Origin: Planctomycetaceae bacterium
GTDB lineage: Bacteria; Planctomycetota; Planctomycetia; Pirellulales; Pirellulaceae
NCBI GenBank assembly: GCA_007694185.1
Contig: RECD01000148.1
Span: 1 to 64,000, forward strand
Direction of reading: 5' to 3'
Length of the DNA: 64,000 nucleotides
Of the stretch, positions 1 through 64,000 are shown one piece after another. Position numbers and translations under genes: made by a program. How positions within the stretch are numbered: position 1 is the first letter of the stretch; each line of letters opens with the position of its first letter. The notes beneath the pieces were generated by a model. That model had not been told where the DNA came from and ran no database searches. It was given only the letters and a program-made list of their open reading frames with translations.

Positions 1-273
1 CCATCATTCGCCCGCCAAAGTCACGCCGCCCGCCCGTTTCCCAGATGGTGCCAGCCATTTCGCTGGGATGGTGGTTGGGTTGGCTGGGGGCTGTGGGGAG
101 GGGGGGCTGTGGGGATGGGCGGTAGGGGCGCGGACCTAGAGGCGGGGTTCGTGCTAGAATCCCGCCGAAACGCCGCGATGCCCCGGCCTGCCAATCGGGC
201 TGACTCGGCGTACGGATTCACCCCGTGGGGGCTGAGTCTTTCCCTGAATCGCAACTGCCGCCCGTGGACCGAC

Positions 274-3132
274 ATGCCTCGCTACAACCCCGCCGACATC
301 GAACCCCGCTGGCAAGCTTACTGGGAAACGCACCAGACCTTCGCGACCGCCGATCTTCCTGATCTTTCCCGCGGCGGCAGGAAGCGATACGTCCTCGACA
401 TGTTCCCCTACCCGAGCGGCAACGGCTTGCATGTCGGCCACCCCGAAGGCTACACGGCGACCGACATCGTGTCGCGTTTCTACCGGATGCGGGGCGACAG
501 CGTGTTGCATCCGATGGGGTTTGACGCGTTCGGATTGCCTGCGGAGGAGCACGCCATCAAGACCGGCGAGCACCCTCGGGTTCAGACCGACCGGAACATC
601 GAGAACTTCACCCGACAATTGAAGATGCTCGGATTCGGCTACGACTGGGACCGCTGCCTGGCGACGACTGACGAGGCTTACTTTCGCTGGACTCAAGCGA
701 TTTTCTTGGTTTTGTACGATACCTGGTTCGATACGGACAAGCAGCTCGGTCGGCCGATCGACCAATTGCCGATTCCGGCGGAGGTGCAAGCCGCCGGTGA
801 GGCGGCGGTGGCGGAGTATCGCGACCGGCACCGCTTGGCATACCAGGACGACGCGTTGGTCAATTGGTGTCCCGCCTTGGGGACGGTGTTGGCCAACGAG
901 GAAGTCATCGACGGGCTCAGCGAACGCGGCAGCCATCCTGTTCAGAGAATTCCGCTACGGCAATGGATGCTGCGGATCACCTCCTACGCCGAGCGGTTGC
1001 TGGACGGCTTGGAAGATCTCGATTGGCCCGCCGGGATCAAGAAACTGCAACGCGACTGGATCGGTCGCAGCAGCGGTGCGGAGGTCGATTTCTTCATCGG
1101 CGATGCCGACACGTTCGAGGCCTGGAAAGCGAGCCGGGCCGCTCGGCCGCTCGCCGATCCGCCGGCTGAGGACGTCCTGCGGGTCTACACCACGCGTCCC
1201 GATACGCTCTTCGGTGCGACCTACATGGTGATCGCGCCGGAACATCCGCTGGTGGAGCGGTTGACCACGGCCGAGCAAGCTAAGGAGGTACGGGCCTATC
1301 GCGAGCAGGCTTCTTTCAAGAGCGATCGCGAGCGGACCGAGGGGGATCGTGCCAAGACCGGCGTTTTCACCGGCAGTCACGCTATCAACCCGGTACACGG
1401 GCAACCGATCCCGATTTGGGTCGCCGACTACGTTTTGGCCACTTACGGGACCGGGGCGATCATGGCCGTACCGGCTCATGACGTCCGAGACTATGAGTTC
1501 GCGGTCGCCTTCGGGTTACCTGTGGTTCCGGTGATCGAGCCTCCGGCAGAGGTCGAGGATCGGGACGCGGTGTTGGCCGGACGCGGCTGTTTCGTCGGCA
1601 CGGGGCGGGTGATCGGCAGTGGCGATTTCGATGGCCGCGATTCGGCGGAGGTCAAATCGGCGATCACGGAAAAGCTGGCGGCCGAGGGTTTGGGTCGGCA
1701 AGCGATCAATTACAAGCTCCGCGATTGGCTGTTCAGCCGTCAACGGTTTTGGGGCGAGCCGTTTCCGATCCTGCATGAGCTCGACGACCAGGGGCGGCCG
1801 ACCGGGGTCAAGCGGGCCGTTCCGCTGGATCAGTTGCCGGTACGCTTGCCGGAGCTCGCCGATTTTCGCCCTCACGGTCGGCCCGAGCCGCCACTGGAAA
1901 AGGCCGCCGAAAGTTGGTTGTACGTCACGTTGGACGGGGTGCGGTATAAGCGGGAAACCAACACGATGCCGCAATGGGCCGGGTCGTGCTGGTATTACCT
2001 TCGGTACATCGACCCGCACAACGACGGGGCGTTGATCGACCCGGTCAAGGAGCGGGCGTGGATGCCGGTCGATCTGTATGTCGGCGGCGCCGAGCACGCG
2101 GTGCTGCACCTGCTCTATTCGCGATTCTGGCACAAGGTGCTCCATGATCGCGGGCATGTCAGTTGCCCCGAACCGTTCGGACGTCTGATCAACCAAGGGA
2201 TGATCCTGGGTGAAGTCGAGTTCACCGGCTACCAAAACGAAGCCGGCGAATGGGTTTCGTCCAAGGAAATCCGCCGCGACCAGCAAAGCAACCGCGTCGA
2301 CGCGTCGGGTTCGGTCGTGAAGGCTGTCGTGGTCGCCGAAGCGGATGTCGAGAAATCGGGTGATTCCTTTTCACTGCGGGAGGACCCGTCGATCCGGATC
2401 GACAGCCGGGCTCACAAGATGTCCAAGGCACGCGGTAACGTCGTCAACCCGGACGCCGTGGTTCACGAATACGGCGCCGATTCGCTGCGGCTGTACGAAA
2501 TGTTCATGGGCCCGTTGGAGGCGACCAAACCTTGGAGCATGTCTGGGGTGGGCGGGGTGCGCGGGTTCCTCGATCGCGTCTGGCGGATGATCGTGGATGA
2601 CCGTGCGGACGAGTTGCGGTTGTCGCCCGCCGTGGTTGACGAGCCCTGCGATGCCGAGCAGGCGAGGGTCCTGCACGGGACGATCCGCAAGGTCACCGAG
2701 GACACGGAGTCGCTCAGCTTCAACACGGCGATCGCGCGGATGATGGAGTTCACCAATTTCTTCACACGTTGCGACCGGCGACCGCGGGAAGCGATGGAAG
2801 GGATCGTCGTGTTGCTCGCCCCTTACGCCCCGCACATCGCCGAAGAATTGTGGCAATGCCTGAGCGGCGGTGACATTTCCCAAGTCGGCTGTGTTTCGCG
2901 GCGCCCCTGGCCGACGTGGGACGAGTCGGCGCTAGTGCAAAGCCAGATCGAGATGCCGGTCCAGATCAACGGCAAGGTTCGCGGCAAGATCCTCGTTGCG
3001 CCCGACGCGGACGAGGCGACCGTGCTGGGGGCCGCGCGGGAGGACGACCGGATCGCGCCGCAGCTAACCGGGAAGACGATCGTCAAATCGATCGTCGTTC
3101 CCGGCAGGCTGGTCAACCTGGTCGTCAAGTGA
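274..3132 (+). CDS. leuS: Leucyl-tRNA synthetase
   Basis: Charges tRNA-Leu with leucine in the cytoplasm. The class I signature HVGH is at residues 53-56 and the KMSK loop reads KMSKA at 715-719. The editing-domain threonine-rich motif TTRPDTLFG and the C-terminal anticodon-binding region are present, ending in a normal length of 952 residues. The frame is open upstream to about position 109, but the family start is the ATG at 274 ([14 protein letters not shown]). The extra 55 residues upstream look like translated leader. It is convergent with the glucan phosphorylase gene, about 95 bases away. The last position of the KMSKS loop is Ala instead of Ser, a tolerated variation. Confidence 0.97.
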
Positions 3133-3227
3133 CCGCACGGCAAGACAGCCCGGCCGCAACGCAAGTGACACCACGTCCGGTCATCCGGTGATGACGCGGC
3201 TGGTCATCTGTCAGCCCGATCGGCGGT

Positions 3228-5441
3228 TCAACTGCGGCGCATGTCGCAGGTGACCCCGCCGGCGGCCCACAGGTAGCTGTGTTGGCTGTAATCGACCACC
3301 ATCCGGTGGCTGCTGAATCGCCACGCGAGGGTGCTGATGCTGTGCATCATCTTACGGATCCAGGCCTTCGGCAGCCCGTCGTAATCCCGCTCGTAGTAGC
3401 ACGGGATCACCTCGTTCGCCAAGGTGTCGTAGAGCGCCAAGCCGTCGCGGGCGTCCGTCACTTCGTCATCGACGTGGCTGGCACCATGCCCGATCGCGAA
3501 GCCGTTGTCGCCGTTGTAGGCCTCGGCCCACCAGCCATCGAGGATGCTGCAATTCAGGCCGCCATTGAGCACGACCTTTTGGCCGCTGGTACCCGAAGCC
3601 TCCAACGGGCGGCGGGGGTTGTTCAACCAGACGTCGACGCCCTGAATCAGATGACGGCAGACGTTGATGTCGTAATCCTCAATGAAGGCGACCCGGCCGG
3701 CGAAGCGGGGATCGTGACGGAGGTTCGCGATCTCGCGGATGAACCGCTTACCCGGTTCGTCTTTGGGGTGAGCCTTGCCGGCGTAGATCAGTTGCACCGG
3801 CCGATCTTCGTTCGAAATCAATTCGGCGATCCGATCCATTTCTAAGAACAGCAAGTTCGCCCGTTTGTAGGTCGCGAACCGGCGGCCGAACCCGATCGTC
3901 AGCACGTTCGGGTTGAGCACGTTGCGGGCGGCCTCGATCACCTGATCGCTCTCGCCGCGACGGCGGCATTGGCGGCTGACGCGGCGGCGGACGAACGTCA
4001 GCAGGTTGTTCTTGAGCGCGTTGTGGGTTTCCCACAATTCGCCCGGGTCGATCGAATGGATCGACTGCCAGATTTCCGGCGATTGGACACGGCGGGCCCA
4101 GCCGACGGGAAAATGCTTGTCATAGAGCTGCCACATCTGGTGTGCCAACCAAGAATGGACGTGGACGCCGTTGGTGATGTGCCCGATCGGCACCTCCTCT
4201 TCGGCGCGATCGGGCCACATGCAAGCCCACATCCGGCGGCTGATCACCCCGTGCAAGTTGCTGACCGCATTCGCGTAGTGGCTCATCTTCAGACCGAGCA
4301 CGGTCATGCAGAACGGCTCGCCGACGTTGTGCGGGTCGACCCGTCCCAGGGCCATCAGTTGATCGTGGGAGATACCCAGCGAGTCGCGGAGCGGCCCGAG
4401 GTGTTCCTCGATCAGTTCGGCCGAGAAGCGGTCGTGACCGGCCGGGACGGGGGTATGGGTCGTGAAGCAGCTCATCCGGGCGGTTTGCCGAGCCGCCTCC
4501 ACGAAATCCAAGCCGTCGTCAGCCATCCGCTGGCGAATCACCTCCAACGCCCCGAACGCGCTGTGGCCTTCGTTGAAGTGGTAGGCGCCGGGATGAATGC
4601 CGAGTGCCTTGAGGGCGCGGACGCCGCCGACCCCGAGCACCAACTCTTGGCGGATCCGGGTGCGGATATCGCCGCCGTACAGGCGGCTGGTCAGTTCCCG
4701 TTCCTCGGGGCTGTTGCCGTCGACGTTGCAATCGAGCAGGTACAGGCGGACGCGACCGACCTGCATGATCCAGACCTTCGCGTTGAGCGATCCGGTGCGG
4801 GTATCGATCGTGACCATCACCGGTTGGCCCTCGGCATCGACGGCCGGGTCCATCGGCAGGTCCTCGACCTTGGTATTCAGGTAGTCCTCGCCCTGCATCC
4901 CCGAATCGTCGAGGTATTGGCGGAAATAGCCTTGGGAATAAAACAAACCGATGGCGACCAAGGGGACGCCCAGCCCCGAGGCGCTTTTGATATGGTCGCC
5001 GGCCAACACGCCCAAGCCGCCGCTGTAGATCGGGATCGATTCGTGAATCCCGAATTCGGCCGAAAAGTAAGCCACCGGTTTCGCCCCGAGCACGCCGGAG
5101 TTCGTCGAGCCCCAGGTTTGCGAATCGGCCATGTACTCTTGAAGGCGGCGGTAGAGGTAATTGATGCGGCTTTGGAGCACCAATTCGCTGGCCCGCTGCG
5201 CCACTTGGTTGGGGGTCATCTCACGCAGCAGAGCGACGGGATTATGATCGAGTTGCCGCCAGCGGATCGGGTCGATTTCCCGGAAGAGCTGGTCGCACTC
5301 GGGGTGCCAGGACCACCACAGGTTGGTGGCGAGCGACCAGAGCTTCTCGTAAACCGCATTGGCTTCGGGAAGCTGGGAATCCCCGCCTTCGTTCGCGGGC
5401 AACTTTGGTAAAGTGATGGACATCTCGATTCCGCTCGTCAC
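3228..5441 (-). CDS. glgP: Alpha-glucan phosphorylase (GT35)
   Basis: Releases glucose-1-phosphate from storage glucan using pyridoxal phosphate. An N-terminal DUF3417-type segment (around NAVYEKLWSLATNLWWSW) precedes the phosphorylase core. The PLP lysine lies at residue 622 in EASGTSGQKVVLNGG, followed by LDGWW and GDNGFAIG as in the shorter TIGR02094-type phosphorylases. At 737 residues it is shorter than the roughly 850 usual in that subfamily. The start may instead be the second Met (MSITLPKLP) at 5423. It stands alone, convergent with leuS. Glycogen or maltodextrin as substrate is inferred from the family. Confidence 0.93.
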   Translation of the reverse strand: MTSGIEMSITLPKLPANEGGDSQLPEANAVYEKLWSLATNLWWSWHPECDQLFREIDPIRWRQLDHNPVALLREMTPNQVAQRASELVLQSRINYLYRRLQEYMADSQTWGSTNSGVLGAKPVAYFSAEFGIHESIPIYSGGLGVLAGDHIKSASGLGVPLVAIGLFYSQGYFRQYLDDSGMQGEDYLNTKVEDLPMDPAVDAEGQPVMVTIDTRTGSLNAKVWIMQVGRVRLYLLDCNVDGNSPEERELTSRLYGGDIRTRIRQELVLGVGGVRALKALGIHPGAYHFNEGHSAFGALEVIRQRMADDGLDFVEAARQTARMSCFTTHTPVPAGHDRFSAELIEEHLGPLRDSLGISHDQLMALGRVDPHNVGEPFCMTVLGLKMSHYANAVSNLHGVISRRMWACMWPDRAEEEVPIGHITNGVHVHSWLAHQMWQLYDKHFPVGWARRVQSPEIWQSIHSIDPGELWETHNALKNNLLTFVRRRVSRQCRRRGESDQVIEAARNVLNPNVLTIGFGRRFATYKRANLLFLEMDRIAELISNEDRPVQLIYAGKAHPKDEPGKRFIREIANLRHDPRFAGRVAFIEDYDINVCRHLIQGVDVWLNNPRRPLEASGTSGQKVVLNGGLNCSILDGWWAEAYNGDNGFAIGHGASHVDDEVTDARDGLALYDTLANEVIPCYYERDYDGLPKAWIRKMMHSISTLAWRFSSHRMVVDYSQHSYLWAAGGVTCDMRRS

Positions 5442-5709
5442 TGTTGGTAAAGGAAGGGCGCCGGTTCATCCGACGTTCGGACCGGTTGCGTGTCGGCTGA
5501 CCCGCCGTGTCAAAACATAGCATTTTTGCTGGGCCGTGAGACAAGTATCAGGAATGAGCCAAACTTTTCGGCCGGTTGCCCGCCCCTATCGGCTGTCACG
5601 AACGATTCATCCCGCCGTTTCGTCTGCCAGCCACCGGTCACCCCCCGCCCATCAGCCCGCCACAAGCCGGATCGACCCGTCCTACCGCAACCTCTTCAAG
5701 TAGGCTTCC

Positions 5710-6813
5710 ATGACCGCCGAATCGCCCCAGTTCATCGAATCTCCCGACGACCCGTCCTTGGATCGATTGTGCCAGACCCTTGCCGGTTGGGCGGGTCGCT
5801 GGCGTAGCCCTGCGGATTGGCCGGCCGATTCGTTGGCGGCCTGTGCCTCGGCCGGAGTGTTCCGCTGGTTTCTGCCCGAATCGGCTGGCGGGATGGGCTG
5901 GAACGACGTGGACCAAACGCGGGGATATCTCCGGCTGGCGGCCGCCGACCTGACCACCACCTTCATCCTGACCCAATTCGTTGGGGCTTGCCGACGGATC
6001 GCCGGGAGCGACAACCCCGAACCGAGCCGTCGATGGTTGTCAAAGCTGATGGATGGTTCGGCCTTCGCGACGGTCGGGATCAGCCATTTGACGACCAGCC
6101 GACAACACTTGGCGGAGCCGGTCATGCGGGTCTGGGAGGACCCCTCGGTCGGCGGGTTCCGGATCAGCGGCACGGCGCCATGGGTGACCGGCGCGCCGCG
6201 GGCGGATGTGATCGTGATCGCGGGAACGTTCGACGACGGGCGTGAACTGCTGGCGGCTGTCCCCGTCGATCACCCCTCGATCGAACCGGGCCCGGGGGCC
6301 GACTTGCTCGCTTTGTCAGGCAGTTGCACCGACCAGGTCGTGTTGCATGACACGCCATTGTCCGCCGAGATGGTGATCGCGGGGCCGCAAGCGGACGTGA
6401 TGCGATCGGGCGTCGGGGCGGGCACTGGCGGACTCCAAACCTCGACCTTGGCGATCGGGGTTTCCCGTGCGGCCGTCGATTATTTATTTCACGAATCGAC
6501 CCGGCGGTGGGAGCTGACGCCGATCGCCGAGAAGTTGGCGGTCGAGACGGATGAACTCGAGCGCCGGCTGCTGCAGGCGGCGGTCGGCGAACCGTGCGAC
6601 GCCACGGAACTCCGCGGCACCGCCAATCGGCTGGTTCTGCGAACCACGCAGGCGGCGATGACTGCGGCCAAGGGAGCCGGTTTTGTCACGGGGCATCCGG
6701 CTGGGCGCTGGTGCCGGGAGGCGCTCTTCTTCTTGGTTTGGAGTTGTCCGCAATTGGTAGCGTCGGAACAGCTCTGTGAATTAGCCGGGATCGGCGCTAA
6801 AATTCGTCCCTAA
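5710..6813 (+). CDS. Acyl-CoA dehydrogenase-like flavoprotein
   Basis: Resembles the acyl-CoA dehydrogenase superfamily. The N-terminal helical part contains the AGVFRWFLPESAGGMGW region. The middle beta domain has GFRISGTAPWVTGAPRADV, typical of the flavin-contacting sheet. A helical C-terminal region is present but short, giving 367 residues where classic enzymes have about 380-400. I cannot place the catalytic glutamate, so a true dehydrogenation reaction and its substrate are not shown. The ATG at 5710 fits the first conserved helix. It lies upstream of the rpsP cluster but 100 bases away, so co-transcription is uncertain. Confidence 0.8.
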   Translation: MTAESPQFIESPDDPSLDRLCQTLAGWAGRWRSPADWPADSLAACASAGVFRWFLPESAGGMGWNDVDQTRGYLRLAAADLTTTFILTQFVGACRRIAGSDNPEPSRRWLSKLMDGSAFATVGISHLTTSRQHLAEPVMRVWEDPSVGGFRISGTAPWVTGAPRADVIVIAGTFDDGRELLAAVPVDHPSIEPGPGADLLALSGSCTDQVVLHDTPLSAEMVIAGPQADVMRSGVGAGTGGLQTSTLAIGVSRAAVDYLFHESTRRWELTPIAEKLAVETDELERRLLQAAVGEPCDATELRGTANRLVLRTTQAAMTAAKGAGFVTGHPAGRWCREALFFLVWSCPQLVASEQLCELAGIGAKIRP

Positions 6814-6913
6814 CGCCTTGCAGTCGGTTGCAAAAAACGTTCCACTATTGCCGCCAACAAAAGCCCCCCCACCCCGTTTTGGCGATTGAGAACAGCTCAG
6901 GAGCGAGAGATTC

Positions 6914-7357
6914 GTGGCAGTTAAAATTCGGATGAAAAAGATGGGGAGAACGCACGCCCCCTTTTTCCGTGTCTGTGCGGTCGATGCGCGTCGTCCCCGG
7001 GACGGTCGGGTGCTCGAGGAACTCGGGCATTATGACCCGATGGTGCCGGAAACCGATGCCCGGGCGATCCTTAAAGGGGATCGGATCCAGTATTGGGTCG
7101 GTGTCGGTGCCCAGCCCAGTGATAAAGTGGCGGTTTTGATCAAGAAGTACGGCACCGACGGCACCCACTTGGACGCCCAGAAGGCGGCCCTGGAACGGCT
7201 CGCCGGCCGCAAGCGTTACGTTCCTTCGGCCGCACCGCCCCCCAAGCCGAAGGTGGAAGTGGTTCCGCCGGCTGCCGAACAGCCTGCCGAAGTTGCTGAG
7301 CCGGTAGCCGAAGCTGCGGAACCGACAGCCGAAGCGACCGAACCAGCGGCCGAATGA
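6914..7357 (+). CDS. rpsP: 30S ribosomal protein S16 with Ala/Glu/Pro tail
   Basis: Structural protein of the small ribosomal subunit. The start is GTG (MAVKIRMKKMGRTHAPFFRV), preceded by AGGAG at 6899-6903 with a 10-base gap. The S16 fold occupies roughly residues 1-90. The rest, to residue 147, is a low-complexity tail of repeated Ala-Glu-Pro and Ala-Glu-Ala steps, about 55 residues longer than the bacterial norm. It leads a translation cluster with trmD, rplS and yraN. rimM, which normally sits between rpsP and trmD, is absent; only 27 bases separate S16 from the likely trmD ATG. Confidence 0.97.
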   Translation: MAVKIRMKKMGRTHAPFFRVCAVDARRPRDGRVLEELGHYDPMVPETDARAILKGDRIQYWVGVGAQPSDKVAVLIKKYGTDGTHLDAQKAALERLAGRKRYVPSAAPPPKPKVEVVPPAAEQPAEVAEPVAEAAEPTAEATEPAAE

Positions 7358-7384
7358 TTTCGGTCGGGAGTCGTGACCAACGCC

Positions 7385-8071
7385 ATGCGATTCGACGTCG
7401 TCACGCTGTTCCCGGCTATTTTTGACGGTTATTTGACTCAATCCCTGCTCGACAAGGCGATTCGAAAGGGGTTGGTCGATGTGCAACGGCACGATTTGAG
7501 AGATTGGGCTAAGGATCACCCGCACCGCCAGGTAGACGACCGGCCGTTTGGTGGTGGGCCTGGGATGTTGATCCAGGTCGAACCGACCGTCCGCTGTGTC
7601 GAGACGGTCGTTGCGATGGATCCACGTCCCGCTCAAACGATCCTGTTGACGCCTCAGGGGCGTCGGTTGGATCAGCCGACTGCGGAGCGGTTGGCAACCA
7701 GCCCTCGGTTGGTTCTGCTGTGTGGACGATACGAGGGATTTGACCAGCGGGTCATAGACATATTGCAGCCAGAAGAATTGAGTATCGGCGACTTTGTCCT
7801 GAACGGGGGTGAGGTCGCCGCGATGGTCGTGATCGACGCCGTCGTGCGACTCCTACCGGGGGTGCTGGGCGACGAGGCCAGCAGTTGGGATGATTCGTTC
7901 AGCCGCGGCAATCGGTTGCTCGAGTTCCCCCAGTACACCCGTCCGCGGGAATTTCGGGGGCTCGAAGTCCCTGAGGTGCTGTTGAGCGGGGATCACGGCC
8001 GCATTGCGGATTGGCGAGCGGATCAAAGCCGCGAACGGACCCGCCACCGCCGCTCGGATTTGTTGCCTTGA
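7385..8071 (+). CDS. trmD: tRNA (guanine-37-N1)-methyltransferase
   Basis: Methylates G37 next to the anticodon, using S-adenosylmethionine, to prevent frameshifting. The ATG at 7385 gives MRFDVVTLFPAIFDGY, the family start; a GTG four codons earlier is less likely. The SPOUT-fold signatures LLCGRYEGFDQRV and IGDFVLNGGE are present, as is the late QYTRP substrate motif. The length of 228 residues is normal. It sits between rpsP and rplS in the conserved order, so it is likely co-transcribed with them. Confidence 0.96.
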   Translation: MRFDVVTLFPAIFDGYLTQSLLDKAIRKGLVDVQRHDLRDWAKDHPHRQVDDRPFGGGPGMLIQVEPTVRCVETVVAMDPRPAQTILLTPQGRRLDQPTAERLATSPRLVLLCGRYEGFDQRVIDILQPEELSIGDFVLNGGEVAAMVVIDAVVRLLPGVLGDEASSWDDSFSRGNRLLEFPQYTRPREFRGLEVPEVLLSGDHGRIADWRADQSRERTRHRRSDLLP

Positions 8072-8149
8072 CGCCGATCGCCTGAGCGACGATTTTGCAC
8101 CCACCGAACATACAGACCGTCCTTCCACATCACGCTTGAGAACGAACCG

Positions 8150-8503
8150 ATGAACACTGACATCATGGATCTGGTTGAGAAAACCAGCATCAAGGCAGAG
8201 CCCCCGCAATTCGAGGTGGGCGACACCGTGGATGTTCACAACAAGATTCTGGAAGGCAACAAGGAGCGGATCCAGGTTTTCTCCGGGGTCGTGATCGCCA
8301 AGAGCGGGCGTGGTAGCCGCGAGATGTTCACGGTCCGCCGGATCGTGGCGGGCGAAGGGGTGGAACGAAAGTTTCCGGTCCACAGCCCTCGGATCGCGAA
8401 GATCGACGTCAAGCGGAGCAGCGTCGTCCGGCGTGCCAAGCTTTACTTCCTCCGCGAACGCGTCGGCAAGGCGGTTCGCTTGAAAGAACGTCGCACCAGC
8501 TAA
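8150..8503 (+). CDS. rplS: 50S ribosomal protein L19
   Basis: Large-subunit protein at the subunit interface. The 117 residues contain the diagnostic FEVGDTVDVHNKILEGNKER stretch, the GVVIAKSGRG loop and the end pattern AKLYFLRERVGKAVRLKER. The ATG at 8150 is the usual start. It follows trmD by 78 bases and precedes the YraN-type gene by 15 bases, the standard arrangement except that rnhB is missing. Confidence 0.97.
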   Translation: MNTDIMDLVEKTSIKAEPPQFEVGDTVDVHNKILEGNKERIQVFSGVVIAKSGRGSREMFTVRRIVAGEGVERKFPVHSPRIAKIDVKRSSVVRRAKLYFLRERVGKAVRLKERRTS

Positions 8504-8518
8504 ACGGCTGACATCGCT

Positions 8519-9013
8519 GTGTCCGGCCGGGTTTTCTGCGGTTGGTTGCGGAGGGCGGCCGACTTCATCGCCCGTCTGCTTGTTCGTTACGATGTGTGGC
8601 GGTTTGGCTTCGTCGATCACCAAGCCAAGATCGGGCTTCGTGGCGAGCAGTATGCCGCTAGGATGCTGCGGCGGCAGGGCTTTCGGGTGGTCGCTCACAG
8701 CGAGGCCGACTTCGGCGGTGAAATCGACCTGATCGCCGTCGATCGGCGTCGGCCTCGCGAAATCGTATTCGTCGAGGTCAAGACGTTGGCGACCCGCAAG
8801 CCGGGGCATCCCGCTGAGCGGGTCGATGATGACAAGCAGGCCCGCATCACCCGTGCCGCCGCCAGATACCTGATGCGAAATCGTTTGCTGGAAGCTCGTT
8901 GCCGGTTTGACGTCATCGCCATCTGGTGGCCGCCCGATGCGGGCGAACCTTACAAGGTCGAGCATTACCGTTCGGCGTTCGAAGCGACCGGACTCGACAG
9001 TTTCTTCACGTAA
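8519..9013 (+). CDS. YraN/UPF0102 family nuclease-like protein
   Basis: Small protein of the UPF0102 family, which has an endonuclease-like fold of unproven role, often tied to replication or translation clusters. Family signatures are GEQYAARMLRRQGF, then GGEIDLIAVD and IVFVEVKTL, which carry the acidic residues and lysine of the restriction-nuclease-like site. GTG is used as start, 15 bases after the rplS stop. There are about 38 extra N-terminal residues before the family core, so a start further inside is possible. Last gene of the rpsP cluster on present evidence. Confidence 0.9.
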   Translation: MSGRVFCGWLRRAADFIARLLVRYDVWRFGFVDHQAKIGLRGEQYAARMLRRQGFRVVAHSEADFGGEIDLIAVDRRRPREIVFVEVKTLATRKPGHPAERVDDDKQARITRAAARYLMRNRLLEARCRFDVIAIWWPPDAGEPYKVEHYRSAFEATGLDSFFT

Positions 9014-9029
9014 CCGGAGTGACGGCACG

Positions 9030-9863
9030 ATGCGATTGGCGATTTGCAACGAGACCTTTGGGGACATGCCATTGGAGCGGGCGGTCGAACTCGCCGCATC
9101 GCTCGGCTACACCGGTTGGGAGGTCGCCCCGTTCATGCTGAACACCGACGCCACCGCCATCACGGCGGATCAGCGGCGACGGTATCGCGAAACGGTTCAG
9201 GCGGCGGGGCTGGAATTGATCGGCTTGCACTGGTTGCTGGCCAAAACGACCGGCTTTCACCTGACGACACGCGATCGCGAAACGCGGTTCCGCACGGTGG
9301 GTTACTTGCGGGAACTGATCCGGCTCTGTGCCGACCTTTGCCAAGACACCCCCGAGAGCGGCGTGATGGTGCTCGGCAGCCCGCAGCAGCGGAACCGCGA
9401 ACCGGGCGTCGCGACGGAAGAGGCGATCGCGAATGCCGCCGAAGTCCTCGGGGAACTCGAGGCGGAACTCGAAAGTCAAAACGTCCGGATCGCCCTGGAA
9501 CCGCTGGGTCCCGAAGAGGGCAATTTTCTGAACACCGCCGACGAAGCCCGCCGGCTGAAAGGGCTGCTCCCCAGCCCCGCGTTTGGGCTTCATCTGGACG
9601 TCAAGGCGATGTCCTGTGAGCCGGAAGACATCCCGACGGTGATCCGCAAGCATGCCGATTGGCTGATTCACTTTCACGCCAACGACCCCAACCGCTTGGG
9701 GCCAGGAATGGGGGACGTCGACTTCGAGCCGATCATCGCCACGCTGCGGGAAGTCGGGTACGACGGTTGGCTGAGCGTTGAGGTTTTCGACTACTCACCC
9801 GGCCCGGAACGTTTGGCCGGAGACAGCATCGCGACGTTGAAGCGGTGCCTCGGAACGGCCTGA
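9030..9863 (+). CDS. Sugar phosphate isomerase/epimerase, TIM barrel
   Basis: Xylose-isomerase-like TIM barrel protein of 277 residues beginning MRLAICNETFGD. The core motifs are typical: GYTGWEVAPF after strand one, the ALEPLGPEEGNF segment with the glutamate expected to bind metal, then FGLHLDVKAM, IHFHANDPN and LSVEVFDY. The ATG at 9030 lies 16 bases after the yraN stop, so it may be carried on the same transcript. The frame stays open upstream, but that part overlaps yraN. The substrate cannot be named; such genes are numerous in planctomycetes. Confidence 0.87.
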   Translation: MRLAICNETFGDMPLERAVELAASLGYTGWEVAPFMLNTDATAITADQRRRYRETVQAAGLELIGLHWLLAKTTGFHLTTRDRETRFRTVGYLRELIRLCADLCQDTPESGVMVLGSPQQRNREPGVATEEAIANAAEVLGELEAELESQNVRIALEPLGPEEGNFLNTADEARRLKGLLPSPAFGLHLDVKAMSCEPEDIPTVIRKHADWLIHFHANDPNRLGPGMGDVDFEPIIATLREVGYDGWLSVEVFDYSPGPERLAGDSIATLKRCLGTA

Positions 9864-9954
9864 CACGGCGTTCATCCGGCGTCAGCGATTCCGTCCGTCG
9901 CCGTGGGGACGGTGTCGGCGTGACGACGCTCCCGAACGGACGATAGACAACCCC

Positions 9955-10947
9955 ATGTCAAATCAGTTGCCAGCCGCTCGCGCGATGCTCCGCTCGCGCC
10001 ACTGCCTCGTCACCGGGGGCGCGGGATTCATCGGCTCGAACCTCGTCGATGCGCTGCTCGATTGCGGCGCCCCTGTGACGGTGCTGGACAACTTCAGCAC
10101 GGGTGACCGCGGCAACCTGAAGCGGTGGGCAGGCGACGAGCGATTGACGTTGATCGAAGGCGATGCCGCCGACGCAGCAATCGTGGAGGCGGCGGTCTCG
10201 GGTGTCGACACGATCTTTCACTTGGCGGCGATGGCCAGCGTCCCGCGGAGCGTGCGTGAACCGGCACTCTGTCACGCTTGGACGACGACATCGACGGTGC
10301 AGTTGTTGCAGGCCGCTCACCGCCAAGGCATTCGGCGGTTGGTGTTGGCCTCGACCAGTGCCGTGTATGGCAATTCGCCGGTCGCGGTCAAAGCGGAAAC
10401 GACGCCGACCGACCCGATCTCGCCCTACGCGGCGGCGAAGTTGGCTTCCGAACACTTCGCTCGGGCGTTTAGCGCGTCGCTGGGGTTGTCCACGGTGATC
10501 CTACGTTTCTTCAACGTCTTTGGCCCCCGACAGGACCCGGGGAGCGAATACAGCGCCGTGATCCCGCGGTTCGTTTCACGAGCTTTGGCGGGCGAGTCGC
10601 CGACGCTGTATGGCGACGGGGAACAGACACGGGATTTTGTCTACGTCGAGGACGTCATTCAGGCGAACCTGTTGGCGTCGACGGCCAGCGGCGTCGACGG
10701 CGAAGTCTTCAACATCGCCCGTGGCGAGCCGACGACGCTGTGGGGGCTGCTCGAGATCCTGCAAACGCTGCTCGGCACCCGCGTGGAACCGCTGCGTGAA
10801 CCGCCGCGTGAGGGCGACGTGCGGCATTCCACCGCCGACATCACTCGGGCCCATCAGCGACTCGGGTACGAGCCGGCGGTCGAGCTCGGCGAGGGGCTTC
10901 GCCGCAGCATCGATTACTACCGCGAGCGAGCCGGCCACGGCGGCTGA
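9955..10947 (+). CDS. NAD-dependent nucleotide-sugar epimerase/dehydratase
   Basis: Extended short-chain dehydrogenase of 330 residues. The Rossmann motif TGGAGFIGSN binds NAD. The catalytic region has STSAVYGNS and the YAAAK pair of Tyr and Lys. RFFNVFGPRQDP and the C-terminal YGDGEQTRDFVYVEDV are the substrate-side motifs of UDP-glucose 4-epimerase-like enzymes. Probably makes a nucleotide sugar for surface polysaccharide, but the sugar is not determined. It is convergent with the sigma factor gene, with 37 bases between the stops. Confidence 0.9.
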   Translation: MSNQLPAARAMLRSRHCLVTGGAGFIGSNLVDALLDCGAPVTVLDNFSTGDRGNLKRWAGDERLTLIEGDAADAAIVEAAVSGVDTIFHLAAMASVPRSVREPALCHAWTTTSTVQLLQAAHRQGIRRLVLASTSAVYGNSPVAVKAETTPTDPISPYAAAKLASEHFARAFSASLGLSTVILRFFNVFGPRQDPGSEYSAVIPRFVSRALAGESPTLYGDGEQTRDFVYVEDVIQANLLASTASGVDGEVFNIARGEPTTLWGLLEILQTLLGTRVEPLREPPREGDVRHSTADITRAHQRLGYEPAVELGEGLRRSIDYYRERAGHGG

Positions 10948-10984
10948 TCTGTCGGTCCGCCGGGCCGCACCGGCAATCGCCGTC

Positions 10985-12592
10985 TCACAGCAGGTCGGCC
11001 GCCGGTTCGTTACAAACCCACTCGGCCCCGTCCAAGAAGCTGGCGAGCGACTTGGAACGGTAGGGTTGTTGCAACTTCCGCACCGCCTTGCTCTCGATCT
11101 GGCGGACGCGTTCACGGGTCACTTGAAAGATCTTCCCCACCTCTTCGAGCGTGTAGGTGTAGCCGTCAGCGAGGCCGTAGCGAAGCCGCAGGATTTCGCG
11201 TTCGCGGTAATTCAGCGATTCCATCGCGCAATCGATCTGCTTTTTCAACGCCTCGCGGTGGGAATCCTGCAGCGGGTCGACGTCGCGATGATCTTCTAAG
11301 AATTCGCCGAACACGCTCTCGTCGCTATCACCTAGAGGCTGATCGAGCGACAGTGGCTGGCGGCTCATCTTGATCACCACACGGGTCTCGTCGACCGACA
11401 TGCCGGCGCGAGCCGCGATCTCTTCGGCCGAAGGTTCCCTGCCATGGGCTTGGACCAGGTCGCGGATGATTTGGCGGACGCGGTTCATCGTCTCGATCAT
11501 GTGTACCGGGACGCGGATCGTGCGGCTTTGGTCCGCGATCGCGCGGGTGATCGCTTGGCGGATCCACCAGGTCGCATACGTGCTGAACTTGTAGCCGCGA
11601 GCATGTTCGAACTTGTCGACGGCCCGCATCAGGCCGGTGTTGCCCTCTTGGATCAGATCCAGAAACGACAGGCCGCGATTGCGATACTTTTTCGCGATCG
11701 AGACGACCAGCCGCAGGTTGCCGGCCGACAGCACCCGTTTGGCCGCGTCGTAGTCCTCGCGGAGCGAGTCGGTTTGGGTGATCCGTCGGTCCAGGGTCGG
11801 GGGGGTTTCCAGCGTCAGCCGCATCAGGTGATGCAGTTCGGCTCGCAACGCGGGAAGCGAGGGCGTGCCGGGCATGGTCGACAACTTCTTGGTCGCCAGC
11901 AAGCGGCGGATTTCTCGCATTCGGTCATTGGCTTGTCGGAGTCGCTCGAACAGCGGCTGTAACTTTCCGGTCCGCAAGTTCATCTCTTCGACCAGGCGGA
12001 CCGCCTTGTTCCTCCGGATCACCAGGTTCCGCCACGCGGCACGGCGTCGACGCATCGGCACGCGGGGGTTCACGGCGGTCAAATAGTCGTGGCGATTCAG
12101 CTTCAGCAGGGCTCGCAGGGTTTGGCAATTCGGAACGATCCGCAGCATGATCGCTTTCTTCTCGACCGCGTTCGTCACGCTGACTTCGATCGTGCGATCG
12201 AGCCGCAGTTTTTTATCGCGAACCTGTTCGAGTAACCGCAACGCCCCACGGAGCATGAAATCGGTTCCGATCATGCGGTGGCGATAACGATCGCGGGTCC
12301 GCTCGATTTGTCGTGCCGCGGAGACTTCCTGGTCGCGGTTTAGCAGCGGGATTTGGCCCATCTGCATCAGGTACATGCGGATCGGGTCTTCGGTCAGGTC
12401 CGTGCCACCGGTTCCGCCAGCCAATTCTCGGCGGGCCAGCAACGCGTCGCAGTCCTCGTCCAGGTCGATCAGATCGTCTTCCAGAAAATCGTCCACCTCC
12501 GATTGCCCCATCACGCGACCGCGTCGATCGACCGATTCCTCCGCGTCAAAAGCGTCGTCCTGCAAACTTCGGCGGCTCATTTTCTTGGGCAT
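10985..12592 (-). CDS. rpoD: Primary RNA polymerase sigma factor, sigma-70
   Basis: Directs RNA polymerase to housekeeping promoters. The 535 residues from the ATG at 12592 ([13 protein letters not shown]) begin with an acidic leader, then region 1.2 ([20 protein letters not shown]). A long non-conserved region follows, then region 2 ([19 protein letters not shown] and [13 protein letters not shown]), region 3 and region 4.2 ([20 protein letters not shown]). An in-frame start at 12691 would add 33 unlikely residues. The strong region 2 and 4.2 conservation fits a group 1 factor; a close paralogue cannot be excluded. Confidence 0.93.
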
Positions 12593-13016
12593 GAACAGAT
12601 CCTCGTCGTCTCGGGCCTCCGGATGATCCAGCGAACCCAGTGACCATGCAGGGAGAATGCCGAGCGAAAGGGTGCAATAGGCCAAAGACATAGTAAACCG
12701 TTGCTATGTAGTGACTTAGGCTTCAAAATCCGGCCCAAAACTGCTGGGGCGGCGTGGCCCGAGGGCAACACCGCTGTGGTTTTTGGGCATCATCCGTTGA
12801 GATCCTGGTTGGGCGCCGTCGGCGATCGTGCCCGTCACTGGAAACGTAGGACGAAAAACGGGACTGTGCGGCGAGCATTTCTTGCGCAGGGCGAAAGGTC
12901 GACGGAATCGGACCACCGATAACGGAAAAAATGGTTAAGATGGCCGCCGTCGGATGAAGTTGTCCGACCGGATCGACCGTTGCGATTGGCTTTGGCGGCA
13001 AGGCTGACTTTCAAAA
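12593..13016. other. Divergent intergenic region, rpoD to GlnE-like gene
   Basis: About 420 bases between divergent starts. I see no credible gene. A small inverted repeat (six-base arms 12949-12954 and 12963-12968, eight-base loop) sits just upstream of the GlnE-like start, in its presumed leader. No convincing -35/-10 pair was found for either gene. Confidence 0.4.
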
Positions 13017-16000
13017 ATGGATAATGCGCTCGGTCCTGGGAACTTGGATAGCATTGCTTCGCTTCCGGTTCCGCGGGATCTGCTCAATAAGCTTCGCGGC
13101 CACTTGGAGACCTTGCTGCCGTTGACACCCGAGCCGCCGGAGGTTTTGGCGAGGCTGGGGCGTTATGTCGAAGCGGCCCGCAGCCCGACGTCGCTATTGG
13201 CTTTCTTTGATCGCGACGTGACGTCGCTCGAGAGCCTGTTGAAGCTGCTGGGGGCTGGCGATCGGTTGGCGGACCGGTTGATCGCCGACCCGGAATCGTT
13301 TGACCTCGCGCTGGTCAGCGGCGGGGCGCCGGCGCCTCGCGAGGTCTTGATCGACGAGATGGTTGCCGAGATGGAGGCGTTGGCACGCTGTGGCGGTGAC
13401 CTCTCGGCGCTGGCGGCGCTGATTCGGGCGGTCGTCGGCCGCGAGCGGCTGCGGATCGCCTATGCCGAATTCGTAGCCGGTGCCCCTCCGCAGCAGGTGG
13501 TCTCGGAATTGACCGTCTTGGCCGAGGCGGTCATCGAGTCGGCGTTGCATTTTTCGTCAGCCCGGATGGCAACACGATACGGCGTCCCGCGAACCCCGGA
13601 CGGGTCGCCGGGACGGGTCGCCGTGATCGGTTTGGGACGGCTCGGCAGCGGCGAACTGAGCTACGGTTGTCCGTTGGAACTGATGTTCCTCTGCGACCTG
13701 TGCGGTCCGAGCGACGGGCCGGAAAACTTGCCCGGTGACGAATACTTTGCGGCGTTGGTCCGCGACGTGGTGGCGATCGTCGCTGCCCACAGCGGCCCGG
13801 GACCCGAGCAGGCGGCCGGTACCGGGCTGGCGTTCGCGGTCGAAGGCCCGTTGTTCGACGTGTCTTTGGCGAAGCGGCCGTTGGGAGAAGCGGGGCCACC
13901 GGCTTGCACCGTGACCGAAGCGGAGCGGCATTACCAGTCGGTGGGCAGGACGTGGGAGCGGTTGCTGCACACTCACAGCCGCGTCGTCGCCGGCAACCGG
14001 GAACTGGGCGAGCAGTTTTTACGGCGGATCGAACCGTGGGTTTATCGACGCTTCGGCGAATCGGCCGACCGGGAGGGGATCCAGACGCTCGCCGGAAAAT
14101 TGTCGCGTCACATCGTGGCAGCCGCTGATCCTAACCCTGCGGTTCCCGAGCCCGTCGATGGAGAGTCGTCGAAGCGGGCCCCGCAGGCCGGTCCTTTCGG
14201 GCAAGACCGGGCGTCGATCGAGGTTCGGCTCGTCGCCGGAGGGCTGAACGATATCGAATCGGTCGTCAGCTTGCTGCGGGTGATCTACGGTATCGAATCG
14301 ACGCCTGTCCGCTCGCTCGGGACGCTCGAAGCGATCGAAGGCCTGTTGACTGCGGGGCACATCTCGGCCTCGGACGCCGCTAGCCTCCAGGAGGCTTTCG
14401 CCTGGCTGACCCGCTGTGAACATGCCCAGGAAGTCGATTCCGGCACCGGGAATTCCGATCGCACCGTCGCTTGGAACTTGGGATACCGCGACGGGGCCGG
14501 GCAGTCGGACGTGGCGGCGTTTCACGCCGCTTTGGCAGCATCGCTCCGATCGGTTCGGCCGGTAATCGCCGCGTTGTTGGAGCGGTCCGGTGTGTTGGCG
14601 ACCGACACGCCGATCGAAACCGAATTGCTGCTCGATCCCGAACCGGACCAAGATCTGGCCGCTCGCGTCCTGCGGGCTCACGGCATGGCCGATCCGGTAA
14701 CGGCCATGGTCGACTTGCAACGACTGGCGGCCGAGCCCGTGCCTTACCTGTCGGGGCGCAAGTGTCGCCACCACCTGGCCGCGATCGCCCCGACGCTGCT
14801 GGCCGAAATCAGCCGTTCGCCCGCCCCGGCGGCGACACTGCGGACCCTGGCCGAGGTCAGCGATTCCTTGGGCGGTAAGGCGACGTTGTGGGAATTGATG
14901 GGGACATCCCCCGCGGCGATGTCGCTGCTCGTCCGGCTCTGCGCGTGCAGCCCCTATCTGGCCGGAATCCTGGTTCGCAATCCGGGGATGATCGATGAAC
15001 TGATCGATTCCCTGTTACTCGATCGGCTGCCATCCGCCGCCTGGTTGGAAGCTTCCTCAACCGAACTGTGTCGAGGGGCGTCCGACATCCGCGCGGTGAT
15101 GCAAGGCTTCAAGAACGGCGCCCACCTACAGATCGGCGTCCGCGACCTGTTGGGCAAGGAATCGCTCGAAGCGACCCACGCGTCATTGGCCTGCACCGCC
15201 GAATCGATCCTGCGGCGGACCAGCGAAGCGGTGACGCGGGAGTTATCCGAACAATACGGCGACCCGGTCACCGAGGACGGCGCCCCCGTGGAACTTGTCA
15301 TCCTGGCCGTCGGCAAACTCGGGGCCCGCGAACCGAATTATCACAGTGATCTGCAACTCTGTTTCCTCTACACCGCCGATTGCCAGACCCGGCGTCGGGT
15401 CGGCGGCCACCGGACGACGACGACCACGGCGAAATTTTTTGGCGAAGTCGCTCGGCGGACGATCGAGGTGCTGCATGATCGAACGGGCGGCACGCGGTTG
15501 TTCGAACTCGGCATGCCGCTGGGGCTCCAGGGCCCGGCGCCGGAGCGCGGACCGGCGGTCTCGGTCGAAACTTTCGCCGCCCACTTCCGGCATGGGAAGG
15601 CGACACTGACCGAACGGTTGTCGATCTGCAAGGCGCGAGCGATCTCGGGCCGATCCGAAACCCGTCGAGCGATCGATGCCCAGGTCCGCGGGTTGTTGGC
15701 CTCGGGCGAATGGTACAAGGGGATCGCCCAACAGGTGCTCGACTTGCGATTGGCGATGGAAGATTCAGCGGCGAATGACAACCTGAAGCGGGCCGAAGGG
15801 GGTACGGTCGATGTCGAGTTGGCCACCCAAACCTTGCAACTCTGTCATGCGGCCCGCCATCCGGATATCCTGGTCCCCGGCACGATCGAAGCCTTGGGTC
15901 GGATCGCCGACGCCGGTCTGGTCGAGCGCGACTTGGCGGATGGCTTACGGGACAACTACCGGGCGCTGCGGGAGGTCGAATCGAAACTCCGACTGCTCGA

Positions 16001-16163
16001 CACGCCGGCCCGCCACGAAATCCCATCGGATTCCGACTCGTTGAAGCGACTCGCGTTCTTGCTGAACCTTCCCGACGCGGATCAGATTGTCGCGACCTGT
16101 CGCGAAGTCCGCGCCGCCAACCGTGAACTTTTCCTGACCGTCATCCGAAAGCTTTCCGAATGA
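13017..16163 (+). CDS. GlnE-like two-domain protein, probable pseudoenzyme
   Basis: Has the length (1048 residues) and two-fold domain order of glutamine synthetase adenylyltransferase/adenylyl-removase. Each half keeps the G-x-G-[KR]-L-G-x-x-E lead-in of the nucleotidyltransferase site. The catalytic carboxylates are largely gone. In the first half the SDxDL element reads C-P-L-E-L (P219, E221) and the later VDLRLRP Asp aligns with Ser283. In the second half the pair reads D778-L-Q780 and the VDMRLRP Asp becomes Gly832. Adenylyl transfer or removal is therefore doubtful; a glutamine-sensing or scaffold role is only a guess. Its last four bases, ATGA, are also the start of the dehydratase gene. 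No glnA or glnB is in view. Confidence 0.85.
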   Translation: MDNALGPGNLDSIASLPVPRDLLNKLRGHLETLLPLTPEPPEVLARLGRYVEAARSPTSLLAFFDRDVTSLESLLKLLGAGDRLADRLIADPESFDLALVSGGAPAPREVLIDEMVAEMEALARCGGDLSALAALIRAVVGRERLRIAYAEFVAGAPPQQVVSELTVLAEAVIESALHFSSARMATRYGVPRTPDGSPGRVAVIGLGRLGSGELSYGCPLELMFLCDLCGPSDGPENLPGDEYFAALVRDVVAIVAAHSGPGPEQAAGTGLAFAVEGPLFDVSLAKRPLGEAGPPACTVTEAERHYQSVGRTWERLLHTHSRVVAGNRELGEQFLRRIEPWVYRRFGESADREGIQTLAGKLSRHIVAAADPNPAVPEPVDGESSKRAPQAGPFGQDRASIEVRLVAGGLNDIESVVSLLRVIYGIESTPVRSLGTLEAIEGLLTAGHISASDAASLQEAFAWLTRCEHAQEVDSGTGNSDRTVAWNLGYRDGAGQSDVAAFHAALAASLRSVRPVIAALLERSGVLATDTPIETELLLDPEPDQDLAARVLRAHGMADPVTAMVDLQRLAAEPVPYLSGRKCRHHLAAIAPTLLAEISRSPAPAATLRTLAEVSDSLGGKATLWELMGTSPAAMSLLVRLCACSPYLAGILVRNPGMIDELIDSLLLDRLPSAAWLEASSTELCRGASDIRAVMQGFKNGAHLQIGVRDLLGKESLEATHASLACTAESILRRTSEAVTRELSEQYGDPVTEDGAPVELVILAVGKLGAREPNYHSDLQLCFLYTADCQTRRRVGGHRTTTTTAKFFGEVARRTIEVLHDRTGGTRLFELGMPLGLQGPAPERGPAVSVETFAAHFRHGKATLTERLSICKARAISGRSETRRAIDAQVRGLLASGEWYKGIAQQVLDLRLAMEDSAANDNLKRAEGGTVDVELATQTLQLCHAARHPDILVPGTIEALGRIADAGLVERDLADGLRDNYRALREVESKLRLLDTPARHEIPSDSDSLKRLAFLLNLPDADQIVATCREVRAANRELFLTVIRKLSE

Positions 16164-17893
16164 GTTCTCCCGAACCCCGTGACCCCGCCCGCCTCCGCTC
16201 CGCCCGCTGGTTCGCCCCCGATGACCTCCGCTCCTTCGGCCACCGCTCGCGGCTGAAGGGGATGGGATTTGACGACGCCGATTACAAAGACCGGCCCGTC
16301 ATCGCGATCTTGAACACCTGGAGCGACCTGAATACCTGCCACTCGCACTTTCGCGAACGGGCCCAAGACGTCCGCCGAGGGATCCTGCAAGCCGGCGGCT
16401 TCCCGGTCGAAGTCCCGGTGATGTCGCTCGGCGAAATGCTGATGAAGCCGACCACGATGCTCTATCGCAACCTGTTGGCGATGGAGGTCGAGGAGGTCCT
16501 GCGGTGCCACCCGATCGACGCCGCCGTGTTGATGGGCGGTTGTGACAAGACTGTCCCCGCGATGCTGATGGGGGCGATCAGCGCCGACATCCCCAGCATC
16601 TTTTTGCCGGCCGGCCCGATGCTGAGGGCGCGCTGGAAAACCGAAACGCTCGGCAGCGGCAGTGACGCCTGGAAATTTTGGGACCAACGGGGGGCGGGGC
16701 TGCTGTGTGACGCCGATTGGAACCAGGTCGAGAACTGCATCGCCCGCAGCGCGGGGACCTGCATGACGATGGGTACCGCCAGCACGATGGCCTGCGTCGC
16801 CGAATCGCTCGGGTTCACCCTCGTCGGGGCGGCGGCAACGCCGTCGGTGATCGCGGACCACGCGCGGTTGGGAGTGCGGACCGGCCGCCGGGCGGTCGAA
16901 CTGGCATGGGACGGGCCGCGCCCCGCCGACCTGGTGACCTCGGATTCGATCGACAACGCGTTGACGACGGCATTGGCGATCGGCGGTTCCACCAACGCGA
17001 TCGTTCACCTGATCGCCCTGGCCGGTCGGGCCGGCATCCCGCTGACGCTCGAAAGGTTCGACGAACTTTCGCGACGAACGCCGGTAATCGGCGACCTGCG
17101 GCCGGGCGGCCGCTTCTTGATGGAAGACTTCTACGATGCCGGTGGCCTCCCGGCTCTGCTGAATCTGCTGCGCGACCTGCTGAACCTCGATTGTCCGACC
17201 GTCAACGGAACGACGCTGGGACAACAGGTCACCGATGCAGAAGTGATCAACTCGGAAGTGATCCGACCGCGTGAAAATCCGGTCTCAGTCAGCGGCGGTA
17301 CCTGCGTGCTCCGCGGGAACCTCGCCCCGGACGGTTGCGTCATCAAACCGCTCGGGGCCGACCCGCGATTGCAGCGACACCGCGGACCGGCACTGGTCTT
17401 CGAAGACTACCCCGATATGAAGGCGCGGCTGGACGATCCCGATTTGGACGTCACCGCCGACACGGTGCTGATCCTCCGCAGCGCCGGTCCGCTGGGGGCT
17501 CCCGGGTTTCCCGAATGGGGCATGCTGCCGATCCCGAAGAAGCTGTTGCGGGCGGGCGTGCGAGACATGGTTCGGATCAGCGACGCGAGGATGAGCGGCA
17601 CCAGCTACGGGACGTGCGTGCTGCACGTCGCCCCGGAAAGCCACCTCGGCGGCCCGCTCGCGCTCGTCCGAACCGGCGACACGATCGAACTCGATGTCGC
17701 GGCCAGGAAACTCCATTGGGATTGCCCGGCGGAAGAGATCGCGCGTCGCAAAGCGGCGTGGGTACCGCCGACACCGAAGTTCGATCGTGGCTACGGGCAA
17801 CTCTTTGCCCGCCACATCACTCAAGCCGATCAAGGCTGCGATTTCGATTTTCTCGCCGGCCGATCGCCCGGACAGGAACCGGGGATTTTTTAG
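16160..17893 (+). CDS. IlvD/Edd-family sugar-acid dehydratase
   Basis: Dehydratase of 577 residues, closest in pattern to L-arabinonate/D-xylonate dehydratases of the IlvD/Edd family, which carry an iron-sulfur cluster and remove water from a sugar acid to give a 2-keto-3-deoxy acid. The three expected cluster cysteines are C60 (NTWSDLNTC), C128 (GGCDKTVP) and C201 (GTCMTMGTAST). The IGGSTNA and RISDARMSGTSYG motifs are intact. Dihydroxyacid dehydratase (ilvD) activity is less likely because the N-terminus (RSARWFAPDDLRSFGHRS) matches the sugar-acid branch. Start and preceding stop overlap as ATGA, implying translational coupling to the GlnE-like gene. Confidence 0.9.
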   Translation: MSSPEPRDPARLRSARWFAPDDLRSFGHRSRLKGMGFDDADYKDRPVIAILNTWSDLNTCHSHFRERAQDVRRGILQAGGFPVEVPVMSLGEMLMKPTTMLYRNLLAMEVEEVLRCHPIDAAVLMGGCDKTVPAMLMGAISADIPSIFLPAGPMLRARWKTETLGSGSDAWKFWDQRGAGLLCDADWNQVENCIARSAGTCMTMGTASTMACVAESLGFTLVGAAATPSVIADHARLGVRTGRRAVELAWDGPRPADLVTSDSIDNALTTALAIGGSTNAIVHLIALAGRAGIPLTLERFDELSRRTPVIGDLRPGGRFLMEDFYDAGGLPALLNLLRDLLNLDCPTVNGTTLGQQVTDAEVINSEVIRPRENPVSVSGGTCVLRGNLAPDGCVIKPLGADPRLQRHRGPALVFEDYPDMKARLDDPDLDVTADTVLILRSAGPLGAPGFPEWGMLPIPKKLLRAGVRDMVRISDARMSGTSYGTCVLHVAPESHLGGPLALVRTGDTIELDVAARKLHWDCPAEEIARRKAAWVPPTPKFDRGYGQLFARHITQADQGCDFDFLAGRSPGQEPGIF

Positions 17894-17942
17894 GGGAGGC
17901 TTGGTGATCGCAGCGGCGTGACCGTTCGCGAGGGCTGCGGCG

Positions 17943-18923
17943 TTATCCGGATACCGCTTCGGGTTTGACTTCGAGCAACCGACAGGCCATTCGGTCGATC
18001 CATTCCGCACGAGCCAATCCCACCTTCAGCGGCGTCGGGATGCCGGATTCGCCCCAGTAGGCCCCCGCCAATTGCCCGGTCACCGCACCCGTCGTGTCGG
18101 CGTCATCCCCCAGATTGACCGCTCGCAGGACAGCTTGCTCGAAGTCGTTGGCCTCGTGAAAAGCCCACAACGCGGCTTCCAAGCTTTTCACGACCCAACC
18201 TGTGCCTCGGATTTCGGGTGGCCGCTTGTGACGAAAACTGCCACGGGCGATCGAGCTGATCGTCGGATGCAGCGGCTTGATATTTTCGAGTCGCCGTAAG
18301 CCTTGCCAATCCGGCTTCAGGACCTCTTCCCGATCATCCCCTCGAATCAAGGCCGCGATCAACGTCGCCAAGTAACGGCACGCGGACAAGCAGGCTTCGT
18401 GGGCATGGGTCGGCAGACTCGATTGCTCCGCCAAGCCAACGAGTTCCTCCAGCCGATCGGGGAAATACTCCGCGTAACGGATCGGGACCGGCGCCAGACG
18501 CATGATCGATCCGTTTCCACAAGCGTGCTCTGAATTGTCTCCCGAGCGGTAAGCTTCCCCGCTTTTCAGATAACGCCACAACGACTCGCGAGTCGTCATG
18601 CCGATGTCAAAGCACTGGTCGTTGACCGACAAGTAACCGTCCTGCCACCAGCGGATATACCGCTTGGCCTGATCATCCAAATTCCAACCGACCTCGGCGA
18701 TGCTTTCGGCTAACGCCAAAGCCATGCTGGTGTCGTCGGTCCACTGTCCCGGCTCAAGCCGATGAGGTCCGCCGCCACGATAGCCGTCGACCGGCGCGAA
18801 ACTGCCCGGCGGCATGAACTCGACCGCCGCACCCAACGCGTCGCCAATCGCCAACCCGAACAGACAACCGCGACCGCGATCATGACAATCCAAGGCTTCG
18901 ACCATGCCCGCACTCGACCTCAC
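17943..18923 (-). CDS. ADP-ribosylglycohydrolase family protein
   Basis: DraG/ARH-type hydrolase that would remove ADP-ribose from proteins or small molecules. The di-metal site motifs are intact: GLAIGDALGAAVEF near residue 25, WTDDTSMAL near 65, and GDDADTTGAVTGQLAG near the C-terminus. The length of 326 residues is normal. Convergent with the dehydratase gene, 49 bases away. Although DraG enzymes can control nitrogenase, no nitrogenase genes are seen here, so the substrate is unknown. Confidence 0.9.
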   Translation of the reverse strand: MRSSAGMVEALDCHDRGRGCLFGLAIGDALGAAVEFMPPGSFAPVDGYRGGGPHRLEPGQWTDDTSMALALAESIAEVGWNLDDQAKRYIRWWQDGYLSVNDQCFDIGMTTRESLWRYLKSGEAYRSGDNSEHACGNGSIMRLAPVPIRYAEYFPDRLEELVGLAEQSSLPTHAHEACLSACRYLATLIAALIRGDDREEVLKPDWQGLRRLENIKPLHPTISSIARGSFRHKRPPEIRGTGWVVKSLEAALWAFHEANDFEQAVLRAVNLGDDADTTGAVTGQLAGAYWGESGIPTPLKVGLARAEWIDRMACRLLEVKPEAVSG

Positions 18924-19439
18924 CGATCAGTAAAAACGAACGAAATCCGCAACGCCTGCACGCCCAACCGCAGTTTCCCACTTGCCCGCAGGTGCCCGAG
19001 TTGCCCGAGTTGCCCGCCCGACGGATCTTCCGAAGGCATTGACGAAGGCCGTGAAACCTCCAACGCGGGCGCGACAGTCGATTATATCATCGTCGGGGTT
19101 GAGGATGGCTAGTCCCCAAAAGAAACAAAGCGCGTCCGGCGCAACTTCCGACCAAAACTCGGTTGCGGTGCCGGCCGCCGGATTCCAGCACTGCTCGCCG
19201 GCTACCCGCCCGGGGCTTGGGTACCGGTTCACGGGCGTGACACGAGAGCAGCAACCGGCGTCATCGACTCGGATCGCCTGGCCAGATCGCTCGGTTCACG
19301 TCCGGCTGAGTCGGCAGGCGTTTCGCCGGCGGTGTGGAGACCGGTCCAACGCCCCTGTCATCGGGGCACGATACCTCGACAACAGGGGATTGGTCCGAAG
19401 GATACTGCCACCAGTCGACCTGAAGCGGCAGGCAAGACG
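18924..19439. other. Intergenic region with short GC-rich tandem repeat
   Basis: About 515 bases with no credible coding frame; open frames here have shadow-like composition. A 9-base unit, TTGCCCGAG, occurs in about four imperfect copies at 18982-19017. This may be replication slippage; no function is assigned. Confidence 0.4.
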
Positions 19440-20063
19440 TCACTTGGCGGCGGCGAAGCGAGCGGCGACCGCGTCCCAATCGACGACGTTCCAGAACGCG
19501 GCGATGTAGTCCGGCCGCCGGTTTTGGTAGTTCAGATAGTACGCGTGTTCCCAAACGTCCAGACCGAGGATCGGCGTGCCGGCGATGCCGGCGACCGTGG
19601 CCCCCATCAATGGCGAATCCTGATTCGCGGTGCTGCCGACCTTGAGCGCCCCGCTGTCCACGTACAGCCAAGCCCAACCGCTGCCGAAACGGGTAGCCGC
19701 GGCGGCATTGAACTTAGTCTTCAGCTCTTCCAGCGACCCGAAGGCCGCATCGATTGCGGTCGCCAATTCGCCGCTGGGCGATCCGCCCTTGCCCGGGCCC
19801 ATCACCCCCCAAAACAGCGAATGGTTGGCGTGGCCGCCACCGTTGTTGCGGACGGCGCCCCGCTTGTCCTCGGGGACCGCCGACAAGTCGCTGATCAGCG
19901 CCTCGACAGCGAGCGATTCCAGTGGCGTGCCGGCGACCGCCGCGTTCACGTTGTTGATGTAGGCTTGGTGGTGTTTCGTATGGTGGATCTCCATCGTCCG
20001 AGCGTCGATGTGTGGCTCTAACGCGTCGTAAGCGTAAGGCAGGCTGGGTAGTGTGTATGCCAT
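19440..20063 (-). CDS. sodA: Superoxide dismutase, Mn-type by signature
   Basis: Converts superoxide to oxygen and hydrogen peroxide. The 207 residues start [17 protein letters not shown]. Metal ligand regions are [19 protein letters not shown] and [18 protein letters not shown]. The Gly in [13 protein letters not shown] together with Gln in ANQDSPLMG is the residue pair usual for manganese rather than iron enzymes, so Mn is favoured, though cambialistic use is possible. Divergent from the ECF-like sigma gene, sharing a 353-base regulatory region with an operator-like palindrome. Confidence 0.96.
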
Positions 20064-20134
20064 GATGCTCAGGAACTCCTCGGTTCTGCGGGGAAAGGAT
20101 GGGGGGCTGCGGTTCCGCCCGTGACGAAGCGCCG

Positions 20135-20163
20135 CCTATCCGCAAAGCGTATCGGTTTGGCAA
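20135..20163 (-). promoter_or_regulatory. Candidate sigma-70 promoter for sod
   Basis: On the minus strand, -35 TTGCCA (20158-20163) and -10 GATAGG (20135-20140) are separated by 17 bases, about 70 bases before the sod ATG. The -10 match is moderate. Confidence 0.35.
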
Positions 20164-20180
20164 CCGCTTCGGAACCGGTC

Positions 20181-20197
20181 CGGCCCATGATGGGCCG
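20181..20197. promoter_or_regulatory. Operator-like perfect palindrome
   Basis: CGGCCCAT-G-ATGGGCCG is a perfect inverted repeat with eight-base arms and a one-base centre. It lies 18 bases upstream of the candidate sod -35 box and between the two divergent genes. The symmetry fits a dimeric regulator site; which protein binds is unknown. Confidence 0.4.
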
Positions 20198-20256
20198 AAA
20201 ACGCCGATTTCCGGAAGGATTCCGGTACCCGCATCCCATTTCAGGGTTAGAAATCC

Positions 20257-20285
20257 TTGAGGTTTGACCCTTCGTTGCCTAGGAT
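20257..20285 (+). promoter_or_regulatory. Candidate sigma-70 promoter for ECF-like sigma gene
   Basis: -35 TTGAGG (20257-20262) and -10 TAGGAT (20280-20285) have a 17-base spacer, about 130 bases before the GTG start. Confidence 0.4.
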
Positions 20286-20416
20286 AGAACAGACGCGTCC
20301 GGCGTCTCAGGGAGGGCGTTTGAGAAAGCTGATTTATCCTTCACAAGGCTTTCGTTCGGTTTGGTGTCCTGTGTTTCGAGCGGCCCCGCCACCCTTACGA
20401 CTTCGAGCGTGCTGCT

Positions 20417-20986
20417 GTGAGTCTTTCCGTAATCGATCGCGAAATCCTCGAACGGTGCTTGAGTTCCGCGCCTCGGGCCTGGGAGAATTTCGTCGATCGC
20501 TTCCTGGGGTTGATGGTCCATGTCGTGAATCACACGACCCGCTCTCGCAATTTGACGCTTAGCCGCGAAGAACGGGAGGACCTGGTAGCCGAAGTTTTCG
20601 CCGTGATCGTCGCGGACAAGTATGGGGTGCTGAGACGCTTCGAACGAAACAGCTCGCTCGCGACCTATCTCAGCGTGATCGCCCGTCGGGTGGTGATCCG
20701 CAAATTGAGCCACCGCCCGCCGACCCCGGTCGGCGGATCGGAATCGCTCAACGGCCATGGCGGTATCGACCCGGACCTCGCCCGTTTCGAAGACGCGGAA
20801 GAGATAGAACAATTGCTGCGGTGGCTGCCATCCGACGAGGCGAAGATCGTCAAAATGTACCACCTCGACGGCTTGAGTTACCGCGAGATCAGCGACCAGG
20901 CGGGAATCAACGAAAGCAGCATCGGGCCGGTGCTCACTCGAGCCCGCGAAAAAATGCGACGGGCCTATCCCGGCTCGCCTCGCTGA
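20417..20986 (+). CDS. ECF-like sigma-70 family sigma factor
   Basis: Alternative sigma factor of 189 residues with only regions 2 and 4. Region 2 includes REDLVAEVFAVIVADKYGVL and SSLATYLSVIARRVVIRKL. Region 4 is LRWLPSDEAKIVKMYHLDG followed by the helix-turn-helix LSYREISDQAGINESSIG. GTG at 20417 is the likely start, since the frame upstream lacks conserved sequence. No anti-sigma gene is adjacent, so how it is controlled is not evident. The 3' end overlaps the convergent permease gene by 22 bases. Confidence 0.87.
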   Translation: MSLSVIDREILERCLSSAPRAWENFVDRFLGLMVHVVNHTTRSRNLTLSREEREDLVAEVFAVIVADKYGVLRRFERNSSLATYLSVIARRVVIRKLSHRPPTPVGGSESLNGHGGIDPDLARFEDAEEIEQLLRWLPSDEAKIVKMYHLDGLSYREISDQAGINESSIGPVLTRAREKMRRAYPGSPR

Positions 20987-22458
20987 CGGTCCGCGAAGCC
21001 GTCGGTGGTCTCCCCGAGTTCGGTTGGCTCCCCGTCCAGCGGCTCGCGGCCCGTTTCCGTTCCGCCGAGCTGAACCGGCTGCCCGCGTCGGCCGAAGCGT
21101 GTTTGCAGGGCGTATGCCAGCACCCCGAAGCCAAGTGTCCCCACGGCAACCGCCAGTTCGATCGGCCGTTGGGTGCCGGCGACCGCACTAATCCCCAACG
21201 TGCCGAACACGAACACGAACGGCGTCCAAGGGTAACCGAACACCACGATCGACTCGCCCCGCCGCCGTAAAACGAACAGCGTGGTGACGGTCAGGGCAGC
21301 GCTGAGCGACAGCGTCAGCCCCAGATAAGACAGCAATTGCCGGAGCGACGCCAACTGGATCACCACGATCGCCAAAACGCCTTGCGCGAAAATCCCCCAA
21401 CCCGGCGCTGCCGCCCGAAAGGCGAACCGTTTCGGCAACACCCCGTCGTCGGCCATCTTCGCGTACACCCGCGGCCCGGTCATCATCAGCGACAACACGC
21501 TCGTCGCCAGCGAAATCAGGATGGTGCCGCGAAAGAGCTTTTCGAAAATCGGACCGCCGATGTACCGAGCCGTTTCGGCCGCGATGTCCTGCTTGCCCAA
21601 AACCAGCTCGGAAGGCGGTGCGAGCACGAAGACGGCGTTGAGGGCCAGGTAAATGAGCGTTACCGCTAGCGTGCCGGCCCACAACGCGGTGCGCACCGTC
21701 CGCCCGCCGTCTCGCACCTCGCTAGTGATGTATATCGCCGCGTTGAAACCGCTGTAGCTGAGCGAGATCCACATCAGCGACACGGCGAAGGTCGCGAACA
21801 AACCGTCATCGGGCGGCGCGACCGCCGTCGCCAGTCCCGCCCAGGGGGTGAGGGGATCCGCGGTGACCAGCGTGCCCAATGCGAAAACCAAGAAGGCGAC
21901 GAGCATGGTGACCTTCAACCAAACCAAGCTGTCCTGAACGCGAGTGCCCATGCTGACCCGAAACCCGTGCATCAGTCCGGCGAGCACGACCAAACCGACG
22001 GCGATCGTCCCCGCGGGCCAACCCGCGATCAGCCCCGCCGACGGGCCGTCTGCCGACCCGCCCGCCATCCCTCGCCAATAGGCCTCGAAGGTCAACGCCG
22101 CAAAGGCGATCGCGCCGGTAAAACCGGCCAACAGCGAGACGAAACCCGCGACGTATCCGGCCGCCGGATGGAGCGCCCTGGACAGAAACAGGTACTCACC
22201 GCCCGATTCGGCGAACCGCCGCGCCAACCCGCCATAACTGAACGCGCCGCATAGCGCCAGCAACCCGCCGACGGCCCAAGCGGCCAAAACCAAAATCGGT
22301 GACCCCAGATCGGCGAGCGCGAAGCCGCTGGTCGTGTACACGCCGGCCCCGATCATGCTGGCGATCACCACGTTGGTCGCGGAAGGCAACGTGATGCCGC
22401 TCCGCAGCGGCTCCGTCACGCGGCTGCCACCGACCGGAACAGGCTCACTGTCACTCAA
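20965..22458 (-). CDS. APC-superfamily amino acid permease
   Basis: Inner-membrane transporter of 497 residues with about twelve hydrophobic segments. The first carries the discontinuous-helix motif NVVIASMIGAGVYTTSGFAL that binds the substrate backbone in APC permeases. It is followed by GLARRFAESGGEYLFLSRAL, the conserved loop before TM3. The C-terminal tail is hydrophilic (LGGTETGREPLDGEP). Proton-driven amino acid uptake is the family role; the substrate is unknown. Confidence 0.88.
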   Translation of the reverse strand: MSDSEPVPVGGSRVTEPLRSGITLPSATNVVIASMIGAGVYTTSGFALADLGSPILVLAAWAVGGLLALCGAFSYGGLARRFAESGGEYLFLSRALHPAAGYVAGFVSLLAGFTGAIAFAALTFEAYWRGMAGGSADGPSAGLIAGWPAGTIAVGLVVLAGLMHGFRVSMGTRVQDSLVWLKVTMLVAFLVFALGTLVTADPLTPWAGLATAVAPPDDGLFATFAVSLMWISLSYSGFNAAIYITSEVRDGGRTVRTALWAGTLAVTLIYLALNAVFVLAPPSELVLGKQDIAAETARYIGGPIFEKLFRGTILISLATSVLSLMMTGPRVYAKMADDGVLPKRFAFRAAAPGWGIFAQGVLAIVVIQLASLRQLLSYLGLTLSLSAALTVTTLFVLRRRGESIVVFGYPWTPFVFVFGTLGISAVAGTQRPIELAVAVGTLGFGVLAYALQTRFGRRGQPVQLGGTETGREPLDGEPTELGETTDGFADRQRGEPG

Positions 22459-22943
22459 GGGTCTGCTCTGGGAACGAAGAAAACGAACGCTGAGTTTCTG
22501 TTCAATCCGCCGCCCATCGTACCGACGAACTTTCCTCCCCGCGACCGCCAGCCGCCCCGGTGGAACGATCGCCTTTCCTGAGCCGCAACGCCCCAGACTG
22601 CTGCCGCATTCTTGTCAAGCCCGCGAGAGCATCCTGCGCCCCGCAGCCAAACCGAGTTGGCCGTCTCGCCTGATCAACCCCGGCTTGTCGCCGCCCAATC
22701 CGGTCACCCGCCGTGAAGGAGTGCGATTGAATGGCTGTCGCGAAAGGCAACCGCACGACGGACAGGCGTTCCCCGATCGCAAGGGCAGATTGGCGAGCTG
22801 CTTGGTTCTAGGCATCTTATATTTCCCAAGGTTGCCCCATGTCGCAGGAACGAACAAAAGGCGAAGTTGACCACTTCCCGTCGAACCTTCCTTCCTGGTT
22901 GCCGAAGCGCCCTGCCTGGGTGGGTCGGCAGCATGGACGAACG
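22459..22943. other. Intergenic region upstream of AraC-type regulator
   Basis: About 480 bases between divergent genes (380 if the regulator starts at 22839). No separate gene is supported. An AT-rich patch near 22815 (CTTATATTT) could be a -10 element, but no -35 partner at normal spacing was found. Confidence 0.35.
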
Positions 22944-23894
22944 ATGACGCCACCGACGATCCGGACGGATCTGTTCGATCCCCGCCAAGCGACCGAGGCG
23001 ATCCGAGTCGAAACCTTGCGGTCAGATGCCGGCCCCTGCGAACCCTCCCGGACGAATCGCTTCGGGATCGTTCATGTTGAGCATGGACAAGGCAATTTCT
23101 GGGCGGACGCCGGGCAATACCGGTTGGCGAACGACACGCTGCTGTTTTTCACTCCTTATCAGAACGTCCGCTTCGAACCGAAATCGGAGTTGCTCGGTAC
23201 TGCGATCCGATTCCATGCGAACTTCTTGTGTGTCGAAACGTTCCATGCGGAGTCCGGGTGTGCGGCCGCGTTATTCAACGACCCCTATCACCCGCCGGTC
23301 GTCAACTTGGACCCCACGGCTGGCCCGGAGATCATCGGCGTGGTTCAGCGGATGCGACGAGAGGCGACGGAGCGTTCGCAAGCCTACGAAGAGATGCTGT
23401 TGGCTCAACTGAAGACGTTGCTGATCCTGGCGACCCGGCTGAAGGCACGTTCGGTGCCGGGTTGCCCGTCAAACCCCACGGGCCTGCGTCATCCGGTGCT
23501 GGCGGAACTGAAGGAGCTGATCGAATCTCACTATCAGACGCTGCATGCTCCGCGAGATTACGCGGCCCGATTGCACATGTCGGCTAAGACGCTGGGACGT
23601 GTCGTCCGTGAGCAACTCGGCAAATCGTTGACCGACCTGATCCGAGAACGGGTGATGACGCACGCCAAATGGCAATTGCTACACACGCTGAAACCGGTCA
23701 AGCAGGTTGCTCGCGAGGTCGGTTTCCAGGACGAGCTCTACTTCAGCCGTGTGTTCAAGAAGGCGACGGGCTTTTCGCCATCGGGTTTTCGTAAGTTCGA
23801 AACGGAAATTCGCGGAGGAAGCAATCTGTCCATGCCTTCGCCCCTCGCGTCCATTCCGCCGGGAGCTCCAACCGGAAAGAATCGATCGGGTTGA
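22944..23894 (+). CDS. AraC-family transcriptional regulator
   Basis: DNA-binding regulator. An N-terminal cupin-like sensor domain (GIVHVEHGQGNFWADAG through FFTPYQNVRFEP) precedes two C-terminal helix-turn-helix motifs, the second being VKQVAREVGFQDELYFSRVF followed by KKATGFSPSGFRK. From the ATG at 22944 it has 316 residues. An in-frame ATG at 22839 would add 35 residues of non-family sequence, and neither start has a clear ribosome site. Sensor cysteines are present (GPCEPS, NFLCVE, ESGCAA). It lies 58 bases before the DUF417 gene, which it may control, as RclR does for RclC in E. coli. Confidence 0.85.
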   Translation: MTPPTIRTDLFDPRQATEAIRVETLRSDAGPCEPSRTNRFGIVHVEHGQGNFWADAGQYRLANDTLLFFTPYQNVRFEPKSELLGTAIRFHANFLCVETFHAESGCAAALFNDPYHPPVVNLDPTAGPEIIGVVQRMRREATERSQAYEEMLLAQLKTLLILATRLKARSVPGCPSNPTGLRHPVLAELKELIESHYQTLHAPRDYAARLHMSAKTLGRVVREQLGKSLTDLIRERVMTHAKWQLLHTLKPVKQVAREVGFQDELYFSRVFKKATGFSPSGFRKFETEIRGGSNLSMPSPLASIPPGAPTGKNRSG

Positions 23895-23952
23895 TTCACG
23901 CGGTCTTCTTGGACGTCGCCGCACCCCCGATACTCGATCGAGAGGATTCGCA

Positions 23953-24537
23953 ATGAGTTTGCAACGAGTCTTGCAATGGGCCGCCGACACGGATCGGATC
24001 GGCTACGCAGTCACCCGACTGGGGCTGGTCGTTGTCCTGGTTTGGATCGGCGGCCTGAAGGTCACTCGATACGAGGCGGACGGGATCGTCCCTTTCGTCG
24101 CAAACAGCCCGCTGATGAGTTTCTTCTATTCCGACCCGGGAGGCTACGCCGAACACATGAATCCCGAAGGGGCGGTCAACACGGAGAACCGCGCGTGGCA
24201 CGAGCGGAACGGTACCTATCCGTTCGCCTGGGCATTGGGCAGCGTGATCGTCGCCTACGGCGTGATGATCGCGCTGAACCCGTGGTTTCCCACCGTGGCA
24301 ACACTGGGGAGTTTTCTGGTATTCGTGATGTCGCTTACCACCCTCTCCTTTTTAGTCACGACGCCCGAAAGTTGGGTGCCAAACTTGGGCGACACGACGC
24401 ACGGCTTCCCTTACCTCAGCGGTCGCGGGCGACTGGTGATCAAGGACGCGATCATGATGGGTGCCGCCCTGGCAACCATGGCCGATTCGGCCAAGGCAGC
24501 CCTGAAGCGGTCGGCCGAGCCGATCCCGGCCGAGTGA
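23953..24537 (+). CDS. DUF417 membrane protein, RclC/YkgB-like
   Basis: Inner-membrane protein of 194 residues with four hydrophobic helices. Family-diagnostic stretches are WIGGLKVTRYEADGIVPFVA, NSPLMSFFY, TLSFLVTTPESWVP and HGFPYLSGRGRLVIKD. These closely resemble what I recall of E. coli RclC (YkgB), part of the reactive chlorine resistance set. Biochemical function in the family is unsettled. The frame is open from 23707, but that part overlaps the AraC gene; ATG 23953 matches the family start. Confidence 0.88.
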   Translation: MSLQRVLQWAADTDRIGYAVTRLGLVVVLVWIGGLKVTRYEADGIVPFVANSPLMSFFYSDPGGYAEHMNPEGAVNTENRAWHERNGTYPFAWALGSVIVAYGVMIALNPWFPTVATLGSFLVFVMSLTTLSFLVTTPESWVPNLGDTTHGFPYLSGRGRLVIKDAIMMGAALATMADSAKAALKRSAEPIPAE

Positions 24538-24872
24538 CCGGGCTCGCCCGCTGGGTGCGATCCGGCGGCAAATTCGAATCCGATCGATAACGCCGCCGAG
24601 AACCGATCGGGATCAAACAGAGAATCGCGGAGCGGCGATGCCTGTCAAGCGATTCAGAGCGAGCCGAAAAGCCGAACCGATCAACAGAGAAGTTCGGCGG
24701 TGAGGAGCCGGTGTCGAGCGAGCGGCCAAGCGGCCTGGTTCATTCCCGATGGCATGACGTGAACCGGGCACACCAGCTGATTCGACGGATCGAACCAACG
24801 CCGATCCGCGAAACGCCGCCACCAGCGAACGGGATGCATCCCGACGTCGCAGGGTTCTCAGAGCCAAAAAAG
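24538..24872. other. Intergenic region between DUF417 gene and tRNA
   Basis: About 330 bases without a supported gene. Apart from the tRNA 3' T-run at its right end, I see nothing distinctive. Confidence 0.35.
24863..24872 (-). terminator. T-run terminator after tRNA-Met
   Basis: Six consecutive T on the minus strand begin just after the tRNA 3' end (ACTTTTTTGG). The tRNA acceptor/T arm supplies the preceding structure, as is common for single tRNA genes. Confidence 0.5.
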
Positions 24873-24946
24873 TAGCGGAGACCGGACTTGAACCGGTGAC
24901 ACCCGGCTTATGAAGCCGGTGCTCTAACCGACTGAGCTACTCCGCC
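24873..24946 (-). tRNA. tRNA-Met (CAT anticodon), elongator type
   Basis: 74 bases including discriminator A; CCA is not encoded. The cloverleaf is clear. The acceptor arm GGCGGAG/CTCCGCT ends in a G-U pair, the D arm is AGCTCAGTCGGTTAGAGC, and the anticodon stem CCGGC/GCCGG encloses loop TTCATAA. The T arm is CCGGT-TCAAGTC-CGG-like with TTCAAGTCC. G1 with a paired position 72 argues against the initiator. Ile2 (lysidine) tRNA is the other reading of CAT, but the body resembles elongator Met. Confidence 0.93.
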
Positions 24947-24962
24947 GCGTCGATAGGCAAGT

Positions 24963-24990
24963 AGTCTACGAATCGCCCCGGTCCTGTCAA
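24963..24990 (-). promoter_or_regulatory. Near-consensus sigma-70 promoter for tRNA-Met
   Basis: -35 TTGACA (24985-24990) is exact consensus. -10 TAGACT (24963-24968) follows after 16 bases. The tRNA 5' end is 16 bases downstream of the -10, so the 5' leader should be short. Confidence 0.75.
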
Positions 24991-25227
24991 TCACGATCCG
25001 GCTGCTCGACCACAATCCGATTGAAGGATTTCGGGCGGGGGGGCCGCCGCCGTACGGCAATTCGTGGCAATCTGCTTTGGCGACGTATGGGGAAGCGTTT
25101 CCCGGCCGATTCCGACCAATAGCCCATCGCCCCGGCGACCGCGAGAACGTCCGGTTGGTTAGACTTGCCGATTCATCGTTGTCCTCATCGCCCCCAAAGT
25201 TGCCAGCCTTTTTATCGGAGAAACGCC

Positions 25228-26436
25228 GTGCGGATCGCCTATTTCGATTGCTTCAGCGGGATCAGTGGCGACATGGTCTTGGGGGCGTTGATCGACTTGG
25301 GGGTGCCGATCGAAAAACTCCAGGAGGGAGTCACGTCGATGGGACTCGATCAGGTCTCGATCCGCAGTGAAATCGTGAAAAAGAACGGTTTTCGAGCGGT
25401 ACAGGTCTCGATCGACCACCCGCCGGAGCATGCCCATCGCCATCTGCACCACATCGAGGCGATGATCGACGCCGGCGAGCGGTTGACACCGGGGGCTCGG
25501 ACTTTGGCCAAGAAGATCTTTGCCTTGATCGGCGCCGCCGAGGCGAAAATGCACGGCACGACCATTCAAAAGGTCCACTTTCACGAAGTCGGCGCGATCG
25601 ATTCGATCGCCGATATCGTCGGTGCAGCGATCGGCTTCGACCATTTGGGAGTCGAGCGTTTCGAGGCGTCTCCCGTACCGACGGGTCGGGGCAGTGTCCG
25701 GATCGCCCATGGCTTGGTCGCGATCCCCGCCCCCGCCACGGCGGAGCTGTTATGTGGAGCCGAAATCGCGGCCTGCGATATCGAACGGGAACTGACGACG
25801 CCGACGGGGGCCGCGATCCTGAAGGCGACCGTCAGCCGCTACGGAGGTTGGCCGGCGATGCGGCTGGAGGCGATCGGGTGTGGTGCCGGCACGATGGACC
25901 TGTCCGAAAGGGCCAACGTGCTCCGCATCGCGATCGGCCAAACCGACGAACCGGCGAGCGGTGATGTCGCGGTGGCGAGCCTGCCGAGCGAGGCGGATCG
26001 GGTGACGGTGATCGAGTCGAATCTGGACGATTGCCCACCGGAGGACGTGGCGGGCTGCGTCAATCGGCTGTTCGAAGCCGGGGCACTGGACGCCTTTCAA
26101 ACGCCGTGTGTGATGAAGAAAGGTCGCAGCGGCGTGCTGTTGACCGTCGTCTGCCAGCCCGGGCAGGCGACGGCGTTGGAGGAGCTGGTGTTGCGAGAAA
26201 CGACCACGATCGGCGTCAGACGCTACCAGGCGGAACGCCGTAAGTTGGTCCGGCACGCCGTCACGCTGACGACCCCCTGGGGGCCACTCCGGGCCAAAGC
26301 CGTCGAACTCGACTCGGGACGTCGGCGGATGATGGTCGAGCATGATGACGCGGACGCGGTCGCCAAACGGGCCGACGTCAGCTTGGCGGAGGTCCGGCAG
26401 GCCGCCGCGGTCGCTTGGGGCCGGCGGGCTGACTGA
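25228..26436 (+). CDS. larC: LarC-type nickel-pincer cofactor protein (DUF111)
   Basis: Family of the nickel insertase that completes the nickel-pincer nucleotide cofactor of lactate racemase-like enzymes. GTG start gives MRIAYFDCFSGISGDMVLGAL, the family N-terminus. Other signatures are HFHEVGAIDSIADIVG, ELTTPTGAAILKA and, in the second domain, MKKGRSGVLLTVV. Both domains are in one continuous 402-residue frame, unlike the frameshifted larC1/larC2 of Lactobacillus. larA, larB and larE are not in the window, so the client enzyme is unseen. The 3' end overlaps aroK by 59 bases, tail to tail. Confidence 0.9.
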   Translation: MRIAYFDCFSGISGDMVLGALIDLGVPIEKLQEGVTSMGLDQVSIRSEIVKKNGFRAVQVSIDHPPEHAHRHLHHIEAMIDAGERLTPGARTLAKKIFALIGAAEAKMHGTTIQKVHFHEVGAIDSIADIVGAAIGFDHLGVERFEASPVPTGRGSVRIAHGLVAIPAPATAELLCGAEIAACDIERELTTPTGAAILKATVSRYGGWPAMRLEAIGCGAGTMDLSERANVLRIAIGQTDEPASGDVAVASLPSEADRVTVIESNLDDCPPEDVAGCVNRLFEAGALDAFQTPCVMKKGRSGVLLTVVCQPGQATALEELVLRETTTIGVRRYQAERRKLVRHAVTLTTPWGPLRAKAVELDSGRRRMMVEHDDADAVAKRADVSLAEVRQAAAVAWGRRAD

Positions 26437-27019
26437 TCGCCTCGAACACCTGACGGGCGATCGCGGTGACCCGTTGCGAGCGGGTTTCGATCCGGTGGTT
26501 GGCGGCCTCACGGTAGAGCGGTTCACGCTGGGCGAGCAGCGTTTCGATCTCTCCCTTGAGCGGCAGATTCGTCAGTGCCGGTCGACGCGACGAAGTGCTG
26601 CGGTCTCGGCCCAGTCGACGGAGCGCCGTGCGGGCATCGACGTGGAGCCAGACGCAGATCCCCGTGTCGCGAATCCGTTGTCGATTAGCTGGACGCAGCA
26701 CCGCGCCGCCGCCCAGTGAGACGACATGGGGCGGCAATTCGGATACCCGCCGCAGCGATTGTTGCTCGATGTCCCGAAACGTCGACTCGCCGCCATCGGC
26801 GAAAATCTCGCGGATCGCCCGCCCCGTTTCCCGCTCGATCTCGTCGTCCAAGTCGATCCACGGCAGGCCGGTTCGCTTGGCCAGGATTCGCCCGACCGAG
26901 CTCTTGCCCGACCCGCGATAGCCAGTCAAGTAAATGTGTTTGCCCTCGCAATGGGCAGGCAACCGCCAAGACTTGGTTGGCCGCCGCTCGGAACTCTCCG
27001 TCGGCTGGGTCATCAGCAT
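26378..27019 (-). CDS. aroK: Shikimate kinase
   Basis: Phosphorylates shikimate in aromatic amino acid synthesis. P-loop GYRGSGKSSVG is near residue 35. The shikimate-binding DLDDEIE and FRDIE, and the GGGAVLR loop, are all present. The C-terminal 20 residues are Pro/Arg-rich (PKRPRRPAGPP) and overlap larC from the other strand. At 213 residues it is longer than the usual 170-180 because of tails at both ends. Its start overlaps the end of the dus gene by 7 bases, so the two are probably co-transcribed. Confidence 0.93.
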   Translation of the reverse strand: MLMTQPTESSERRPTKSWRLPAHCEGKHIYLTGYRGSGKSSVGRILAKRTGLPWIDLDDEIERETGRAIREIFADGGESTFRDIEQQSLRRVSELPPHVVSLGGGAVLRPANRQRIRDTGICVWLHVDARTALRRLGRDRSTSSRRPALTNLPLKGEIETLLAQREPLYREAANHRIETRSQRVTAIARQVFEAISQPAGPKRPRRPAGPPPS

Positions 27020-28152
27020 CCCTCCGATTGCGAATCGTGGATTTCACGCGGCACATACCGCCCCGGCAGGTCGCCACGGTAATGATCACGGAGCACCCGT
27101 TCGACGTCCTCGGGGCAGGCGACTTTGACGAGCGCGTCGCGTACCGACTGGTGGTCGGGGTGGCTGGCGGAGTACTTGATGCAGAACTTTCGCATCATGA
27201 TCATCGACCGCTTTTCTCCGTAGGTGGCCTGACAAAGCCGAAAGTGTTCCCGAATCACCTCCGCCTGCTCACCCAAGCTGGGCGGCGGCGGCAGCGGACG
27301 GCCGCGCCAGAGTGCATCAGCCTGTTCGAAGATCCACGGGTTGCCGATCGCCCCACGAGCGATGGTCACCCCATCGACACCGGTTTCGTTGATCATTCGC
27401 AAACAATCGGCTGCTGAAAACAGATCGCCGCTGCCGAAGATCGTCCGCTCAGGCCCGACATGGCGTTTGACTTCGGCCAAGAAATCCCAGCGGCTCGGCC
27501 CGACGTACCGCTGCTTCACCGTGCGGCCATGAACGGTGATCGCGGCGACCCCCAGTGCGAACGCCCCGTCGAGGATCTGGAAGAAATGATCGCGGGATTC
27601 GTCCGTATCATCGATCCCCCGCCGCATCTTGATGGTCACCGGCCGGTCCGCTGGGACCGCGTCACGCGTCCGGGCGACGATTTCCAACGCGACTTCGGGC
27701 TGGGACAGATGGAACCCGCCCCGGCAGCGGCCGAGCACTTTCTTCACGGGGCAGCCGAAGTTGATGTCGATCACATCGAAACCGGCCGCCGCCAATTTGG
27801 TCGCCCCGGCCGCAAATTGGATCGGCTCGCTTCCCATCAGTTGGCCGCCGACCGGGTGTTCCTCCGGGGCGATATCGAGGAAGTGCCGCGTCTTGGGCCG
27901 GTCGGTCAGCGTCACGAGGAACTGATCGAGCATCACCTCGCAGAGCGAATAGGCGGCCCCGTGCCGTCGCGCCAAGACGCGCATCGGCAGATCGCTGTAG
28001 CCACTCAGCGCCGCCTGAAAGAAGGGGCCGGCCAAGCGGATATCACCGATGCGAGGGGCCGGTACCCTGTTTTTGAGTCCGTCGCTGTGGGACGATCCTG
28101 CAAAACTGGCGACCGGCGGATTCGCCCCCGCTGCGGACCCTAAACTGTTCAC
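27013..28152 (-). CDS. dus: tRNA-dihydrouridine synthase
   Basis: FMN enzyme that reduces uridines in tRNA D loops. Conserved parts are AGPFFQAALSGYSDLPMR at the start of the barrel, INFGCPVKKVLGR with the catalytic cysteine, and VTIKMRRGIDD, ITVHGRT and GVTIARGAIGNPWIF. GTG at 28152 is chosen because a GGAG lies about 10 bases upstream and the upstream frame (to 28272) would run into the divergent galM start. It gives 379 residues; a later start is also possible. Upstream of and overlapping aroK. Confidence 0.88.
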   Translation of the reverse strand: MNSLGSAAGANPPVASFAGSSHSDGLKNRVPAPRIGDIRLAGPFFQAALSGYSDLPMRVLARRHGAAYSLCEVMLDQFLVTLTDRPKTRHFLDIAPEEHPVGGQLMGSEPIQFAAGATKLAAAGFDVIDINFGCPVKKVLGRCRGGFHLSQPEVALEIVARTRDAVPADRPVTIKMRRGIDDTDESRDHFFQILDGAFALGVAAITVHGRTVKQRYVGPSRWDFLAEVKRHVGPERTIFGSGDLFSAADCLRMINETGVDGVTIARGAIGNPWIFEQADALWRGRPLPPPPSLGEQAEVIREHFRLCQATYGEKRSMIMMRKFCIKYSASHPDHQSVRDALVKVACPEDVERVLRDHYRGDLPGRYVPREIHDSQSEGC

Positions 28153-28188
28153 TGGCGAAGTACTCCGAAACCCGAAACGATCCTCAGC

Positions 28189-29226
28189 ATGCAAACTCAA
28201 ACGAAACCTTTTGGCGAACTTCCGGATGGCCGTCCGGTCGTCGTTTACACCCTGACCAACGCCCGCGGCCACAGCGTCCGATTGACCAACTATGGTGCGG
28301 TCCTGATGGATGTCAATCTGGCCGATTCCTCTGGGAAGATCGAGAACATCAACCTGTCATTCGATGCCCTGGGCCCCTACTTGGGCAAGCATCCCCACTT
28401 CGGTTCGACCATCGGCCGGTTCTGCAACCGGATCGGTCAAGGACGGTTCCGGATCGACGGGCAAGACTACCAGGTAACCCAAAATCTCGGCAACCATCAC
28501 CTGCATGGCGGAACGATCGGATTCGATCACTTGCTGTGGGAATCGGAAGCGTTCGGGGCCGGCGATTCGGCGGGGGTCCGCTTGCGGCTGTTCAGCCCCG
28601 CCGGCATGGAAGGCTTTCCCGGGAATCTGTGGGCGACCGCGGAGTACGCCTTCAACGAAAACGACGAACTGTCGATGACCTTCGAGGCCACCGCCGACGC
28701 GCCGACCCCGGTCAACCTGTGCAACCACAGTTACTGGAATCTGGGTGGGGTCGGAAGCGGCCCGGTGCTCGATACGATCCTGACACTCGACGCCGACCAG
28801 GTCTTGGAGGTCGACGCGGACCTGATCCCCACGGGTGGCTTGAATGACGTTTCCGACACCGGCCTCGACTTCCGCACCCCCACGCCGCTGGGTGCTCGGA
28901 TCGGCCAGTTCGAAGCGACGAAAGGGTACGACCACTGTTTCGTGGTTCGCGGCCAAGCCGGCACCCTCCGTCGGGCCGCGCGAGCAGAAGAACCTCGCTC
29001 GGGCCGCGTGATGGAAGTCTGGACGACACAACCCGCCGTCCAGCTTTATACCGGAAACCACCTGGCCGCTAACGAAGCCTCCGGCGGCTACGGTCGCCAC
29101 GACGCGTTCTGCTTAGAAACGCAGCATCACCCCGACGCCCCGAATCACCCCGAGTTCCCCTCGGCCGTTTTGCGGCCGGGGGAAACGCTCCGCGAGACGA
29201 CGGTGCATCGGTTCACGACGCGCTGA
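28189..29226 (+). CDS. galM: Aldose 1-epimerase
   Basis: Interconverts alpha and beta anomers of hexoses. The 345 residues carry GSTIGRFCNRIGQGRF and LHGGTIGFDHLLWE, the catalytic-histidine region PVNLCNHSYWNLGG, and the glutamate region FCLETQHHPDAPNHP. No signal peptide is seen, so the location is cytoplasmic. Its ATG is only 36 bases from the probable start of the divergent dus gene, so promoters of the two must overlap. Confidence 0.93.
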   Translation: MQTQTKPFGELPDGRPVVVYTLTNARGHSVRLTNYGAVLMDVNLADSSGKIENINLSFDALGPYLGKHPHFGSTIGRFCNRIGQGRFRIDGQDYQVTQNLGNHHLHGGTIGFDHLLWESEAFGAGDSAGVRLRLFSPAGMEGFPGNLWATAEYAFNENDELSMTFEATADAPTPVNLCNHSYWNLGGVGSGPVLDTILTLDADQVLEVDADLIPTGGLNDVSDTGLDFRTPTPLGARIGQFEATKGYDHCFVVRGQAGTLRRAARAEEPRSGRVMEVWTTQPAVQLYTGNHLAANEASGGYGRHDAFCLETQHHPDAPNHPEFPSAVLRPGETLRETTVHRFTTR

Positions 29227-29230
29227 CAAA

Positions 29231-29662
29231 TCACTCTTCGGTGATCCGTACCGTCTTGATCTGGTCGCCCTGGGCGATCGAATCGACCACATCCTGTCCC
29301 TCCAGCACCTTGCCGAAGACGCTGTGCTTGCCGTCCAGCCAAGGTGTCGGCACGTGGGTGATGAAGAACTGGCTGCCGTTGGTGTTCGGGCCGGCATTGG
29401 CCATCGACAGGACCCCCGGGGCGTCGTGCTTCAATTCGGGATGGAATTCGTCCTCGAACTGATACCCCGGACCGCCGGTTCCGCGTCCTTGAGGGCAACC
29501 ACCCTGGACCATGAAGTCGGGGATCACCCGGTGGAAAACCAACCCGTCGTAGAACTTTTGTCCGACCAGCTTTTCGAAATTGGCAACGGTCTTGGGAGTT
29601 TTGTCGGCGAACAATTCGATCCGAATCGTGCCTTTGTCAGTATCAAAGGTGGCGACCTTCAT
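29231..29662 (-). CDS. Cyclophilin-type peptidyl-prolyl isomerase
   Basis: Catalyses cis-trans isomerisation at proline during folding. The ATG at 29662 gives a compact 143-residue protein ([18 protein letters not shown]). The cyclophilin core is intact: [13 protein letters not shown] with the catalytic Arg, [20 protein letters not shown], and [12 protein letters not shown]. There is no signal peptide, so it is cytoplasmic, like PpiB. The longer in-frame extension up to 29791 has no family similarity. It ends four bases from the galM stop, convergently. Confidence 0.94.
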
Positions 29663-29814
29663 TAGGGAACTCTGGCTTGCAAGGAATGGGGTGTGACGCG
29701 ATCGGCAACGTCCCGATCGACCGCCGTGAGGCGGCCCGCCTCGACCGACAGAAGACGCGAAGAGTCCCCGACCGTCAACCCGCTTGAACACCGAGCCAAG
29801 TCACCCCAACGGGA

Positions 29815-30468
29815 TCACCGCAACACCTCCGCCGGGGATTCGACTGACGTTTCGGGCGACGTTTCATCCGCATCCGAGGGAACGATTGTCTCCGTCGGGG
29901 CATCGTCCGAAGTCGGCGCGTCGCCCGGTTCCGTCGGCCCCGCAGGCTCAGTCACCACCGCTTCGTCCCCGGCGGACCGGACCCCGGTCAAAGGGATTCG
30001 CTGACCGTCTTCCAAGATCAGCACGAATGCCGATCCCGGGCTGGCCTCGGCTTTCGACGGGTCGATCGCCAACTGGGCAGAACCCTCCGAACCGCGGAGG
30101 TTGAAGACCATCTTTCCCGAGTTTGCCGGATCACCCATGGCCTGAAAACTGAGATCCATCGTCTCGATGTTGCCAACGTGTTCGGCGATCTCCGGTGAAT
30201 TTCCCACCTGTTGTTGGAACTGCTTCGCGAGTTCCGTTCGCACCGTGCGGATGCCAAAATATCCGACGCCGCAGCAAGCCAGCGCCGCGACAGTGGACAA
30301 CAGGCCGATGATCCCGAATACCCACAAGATCACCCGCCCACCAGAACCCCCCGGAGGCGAATGGGGTGGCTGTTGATAAGCCTCCGAATAGGACGGGCCA
30401 CCACCGCCTCGGCGAGAATCGGGGGTACGGTCCGAGGCGAAGTTGCCCCAATCATTTCCGCTGGACAT
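29815..30468 (-). CDS. Small membrane protein, possibly Coa1-like
   Basis: 217 residues from the ATG at 30468. A Gly/Pro-rich cytoplasmic head (1-43) is followed by one transmembrane helix (about 45-70, with a CC pair). An outside segment (EIAEHVGNIETMDLSFQAMG... GSEGSAQLAI) recalls the Coa1 cytochrome-oxidase assembly fold found in small planctomycete proteins. Then comes a Pro/Glu/Thr/Asp-rich tail of about 70 residues. The Coa1 link is a pattern impression only. It lies 100 bases downstream of selO on the same strand. Confidence 0.6.
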   Translation of the reverse strand: MSSGNDWGNFASDRTPDSRRGGGGPSYSEAYQQPPHSPPGGSGGRVILWVFGIIGLLSTVAALACCGVGYFGIRTVRTELAKQFQQQVGNSPEIAEHVGNIETMDLSFQAMGDPANSGKMVFNLRGSEGSAQLAIDPSKAEASPGSAFVLILEDGQRIPLTGVRSAGDEAVVTEPAGPTEPGDAPTSDDAPTETIVPSDADETSPETSVESPAEVLR

Positions 30469-30568
30469 GGTGTGGAAGTCTCCGGCCGCAAAACGGCCGC
30501 TGGGGGTACGGACAGGGGCAAAATCATCTAAACGACCGTTTTCGCAGGCAAAGCCGGGCTGCGGAGCA

Positions 30569-32248
30569 TCAAGAACTGCAGGACAACATCGAACAACCCG
30601 CTCGATTCCGTGCCCACTCCGGACGCTTCGCCGCGAACCGCTCGAGCCCCGCAATTTCGGCGTAAGGACGTCGCAACGCATCGAGCCATTCGCCCAGCAG
30701 GTCAGCGTCTCCCTGCTCGGCGCGGTCGATCGCGAGTTGCGCAAGATAGTTTCGAGGCACGTAGATCGGATTGACCCGGTTCATATTAGCGGCTCGATCG
30801 GCGTCGGGAATACCGGTCATGCGAACCCGCCGACGGTAGCGATCCAGCCACCTCCGATAGGTTTCCCCGATTTGGCCTGTCAACCGATCCGGGTGATAAA
30901 ACGCTTCCCGAAGCGACTCGGGAATGCCTGGCGTTTCTGAAGTTTCTGCGCCCTCGCGGTGATCAGCCATCAAAGGCCGCTCGTCATGAACGGGGACGTC
31001 GGCTAACCGCCGAAAGAACAGAGTCATGTCGGTTTCGGTCTGGGCAAAGCAAACCAACAGGCCGTCGACCAACTCGTCATCGACCGATTCTTGGTATTCT
31101 TCCAACCCCAATTTGGCTGCCATCATCCGTCGCCAGCCACGTTCGAACGCCTCTGAGTAGCCGTGAAGGCTGGCTTCCAGCGGTTCGGCTTTGCCGACCA
31201 ACGGTACCAGGGCATTGGCGAGTTGCAGCAGGTTCCAAAGGGCGATCCGAGGTTGGTTGCCGAAGCAATACCGCTTGCCCTGCGCGTCGGTCGTGTTGGG
31301 TGTCCAGTCCGGGTCGTAGTCTTCCAACCAACCGTAGGGCCCGTAATCGATCGTCAGCCCAAGGATCGAGAGGTTGTCGGTGTTCATGACGCCGTGGACG
31401 AAGCCGACCCGCATCCAGTGAACGATCAACGTCGCCGTCGTCTGGCAGACTTCGTCGAACCACCTCGCGTAGGTCTCTGCGTCGATCGGTTTTCCGTCGG
31501 CGATCAATTGCGGGAAGTCGGTTCGGATCGTGTAATCGGCCAGTGTCCGCAGCGTTTCGATGTCCCCCCGAGACGTGAAGATCTCGAAATTGCCAAAGCG
31601 GGTGAACGAGGGGGCCACGCGACAGACGACCGCCCCCGGTTCCGCCCGAGCATGGCCGTCGTAAAACATGTCTCGGATCACCTGCTCGCCGGTCGTGACC
31701 AACGACAACGCGCGGGTGGTTGGGACGCCGAGATGGTGCATCGCCTCGCTGCAGATGAATTCCCGCAGCGAAGACCGCAACACCGCCAGCCCGTCGGCCG
31801 ATCGCGAATAGGGTGTCGGGCCGGCGCCTTTGAGTTGCAGGACCCAGCGCCCGCCCCCCGATCCGCTTTCCGGGACGACGACCTCACCGAGGTTGATCGC
31901 GCGGCCGTCTCCCAATTGACCTGCCCAATTGCCGAACTGGTGTCCCCCGTAGCACATGGCGAACGGTTCCATCCCGGGAACCAAACGGTTGCCCCCAAAG
32001 ACTTCCGCAAAACCGCTGTCCGAACCGAGGTCTCCGGTGATTCCCAACACCTCCGCCATTTCGCGGGAATGGGCGAGCAATCGGGGCGCACGAACCGGTG
32101 TCGGTTGTACCCTCGAGTAGCATGCCCGATGCACTTGACGGCGGAAGTTGCGATCCTCCGTATCGCCAGGTAACTCCCGCACGAACGAGTTGTCGAAGGT
32201 CAACGAGGCGAGCGATTCGACCGCTCGGGTCGGCAGATTCGGATTCAT
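30569..32248 (-). CDS. selO: Protein adenylyltransferase SelO (YdiU/UPF0061)
   Basis: Pseudokinase-fold enzyme that transfers AMP to protein side chains, linked to redox stress. The family signature stretches are LVPGMEPFAMCYGGHQFGNW, KGAGPTPYSRSADG, and HGVMNTDNLSILGLTIDYGP, with the metal/catalytic Asp and Asn. The length of 559 residues is above the roughly 480-490 common in bacteria. The C-terminus ends SCSS, keeping the redox cysteine that is selenocysteine in mitochondrial homologues. Its ATG overlaps the thiD stop as ATGA. Confidence 0.94.
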   Translation of the reverse strand: MNPNLPTRAVESLASLTFDNSFVRELPGDTEDRNFRRQVHRACYSRVQPTPVRAPRLLAHSREMAEVLGITGDLGSDSGFAEVFGGNRLVPGMEPFAMCYGGHQFGNWAGQLGDGRAINLGEVVVPESGSGGGRWVLQLKGAGPTPYSRSADGLAVLRSSLREFICSEAMHHLGVPTTRALSLVTTGEQVIRDMFYDGHARAEPGAVVCRVAPSFTRFGNFEIFTSRGDIETLRTLADYTIRTDFPQLIADGKPIDAETYARWFDEVCQTTATLIVHWMRVGFVHGVMNTDNLSILGLTIDYGPYGWLEDYDPDWTPNTTDAQGKRYCFGNQPRIALWNLLQLANALVPLVGKAEPLEASLHGYSEAFERGWRRMMAAKLGLEEYQESVDDELVDGLLVCFAQTETDMTLFFRRLADVPVHDERPLMADHREGAETSETPGIPESLREAFYHPDRLTGQIGETYRRWLDRYRRRVRMTGIPDADRAANMNRVNPIYVPRNYLAQLAIDRAEQGDADLLGEWLDALRRPYAEIAGLERFAAKRPEWARNRAGCSMLSCSS

Positions 32249-33054
32249 GGTTTCGCTTCAGGATCGGGCGGCTCGAATTCGGCGGCAACCGCCATGTTGA
32301 CCGGACCGACGCCTTTTCCCAAGCCGGGTGCGTCGCGGATCGCTGCCGAAATGAAACGTTTGGCGCCGCAAGCGGCCTCCGTCAGCTCATCGCCCAGCGC
32401 CAGTCTGGCGGTCACGGCCGCCGAAAAAACACAACCGGACCCATGTGTCGAAAGGGTCCGCCAACGTTCTGATTCCAACCAGCAGGTTTCCGTCGCCGAG
32501 CACAACAAATCGACCGAATGACCCTCGAACTCGCCTCCCTTGATCAGCACGTTGGCTACCCCCATTCGAAGGATCGCGTCGGCCGCGGCGAGCATCGCCT
32601 CACGGCTTTCGATCGTGATCCCGCAGAGTCGCTCCGCCTCATGCCGGTTGGGCGTGATCAGGTACGCCTGGGGCAGCAGCTCATCCGCCAAGGCCTCGAT
32701 CGCCCGTTCCCCCAACAGCGGTTGGCCGTGCTTGCTGATCATGACCGGGTCGATCACCAGCGGGAAGCTGAACTCATGGGCGCGGTTCGCCAACCGGCGG
32801 ATCAGTTCCGGGTCGCCGAGCGCTCCTGTTTTCGCCGCCTGCGGCGGGATGTCGCTCAGGACCGCGTCGAGTTGTGCCAGGACAAAGCCGGCATCGATCG
32901 GCAGGATGTCGCTGACCGAGACGGTGTTCTGGACCGTCAACAGGGTGACGACACACGTCCCGTAGACGCCGTGTTGATGGAACGTTTTCAGGTCCGCTTG
33001 CAGTCCCGCCCCGCCCGACGGATCCGAGCCGGCGATCGTCAGCGCGACTTTCAT
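32245..33054 (-). CDS. thiD: Hydroxymethylpyrimidine/phosphomethylpyrimidine kinase
   Basis: Phosphorylates HMP twice in thiamine synthesis. The 269 residues start MKVALTIAGSDPSGGAGLQADLKTF, the family N-terminus. VVTLLTVQNT, DPVMISKHG and the ATP/anion-hole motif STHGSGCVFSAA are all present. Coupled by 4-base ATGA overlaps both to the membrane-anchor gene before it and to selO after it, suggesting one polycistronic message. Confidence 0.95.
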   Translation of the reverse strand: MKVALTIAGSDPSGGAGLQADLKTFHQHGVYGTCVVTLLTVQNTVSVSDILPIDAGFVLAQLDAVLSDIPPQAAKTGALGDPELIRRLANRAHEFSFPLVIDPVMISKHGQPLLGERAIEALADELLPQAYLITPNRHEAERLCGITIESREAMLAAADAILRMGVANVLIKGGEFEGHSVDLLCSATETCWLESERWRTLSTHGSGCVFSAAVTARLALGDELTEAACGAKRFISAAIRDAPGLGKGVGPVNMAVAAEFEPPDPEAKP

Positions 33055-33806
33055 GGCCGCGGCTCGATCAACTTGTCGAGCATCGGCATCACCAAGGTGC
33101 GGTAGATCGCCTCCCCGAGCGGCGAGCCTTTGATCCGTTCCATCGCGTCATAGGCGGCACGTCCCGATTCGGTGTCCAAGTCGACTTCCATCGTTCGCCC
33201 CTGGGCATCCACCAACACGCCTCGGTAAGAATGCACTCCCGCCTCCGATTCGTCGCGAAACACCTCATGAAACTGCGCGGTGCCGAAATCGAACGCACCC
33301 GAAACCGCTTCGTCACTCGGAACGGTTGCCCGCGCGTTTAGCCCGATCGAATCCCTGACCAACCGGCCGACTTCCGCGATCGACTCAGGTGATCCGATCC
33401 GATCGATCCGACCGAGCTGTTCGCTCAAGGATTCCAATTGCCGCTGCTCAGAGGCATGCTCGGCATTCTCGATCGCGGCGGTGACCGCCGTTTCGATCTG
33501 TGCGGGCGGGATCGAGTCCAGAACCGGCGAATCCACCGGAGGGTCGCCGGCGGCGTTGTCTGACGCCGGCGGCTCCACCGTGCCGGCGTCCCCGGAACTC
33601 GACGATGGGGAGTCGTGAGCCGTCCGAGTAGCGATGTTCGGGTCCGGCTTCGGCCCGGTGACGGCAGCGGTCGGTCGGGGAAGGTACCAAACCAACAGCC
33701 CTAGGACGAAAATGGCGTGAAATGCGAGCGAGACGATCAGTCCGGTGCGTAACCGTGCATCTCGTGATCGGCCGGTTTCCGTAGTCATCGGTGGGGACAT
33801 CATCAA
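33051..33806 (-). CDS. Membrane-anchored protein with TonB-like N-terminus, unknown
   Basis: 251 residues. A short Arg-rich cytoplasmic start is followed by one hydrophobic helix (about 21-41, LIVSLAFHAIFVLGLLVWYL) and PRP, the arrangement of TonB and GltJ-type anchors. A Ser/Pro/Asp-rich linker (50-105), a likely helical Gln/Glu region (105-150) and an extracytoplasmic domain with GVLVDAQGRTMEVDLDTESG follow. I see no standard TonB C-terminal domain or ExbB/ExbD neighbours. First gene of the chain with thiD and selO. Confidence 0.65.
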   Translation of the reverse strand: MMMSPPMTTETGRSRDARLRTGLIVSLAFHAIFVLGLLVWYLPRPTAAVTGPKPDPNIATRTAHDSPSSSSGDAGTVEPPASDNAAGDPPVDSPVLDSIPPAQIETAVTAAIENAEHASEQRQLESLSEQLGRIDRIGSPESIAEVGRLVRDSIGLNARATVPSDEAVSGAFDFGTAQFHEVFRDESEAGVHSYRGVLVDAQGRTMEVDLDTESGRAAYDAMERIKGSPLGEAIYRTLVMPMLDKLIEPRP

Positions 33807-34103
33807 AACCGTTTTCTGAACACATCAGGCCCGCGAACGCCGAAACATCCGTTCGCCGGTTCGACGTTTACGCGGACGGATTCCGAGCCGAAATTTCCCC
33901 ACCGAATTCGGTTGGCATAACTGCCCGCGTCCGATTCAGTCTAGATGGCCAGGTAGCCTGGGTTAACCCCTGTGATCCGGGGCCGGATCGCTGCCGGACG
34001 TTTAACGGGCAAACCCGTGATCAGACGACCAACTTATCCGCAATTCGTCCGTTCAAACTCTGCTATAGTTCCGGTTTTCGTACCCAACCGATCGAGAGCC
34101 GCC
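33807..34103. other. Divergent intergenic region with inverted repeats
   Basis: No gene seen. GATCCGG-GG-CCGGATC (33974-33989) is a perfect inverted repeat, and ACGGG-CAAA-CCCGT (34005-34018) a smaller one. A TATAGT box at 34064-34069 lies 34 bases before the PfpI-family ATG, but without a good -35 at 16-18 bases. Confidence 0.4.
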
Positions 34104-34682
34104 ATGTCCTTGGGAAAAGTTTTGATCGTCATCGGTGATGCGACTGAGACGCTCGACACAATGTATCCGTACTACCGATTGCAAGAGGCGGGGTTTGTGC
34201 CTGTCGTCGCGGCGCCCCAGAAGCGGCTGTACCAAATGGTGATGCATGAGGTGAAGCCGGGCTGGACGATCACCAAGGAATGGGAAGGCTACACCTTGCA
34301 CGCCGACATCGCGTTTCGCGATATCCGACCGGAGGAGTTCGCCGGGATCCTCTTCTCCGGAGGCCGGGCGCCGGAATACATCCGGTATGACGAAGATTTG
34401 GTGCGGGTGACCCAGCATTTCTTCGCGGCCAACAAGCCGATCGCGAGCGTCTGTCACGGGGTCGAGATCCCGGCCTACGCGGACTGTGTCCGGGGCCGCA
34501 AAATGGCGACCGTCCCTAAGTGCCGTTTCGACCTGGAGGTTTGCGGCGGGACCTTCGTCGACGCCCCGTGCGTCATCGACGGAAATCTCGTCAGCGGCAG
34601 AACATTCCACGACAACGGGCACTACGTCGGGCCGTGGATCGAACTGCTTCTGAAATCGGTTCCGCAGCCCGAAAACGGCTGA
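34104..34682 (+). CDS. DJ-1/PfpI family protein
   Basis: 192-residue class I glutamine amidotransferase-like protein. The start MSLGKVLIVIGDATETLDT fits the first strand. GILFSGGRAPEYIRYDEDL and the nucleophile-elbow region SVCHGVEIPAY, with the reactive cysteine, match the family. Members include proteases, chaperones and deglycases, and the exact activity is not predictable here. The upstream open frame to 33972 lies in promoter DNA. Ends 43 bases before a strong hairpin terminator shared with coxA. Confidence 0.9.
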   Translation: MSLGKVLIVIGDATETLDTMYPYYRLQEAGFVPVVAAPQKRLYQMVMHEVKPGWTITKEWEGYTLHADIAFRDIRPEEFAGILFSGGRAPEYIRYDEDLVRVTQHFFAANKPIASVCHGVEIPAYADCVRGRKMATVPKCRFDLEVCGGTFVDAPCVIDGNLVSGRTFHDNGHYVGPWIELLLKSVPQPENG

Positions 34683-34724
34683 ATCGACGGGGCTCACTCA
34701 TCTCTTGCGAAGCGTCAACAAAAA

Positions 34725-34755
34725 CACCCCGCCAAGCGGAAAGCCTGGCGGGGTG
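34725..34755. terminator. Bidirectional hairpin terminator
   Basis: Perfect 10-base stem CACCCCGCCA/TGGCGGGGTG (34725-34734 and 34746-34755) with an 11-base loop. It is flanked by an A-rich stretch on the left (AACAAAAA) and TTGTTT on the right, so it can work in both directions. It separates the PfpI gene and the respiratory operon, whose stops converge on it. Confidence 0.75.
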
Positions 34756-34806
34756 ATCGTTGTTTGAACCGGGCCGGGCTAAATCATCCCGACTTCATGC
34801 CTTCCC

Positions 34807-36564
34807 CTACTCCTGGCCGCCGGCGTGAGCCGGTTGCTGGGCCGGCACTTTCTCGGAAGCTTCGTCTGGCGACTCAATCGGATTGAGGAAGATGTAGTTC
34901 TCGGCATCCTCATCCCACCCCAGTCCGGTGAAGTCATACGGATCGCCGACAACCGGCGGACGAGAAAAGTTGTAGTACGGTGGCGGGCTCGTGCATTGCC
35001 ATTCGAGCGTCACACCACCCCAGGGGTTGGGTGGCGCCTGCTTGCCATTGAACAGCGAGTAAAGCAACACCACACCGGCGATCAACAGCCCGATTCCGAG
35101 GATGAACGCACCGACGCTGCTCACCTGGTGCAGGAACGCGAATTCCGGATCGTAAGTCGCGTAACGTCGCGGCATGCCCCGACTGCCCAGTACGAATTGG
35201 GGCAAGAAGGTGATGTTGAAGCCGAGGAAGACGATCAGACAGGAAATTTGCCCTCCCAGTTCGCTGAACATCTTGCCGGTCATCTTCGGCCACCAGTGGA
35301 ACAAACCACCGAGGAACGCGATCATCGTTCCGCCCATCATCACGTAGTGAAAGTGGGCGACGATGAAATAGGTGTCGTGAAGGTGCAGGTCGACCGACAA
35401 CACACCGAGAAACAAGCCGGTCAAACCGCCGATCGTGAACAGGAACAGGAACGCGATCGCATAGCACATCGGCGTCGTCAGGCTGATCGAACCCTTGTAG
35501 AGGGTCGCCAACCAGTTGAACACCTTGATCGCCGACGGGATCGAAACCGTGAAAGTCAACGCGCTGAAGATGATCGTCGTCAACGAGCTCATGCCGCTGG
35601 TGAACATGTGGTGTCCCCAGACGAGAAATCCGAGCAGCGCGATGGCGATCGAGGAATAGGCGATGAATCGGTAACCGAAAATGTGCTTGTGCGAGTGTAC
35701 GCTGATCAGCTCGCTGATGATGCCGAAGGCCGGCAAAATCATGATGTACACCGCCGGGTGGCTGTAGAACCAGAAAAAGTGCTGGTAGGTCACCGGGTCG
35801 CCATTGAACTCGGGGTCAAAGATCCCGATGTGCATCGTCCGTTCGGCGATCAGCAGCAGCAGCGTGATGCCGAGGACCGGCGTCGCCAACACCTGGATGA
35901 TGCTGGTCGAGTAGGTGGCCCACAAAAACAGCGGCATCTTGAACCAGGTCATCCCCGGCGGTCGCATCGTGTTGATCGTGACGATGAAATTTAGGCCCGT
36001 GAAGATCGAACTGAACCCCAGCACAAACGCACCCAAGGTGGCCAGGATGACAGAGGTCTCCGTCGTCGTGCTGTAGGGCGTGTAGAAGGTCCAGCCGGTA
36101 TCCAAGCCGGTGCCCATCAAGGCACCGACGAAGAACAAAGCACCGATCACCCACAGGTAGAAACTGCTCAAGTTCAATCGCGGGAAAGCGACGTCCTTCG
36201 CACCGAGCATCACGGGTACGAGGAAATTACCTAACGCCGCCGGGATGCTCGGGATGATGAACAGGAACACCATGATCGCCCCGTGCAACGTGAACACCTG
36301 GTTGTAGGTGTCGTTGTCAGCGAACAGGGCACCACTGGGCGTGAACAGGTGGGCCCGAATGCCCAGGGCCAACAACCCGCCGCCAAAGAACGAAGTCAGG
36401 ATGCCGACCAGGTACATCAACCCGATCCGCTTGTGGTCCAAGGTACAGGCCCAGCTCAGCACGCCGGTGCTGTTCTTGAGATAATTGTCGCTATCCGAAA
36501 TGGCACCGGGATTGAAACCCCGACTCCGTCCGACCGTATGCTCGGCCATGATCTCGATACCCAA
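34807..36564 (-). CDS. coxA: Cytochrome c oxidase subunit I, A2 type
   Basis: Catalytic heme-copper subunit that reduces oxygen and pumps protons. Twelve-helix protein of 585 residues with heme ligand regions [10 protein letters not shown] and [17 protein letters not shown], and the copper-site motif FYSHPAVYI. Where A1 enzymes have the D-channel Glu (HPEV) this one has Ala271, preceded by Tyr267-Ser268. That YSHPxV pattern defines the A2 subfamily, as in the caa3 oxidase of Rhodothermus. Start may be the second Met (MAEHTVG, 36549). Last gene of the block, followed by a terminator; no subunit III gene is next to it. Confidence 0.96.
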
Positions 36565-36640
36565 AAGAAATGTGAACTGATCGATCGATGTCGAATGAAA
36601 ACTGAAACGCCGAGCCCGGCATCACCGGACCGAGGCCGGA

Positions 36641-37726
36641 TTACTCGCTCAATGACTTGAGGAACGCGATGATGCTGTCGATGTCGTCATCCGAAAGCTG
36701 ACCCTTGTAACTCGGCATCACCGGGTTGTAACCGCTGACCACCAACGCCTTCGGCTCGATGATCGATTCGCGAATGTACGCCTCGTCAACTTTCCCTTTG
36801 GTGCCGTCGGTGAACTCACGATCACTGCCGAAACCGCCCAGGAAACTTGGGCCGACCCGACGGCTGCCGTCGAGCGAGTGGCAAGAGCCACAGCCACGAC
36901 GCTCGTACAGCAATTTGCCGTACTCCGCAGGCAAGACCCCGTCAGGGCGAACGCTGTACTTCTTGATCCAAGCGTTCAGGTCCTCGCGGGTCTCGTGTAC
37001 CACCACGACGGTCTGCATCTTGGAGTGATCCTTGCCGCAGTACTCGGTGCAGTACAGGTCGTGGAACCGATAACCGTCTTCCGTGAATTGGTACTTCTCG
37101 CGATCGAAGACGCCATCGTTATTTTCTTTCGCGTCGGCCCAAGCTTGCTCCAAGTCCTCGTCGCTGACCCGTTGGCTCGCCACCTTGGGGTGGAACCACA
37201 TGTCGTTGAACCGACCGGGAACGATGTCCCGTTTCACCCGAAATGCCGGGATGAACAGACTGTGGATGACGTCGCTCGAGCGCATCGTCAATTGGGTCGG
37301 CTGGTCATTCAGGATGTGCAATTCGGGGTGGATCACGCCACCGCCGTAATCGACCGCCCAACCCCATTTGAAAGCCTTAACCGCCAGCGTGTCGGCGTTG
37401 TCGGGCACCTGCTGCTGATCGATGTAGCCGAGCGCACCCTTGGCGAAAATCCAAACCAGCAGGAAAGAAGGGAGAATCGACCAGGCGATTTCGAGCGGCG
37501 TGTTGTGAGACACCTGGCTTTCCGCCGGCTCCCCTTTCTTCTTCATGAACCGAATCGTGAAATAGACCAAGGCGAACGTGATCGGCACCATGAAGAAAAT
37601 GCAGATCCAAAGGACCAACATGAAGGTCGAATCGACCTGGTCGCTGAAGGTCGATGCCGATTCTGGAAACCAAAATCGGTCGGTGTAGTCGCCAAGCAAA
37701 TGGGAGCCAGAAATCATCGCGATCAC
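36641..37726 (-). CDS. coxB: Cytochrome c oxidase subunit II with fused cytochrome c
   Basis: Electron entry subunit of caa3 type. Two N-terminal transmembrane helices precede the cupredoxin domain, whose CuA site is CTEYCGKDHSKM. A C-terminal cytochrome c domain has heme motif CGSCH and axial Met in NPVMPSYKG. It can thus accept electrons directly from Alternative Complex III or a soluble cytochrome. Length 361 residues; MISGSHLL at 37717 is an alternative start. Sits 76 bases upstream of coxA. Confidence 0.95.
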   Translation of the reverse strand: MIAMISGSHLLGDYTDRFWFPESASTFSDQVDSTFMLVLWICIFFMVPITFALVYFTIRFMKKKGEPAESQVSHNTPLEIAWSILPSFLLVWIFAKGALGYIDQQQVPDNADTLAVKAFKWGWAVDYGGGVIHPELHILNDQPTQLTMRSSDVIHSLFIPAFRVKRDIVPGRFNDMWFHPKVASQRVSDEDLEQAWADAKENNDGVFDREKYQFTEDGYRFHDLYCTEYCGKDHSKMQTVVVVHETREDLNAWIKKYSVRPDGVLPAEYGKLLYERRGCGSCHSLDGSRRVGPSFLGGFGSDREFTDGTKGKVDEAYIRESIIEPKALVVSGYNPVMPSYKGQLSDDDIDSIIAFLKSLSE

Positions 37727-37812
37727 GAGTCAGGGTAAGGTTCGAGTGCCGAAAACGGGCTACTTGGAAAAATAAGTTCGGGTGGCGAAGCAATTGGACC
37801 GATCCACAACGG

Positions 37813-38772
37813 CTAAACCGCCGAATGACCGCCCCAGTCAACATCAGGCGAGGCCGATGAGCCCGAAGTTTTCGTCGCGCGGATCGACGCGGCCCGTTTG
37901 CGGCCGAGCCAGTACGGCAACAGTGTAAACAATAAAACCGTCACGGTGATTGCGGCAGCAAGTCGCATCAGCCGCCATGCGGCGACAACGTAGCTGCCAC
38001 GTTCCGGGTCGTAGGTAAAGCAGAGCATCATGAACTGGTCAAATCGCGTCCCGATGGTGCCGTTGCTGGCGTCCATCAGCGCCAACTTCGTCTGCTCGGG
38101 CGGGAACGCCACATCGAGCGAATAGCGGGAAATCACGCCGTCGGGGGATATAAACGCCAGCATCGCGGCATGAAAATATTCCCCCGATGGGGCGTCGTAG
38201 GTGTACCGAAACCCGACCGAGTCGGCGAGTCGATGAATCGCCGTTTCTCGAGCGGTGCAAAAATGCCACGCCGATTCGGCTCCCGGCTGTTCGGTCAGTT
38301 GCTGCACGTAACGGGCTTTCGTTTGATTCACCCGCTCGGTCGACTCCTTCGGGTCGATGCTGACGGTCAGCATCTGAAAGTCGCGACCCAGCCGCAAATC
38401 GAGCCGGTTGAGCGTCTCGACCAAGGCGTTCAACTGCACGTTGCACAACATCGGGCAATCGCTGTAGTTCAGCGTCAGCAAAACGGGACGTTTCCCGTCA
38501 AAATAATGGCCCGTTTTGGTCGCCTGCCCACGCGAATCGATCAGCGGGATGTCGAGCGGGATCGATTCGCCCAACTTTTGGTCGACCGTTACCTGCTCTA
38601 CTTCGCGCGGAACCCGGTTGTTCAGTTGAGCCCACAGCGGCGAATCACCACTCAGCGAGAGGACACAAGCGGCCAAGCAGGCGATCCACCCGGTGATCCC
38701 GAGATGCGGGATTGTGGAGCGGGGTCCGCGAGCGGAATCAGGTGCCATCGGTCGTTTCGGCATGGGTCTCAT
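37813..38772 (-). CDS. SCO1/SenC-type copper chaperone
   Basis: Delivers copper to the CuA site of subunit II. Thioredoxin-like domain with the copper-binding CxxxC in YSDCPMLCNVQL and the distal His in GEYFHAAML. A signal/anchor lies at residues about 25-48 and a second hydrophobic helix near the C-terminus (AAAITVTVLLFTLLPYWL), so it is probably membrane-tethered, with the domain outside. Length 319 residues. Overlaps the small membrane protein gene by 35 bases and precedes coxB, as expected for its job. Confidence 0.92.
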   Translation of the reverse strand: MRPMPKRPMAPDSARGPRSTIPHLGITGWIACLAACVLSLSGDSPLWAQLNNRVPREVEQVTVDQKLGESIPLDIPLIDSRGQATKTGHYFDGKRPVLLTLNYSDCPMLCNVQLNALVETLNRLDLRLGRDFQMLTVSIDPKESTERVNQTKARYVQQLTEQPGAESAWHFCTARETAIHRLADSVGFRYTYDAPSGEYFHAAMLAFISPDGVISRYSLDVAFPPEQTKLALMDASNGTIGTRFDQFMMLCFTYDPERGSYVVAAWRLMRLAAAITVTVLLFTLLPYWLGRKRAASIRATKTSGSSASPDVDWGGHSAV

Positions 38773-39058
38773 TGGACTCGGCTGAGGTGCGTACCACTTT
38801 CTTGATCGCTTGTTCGATCGGGATCACGAAACGACCGTCCTCCTCATTCACCCCGTACTGATTGATCGACTGGGTCTGAGAATTGAGGATCTCGACGGCC
38901 TCGCTCGTCGCTATCGTCGCCGTTCTGCTACGAGTGACGTAGCCGTACATCCCGAAATACAACACTTGAACCGCCAAAATCGTGACCACGGTAACCGCGA
39001 TAGAAATCAGGCTGACCGCGGTGATGCGGCTGATCGGCAGGTCGTCGTACTGGGCCAT
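38738..39058 (-). CDS. Small single-helix membrane protein of the Act/cox block
   Basis: 106 residues from ATG 39058 (MAQYDDLPISRITAVSLI). One transmembrane helix at about 11-37, then a soluble segment of about 65 residues ending in an acidic/Thr tail. No recognised domain. Its position between actF and sco, and its overlap with sco, suggest a small accessory subunit or assembly factor for the respiratory complexes; this is inference from context. Confidence 0.72.
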   Translation of the reverse strand: MAQYDDLPISRITAVSLISIAVTVVTILAVQVLYFGMYGYVTRSRTATIATSEAVEILNSQTQSINQYGVNEEDGRFVIPIEQAIKKVVRTSAESNETHAETTDGT

Positions 39059-39126
39059 CGTGAAAGGGTCGCTTGGGAGTGGATGGGAGGTAAAGGGAAC
39101 GGCGAACGGAAACGGAAAAACGCCGT

Positions 39127-40413
39127 TCAAAGGTTCTCAAACGCGAGCGATTCGGGGAGCCGCGGGTCGCGGACGGCCAACACCTTGATCTGTTTGCAGC
39201 GGATGAACCACAGCAACCCACCAGTGTAGAGGCCGAGCATGCCGAGGGTCAAAAGGGCCGCCGCAAGCAGACCGCCGAACCCACCCAGCGTCTTACCGAA
39301 CTCAGGCATGACGATCCAGTAAAGCTCGACGAAGTGAACCACCAACAGGTAAATCGACCAAGCGAAGACCAAGTTCGGACGCCGGCGGACGTGGCGCGAC
39401 AACAATCCCAGGAACGGGAACATCCAGTGGAAGAAGATCAAGGCGTACGAGAGCGTCTGCCAATTTCCCTGCAAACGGGTGTAAAACCACTCGGTTTCTT
39501 CTGGGATGTTGGCGTACCAGATCAGCATGAACTGGCTGAAGGCGATGTAGGTCCAGAAGGTGACGAAGCCGAATAGGAATTTCCCGAGGTCGTGGTAGTG
39601 CTCGACCGTCACTTCGTCGCGGATCGCGCCGCGGGATTGCAACAAATAGGTCGTAGCCGCGATCGCGCAGTGAGCCGCCAAAATGCTGCCGGCGAAGAAA
39701 TAAACGCCAAACATCGTGCTGAACCACATCGGCGCCAGACTCATCAACCAGTCGAACGCCGCGAAGGTGGTGACCAGCGAGAAGACCATCACCGCAGGGC
39801 CGCTGCGGGCCTGCATCCGCTCGGTCAATGACAGCGCGCCGGTTTCGTCCTGCAAGCGGCTGAGCTTGAAGTAGTAAATCGCTAGACCGGAGAGCAGCAC
39901 CAGGTAAATCACGGAGCGGAGGGTGAACCAACCGCTGTTCAGGTACCGGAGCTTCTCGGCCCAGACCAGCTGGGGGATCCCGTGGTGATCGCCGAAGGAC
40001 GCGTCACTCCAGCGAAACAGCACCCCCGAATCGCTCCAGACCGACAGCAAGATCGGAATGAACAGGATCGACAATGCCGGGATGGCGATCATGAACAGTT
40101 CCGCTACTCGGCGGATCACGACGCTCCACCCCGCCCGGCAAAGGTGCTGGATCAGCACGAAAAAGAGGCAACCGAGCGAAATCGAAAAGCAGAAGGTGAA
40201 AGCCACCAAGTAGGCCGATAGGGTGAACGACCAGGGGCCGCGCGTCTGGCCATGAACCTCTGACGTCGGCCCGAACAGCAGCCCCATGATCAGACCGATG
40301 GCCAACAACACGCCACCGATGCCGACCAAGGGGACGCCGAGTGCGGCCAAAGATTCGGGCAGCTTGAACGAAGGATCGTCGGCCGATTTTGGGTGGTGGG
40401 TGTGGTGGGCCAT
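39127..40413 (-). CDS. actF: Alternative Complex III subunit ActF
   Basis: Quinol:cytochrome c oxidoreductase membrane subunit related to ActC/NrfD. 428 residues with about ten transmembrane helices; an N-terminal His/Lys stretch (MAHHTHHPKSADD) precedes the first. The IWYANIPEETEWF region and HWMFPFLGLLSRHVRR are typical of ActF. It lies after the ActD-ActE fusion, as in other Act clusters. ActF lacks cofactors and is thought to help form the quinol side or proton path. Confidence 0.9.
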   Translation of the reverse strand: MAHHTHHPKSADDPSFKLPESLAALGVPLVGIGGVLLAIGLIMGLLFGPTSEVHGQTRGPWSFTLSAYLVAFTFCFSISLGCLFFVLIQHLCRAGWSVVIRRVAELFMIAIPALSILFIPILLSVWSDSGVLFRWSDASFGDHHGIPQLVWAEKLRYLNSGWFTLRSVIYLVLLSGLAIYYFKLSRLQDETGALSLTERMQARSGPAVMVFSLVTTFAAFDWLMSLAPMWFSTMFGVYFFAGSILAAHCAIAATTYLLQSRGAIRDEVTVEHYHDLGKFLFGFVTFWTYIAFSQFMLIWYANIPEETEWFYTRLQGNWQTLSYALIFFHWMFPFLGLLSRHVRRRPNLVFAWSIYLLVVHFVELYWIVMPEFGKTLGGFGGLLAAALLTLGMLGLYTGGLLWFIRCKQIKVLAVRDPRLPESLAFENL

Positions 40414-40528
40414 GCGTCGATATCGAAAATCGTTAGTGGGGGGCGTCTACATCCGGCCGCTGACCGGAGACGGTGGCTTTGATCAAACTGTAAATCGGTA
40501 AGTGCATCTGCCGGGCGAACCGGCAACG

Positions 40529-42424
40529 TCATTCGCTCGGGTCGGTGGTGGGGGCGGCTGCGGCCGCTTCCGCCGCCTCGGCGGCACGCTTCTGCTCCGC
40601 TTCCTCGGCCCTCTGACGCTCGGCTTCCGCAGCCGCGGCCAGTTTGGCATGAACTTGGGTTTGCAACCGCTTCAACTCGTCACGCTTGTCGACCGGCAGG
40701 TCCTCCAGCTCCGCGTTTTGGCTCGCCTGCAACGCCCGCACGTAGGCGACAATCGCCCAGCGATCCTTGACGGAGATCTGCGACGCGTATCCGGGCATCT
40801 TGCGAATCCCGTTGCTGATCGTGCTGAACAGCTTGCCGTCCGGGTAGGCGTCCGCGAGCAACGTGTCTTGGTGCATCGACGAGGGTTGCACCCACGCCGT
40901 CGCCAAGATCCGCTGAGCCCGACGGTTGACCAAACCGTTGCCCCGCCCGTCATTGCCATGGCAGGTCGCGCAGTAGATCTCGAACTGCGTCTTGCCCCGT
41001 TCCATCAATTCCACCGACAATGCCAGCGGGTTTCTTTCCAGCCAAGGGGTCGTATCCTCGGGCATGGTCGGCGGAACGTTCGCATCAGCGGCCGTCGGTT
41101 CTGCTGCCGGTTCGTCTGCCGGGGCAGGCTCACTGGGCGTTGTGGGTTCGTTCGCCGGGGCAGGTTCCGTCGCTGGGGCAGGCTCACTGGCCGCCGCAGG
41201 TTCTGATTCTGGTGCCGGGGCGGGTTCCGTCGCGGCCGGCTCGTCCTTCATCTCTTCGACAGGCTTCTCTGTCGGCGGTTGATCTTCGGCCGGGGTTTCA
41301 GGCTGCGGACTCTCCGGGCTCGGATCTGTCGGCTCGGGTGTATCACCAGTCGGCTCGGCCGGCGTCGGATCCTCTGGCTTGGGAGCGTCACCCGGAGGAT
41401 CCTCCTTGGCAGGTTCTTCCGTGGTTGGCTCGGCGGGGACGGGATCGTCGCTGCTGGGCGCGTCCTCCTGCGAATCGCCTTCGGCCGGTTCGCCCGCAGT
41501 TGGCTCCGCCGGATCGGCGGGGGTTTCCGGATCGTCGGGATTCAGCAGCGCTCGGACCAATTGCCGGGCACGACCAGAGTCGCGCCGGGCCAACTCTTCC
41601 ATGTCGATCCCGGTATAAAAATCGAGATCCTCGTCGAATTGTCCGCGAGCGATCGTGCCCGGCACGTCCGGACGCATCGCGCGTCCGTCGCCGAACAGCG
41701 ACGTGGTCATTTGGGCACCCTTGGCGGGCGAGAAGTCCATGTCGAAAAAGACGTGGAATCTCGGCTGACTGCTGTTGGTCACCCGCATCCGGGCGACTAG
41801 CAACAGCGGGATCAGCGACAGGAAAATGACCGAACCGAGCACGACCCAGATCGCCTTCGGCGCGACCGTGCTGGAATCGTCCTCGAAGACATCCTGCAGG
41901 TGAGAGCCGCCGGCATTTTCGAGCAACTTCACGACGCCGTCACGCTTGAACCGTGGGTCGGCGGAATCGATGAAGAGAAAGAACTTGTCGTCCGTCGCCC
42001 GATCGAACCGCGGGTCGGTGAAAATCGGGTTGCTGAACTTCGGCAGCCGGTTGAGGGCCAACATCCCGAAGAAGGCGCCGAACGACGCCAACAAAATCGT
42101 CAACTCGAAACTGACCGGGATGAACGCCGGCATCGAGAAGAACGGTTTGCCCGAGATGATGTAGGGATAATCGAACGTGTTCATCCAGACTTGCATGACC
42201 ACGCCGATCGTGGTCCCGATCAGCCCGCAGGCGAGCACGATCCAGGGCAGTCCGGTCGGCTTGATCCCGAGCGCCCTATCGATCCCGTGGACGGGGAACG
42301 GCGTGAACGCATCGGTCTTGGTGTAACCGGCGTCACGAACCCGCTCGCACGCCGCTAGCAGCGTGTCGACCGCGTCGAACTCGGCATACACGCCGTGCAG
42401 TTTTTGGTTGGTCTTGTCGGTCAT
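40529..42424 (-). CDS. Fused Alternative Complex III subunits ActD-ActE
   Basis: 631-residue fusion. Residues 1-170 are ActD (DUF3341): HGVYAEFDAVDTLLAAC, two helices, FFLFIDSADPRF. A third helix (about 195-213) starts ActE, with the ActE phrase RPDVPGTIARG. About 160 residues rich in Pro, Glu, Ala and Thr (about 295-455) split ActE. The heme domain then follows: ERGKTQFEIYCATCHG with CATCH, and likely Met ligand in KMPGY. A charged Ala/Glu-rich tail ends the protein. In most Act operons ActD and ActE are separate genes. Start ATG 42424, 15 bases after the actC stop. Confidence 0.9.
   Translation of the reverse strand: MTDKTNQKLHGVYAEFDAVDTLLAACERVRDAGYTKTDAFTPFPVHGIDRALGIKPTGLPWIVLACGLIGTTIGVVMQVWMNTFDYPYIISGKPFFSMPAFIPVSFELTILLASFGAFFGMLALNRLPKFSNPIFTDPRFDRATDDKFFLFIDSADPRFKRDGVVKLLENAGGSHLQDVFEDDSSTVAPKAIWVVLGSVIFLSLIPLLLVARMRVTNSSQPRFHVFFDMDFSPAKGAQMTTSLFGDGRAMRPDVPGTIARGQFDEDLDFYTGIDMEELARRDSGRARQLVRALLNPDDPETPADPAEPTAGEPAEGDSQEDAPSSDDPVPAEPTTEEPAKEDPPGDAPKPEDPTPAEPTGDTPEPTDPSPESPQPETPAEDQPPTEKPVEEMKDEPAATEPAPAPESEPAAASEPAPATEPAPANEPTTPSEPAPADEPAAEPTAADANVPPTMPEDTTPWLERNPLALSVELMERGKTQFEIYCATCHGNDGRGNGLVNRRAQRILATAWVQPSSMHQDTLLADAYPDGKLFSTISNGIRKMPGYASQISVKDRWAIVAYVRALQASQNAELEDLPVDKRDELKRLQTQVHAKLAAAAEAERQRAEEAEQKRAAEAAEAAAAAPTTDPSE
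41065..41540. repeat. Degenerate Pro/Glu/Ala/Thr-coding repeat inside actDE
   Basis: Imperfect short repeats with units such as EPAPADEP, PTEEPAKED and GDTPEPTDP, reading in the minus-strand frame. In DNA these appear as recurrent GGTTCGTCxGC and GGGGCAGG words. They lie inside the ActE half of the fusion and keep the frame. Confidence 0.75.
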
Positions 42425-42439
42425 GGGTATCGATGAACG

Positions 42440-43843
42440 TCAGTGATTGCCGTGATGGTGATGAATTTGGCCGGCCAAAGTCGCTTTCACTTCGGCCATG
42501 TTGATCACCGGCATGAAGCGACAGAACAGGAGAAACAGGGTAAAAAACAGCCCGAACGAGCCGACCAGCATCGACCAGTCGACCCAGGTGGGACTGAAAT
42601 AACCCCACGAACTGGGTAGGTAATCGCGTGACAAACTGGTCACGACGATCACAAACCGTTCGAACCACATCCCGATGTTGACGAAGATCGAGATCACGAC
42701 GATCCGCCACGGGATCGTGCGGTTCGCTTTGAACCAGAACAATTGGGGGCTGATCACGTTGCAGGTGACCATCGTCCAGTACGCCCACCAATAGGGTCCG
42801 AAGGCCCGGTTGACGAAAGCGAACTTTTCCTCGGTGACCTGCCCGTACCAGGCGATGAAAAACTCGGTGCCGTACGCCAAACCGACGATCGTGCCCGTCG
42901 CGAGGATGATCTTACACATGTTCTCCAAGTGCCGAACCGTGATCAGTTTCTCCAGCGAGAAGATCGAACGGGCCGGGATCATCAACGTCAACACCATCGC
43001 GAACCCGCTGAAGATCGCACCGGCGACGAAATAGGGCGGGAAGATGGTGGTGTGCCAACCGGGCACTTGGCTGACCGCAAAGTCGAACGACACGATCGTA
43101 TGCACGCTCAGAACCAGCGGGGCGGCGAGCGCCGCGAGCAACGCGTAAGCCTTTTCGTATCGCATCCAGTGGCGGGACGAACCCGTCCAACCGAGCGCTA
43201 AAATGCCGTAAGCCATCCGCCGCCATTTGTTCTTGGATCGGTCACGGAAAGTCGCCAGGTCGGGGATCATGCCCATGTACCAAAACAGCAACGACACCGT
43301 CCCGTAGGTGCTGACCGCGAACACGTCCCACAACAGCGGGCTACGGAATTGCGGCCACATCCACAGGTTCAAGCTGGGGTAAGGCGCCAACCAGAAGGCG
43401 AGCCAGGCGCGGCCGACGTGAATGCCGGGGAACGTGCCCGCACAGATGACCGCGAAGATCGTCATCGCCTCGGCAGCCCGGTTGATGCTCGTCCGCCAGT
43501 CCTGTCGGAACAGGTAGAGGATCGCCGAGATCAAGGTCCCGGCGTGACCGATCCCGACCCAAAAAACGAAGTTGACGATCGGCCAACCCCAGAAAACCGG
43601 GTTCATGTTCCCCCACACGCCGACGCCGGTGTAAATCAGGTAGGCGATGCAGATGCCGAACCACGAGGCCAATGTCGCGGAGATCAGAAAGCCGATCACC
43701 CACGCGGGGCTGGGAGGCCGCTCCGCGATCTGCGACACCGACTCGGTGATCGTGTGGTAGGTCGAATCACCGAGCACCAGCGGGGCGCGTTCGCCCGGCC
43801 GTTCAACGGTGTTGTCGAGTCCTTGGGGTATTGCGAGCGACAT
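42440..43843 (-). CDS. actC: Alternative Complex III subunit ActC (NrfD family)
   Basis: Quinol-interacting membrane subunit, 467 residues and about ten helices. Family landmarks are [42 protein letters not shown], and [28 protein letters not shown]. Such NrfD/PsrC proteins pass electrons from quinol to the ActB iron-sulfur chain. The C-terminus is His-rich ([10 protein letters not shown]). Located between actB and the actDE fusion in canonical order. Confidence 0.94.
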
Positions 43844-43956
43844 GGATCCAGCAATCGGTTGAGGCGTCGTTGTACAGTCAGTCGTGGAATGCGGTTCGAA
43901 TTTTGATGGTCAGGCGGAGCGACTTGCCGAACGAACCCGCGGCAAGCGACTGCGGG

Positions 43957-46900
43957 TCAGGAACCCGCGGCCGCATCGGCCGGCGTCTCGGTCTCGTCGT
44001 GCCCGTGATCACCGTGCCCGTGGTCGCCGTGACCGTGGTCGTCATGCCCGTGATGCTTGGGCTCGGCGTAATCGACCAAGTCACGCAGTTGGAAACTGGT
44101 CATCAGCCGCGGATGCGGGTTACGGATCTTGGCCAAATATAGCGTCCGGGGCTTCGTATTGAGCTGCGTCAGCACCCCGTAAGCCCGCTGGTCGGCCTGC
44201 AACCGGGTGACGGCAGCTTCGGGATCGGTCAAATTGCCGAACTCGATCGCCCCGCTGGGGCAGGCCATCTGGCAGGCGGTCTTAATCGCACCGTCCCGGA
44301 TTTGGTGTTCACCATTCTTGCGGGCTTCGATCTTCCCCTTTTCGATCCGCTGCACACAGAAGGTACACTTCTCCATCACCCCTCGGCCACGCACGGTGAC
44401 TTCCGGGTTCAACACCATCGCTTGCAACTTGCGATTGGCGTTTTCGATGTTGCCGGGGAAGGCGTCGATACCGTAACCGACGCCGACCTCCGAGTTGTAG
44501 TTGAAGTAGTTGAACCGACGGACTTTGTAGGGGCAGTTGTTCGCACAATACCGCGTTCCGATACAGCGGTTGTAGGCCATCGCGTTCAGCCCTTCGTCGG
44601 TGTGTACCGTCGCCGCGACCGGACAGACCTGCTCGCAAGGGGCGGTTTCACAGTGCTGACAAGCCATCGGCTGTTGCACGATGCCCGCCTGGTCTTCGTT
44701 CCCCTGGAAATATCGGTCGACACGGATCCAGTGCATCTCGCGGCTGCGGATAACCTGTTCCTTGCCGACGATCGGGACGTTGTTTTCGCTCTGGCAGGCG
44801 ACGACGCAAGCGTTGCAGCCGATGCACTTGTTCAAATCGATCGTCATGCCCCACTGGGGCAAGTGCGGCCGGGTCTCGCGGATCACCGCCATCACTTCCC
44901 GGAATGGCGACCCCTCCACGCCGACCTTCGGGACGTGTGGCCCTTTGTCCTCGACGAAGTGTGGGTTCTTTTCCAATAGCGGCAAAGTGCCTTCGCGGAT
45001 CAATGAGAAGCTGCGGTCCTGCGTCTCACCTTTACCCAACTCATCGATGGCCCAGTGATTCTGGGTGCTTGCGATCGTGTGATCTCGATACCGTGGGCGA
45101 GCCTCGATGTCGCCCGCAAATCGCATTTGATCGGCTCGACGAAGGGGCGACAGGTTCGTGCCGACGACATCCACACCCTGACCTTCAAAGCCGCCGACCA
45201 TCCCGGCTCGCACACGCCCATAACCGAAGGCGACCGTCACGACCCCCGGGGCACACCCGGGCATTTCGTAAACCGGCAATTCCAAGGACGTGTCGCCGCG
45301 GCGGAGGGCGACGATCGAACTGTCTTTAACTTTCAACTCGCGGGCCGTGCGGGGGCTCATGATCGCGACGTTGTCCCAAGTGACTTTGGTCAACGTTTGC
45401 GGCAATTCCTGGAGCCAGCCGTTGTTGGCAAATCGCCCGTCGTAGAGCCCGTCGGCGGGAACGAACAGCACATCGATCCGGTCCTGGTCGACTTCCAAAG
45501 TCGCCACCGGGGCGGCGTCCGTGAGCGAGTCGCTGGTGCCGACGTAGGCGGCTTCGAGGTGATCAAGTCTGATCTCTTCGTGGAAGCCGTCGTGCAGCAG
45601 TTTCCGCCATTGCCGCTCGCTCAATGCGGCGCCGGCCAACTCGTCCACGGTCCGTCGCACGATCGCGTCACCGCTGATTTCGTCCTCGTCGAGCATGATC
45701 GCGATCAGCTCGATCGCCGAACGGCCGCCCAACAGCGGCAAAATCTGCGGTTGCCCCACCCCGTACGACCCGTCGTCGGCGATGCAGTCGCCCCACGATT
45801 CCAGCGGGTGAGCTTGGGGCAAAGACCAACGGCACAAGACGGCCGTCTCGTCGTCGTATTCACCCAAGTAGACCGAGTTCTCGACGCTCGCCAACGCTTC
45901 CCCGATCGCGACGTCTCCAGGGGCGGCGTAAGCCGGGTTGTCACCCAAGATCAGCAGGCTTTCAATCTTGCCGCCACGGAGTTGCGTGGCCAGGTCGACA
46001 AGGGAGACGACGTCTCCCAGTTCGGCGTCGGCCAGCGGGACGAACTTTTGGAGTTTCCCGAGCGAACCGAGTTTGCTGTTGATCCGGATGCCCGCGGCGA
46101 CAGCCTGAGCCCCGAGCGATTCGCCGACGACAACGACCGCCGAATCGCCGGCCGCGGTCAGATCCGAGGCGAGAACCTCCAAAAAGGTCTCGAGCTGGAC
46201 GGCCGGCTCCAATTCATCGAAACCGACCTCCGCAGGGGACGACGCGTCTGCGGTCGCGTCGGACGCGGCATCGAGTCGACGTTCGATTTCCGCCAACAGC
46301 GCCGTCATCTGACTCGGTCGCAGCGCCAACCTGGTGTCGGCGGCCGCACCGGTGTTCGTGTAACCCCCTTCGACGACATACAAGCGGCTCATCCCGCCTG
46401 CGGGATCGCGACTTTCCGCATAGCCGTGGGCGTTCCGGACAAACCCCGGGTCGTTACCCAAGATGTCGGCTTCGACCGTCAACACGATCTTGGCGCCGCT
46501 CAGGTCGAGCGATTGACGGCCCGCCTTGCCGATCGCGGCCAAGGTGGCTTCCCGCATCACGTCGCCATGCACACCGTCGAAGCGACAGAGCGTCGCCTGA
46601 GGCAATCGCTCCCGCAGTTTGCCGACCATGCGGGCCAAAGACGGGGACTGAGTCGGAGGCATCAGGACCGCGAATCGCGCCCCCCCGTCCGTTTCGGCCA
46701 TCCGCACCAAACCGCGGGCGTAAGTGTCGAACGCTTCCCAATCGGCGCCGACCCCTTTGCCCCGCTGTTCTCGCAACCGCAGCGGCAAGGCGTCATCACG
46801 AGCCCGGTCGGGATCGTACAAACCGAGGATGGAAGCCTGCACGTAGGCGTCGGTGCCGCCACGGCCCCCCGGGTGATCCGCGTTCCCTTCCACCTTGATC

Positions 46901-47259
46901 GGCCGACCGTCGACGTTCGTGACCGTCAGATTGTGAACCCGGCCCGCCAATTCGAAATTGGTCGATCGCCCATACGATTCGCCGGGAATGCGGCCTTCGG
47001 GGCGGATCACAAACGGGGCGATGATTTCGGTGGGGTACCGACAACCCGCGGCACCGGCCAGCGACAATGACGCGCCCATGATCTGCATCCATCGACGCCG
47101 CGAGACGCCGTCGGGGAGTTCCGACGCCGCGACGGGGAACTCGCGATGGAGGAAATCCTCCACGAACGCGTCGTCCTGATGCAGCTCCTGAAGGCTTCTC
47201 CAATAGCGAGCTCGAGAGGTCGCGGCTGCCGGCGAATCGGATCGAGAGGGGGATGTCAT
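43957..47259 (-). CDS. actB: Alternative Complex III subunit ActB
   Basis: 1100-residue fusion of a molybdopterin-oxidoreductase-like domain (without evident Mo-cofactor function in this family) and a ferredoxin-like domain. A twin-arginine-type segment (SRRRWMQIMGASLSLAGAAG) near residue 55 indicates Tat-dependent export. C-terminal cysteine motifs KCIGCNACVVACQSE, CQHCETAPCEQVCPV, CIGTRYCANNCPY and KCTFCVQR can hold several clusters. It ends in a His/Gly/Asp-rich tail of about 20 residues with nine or more His, which may bind metal. It links quinol oxidation in ActC to the ActA/ActE hemes. Confidence 0.95.
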   Translation of the reverse strand: MTSPSRSDSPAAATSRARYWRSLQELHQDDAFVEDFLHREFPVAASELPDGVSRRRWMQIMGASLSLAGAAGCRYPTEIIAPFVIRPEGRIPGESYGRSTNFELAGRVHNLTVTNVDGRPIKVEGNADHPGGRGGTDAYVQASILGLYDPDRARDDALPLRLREQRGKGVGADWEAFDTYARGLVRMAETDGGARFAVLMPPTQSPSLARMVGKLRERLPQATLCRFDGVHGDVMREATLAAIGKAGRQSLDLSGAKIVLTVEADILGNDPGFVRNAHGYAESRDPAGGMSRLYVVEGGYTNTGAAADTRLALRPSQMTALLAEIERRLDAASDATADASSPAEVGFDELEPAVQLETFLEVLASDLTAAGDSAVVVVGESLGAQAVAAGIRINSKLGSLGKLQKFVPLADAELGDVVSLVDLATQLRGGKIESLLILGDNPAYAAPGDVAIGEALASVENSVYLGEYDDETAVLCRWSLPQAHPLESWGDCIADDGSYGVGQPQILPLLGGRSAIELIAIMLDEDEISGDAIVRRTVDELAGAALSERQWRKLLHDGFHEEIRLDHLEAAYVGTSDSLTDAAPVATLEVDQDRIDVLFVPADGLYDGRFANNGWLQELPQTLTKVTWDNVAIMSPRTARELKVKDSSIVALRRGDTSLELPVYEMPGCAPGVVTVAFGYGRVRAGMVGGFEGQGVDVVGTNLSPLRRADQMRFAGDIEARPRYRDHTIASTQNHWAIDELGKGETQDRSFSLIREGTLPLLEKNPHFVEDKGPHVPKVGVEGSPFREVMAVIRETRPHLPQWGMTIDLNKCIGCNACVVACQSENNVPIVGKEQVIRSREMHWIRVDRYFQGNEDQAGIVQQPMACQHCETAPCEQVCPVAATVHTDEGLNAMAYNRCIGTRYCANNCPYKVRRFNYFNYNSEVGVGYGIDAFPGNIENANRKLQAMVLNPEVTVRGRGVMEKCTFCVQRIEKGKIEARKNGEHQIRDGAIKTACQMACPSGAIEFGNLTDPEAAVTRLQADQRAYGVLTQLNTKPRTLYLAKIRNPHPRLMTSFQLRDLVDYAEPKHHGHDDHGHGDHGHGDHGHDETETPADAAAGS

Positions 47260-47391
47260 GGGGACTTCGTGATCGGTCAGGAATCGGAAGGATAGGGCGG
47301 CGTCAGCCCGGCAAGATCAAAGTTCGGTGGCGGCTGATGCCGGCGGGAGGCGAACCGGCCCGCGACGCGTGCGATGCTGCGAAGACTCGCG

Positions 47392-48081
47392 TTAACGGTG
47401 ACAGACCGCACAATGAACCTGCGGCTCGATGTGCTTCTCTTCGATCAACTGCTTGGCAGCCTCATGGGGATCGACCCCTTCGGGCCAAGTCCAGTCGAGC
47501 TTCGTCACGAACTCGGCAGGCCGGATGTGCGGGGTCGGGTCCCGGTGGCATTCGATGCACCACGCCATCGACAATTGCTTGTCCTGATGAACCACTTCCA
47601 TCTGGTCGATGCGGCCGTGACAGGACACGCAACTCACCCCGGCATGGACGTGCGCGGCGTGGTTGAAGTACACGAACTCGGGCAGGTTATGGACCCGCAC
47701 CCAAGCGACGCTCTGCCCCGTCTCCCAACTCTTGTGAATCGGCGCCAGGCGAGGGCTCGCCTGCTGGACGGCGGCGAGGTCGGTCAGGCCTTGAGCATCC
47801 GCGGGGCTGTGGCAATTGATGCAAGTTGCCGTCGGCGGGATCGCCGCGTGAGCCGCATCGAAAACGGTGTTGTGGCAATACCGGCAGTCCATCTTCAATT
47901 GGCCCGCGTGGATCGCGTGGCTAAAGGGAACCGGTTGGGTCGGCTGATAACCGACATTCAGCGTTTCGGGATCGGTAATCAATCCGCCCATCGCCCCGGC
48001 GTAGACGGCCCCACCGACGGCGGCGACGCCCAGCAGCATCAGGGTGCGGTTGATCCAACGTGGGAAAAGAAAACGTTCCAT
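47392..48081 (-). CDS. actA: Alternative Complex III pentaheme cytochrome ActA
   Basis: 229 residues from ATG 48081 (MERFLFPRWINRT). One N-terminal transmembrane anchor (about 12-32), then five CxxCH heme motifs: CRYCH, CINCH, CVSCH, CIECH, CAVCH. Five c-type hemes is the ActA hallmark. The in-frame extension to 48198 does not look like protein. First gene of the Act/cox block; it probably shares its message with actB, 132 bases downstream. Confidence 0.94.
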   Translation of the reverse strand: MERFLFPRWINRTLMLLGVAAVGGAVYAGAMGGLITDPETLNVGYQPTQPVPFSHAIHAGQLKMDCRYCHNTVFDAAHAAIPPTATCINCHSPADAQGLTDLAAVQQASPRLAPIHKSWETGQSVAWVRVHNLPEFVYFNHAAHVHAGVSCVSCHGRIDQMEVVHQDKQLSMAWCIECHRDPTPHIRPAEFVTKLDWTWPEGVDPHEAAKQLIEEKHIEPQVHCAVCHR

Positions 48082-48200
48082 AACTCCGAATATCAACTCC
48101 ACATTCCGGGGGACCGGGATGGTGATGCGATTGAACCGATGCCAAAAGCACGGCAAGAAAACGACGATCCGAGCTCGGCAAGGATGTCTCTCGGACACGC

Positions 48201-48230
48201 AGTATCGGGCCCAACTATCCTCGCTTACAA
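48201..48230 (-). promoter_or_regulatory. Candidate promoter for the Act/cox block
   Basis: Minus-strand TTGTAA (48225-48230) and GATACT (48201-48206) with an 18-base spacer, about 120 bases before the actA start. Weak matches; the only plausible pair I noticed in this gap. Confidence 0.28.
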
Positions 48231-48294
48231 GTCCACAGGACGCGAAGCGACATTGTGTCGCAGCTTGGCCGACTCCGGTTCGGCGACGTTCCGG

Positions 48295-49041
48295 TCAGCG
48301 GTCGGCGTCGAAGACCATCGGGACGAAGGCGACGGCAGCGATATCCAGCTGCTTCACTTCGCCATCCGCCCCTTTTCGGATCAGTCGCAGTGTTTGATTT
48401 CCGCGGCCCACGGGCAAAACCATTCGGCCTCCGGGGGCCAATTGGTCGACCAACGCCGCCGGGACCTGAGCCGGCGCGGCCGCCACGACGATGACCTGGT
48501 AAGGCGCGGCAGCCGGCCAGCCCCCATATCCGTCGGCATGCCGCACCCGAACGTTGGTGTAGCCAAGTTGCTCCAGCCGGGTCGCCGCTTGGCCGGCGAG
48601 TTCCGGAACGATCTCAAGGCCACAGACCTCGTCGACCAGTTCCGCCAAGATGGCGGCTTGATAGCCGCTCCCGCTGCCGACGTCTAACGCTCGGTCGCCG
48701 GCCCGCGGCCGCACGAGTTCCGTCATCAGGGCGACGATGTAGGGCTGCGAGATCGTTTGGCCGAAACCGATCGGCAGCGGCCGATCGGCGTAGGCTTCGT
48801 CAAACCGATCCGCGGGGACGAACAGGTGCCGAGGCACGCGGCGCAGCGCGGCGAGCACCCGCGGATCGCGGACGCCCCGGGCTTCGATCTGGTCGCGGAC
48901 CATCCCCCATCTCGCCGCTCTGCTCGCTTCGGGTTCCGGCATCGAATCCTCGCCGCTGAGCGACTCGCGGCGGGCGTCTGTGGGTAGCCAAGGCGGGTCG
49001 AGCGAGGGGGTGTCATCCCCGCCGTCCGTCGGATGAGGCAT
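48295..49041 (-). CDS. pcm: Protein-L-isoaspartate O-methyltransferase
   Basis: Repairs isoaspartyl residues in aged proteins using S-adenosylmethionine. The SAM site ALDVGSGSGYQAAILAEL, IGFGQTISQPYIVALM and RHLFVPA are family-specific, with LAPGGRMVLPVG near the end. Length 248 residues, with an N-terminal extension of about 45 residues; an internal start near MPEPEASRAA is possible. A small 6-base hairpin (48247-48261) lies after its stop. It lies upstream of the Act block on the same strand with a 213-base gap. Confidence 0.93.
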   Translation of the reverse strand: MPHPTDGGDDTPSLDPPWLPTDARRESLSGEDSMPEPEASRAARWGMVRDQIEARGVRDPRVLAALRRVPRHLFVPADRFDEAYADRPLPIGFGQTISQPYIVALMTELVRPRAGDRALDVGSGSGYQAAILAELVDEVCGLEIVPELAGQAATRLEQLGYTNVRVRHADGYGGWPAAAPYQVIVVAAAPAQVPAALVDQLAPGGRMVLPVGRGNQTLRLIRKGADGEVKQLDIAAVAFVPMVFDADR

Positions 49042-49090
49042 GGGAACTCCTGCGAATGAGCCGGCGGACCGCGGCCGGCGACTGGTCCGG

Positions 49091-50509
49091 TCAGGGGCGG
49101 GGGAAGTCGATCTTGCTGCTAACGATCACCGGCTGGCCATCACGCAGCCGTTCATTGCCGCGCACGATCACCGGGTCCCCATCGGCCAAGGCCGCCTCGT
49201 TCGTCGGCGTGACCGAAATCCAGCTATCCAAAGAAGGGCCGGTCGTCACCGGGACCAAGACCACTTTCTGATCAGCGACCTTCAGCACCGCAGGCTGAGC
49301 CCCTCCCAATTGCAACGCGTCTTTGGGGACCATCAGCATCGGACGACTGACGCCCGTCGGCAGGCTGACGCGGGACAACATCCCGGGAAGTAACGGATGC
49401 CGACCCTCCTCCATCGGGTTAGCGACTCGAACTTTGACCGGAAAGGTCCGTGCCCGCGGATCGGCTAGCGGGACGATCCGCACCACTTCGCCGTCGAAGG
49501 TGCGTCCGGGTAGGCCGTCGACTCGGATCGCGACTTGGTTGCCCAAGCGGACGAAGCCGATGTTGCTTTCCGGGACGTAGGCTTCGATTTCGATCGGATC
49601 GAGTTCGACGATTTCTGCGACGGCCATGCCCTGCTGCACCCAGGCGCCCGATTCGGTCAACTCGTTGACGATGAAACCGTCGAACGGGGCTTTCACAGTG
49701 TATTTATCGAGGCGATCCTCCAGCCCCGCGATGATCTGTTCCTGGACCGCGACCCGGGCAGCAGCCTGAGCGATCCGTTCTTCGCGTGGGCCGCGGCGGA
49801 CCAAGTCTAGCCGGCTGGTCGCTTCCGACAACAGCGCGACCGACCGCAGCGACTCGGCCTGGGCCTGCTCGTATTCGTCTTGCGAAATCCCCGCACCCGC
49901 CTCCATCAGGCGTTCGGAACGGGTCAGTTTCGCCTGGCTGTATTCCCGCATCGATTGGGCCGCCTCGACGACCGCTTCGGCCAACCGCAACTCTTCCGGC
50001 AAGGCGCCGTTCCGCAACTCCTCCAATTCCGCCATTCGCAATTGAAGCTCGGCTTTCGCCCCCGAGATCTCGATTTCGATCGTCAGCGTGCGGAGTTGAG
50101 CGATCGTCTGCCCCTGCGCGACCGCTTGCCCGGCCTTCAGCGGGAAGTCCAGAACCCGGCCATCGACGGCGCTGCCGACGACGACCTGTCGGTTGGCCAC
50201 CACCGTGCCGACGAACGATTGTCGGGCCGCGACGTCTTCCCGGATCACGGTGCCGATCACGACGTTGGCCGGACCTTGTTGGGCTGATGCCTGGCAAGCT
50301 CCGAGCCCGACGACCGCCGCGATGGCCACGCAGAGGAACAGGTGAGCGCTGCGCCGATCGACAACGCGGCAGCCGTTCCTTCGCTCGGCCGTTCGCGACC
50401 GAGCGCCGCCGGTCGGACCGGACGAAACGCGCGGCGAACGTGACGCAGTGGGCGGCTGCGGGAAGACGAATTGATCCGGACAGGAGGGTCGGTCCACTGG
50501 GCAGGGCAT
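49091..50509 (-). CDS. HlyD/RND-type periplasmic efflux adaptor
   Basis: Membrane fusion protein that would connect an inner-membrane exporter to an outer-membrane channel. A basic N-terminus precedes a hydrophobic signal (about 54-75, LFLCVAIAAVVGLGACQASA). LGAC could be a lipobox, or cleavage may follow ASA. Next come a barrel-sandwich hybrid half, a long alpha-helical hairpin (about 150-255, Glu/Ala/Arg-rich), the second lipoyl half YTVKAPFDGFIVNELTESGAWV, and a beta-barrel with FPVKVRVANP. The expected pump gene is not next to it. Start uncertain: the first 50 residues are poorly conserved in look. Confidence 0.85.
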   Translation of the reverse strand: MPCPVDRPSCPDQFVFPQPPTASRSPRVSSGPTGGARSRTAERRNGCRVVDRRSAHLFLCVAIAAVVGLGACQASAQQGPANVVIGTVIREDVAARQSFVGTVVANRQVVVGSAVDGRVLDFPLKAGQAVAQGQTIAQLRTLTIEIEISGAKAELQLRMAELEELRNGALPEELRLAEAVVEAAQSMREYSQAKLTRSERLMEAGAGISQDEYEQAQAESLRSVALLSEATSRLDLVRRGPREERIAQAAARVAVQEQIIAGLEDRLDKYTVKAPFDGFIVNELTESGAWVQQGMAVAEIVELDPIEIEAYVPESNIGFVRLGNQVAIRVDGLPGRTFDGEVVRIVPLADPRARTFPVKVRVANPMEEGRHPLLPGMLSRVSLPTGVSRPMLMVPKDALQLGGAQPAVLKVADQKVVLVPVTTGPSLDSWISVTPTNEAALADGDPVIVRGNERLRDGQPVIVSSKIDFPRP

Positions 50510-50865
50510 CTGTGTGGGCTTCCGCTGCGAAGGTTCGGGGAATGTGGACGTTGGGGCGAGCGGTCCAGTTTACACCATCGCCGCGAAACCTTCGCGGAAT
50601 CGCTGCCAGGGGGTCGTCGATTCCCGCATCGGCTAATCCTGCGTGGGCGCGCAGGGATCGTGACAAAAGGGGGTAGGGTTCGATCCGCCGGGACTCGACT
50701 GCGCGGCCGTCAGGGTTTAGGCTCGGGCCAGCGGAAATCCCCCACCGCGGTCGAGCTCGGTTCGGCCGATCCCGACCTCCTTCGGAGCCGGTTCGAGCGT
50801 CCAGAGCAAGCTCGCCGTGTTCGTTGTGAAGGATCGAAACCTCGACTGCCGACACAACGGTTCGA
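50510..50865. other. Divergent intergenic region, adaptor to SDR gene
   Basis: About 355 bases without a supported gene. A compact perfect hairpin CCGCGAA-ACC-TTCGCGG lies at 50581-50597, in front of the adaptor gene. No good promoter pair was found. Confidence 0.35.
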
Positions 50866-51786
50866 ATGTTGACCGATTGGGTCAAACCTGCTGTGGAGCA
50901 AACGCTTTTGCCTGCAACTTCTTCATCGATCGGCGTCGCGGTCGTCACCGGCGGTTCAGCCGGGTTGGGGTTCGGGATCGCGGCAGAGCTGATCCGAGCC
51001 GATTATCGGGTCGCCATCATCGGTCGCGATGCGGCCCGGGTCGAAATCGCGGCTGAGCGGTTGAACGAGCGGACACGATCGACCGACCGCTGCCTCGGGT
51101 TGGTGGGGGACGTGACCGACCCGGCGAGCGTGCGATCCTGTTTCGAGCGTGTCGAGCAGACCTGGGGGCGATTGGACGTGTTGGTCAATTGCGTCGGCCG
51201 CAGCGATCGGGGGCGGGTCGAATCGTTGACCCCCGAGCGGCTGGCTGAGTTGATCGCGGCCAACGTCACCTCCACCCTGCTCTGCTCGCAAGCGGCCTTG
51301 GCGAGCCTGTGTGCCAGCGGCGGGACGGTCGTCAACATCGGATCGTTGGCGGGAAAGATCGGTTCTCGTTACCTCGGCGGTTACTGCGCCGCGAAGCACG
51401 CCTTGTCCGGCTTGACCCAACAGATGCGTTTGGAGTGGCGTGACTACGGCGTGCATGTCGCGTTGGTCAGCCCCGGGCCGATCCGACGAGAGGACGCTGG
51501 GCGGCGGTACGCGGCTGAAATCGACGGTTTGCCGGCCAGTGCGGCTCAGCCCGCCGGCGGGGCACGATTGCGAGGGCTCGCGACCGAACGGGTGGCGGCC
51601 GAGGTGTTGAGTTGCATCCGCCGTCGTCATGCCGACCGGATCCTGCCCCGCCGCGTGCGGTTACTCCTCTGCCTGTTGCAGGCGTTTCCGGCTTGCGGCG
51701 ACTGGTTGGTCCTGAAGTTCACCGGCGGTTCGGCGACAGACGATTCAGCGGCCGGCGGTCCGGCGAAGGGTAAACGAGGGGAGTAG
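50866..51786 (+). CDS. Short-chain dehydrogenase/reductase
   Basis: Classical SDR oxidoreductase of 306 residues. The cofactor motif VVTGGSAGLGFGIA is at about residue 27. The NCVG strand, the serine region NIGSLAGKIGS and the catalytic Tyr/Lys pair in YCAAKHALSG are all present. About 25 residues precede the Rossmann fold, and the C-terminal 45 residues add a hydrophobic stretch (LLLCLLQAFPACGDWLVLKF) that might be a membrane-contacting helix. Substrate unknown. Confidence 0.88.
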   Translation: MLTDWVKPAVEQTLLPATSSSIGVAVVTGGSAGLGFGIAAELIRADYRVAIIGRDAARVEIAAERLNERTRSTDRCLGLVGDVTDPASVRSCFERVEQTWGRLDVLVNCVGRSDRGRVESLTPERLAELIAANVTSTLLCSQAALASLCASGGTVVNIGSLAGKIGSRYLGGYCAAKHALSGLTQQMRLEWRDYGVHVALVSPGPIRREDAGRRYAAEIDGLPASAAQPAGGARLRGLATERVAAEVLSCIRRRHADRILPRRVRLLLCLLQAFPACGDWLVLKFTGGSATDDSAAGGPAKGKRGE

Positions 51787-51836
51787 CTGGGCAAAATCTT
51801 TGGGATAGCGGATCGGCAGCCTGATTCGCCAGCGGG

Positions 51837-52292
51837 TCAGCTCGACGATTCGTCGGTGGCGGGCCCATCGGCGATTTCCAGATAGGCCGTCGCTCGGCTG
51901 GCAGCGGCGAACTGATCACGCGCGACCTTGACCCGCAGTTCGTTGTGGGGCAACAAATGGGTTCGGATCTCGACCCGCTCGGCGTCGGCCGACGGGGCGA
52001 GCGGAACGCCGTTCAAGCGAACATCGTCAGCCAAGCCCAGCAGGCCGCTGACCAACCACACCGCGGTCGATTCCTCGAGCCCGGAGGGCCGGTTGAACCG
52101 CCGCGAGTAGGTCACGAAACGATCGGAACAATCCGCGAGTGATCCGTCCGGGAGTGACACCGACTCCGTGGCCGCGTCCCCGGATAACGCCGGGTCGCAC
52201 GTGTCCCCGACTGCCGCCTTCACGTCATCAGCCGAATCGCATGCCGCCCGTTTCCAGGCGGCATGCAGGCGAATTCGATGGGTGCGATGCAT
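51837..52292 (-). CDS. Hypothetical protein, possible beta-sandwich
   Basis: 151 residues, not recognised. The segment FVTYSRRFNRPSGLEESTAVWLVSGLLGLADDVRLNGVPL followed by VEIRTHLLPHNELRVKV has the alternating pattern of the sugar-binding beta-sandwich of some glycoside hydrolases, but no catalytic part is present. Codon use resembles the neighbours. The first 45 residues are less protein-like, so the true start may be later. Just upstream of the giant Ig-like protein gene but on the opposite side of its stop. Confidence 0.5.
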   Translation of the reverse strand: MHRTHRIRLHAAWKRAACDSADDVKAAVGDTCDPALSGDAATESVSLPDGSLADCSDRFVTYSRRFNRPSGLEESTAVWLVSGLLGLADDVRLNGVPLAPSADAERVEIRTHLLPHNELRVKVARDQFAAASRATAYLEIADGPATDESSS

Positions 52293-52352
52293 GTTCGGAA
52301 CCGTCAGCCGATGCCGGATGGCTACGGCGAGGAGTGTGAAACGCCGGAACGA

Positions 52353-55300
52353 TTACTCCCACGATCCCAGCACTTGATCCACCAATTGACGGTAGTTCGA
52401 GTGCTTAGAGGCGATCGTTTCCCAATCGGAGTGTGCCTCGAGTGGCGTCATCGATTGGTAGTTCCTCAGGACCTTCACGACAGCCCGATTGGAGCTGAGC
52501 ATGAAGTCACCGTTGTCCCGCGACAGGAAATAGGTCTTGGGGTCGGAACCGTCGTCGAGGATCAGCGTCAGCAGCGCCGTGCCACCGCCCTGACCGATGG
52601 CGATCTCCGCGAACAGGACGTTGTCGAATCCGGTCGTCAATTCGAACAACTGCTGTTGGCCGCTGCTCGGGTTGACGATCATCGTCGCCAGCCCGAAGTC
52701 CGGGTTGTTCGCGTTCGGCGGCCAGCTCGAGTTGGTAGCGGCGTAGTCCGAAGCCAACAGGGCGCCCGATCCGGAGGCCAAACCGGTCCGTCCCAGCACG
52801 GTGAAGTTCAAGCCGGAAGCCTGCACGCCCCCATCCGGACCGATCACGACCTGAAAGCTCGTCGACGTGCCGCCCGAAGAGGTGCCGCTCGAATCGACCC
52901 GCTGACCGAAGATCAGCACGTTGGGCACCTCAAACGTCACCTGGTAGGTGCCCGGCGGAAGATCACGGAACGCGTACTGACCGTCCGAATTGGTCAGCAT
53001 CACGATGTCGATGTTTTCTTCGAACAGGTTGCTGTCCGCCGGACTGGTCAATCGCACCGGAACGCCGCCGACCGAAGGTTCGTTCGCGTCTTGAACGCCG
53101 TTTCGCACCGGCCTGGCGAGACTTTCGATGTAATCGGTGAAGATCGATCCGGAAATCGTCGACGGGGTGAACGGCTGGATGTCGAGCGTCACGACGCCGA
53201 CAGCGGTCAACCCGTTGCTGGTGATCGTGTACTGGAACTGGTCCGTCCCCTCCGACACACCCGCGGGCGGCGTGTAGGTGAAGCTGCCATCGCCGTTGCG
53301 TACCAACGTGCCGCCGGCTTGCGTCGTCGACGGGAAAGCGGTGATCAAGATCGGTTCGCCGCTGAACGGCCGCGCCGGTTCGTCGTTACCAAGTAGCCGC
53401 GATGCCGGGAAGGTCGTCGCGATGTTTGCCGTGACGCGGATCGTGTCCGGGTTGGCAACCGGCGGCAAGACGATCGGGTTGATCGTCACCGTGACGGTTC
53501 CGGTATCGGACACACCGTTGACGGTGGCCCGGTAGACGAGGGTGTCCGTGAACTGCGTCTGATTCAGGTTGAACGCGCTGGGGGTGTAGGTCAACTGATC
53601 GCCTTGGATCGTCGCCGTCCCCAATGAACCGTTGGTCACAATGCTGAAGCCGACCGGCAGGTCGACCGACACCGTCGCGGTCAACGCGATCGTCGCGGAG
53701 TTCGGTTGGCCACCACTCACCGGCTGTTCGGCGACCGACAGGGTTCGATTCGGGGCGTTGACCGTCAGTTCGGTAACGTTGATCGTCCCCAATTCGGTGA
53801 CGTCATCGACCGTGACCGAGTAGGTGAAGGTCAATTCCGCGAACGAACCGCTTTGGGGCGGCGTGTAAGTCAAGATCCCGGTAACGGGATTGACCTGGGC
53901 GGTGCCGACCGAAGGCATCGTGCCGATGCCAAAGGTCGGTGCTTCCTCGCTGCCGGCGATCGTCACCAACGGCTTCAAGTCGATCTGAACGGGCGGACCG
54001 CCCGGGAACGAGATCAGGCTGCCGGGGCCGGTTTCGATCGAAACCCCTTCGGAGATCGTGATCGTGCCGACGGCTTCCAATCCGGCCACCGTCACCCGGT
54101 AGGTGAACAAGGTCGTGCCGAACTCGGTCGCGGGAGGTTCGTAAGTGACGACGCTGCCGTCCAGATCGGCCGTCCCTTGGAGCGGCGCGGCGAGTGGTGG
54201 CGAGGTCGTGATGATTTCGAAGGTCGGCGTGTCGTCGGTGCCGGTGACGGTCACCAACGCGGCCAAATCGATGTCCCGAGGGTCATCGCCGGCCAGGATC
54301 GTCAACGATTGGTTGCGGGCGGTCAGCGACGCGATCTCGGTGATCGAAATCGTCCCCGATTGGCTCAGTCCGGCAAACCCCGGGATCGCGGGGATCGTCG
54401 CGGTGTAGGAGAAACTGTCGGAAGTGAAGCGGGCATCGGGCGGGTCGTAGGTGATCACGCCGTTGTTCAACATCACGGTCCCCTGCGTGCCGCTGCTGTC
54501 GATGCTGAACGCGACGTTGACCCCGTCGGGGACGCCCGTGGTCTGGACCAAGCCGTCGCCGATCAGATCGATCACGATCAACGGACCGGACTGGACCGCG
54601 TCGTAATCGGCGTCGTCCGCGACCAGGGTGATCTCGGGGTTCACCGTGACGGAGATCACACCTTCGTCCGAGGCCGGTTCGGGACCGGAGGTCGTGGCGC
54701 TGTAGCGGAACGAAGTGGTGCCGGTCTGATCGGCCGGCGGGGTGTAGGTGACGACGCCGTTGGCAGCCAATTGCACGGTCCCGAAGGCGGGGCCCGAGCC
54801 TTCCACCAATTCGATCGTGACCGCCGTGCCAGCCGGGATGGTGCTGATCAGCGTGTTCAGGTTCAGCGATACCGGGAGGCCGTTTTCGAACGTGCTGAGC
54901 GATCCGTTTTGGGCGACCACCGTCGCGGAATCGATCAAGGAAACGTCGATACGGCCATATCCACGAATGCCGTTGACGATCGCGATGTAACCGAACGAAT
55001 CTTCGCCCGTCTCCCCGGCAAAGGGGATGTAGGTCACGTTCGTGCCATCGATTTCCAAGTACCCCTTTTCGGGTTGGTCAAAGATTTCGATCGAGGGCTC
55101 CTCGTTGCCGCCGGTGATCACAATCAAGTCGGCCAGCGGTATTTCGGTCCCCGAACCGTTGGCGGGCACGTTCCGTGATGCGTTCATCGCTTGAACCGTG
55201 ATCGGCACGCCGGTCGGCGATTCGGCCATCACGAAGATCGAGCCGTTGCCGCTTCGGTTGATCTGGATCAGATCGTCGGGCAGGGGGTCGTCCGATCCGA

Positions 55301-56558
55301 ACAACGTGATCAAAGAGGACGTGTTGGTCGGCGGTTGCACGTAAAACTCCAGCCCGTCGATCACTTGGTTGACGCGGACGGGAACGCTGAAAGCGTCAAA
55401 CGGGTTCGGCAGGTCCTGGCCGAGGTTCAATTGATACCCGCTCCAGCCACCGACCAACGCGTCCGCGACGCCGCCGACGTTGAGGAAGCCGACGGTCGGG
55501 TCGAAGGTGCCGCCGTAGACCAATTGGCCGTAAAACTTCAGATTCGGAATCGGCAACGTGCGACTTTCGAAGTTCAAGCTTTCCCGCACCAAAGCAGGAT
55601 TGGCCGAACCGTCGTCCAAGCGGGGCTTCAGGTCTCGCGTCGTCGCGGCGACCGCGATCGGCTGCCCGTCGATGTCGGTCACCCTCGGCGTGACGATGAT
55701 GTTCGGGATGTCTCGATCGGCGTAGGTGAAGTTGTCGAACCGGACCTGGAACAGGTACGGGTCGGGCGGTACCGCCGACGAGCTTCGCGGGATCGCGCGG
55801 ACCTCGATGTCGTCATAGCCGAAATGGTTGTAGGCATCGCGAACGATGTTGGTGATGCCGGTGCCCGTCACGGTCCGCGTGTAAACTTCGCCCGGTCGGT
55901 CGGGGAAGGAGAAGTCGATCGAGCCGCCCCGCGTGCCGGAGAACGAGGCCGACAGTTCGACGAGTTGCATTTCACCCAAGACGGGCTCAAAAATCCCCTC
56001 CGGAATCTGGTTGCTGGCGATGTTCGCGAACATCGTGAAGGCGCCGATCCGGGCATCGTCGGGCGTCCGCAGGTCGCGGTAAAGCACTTCCAAATTGAAG
56101 GCCTGGCCGATGTCCACGATCAGCTCGCGGTTCGCCGCATTGAAGGCCGCGCCAAAACTCCCGTCTTCCGCCGTTCGCGGGTTGAGCTCCAACTCGATCA
56201 GCGGGGGGCTCTCCGCCTCTCCGCGGGCGATCCGATTCAGCACCAACAACGCGTCCAGCGGCGTGACCTCGTTGTCACCGGTCACGTCGAGATGGTTCGG
56301 CAAGTCGCCCCGGGTCATCCCCTCCAGGCTCGTTGGCGAATTTTCACGGGCGATGTGATTCAGCACCAACAACGCGTCGAGAGGCGTCACCTTCCAGTCG
56401 CCGTTGACGTCCTCCGGGATCGTGTAGTTGTGGGCGACCAGAATGTCTCCCGCCAACAGTTGCCGCTGCTCCAGAAGCTCGTTCCTCAACGGACGTCGAT
56501 TCTTGCGGCTGATCCGTTCCCGCGTCTGATGTCCGAAAAGTTTTACTAACTGTTTCAT
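52353..56558 (-). CDS. Giant secreted Ig-like repeat protein with N-terminal dockerins
   Basis: 1401 residues. A degenerate LEPR-type motif ELLEQRQLLAGD (27-38) marks planctomycete export. Two dockerin-like calcium repeats follow at once: DVNGDWKVTPLDALLVLN (about 50-72) and DVTGDNEVTPLDALLVLN (91-113). Next come an unassigned beta-rich region, about seven Ig/cadherin-like repeats of 80-90 residues with a YTPP...F.Y....G.I.V pattern (about 450-1110), and a SdrD/Cna-B-like domain (NGVQDANEPSVGGVPVRL, SDGQYAFRDLPPGTYQV). The C-terminus ends in YRQLVDQVLGSWE. Likely a cell-surface or matrix protein; adhesion is inference. Confidence 0.88.
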   Translation of the reverse strand: MKQLVKLFGHQTRERISRKNRRPLRNELLEQRQLLAGDILVAHNYTIPEDVNGDWKVTPLDALLVLNHIARENSPTSLEGMTRGDLPNHLDVTGDNEVTPLDALLVLNRIARGEAESPPLIELELNPRTAEDGSFGAAFNAANRELIVDIGQAFNLEVLYRDLRTPDDARIGAFTMFANIASNQIPEGIFEPVLGEMQLVELSASFSGTRGGSIDFSFPDRPGEVYTRTVTGTGITNIVRDAYNHFGYDDIEVRAIPRSSSAVPPDPYLFQVRFDNFTYADRDIPNIIVTPRVTDIDGQPIAVAATTRDLKPRLDDGSANPALVRESLNFESRTLPIPNLKFYGQLVYGGTFDPTVGFLNVGGVADALVGGWSGYQLNLGQDLPNPFDAFSVPVRVNQVIDGLEFYVQPPTNTSSLITLFGSDDPLPDDLIQINRSGNGSIFVMAESPTGVPITVQAMNASRNVPANGSGTEIPLADLIVITGGNEEPSIEIFDQPEKGYLEIDGTNVTYIPFAGETGEDSFGYIAIVNGIRGYGRIDVSLIDSATVVAQNGSLSTFENGLPVSLNLNTLISTIPAGTAVTIELVEGSGPAFGTVQLAANGVVTYTPPADQTGTTSFRYSATTSGPEPASDEGVISVTVNPEITLVADDADYDAVQSGPLIVIDLIGDGLVQTTGVPDGVNVAFSIDSSGTQGTVMLNNGVITYDPPDARFTSDSFSYTATIPAIPGFAGLSQSGTISITEIASLTARNQSLTILAGDDPRDIDLAALVTVTGTDDTPTFEIITTSPPLAAPLQGTADLDGSVVTYEPPATEFGTTLFTYRVTVAGLEAVGTITISEGVSIETGPGSLISFPGGPPVQIDLKPLVTIAGSEEAPTFGIGTMPSVGTAQVNPVTGILTYTPPQSGSFAELTFTYSVTVDDVTELGTINVTELTVNAPNRTLSVAEQPVSGGQPNSATIALTATVSVDLPVGFSIVTNGSLGTATIQGDQLTYTPSAFNLNQTQFTDTLVYRATVNGVSDTGTVTVTINPIVLPPVANPDTIRVTANIATTFPASRLLGNDEPARPFSGEPILITAFPSTTQAGGTLVRNGDGSFTYTPPAGVSEGTDQFQYTITSNGLTAVGVVTLDIQPFTPSTISGSIFTDYIESLARPVRNGVQDANEPSVGGVPVRLTSPADSNLFEENIDIVMLTNSDGQYAFRDLPPGTYQVTFEVPNVLIFGQRVDSSGTSSGGTSTSFQVVIGPDGGVQASGLNFTVLGRTGLASGSGALLASDYAATNSSWPPNANNPDFGLATMIVNPSSGQQQLFELTTGFDNVLFAEIAIGQGGGTALLTLILDDGSDPKTYFLSRDNGDFMLSSNRAVVKVLRNYQSMTPLEAHSDWETIASKHSNYRQLVDQVLGSWE

Positions 56559-56880
56559 CGCCTATCCCAGGGATTGAGCCACCAAAGTGGGAAGTTTCGT
56601 CGTCGCGAATCGATAAACCAGGATCAGAAAAGCGACCAAAAGCCGAATCAAAATGAGGACCGGTAGTGCTACCGAATCTCCGCAGCGTCCTCGAAGGCCC
56701 CCGAAACCCGACCCTGCACTAGGATCGAACCGAGAAGCATGCTGACGCCAATGTTTTTCCTATATTAGCCAATCGATCCATCTTATCAACGCGAATGCCG
56801 ACAATTGGTGGATGTCCGTTTCCGAGCGTTCCGATTTGGACGCCGCCGACCGGCACTCGGTTCCTCCGGCGGCCGCAAAA
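56559..56880. other. Intergenic region and long leader of Ig-like protein gene
   Basis: About 320 bases with no gene. It contains a good promoter (separate entry), giving a leader of about 200 bases. A perfect inverted repeat CGGTAG-TG-CTACCG (56661-56674) lies inside the leader and could be a hairpin or protein site. Confidence 0.45.
56762..56789 (-). promoter_or_regulatory. Sigma-70 promoter for Ig-like protein gene
   Basis: Minus-strand -35 TTGATA (56784-56789) and -10 TAATAT (56762-56767) with a 16-base spacer, in an AT-rich patch. The ATG at 56558 is about 200 bases downstream. Confidence 0.6.
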
Positions 56881-59211
56881 TCAAAATAATCGGCTCGGAA
56901 GATCGGCTGGGTAATCAGACGTCCCATCGGTTTCCCGTTCCGGGAACCAGCCTGCCAGCGCGGCGTCGGCAGCCCGCCCGACCGATTCGCCTTCCCCGAC
57001 GCCGATCCGGTTACGTCGAGCGATCTCGTTGAGCACGATCAAGGCGTCGAGCGGCGTGACCTCACCGTCGTCGTTCGTGTCGATGAAAGGGGTGATGGGT
57101 GCGGAAGTACCGAGGATGCGGCTGCCGTTGCGAGCGATCTCGTTGAGCACGACCAGGGCGTCGAGTGGCGTGACCTCACCGTCGTCGTTCACGTCAAAGG
57201 GGTCGCTGGGGTTGTTCCAGGGACTGCGAACCCGCAGGAACTCGGCGACGATCGGTGTGACGGCACCGGCTCGAACTTCGATCACGCGGTCGGATACTGC
57301 GGACTGATAAATCGCTCGCTCGGCGGTCACCTCCAATCGGTAATCCCCGTCCGGAAGCCCCGCGAACCGGAACAGGCCGTCAGCGGCAGTGGTCACCTGC
57401 GTACCTGCGCCGTAGCGGAGGTTGTCGAAGCCGATGACCGTCCGGGCATGGCCGAAGGCGCGGATCGACTTGATCCTAGCCGCGTCGTCTCGAACGGTCA
57501 GCGTTTCGGACTGACTGACGGTCAAGCCGCTCGAAGTCGCCCGGGTGATCCGATTTCCCTGCTCATCGAAGGCTTCGATACGGCCGTAGGCGACCCGTCC
57601 CCCCTGGCTGACCGCGTCGAGTTGGACTTCACCGACAGGCGTGTCGAAACGGATCAAGAGCGCCTGTTCCTGACCCCAAACCGACTGCCAGCTCCCCCAC
57701 AGGTCGTGGTAGTAACCCAACAGGCGTGATCCGGGCGCGGTGAGCGAGGGTACCGAGGCGACTTCGGGTTGCAGCATCGCGCCCAAGGCGAACAATTCGA
57801 CGCCCGCGGCCGACAGCGGTTGTGAAACCGGAAAATCGTTCGGCGCGATCGCACCGGACAGCGGTTGGGGCCCATCGAGGCGCGTCATGATCGCGGTGAT
57901 CCCTCCCGTCGGCACGGCCGCCCCCGGCGATTCGCCCTCACCGGGCAAACGCTGGAACGCCACCCCCGCGACCGCCGCGCCGGCGACCAGAGGTTGGCCT
58001 TCGCTCATCGCGAAGATCGGGCTGGTGACGCCGATCCGGTCATCGATCGCCCGCAGTTCCAAGTTCGAAAAATCTCCCAGGGTCAATTCGAACGCGACCG
58101 GCCCCTGCTGGGCATCCACGGTGACTGCCGTTTGCCACACCCCATCGTCCAATCGGTATTCGACTCGATCGACCCGATTCAAGGTGATGTCATTTTGCAG
58201 CCCGGAACTGTTTCGGTTCGGCAGCGCGACGGCGGTGGCGAACCCGTCGAACCGAAAGGTCGCCGTGATCGGGTCGTGCCAACCGATCCCCTCGAGGTGG
58301 AGCGGCACGTCGGCAACGTCGAAAATCCCGTTCCCGTTCGTGTCCCGCCAACCGATCATCGCCCGAGTCGATTCGGGCAGGTAGTGATTCGCGTAGGAGA
58401 CTTCCAGCGGGGTGCCGGCCCGCATGATGCTCGGTTCCTGAACCCAGCCCGCGGTCGGGTTGTCGGCGGCGTTCAGATTTTGGGCGTTGTAGTAACCGCG
58501 CCGATCGGTCCACGAGCCGCCGCCCGGGTATTCGTCCCGCGCCCAAAACATGTGCCCGATCTCGTGAGTGACCGTGCTGGCAGGCCGCGTCGACGGCATC
58601 ACGATGTACATCCCGCCCGGGTAGGCGAACGCCTGGCTGAATTCTCCCCCGGCGGCGAACCGGCCGTCCTCGTCGTTGGTCGAATTGACGACGAAAATCG
58701 TGAACGCCCAATCGGTACCGTGCCGCAGCCGGGCGTCGTGGTTGAAAGCCCGGACGGAATTTTCCAGCGACCCGAGTCCCCCGAAACCCTGCTCCTGCAA
58801 GAACTCGTTGACGAACCAGGCATGTTGCTGGCTGGTCCTGGTGATCGGCTCGTACGGGGTCGGCACCGGGTTGACGGCGAACCGATCGTCCACGACGAAT
58901 TCGAGCGAATGGGCCGTGCCGAGCCGATCCAAGGCCTCCGTCCACCACTGCACCCCCTCGTACACCTTATCGAGGACGCCTTGGATCAAATCGGGGGTCC
59001 AGTCCTCGGTGCTCGGATCGAACTCCCCGTTGCTTTCCATCAAGACGGGCACGACGGCAACCCGGCCGATCATGAACTCGGCCGTATCGGCCGGCGACGC
59101 CCCCAGCGGCAAGCCCGTCAGCAGGTTTCGCGGCTCGAGCGTTTCCAAACCGATAGCCCGCCGGCGGCGCGGCGTGACCGATCGGCGGATGGTCGAGACG
59201 AATCCGAGCAT
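56881..59211 (-). CDS. Secreted HExxH metalloprotease-like protein with dockerins
   Basis: 776 residues from ATG 59211; a TTG at 59238 would add nine. LEPRNLL at residues 25-31 is the planctomycete export motif after an Arg-rich stretch. The putative zinc site is HEIGHMFWARDE (H216, E217, H220, with D226 as likely third ligand), a HExxHxxWxxD variant of the metzincin spacing. A beta-rich middle and a carboxypeptidase-regulatory-like segment (GLFRFAGLPDGDYRLEV) follow. Two dockerin-like repeats (DVNDDGEVTPLDALVVLN and DTNDDGEVTPLDALIVLN) lie near the C-terminus, then GVGEGES and a tail with AADAALAGWF. Protease activity is inferred from the motif only. Confidence 0.85.
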   Translation of the reverse strand: MLGFVSTIRRSVTPRRRRAIGLETLEPRNLLTGLPLGASPADTAEFMIGRVAVVPVLMESNGEFDPSTEDWTPDLIQGVLDKVYEGVQWWTEALDRLGTAHSLEFVVDDRFAVNPVPTPYEPITRTSQQHAWFVNEFLQEQGFGGLGSLENSVRAFNHDARLRHGTDWAFTIFVVNSTNDEDGRFAAGGEFSQAFAYPGGMYIVMPSTRPASTVTHEIGHMFWARDEYPGGGSWTDRRGYYNAQNLNAADNPTAGWVQEPSIMRAGTPLEVSYANHYLPESTRAMIGWRDTNGNGIFDVADVPLHLEGIGWHDPITATFRFDGFATAVALPNRNSSGLQNDITLNRVDRVEYRLDDGVWQTAVTVDAQQGPVAFELTLGDFSNLELRAIDDRIGVTSPIFAMSEGQPLVAGAAVAGVAFQRLPGEGESPGAAVPTGGITAIMTRLDGPQPLSGAIAPNDFPVSQPLSAAGVELFALGAMLQPEVASVPSLTAPGSRLLGYYHDLWGSWQSVWGQEQALLIRFDTPVGEVQLDAVSQGGRVAYGRIEAFDEQGNRITRATSSGLTVSQSETLTVRDDAARIKSIRAFGHARTVIGFDNLRYGAGTQVTTAADGLFRFAGLPDGDYRLEVTAERAIYQSAVSDRVIEVRAGAVTPIVAEFLRVRSPWNNPSDPFDVNDDGEVTPLDALVVLNEIARNGSRILGTSAPITPFIDTNDDGEVTPLDALIVLNEIARRNRIGVGEGESVGRAADAALAGWFPERETDGTSDYPADLPSRLF

Positions 59212-59272
59212 GGCGATGCGGGTAGCTGGACAGAACAAACGGGAGTCGGCAACAGCCGCTCCTTAACGGTTA

Positions 59273-59292
59273 TCGGGCGCCGAGACGCCCGA
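59273..59292. other. Hairpin upstream of metalloprotease-like gene
   Basis: Perfect 7-base stem TCGGGCG/CGCCCGA with a 6-base loop, no T-run. It may be part of the leader of the protease gene or a remnant terminator. Confidence 0.4.
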
Positions 59293-59392
59293 TCTCCTAT
59301 CCGATTGGACGCCACGACCGCCAAAAACATTCCCGACTCAGGTCGACCTGGCAAAATCGTTACGATCTGCCAAGTCAACCGGTTCACGCGGC

Positions 59393-59428
59393 CCCGCGAA
59401 GGCCTCGTCCACACGCGCCCTTCGCGGG
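59393..59428 (-). terminator. Hairpin after giant GEVED protein gene
   Basis: Perfect 10-base stem CCCGCGAAGG/CCTTCGCGGG with a 16-base loop, starting six bases after the stop codon. No T-run follows, so termination may be weak or the hairpin may protect the 3' end. Confidence 0.5.
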
Positions 59429-59434
59429 AACCGC

Positions 59435-62400
59435 TCACCATCCCAAACCGAGTCCCGCGAAGACCGCATCGACCGATTCATCGCTCCCTTCGTTCCGCTG
59501 GTCAACGGCCAGGTCATCGAGGATGTCGTCGAGGCTGATCAGTTCCGGCGAGTCAAAGACCGACACCGCTGCGGAGCGGGACGGCGACGAGCTGACCGGT
59601 TCCTGCGGGGTGTCCTGCCCCGACTCGGGCAGCGATTCCGGTCGCTCAACCGCGGGCAAACCCGATTGGGTCGCTGCGGTCAGCGGCGAGGCGAACAGCC
59701 CGTTATCGAGTCGGACGAAGGAGCCGGCGTCGTTCGAACCGGCCGCCAACGCGAGGCTCACTTCCCCTTCGCCTTCCCCTGACAACCGATCCCGAGCGAT
59801 CTCGTTGATGACCAACAGCGCGTCGATCGGTTCGATCGCACCGCTGCCGTTGACGTCCGGCAGGAACCGGCCGCTGACCAAGTCGGGCAGCGAACTCGGT
59901 GGCGGGTTGAGCGGGATCGGCAGTTGATTTCCCTGATTGACGTAGGTCGCCAGCAAATTCAGGATGTTCAACGCGTCCAGCGGGGTTACCGTGCCGCTCT
60001 GATTGACGTCGAATCGGTTCAACGGATTCTGGAACGGGTTGGCTTGGACGATCACCCTGATGTCCTCGACCTCGCCGCTCTCGGCCTGGCCGATCGGCCC
60101 CAAGCCGATCGTTTCGCTTAGCCGGAACCGACCCCAGGTCGAACCGCTGACCGTGCCGGCCGGGACCTGGAGCGATACGAAGTTGACGCCGGTTCCGAGG
60201 ATCGCGAAATTGCCCGGCGCGTTGGCCGACTTGAATCGCGTGACCTCGTTGGCGTCGAACGTGCCGTTGCCGTTCCAATCGATCCAGGCGTCGACGTAGA
60301 ACGGCCGTCCGTCCGATCGCACGTCGATCGTGAATTGGGCAGGGAATCCGGGGGAAGCGGTACCGACTTGGAAGACCCCGTCGTTCGACGAGCCTTCGGG
60401 AATGATCGCGTCGGCGTCGGGCGAGACGGTCGGCCCGAGCGAAAAGCCGCTGTCAACCCGGTGACGAGCCCCGTTGTCAGCCAGCAGCGTGCCGTAGGAT
60501 GCCGGTGCGTTGCCGAAGTTAAACCCGCCACCGACAAAGACGGTCAATTCGGTCACCCCGCCCTCGCGGTTGCTCTGCAGCAGGTTGCCGACGCGGTCGC
60601 GAACGACCGGTGAAGCGATCGCCCCGGTGCCCGAAGCACCGGCCACCCCGTCCAGCACCAAACGGTCGCCGACGGTGGCAAACGTGACGCCGGGGATGCC
60701 GGACCCGATGATGGCGGTGCCGTAAATTTCGGCGACCTCTTCCGCCGTCGCGTCGATCGGGATCACGACCGGGATGGTTGCCGGTTGTCCGGCGACGCCG
60801 AGCGGGAACAGTCCCGTGTTGGCCAGGTCGAGGGCGTAATTCGCGTCGCCGCCCAACGTCACACGGCCTTGACCCACGTTGACCGGATCGAGCCCCAATC
60901 CCGCCCCGCCGATCGCCCGAACGAGGGCGTCCGCGACGGCATCGACCGAGGGGTTTGCCCCGACCAAGACCGGGATCGCGCCCGGCGTGAAGGTGCCGTT
61001 GCCGAAGTCGATTTCGAAGGTCCGGACGAGACTGGCCCCCCGCAGGATGCGGAACACCTGGCCGTCGGTGACGCTCGGTGCCAAGAGTCCGTTTTCGCTC
61101 GGGACGCCGATGCCGAAACCGACCTGGGTGCCGATCTCGCCACTGACCTGGAAGATCTGAGGCGCATCGAGCAGCGACGTGACGGTGGTCAGTGACGAGG
61201 GGCCCAGCAGCTGGATGCGGGTTCCGAGCGCCCGGGCGGTGAGGTTGAGCGCCGTGCCGTTGATCGCGGCCGCCAGGGCCGTCGCGATCTGTTCCGAGGT
61301 CGCCGTCGTCGGGATCACGACCGGGAGCGTGTCGCCTCGGACGAACCCGTCCGTGTCGAGTTCGAACGACAAGGCGAAGTTGCCGTCGAATACCCGCAGG
61401 CCCTGTGCGTCGAAGTTGCCGAACGCGGGGAGCGTGTTCACGTCGATCGAGATGCCGGTTTCGGCTTCGAGCGTGACGAGGTTGTTGGTCAGCGTCAGCA
61501 GCGTGGTGGTCGCCCCGTCGACATAGCTCGCCCCGGGTAACATCCGCAGGACCGCGTCGGTCGAGTCGAGCAACCGCGCCACGTAGACGGAGTTGTTCTG
61601 CCAGATGCCCGCGATCGGGGTCAGCCGAATCGTGTTGCTCGAGGCGTCGTAGCCGAACCGGTAATCGCGGCCTTCGACCAACGGCACGCCGTCGCGGGTT
61701 AGCAGCAAGCCGTCCGACGTCACGCTGGAATCATCGATCCCCGACCCGGGGGTCGGATCGACCGGACCGATGCCGTCGATCAGCTGGATGTCGAACGAAT
61801 CGTAGATCGTCCCGAGCGCGGTTTCGACTTGGCCCGATCCGGTACCCAGGTCGTCGGCGCGGGGCGAAATCAGGATCGCCCGTGGCCCTACCTGGTCGGC
61901 CCGTTCCTCACCACCACGATCCTTGAAGACCTGTTCGCCGATCCCGATCGGGGAGGCGACGGTCGGATCATCGACACGCAACTGGCCGTTGGCGTCGAAC
62001 CGCGGAGCGATGATCGGCGAGGGCGGAATCCCGATCGCGTTCTTGACCGTCGCGATCGAGACCCGGTCTTCCAACGAGTCGATCGAACTGTCGATGATCG
62101 GCGTTCCGGCGCGGGGCGTGAACGACAGCCTCAGCGGGTCGACGAACAGGTCGAGCGAGTCCGACAGGACCTGGTTGAACAATCCCAGCGGGTTGGACTG
62201 GGTGCTGTTCACGTTCGTGGAGTTGCGATAATAGGTCGTTCCGCCGACGACGCTCAACAGGCTGTCCGTATCGACGACCAATCCGGTCTGGTTGTTGGCC
62301 AAGACGTTGTTCAGCAACGTCGGGGCAGCGTTCTGCCGCACCGAGATCCCTTCACCGCCGGCCACGTAGACGTCTCGCGGCACGGTCGAGATCGCCCCGA

Positions 62401-64000
62401 CCGCGTCGATGTCGGCACCCACCGGACCGGACAACGCCGTCCCCTGTCGCAGGTCGGTCAACCGCACGAAACTGAAGCGGTCCTGGGGTCCGAAGCCGAA
62501 GGCATCGATGTCGATCGTGTTGGTGATCCCGCCGACCACGCCGACGTCGAAGAACGTGACGCCGTCGCGACTGATTTCCACCCGGACCGATTCGATCTCG
62601 CCGACTTCGAACACCGCCAGGTCGGGCCGTGCGTCGCCGCTGCCGGTCAAGAAGTTTTCGGTGAAGGCGAGCGTCAGCACGCCACCCCGTCCCAAAGATG
62701 TGGTGAAATCACCGGTCAGCGGTTCGTCACCCCGGCCGACTAGCTGCGGCGGGCCGAGCGCCCGCTGCGGGTTGTTGAAGCCGGGCGAAACCCCCGGGCC
62801 GGGAGCAAAGCTGACGACCGCGTCGGCGAACGACAGTTCGCCAGCCGGGAACAGCACGCCCGAGAACTCTGCCGGTTCCGGGGCCGCGGCCGGCCGGATG
62901 AAGCCGCCGAAGACCGTGTTGTTGAGGATCTTATCGAAGCCGACCGGCGGGACGGTCAAGCCGTTGTTGGCCAACCCGATGATCTCGATCCCCGTCACGG
63001 TGTTGAACGCCAACACGTTGCTTTGGACCACCACCCCCGGGATCTGATTCAGCGTGTTCAGCGCAACCAGGTTGCGGGGATGGGTCAGCACCGTCGGCGT
63101 CTGGACGATCGCGTCCGGTCCCCGCGACGCCGAAGTCGCGTCGCGAGTGATTTGGATGCCCGCTTCGCTGTTGTATGAAAACCGACTGTTTTCGATCAGG
63201 ATCACGCCTTGGCCGGTGCGGTCGCGGTTCTGGTCGCCACGCAGTTCCGATCGGGTGACGTCGGACAGGACGCCGGCGAAATTCAGGACGATCACGTCGC
63301 CGAACAGATTCAGCCGGTTGTTGCCGCGGGTGTCGATCCCGTCGACCGCCACCGCGGCGACGTCGATCAGCCCACGAACGGTGGGGCTGTTGATCGCCTC
63401 GGCGATCGCGTCCGCCACTTCGATGCTACCGTCTCGTCCCGGCGGCAGCGTGCTCGCGGCGGGGAACGGGACGCGGACCCGGCCATCTCGGACGCCGTCG
63501 CTGTTGCCATCGGCGTCGACCAAATCCATTTCGAACGTGATCGTGGTGACCCCGTCGGTCAGTTGGAAAGTCGCCCCATCGATCACTTGGCCGGCGGGCA
63601 AGGCCGTGATCGCGACGCCTTCGGCCAAGCGGGCGTTCGTATCAAACCCGCGGAACGATTCCGTCGTCAGGCTGTTCAGGTACTCGCTCGCGTCGCGGAT
63701 CTCGAGTTGGTAACTGCCCGTCGTCGGCCGCGCGGTGACGCCCGGCGCCGGGTTCGGGTCGGCGATGAAATCGGCGACGCCGGTCGCGTTGAAGGCCATC
63801 TCGCCCCGTTCCGCGAAACCGATGATGAAGTCGTCGACGTAGACGCCTTCGAAGGCGTTGGCCCGAGCCATTTGGACCCCGTTGTTGCCGAAACGATCGC
63901 CCGTCGCGAGGCCGGTCCGAGCAAACGGTCCGATTTCCTGAATGGTCAGTCCGGTCAACGTGATCTGGTTGTTGACGATCGGGTAGGCAGACAGGACCCC
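59435..64000 (-). CDS. Giant secreted GEVED/repeat protein with dockerins (5' end outside window)
   Basis: More than 1500 residues, open through the right edge, so the N-terminus is missing; the TTG at 63958 is not its start. The visible part has right-handed-helix-like and Asn/Val-rich segments (LLNNVLANNQTGLVVD) and several beta-rich domains. A GEVED domain follows (WIDWNGNGTFDANE, ESGEVEDIRV; about 60050-60440), then two dockerin-like repeats (DVNQSGTVTPLDALNILN and DVNGSGAIEPIDALLVIN) and a GEGEGE element. An acidic tail (DDILDDLAVDQ) ends SVDAVFAGLG. Probably a surface protein; ligand unknown. Confidence 0.85.
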   Translation of the reverse strand, partial: GVLSAYPIVNNQITLTGLTIQEIGPFARTGLATGDRFGNNGVQMARANAFEGVYVDDFIIGFAERGEMAFNATGVADFIADPNPAPGVTARPTTGSYQLEIRDASEYLNSLTTESFRGFDTNARLAEGVAITALPAGQVIDGATFQLTDGVTTITFEMDLVDADGNSDGVRDGRVRVPFPAASTLPPGRDGSIEVADAIAEAINSPTVRGLIDVAAVAVDGIDTRGNNRLNLFGDVIVLNFAGVLSDVTRSELRGDQNRDRTGQGVILIENSRFSYNSEAGIQITRDATSASRGPDAIVQTPTVLTHPRNLVALNTLNQIPGVVVQSNVLAFNTVTGIEIIGLANNGLTVPPVGFDKILNNTVFGGFIRPAAAPEPAEFSGVLFPAGELSFADAVVSFAPGPGVSPGFNNPQRALGPPQLVGRGDEPLTGDFTTSLGRGGVLTLAFTENFLTGSGDARPDLAVFEVGEIESVRVEISRDGVTFFDVGVVGGITNTIDIDAFGFGPQDRFSFVRLTDLRQGTALSGPVGADIDAVGAISTVPRDVYVAGGEGISVRQNAAPTLLNNVLANNQTGLVVDTDSLLSVVGGTTYYRNSTNVNSTQSNPLGLFNQVLSDSLDLFVDPLRLSFTPRAGTPIIDSSIDSLEDRVSIATVKNAIGIPPSPIIAPRFDANGQLRVDDPTVASPIGIGEQVFKDRGGEERADQVGPRAILISPRADDLGTGSGQVETALGTIYDSFDIQLIDGIGPVDPTPGSGIDDSSVTSDGLLLTRDGVPLVEGRDYRFGYDASSNTIRLTPIAGIWQNNSVYVARLLDSTDAVLRMLPGASYVDGATTTLLTLTNNLVTLEAETGISIDVNTLPAFGNFDAQGLRVFDGNFALSFELDTDGFVRGDTLPVVIPTTATSEQIATALAAAINGTALNLTARALGTRIQLLGPSSLTTVTSLLDAPQIFQVSGEIGTQVGFGIGVPSENGLLAPSVTDGQVFRILRGASLVRTFEIDFGNGTFTPGAIPVLVGANPSVDAVADALVRAIGGAGLGLDPVNVGQGRVTLGGDANYALDLANTGLFPLGVAGQPATIPVVIPIDATAEEVAEIYGTAIIGSGIPGVTFATVGDRLVLDGVAGASGTGAIASPVVRDRVGNLLQSNREGGVTELTVFVGGGFNFGNAPASYGTLLADNGARHRVDSGFSLGPTVSPDADAIIPEGSSNDGVFQVGTASPGFPAQFTIDVRSDGRPFYVDAWIDWNGNGTFDANEVTRFKSANAPGNFAILGTGVNFVSLQVPAGTVSGSTWGRFRLSETIGLGPIGQAESGEVEDIRVIVQANPFQNPLNRFDVNQSGTVTPLDALNILNLLATYVNQGNQLPIPLNPPPSSLPDLVSGRFLPDVNGSGAIEPIDALLVINEIARDRLSGEGEGEVSLALAAGSNDAGSFVRLDNGLFASPLTAATQSGLPAVERPESLPESGQDTPQEPVSSSPSRSAAVSVFDSPELISLDDILDDLAVDQRNEGSDESVDAVFAGLGLGW

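Follow-up and report, generated by a model that had tools for sequence, protein, structure and literature searches.

A fused ActD-ActE subunit with a long, predicted disordered insert in a planctomycete alternative complex III

The last electron-transfer step out of alternative complex III (ACIII) differs between the species that have been studied. In Rhodothermus marinus, ActD has both termini in the cytoplasm; ActE is a lipoprotein of the periplasm, and its N-terminus is intertwined with ActB and partly covers heme I of ActA (PMC5928083). The ActE heme has His/Met ligation and lies about 9 Å from heme V of ActA, and in the supercomplex ActE adjoins the oxidase cytochrome with no insert in its chain (PMC5928083). 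In Flavobacterium johnsoniae, deletion of ActE leaves aa3 activity intact. ActA carries an extra mobile heme there, and the authors of that work suggested that ActE may be essential in R. marinus (PMC8552683). A protein in which ActD and ActE are fused was inferred in Melioribacter roseus in 2013 (PMC3534657) and identified by proteomics in 2017 (PMC5492636).

The window, meaning the whole 64,000-nucleotide stretch of DNA analyzed, encodes ActA to ActF together and in order. The operon is intact and runs ActA, ActB, ActC, ActDE, ActF, a small protein, SCO1, CoxB and CoxA (Table 1), a layout of ACIII with a caa3 oxidase that is the same as the R. marinus arrangement. ActDE is probably a subunit of an ordinary respiratory ACIII feeding the oxidase encoded beside it. 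We note separately that a gene cluster described elsewhere as unlike any known complex also follows the ordinary act operon order A to F; it encodes a 5-heme cytochrome, a molybdopterin/4Fe-4S protein, NrfD, ActD, a CcoP-like protein and a quinone-binding subunit 2 (PMC10732223).

The actDE gene is a single uninterrupted ORF of 631 codons whose ATG is 16 nt past the ActC stop. The sequence-only reading had placed ActD and ActE in this one frame, and both domains do match. The Pfam ActD domain (PF11821) covers residues 11–175 with an E value of 2e-65 and 220 bits against a gathering cut-off of 25.7, and two transmembrane helices lie between its alpha/beta halves. R. marinus ActD matches residues 8–189. 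Pfam Cytochrome_CBB3 (PF13442) covers residues 474–562 (E 2e-12). R. marinus ActE (6f0k_E) matches in two pieces, residues 199–272 and 461–584, and therefore the insert is inside ActE, between its arm and its heme domain, and not at the fusion joint. The arm carries GTIARG at 256–261 and FYTGID at 269–274, and the monoheme domain has the CxxCH and the probable Met ligand of ActE, with C485, C488, H489 and M543 invariant. In the AlphaFold model, most of the ActD and heme domains have a pLDDT of at least 95, and a Foldseek search with this model finds ActD and ActE from each of the four ACIII sources with solved structures (6lod_D with a TMt of 0.90). A single ActD and a single ActE-like domain are present in the whole genome; a search for a second copy of either elsewhere in the genome found none. 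The Ala/Glu/Arg-rich helix of about 46 residues that follows the heme domain is also present in the nearest relatives.

Table 1. Coordinates in the window of the parts of ActDE and of the surrounding operon.
Feature	Position	Strand	Evidence
actDE, fused ActD-ActE gene, 631 aa	40529..42424	-	single ORF; Pfam ActD and cytochrome c; matches to both R. marinus ActD and ActE
ActD domain, residues 1-180, two transmembrane helices (59-85, 98-124)	41885..42424	-	PF11821 E 2e-65; fold matches 6lod_D, 6f0k_D
Third transmembrane helix, residues 190-215, at fusion joint	41780..41857	-	predicted helix; hydropathy 2.71; no lipobox Cys
ActE arm, residues 217-275 (DMDF..GRAMRPDVPGTIARG..FYTGID)	41600..41776	-	matches 6f0k_E residues 10-83; conserved in all clades
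Insert, first part, residues 276-297, predicted helix conserved in genus	41534..41599	-	helices 275-281, 283-294; alignment
Insert, low-complexity Pro/Glu/Ala/Thr/Asp part, residues 298-457, predicted disordered	41054..41533	-	composition; pLDDT ~42; indel-rich between congeners
ActE monoheme cytochrome c domain, residues 458-577	40694..41053	-	PF13442; 6f0k_E E 8.9e-39
Heme-binding CATCH, residues 485-489	40958..40972	-	CxxCH at 485; invariant
Probable axial Met ligand M543	40796..40798	-	essentially invariant with insert, without insert and in unfused proteins
C-terminal Ala/Glu/Arg-rich helix, residues 578-623	40556..40693	-	predicted helix, pLDDT 88-98 over most of length
ActA, pentaheme cytochrome, without extra N-terminal heme domain	47392..48198	-	6f0k_A E 2e-53; five CxxCH
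ActB, molybdopterin-like and iron-sulfur domains	43957..47259	-	
ActC, NrfD-like quinol-binding subunit	42440..43843	-	PF03916
ActF	39127..40413	-	6f0k_F E 1e-68
SCO1/SenC copper chaperone	37813..38772	-	PF02630
CoxB with C-terminal cytochrome c domain (caa3 type)	36641..37726	-	COX2 and Cytochrom_C; one CxxCH
CoxA	34807..36564	-	PF00115

The ActD-ActE fusion itself is already known and is a common variant within Planctomycetota. ActD is present in 217 of 392 Planctomycetota genomes, and it is fused to ActE in 65 of the 139 Planctomycetota ActD loci examined, which does not bear out the novelty implied by calling the two subunits normally separate. To compare the fused proteins, we use the gap, which is the distance in residues from the arm to the heme domain. 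The proposed comparison of act operons across planctomycetes found the fusion again in the congeners L034, L035 and L038 (gaps of 77, 96 and 105) and in Rhodopirellula baltica BR-MGV and R. maiorica (61 and 57), with the insert in one main fused clade. Fusions with no insert occur in Myxococcota/Polyangia (L173–L175) and Hinthialibacteria (L166). A plasmid collection gave only partial matches below 60% identity, and among the annotated matches listed, DUF3341 and cytochrome c are encoded by separate genes. Some fused proteins are extended at the C-terminus. Five (L005, L006, L007, L008 and L017) have a second cytochrome c domain there and two CxxCH per chain, and one (L043:1465-3162) measures about 250 residues between the beginning of its heme domain and the chain end, versus about 110–160 in others; its tail beyond the cytochrome has no Pfam match.

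The fusion appears to have a simple origin. On a tree of 213 rows of ActD plus the heme domain there are at least five changes between fused and separate states, a number that is approximate because this was a quick tree without site mixtures. Every fused row falls inside one 130-row clade with a support of 99. Within that clade, unfused ActE proteins have a transmembrane anchor resembling the fused joint (IPPxxI..R..(S)..PR.H...DMD). A lipobox Cys was sought in the clade and none was found, the Cys hits in three unfused and four fused proteins falling within the helix. Of the 81 proteins outside the clade, 53 show a Cys at the lipobox position; a different transmembrane anchor is found in several others, such as those of Verrucomicrobia. 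ActDE has no lipobox and carries the transmembrane helix 190–215 in place of the R. marinus lipoprotein anchor, which is a feature of that species and not of all ActE; the substitution is common to all the fused and unfused sister proteins. About half of the unfused sisters that were examined have an actE start no more than 10 nt from the actD stop. A read-through fusion is topologically possible since the anchor helix enters the membrane from the cytoplasm, while with a cleaved lipoprotein signal the parts would not stay joined. We infer that actD and an adjoining actE lost the intervening stop codon when ActE was already held by its N-terminal transmembrane helix. That former anchor would now be the third helix of one chain, replacing the lipid anchor of R. 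marinus ActE. Passing from separate to fused would then be a small step, and this gives a simple account of how the two could fuse: every fusion in our sample occurs where ActE was anchored by a transmembrane helix.

What is unusual is the long, acidic and drifting insert of one clade, of which the ActDE described here is the longest example found. The whole insert is residues 276–457. Its low-complexity core, residues 298–457, has the length of about 160 residues and the position between GTIARG/FYTGID and the heme domain that had been recognized from the sequence at the outset. The core is 28% P, 18% E, 18% A, 10% D and 10% T, with a net charge of −41 and with no aromatic residue and no Cys. 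Its pLDDT of about 42 predicts disorder, in agreement with the flexibility that had been suggested for it. The gap is 196 in this protein and 13–15 in insert-less proteins, and it is hypervariable within the genus (77–196). It reaches at least 40 in 49 of 87 fused proteins and in 17 of 125 unfused ones; these counts are descriptive only, as related rows are not independent and a few are near-duplicates. Most of the large gaps are in one 53-row fused clade (support 95), and the other fused clades have gaps of 13–34. Because of this confinement, the insert is evidently later than the fusion and separable from it.

The sequence of the insert is not conserved among relatives, although Pro, Ala and acidic character are common to them, and several have EKPAEDKPAE-like repeats. 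Between congeners, the low-complexity part is 37–50% identical over the few residues that align, with 91–121 gap columns, and the heme domain is 75–82% identical, with dN of 0.11–0.17, dS above 1 and dN/dS of about 0.1. With dS near saturation, we conclude only that there is strong purifying selection on the domains. There is an EP-based repetition in the protein at residues 395–443. Expansion of a DNA tandem repeat was considered as the origin of the insert and rejected, as the gene shows a single 27-bp match of period 12. Among 199 ORFs in 332 kb of the same genome, 7 contain Pro-rich low-complexity stretches, ActDE included (the other six are in L145, L148, L154, L156, L158 and L159); they are uncommon in the genome but not special to ActDE. 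That the insert persists in some form throughout a large clade could be a sign of a selected function.

The reading that we favor, at a probability of about 0.7, is that the insert forms a disordered loop or tether, weakly constrained, that links two docked parts. Since ActD ends in the cytoplasm (PMC5928083) and the predicted helix 190–215 leads the chain out, the insert and heme domain should be periplasmic, as had been proposed. The ActE arm would be pinned on ActA/ActB in the way known from R. marinus, and the heme domain would dock on ActA and hand electrons to the cytochrome domain of CoxB. The insert would be the disordered acidic stretch running from the pinned arm to the docked heme domain, under little constraint of sequence or length and dispensable for the step from ActE to CoxB. 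At most, it may loosen the hold on the heme domain, which would then leave its site at times; on this analysis some mobility of the domain is plausible. Heme domains with the insert and those without it have the same conservation pattern (Spearman 0.85; mean information of 2.98 and 2.84 bits), which fits the presence of the same docking surfaces in both. A pentaheme ActA and a CoxB with a cytochrome c domain are also found in operons with an insert-less fused ActDE or a separate ActE. Therefore, the insert is not needed for the ActA–CoxB partner pair.

Two ways in which the intact chain itself might be illusory were weighed. An assembly or frameshift artefact is refuted for practical purposes by the relatives. 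The same fusion is present in independent genomes of the genus, family and phylum, and the congeners, R. baltica BR-MGV and R. maiorica all have the same single frame. It is also very improbable that ActD and ActE end up as two proteins, whether through an internal start or through cutting by signal peptidase or a protease. The joint helix ends in LLLVARM, which could resemble a signal peptidase site, and a disordered insert would presumably be protease sensitive, but in the unfused sisters this same helix is retained as an anchor. A Shine-Dalgarno and start codon precede the helix in frame in only 4 of the 65 fused loci, against 6 in the +1 frame and 0 in the +2 frame, and an internal start was rejected on this absence of in-frame enrichment. 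The fused ActDE of M. roseus was identified by proteomics (PMC5492636), in a passage that is still compatible with processing.

The remaining alternatives give the insert a function. The sequence-only reading had the heme domain, on a long flexible arm, shuttling electrons toward the CoxB cytochrome domain. In this view the insert would be a functional tether that allows the domain to move from ActA heme V to CoxB in the manner of cytochrome cy. The arrangement is suggestive: a predicted disordered stretch of 160 residues lies between an arm expected to be pinned and a folded heme domain, the gap is at least 40 in 49 of the 87 fused rows, and CoxB carries a cytochrome domain. Cytochrome cy has an unresolved linker of 69 residues, of which about 45 suffice for respiration, and linkers of 45–69 residues can serve a mobile cytochrome in a III–IV supercomplex (PMC7876108). 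ActDE resembles it in having a membrane anchor, the predicted helix 190–215, and a long predicted disordered linker at 298–457. We nevertheless consider shuttling unlikely. No association of the insert with oxidase partner type was seen, the same ActA and the same type of CoxB occurring with and without it in fused and unfused relatives; the length drifts from 77 to 196 within one genus; and R. marinus ActE reaches its oxidase with no insert (PMC5928083). Together with the equal conservation of the heme domain, this leaves the shuttling arm without specific support. Equally doubtful is a role in assembly or crowding, in which an acidic flexible stretch steers partner binding or supercomplex formation. 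Such a stretch would be comparable to the acidic regions of some bc1 complexes; the literature on acidic cytochrome c1 regions yielded nothing usable. The core charge of −41 and the Pro/acidic character that the insert clade shares in spite of its differing sequences are in its favor, but some relatives have Lys-richer, less acidic inserts of a KPAEE type, so charge is not strictly kept.

Compared with known systems, the loop or tether that we favor sits in an otherwise familiar complex. R. marinus ACIII (PDB 6f0k, PMC5928083) has the same pentaheme ActA without an extra heme domain, the same ActB, C, D, E and F, a caa3 oxidase partner with a cytochrome domain, and an ActE whose arm and heme domain match; it differs in that ActD and ActE are separate, ActE is lipid-anchored, and about 7 residues stand between the matched parts in place of an insert. 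M. roseus Mros_0042 (PMC3534657, PMC5492636) has the same ActD and ActE in one protein, likewise with three predicted transmembrane helices, one CxxCH in its C-terminal part and a heme-copper oxidase beside it. M. roseus keeps an additional separate actE (Mros_0040), in contrast to the single ActE-like domain found in the genome studied here. The ActDE proteins of R. baltica (L161) and R. maiorica (L160) share the fusion, helix, arm, heme domain and operon, with inserts well short of the gap of 196 seen here. Cytochrome cy of Rhodobacter capsulatus (PMC7876108), with its transmembrane anchor, long flexible linker and c-type heme domain moving between complexes III and IV, is a model for how a shuttle would work. 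It belongs to a different complex (bc1/cbb3), we claim no homology, and unlike it ActDE has the ActE arm, expected to be pinned, between helix and linker. The extra mobile ActA heme of F. johnsoniae is absent from ActA here. There is a small chance that one planctomycete clade evolved a tethered mobile terminal heme of drifting tether length, with ActE swinging between ActA and the oxidase or other acceptors. If true, such a swinging ActE would add a third solution to the fixed ActE found in R. marinus and the mobile heme domain that ActA has in F. johnsoniae. The planctomycetes offer a natural series of ActE linkers that range in length from about 13 to 196 residues while the operons are otherwise alike.
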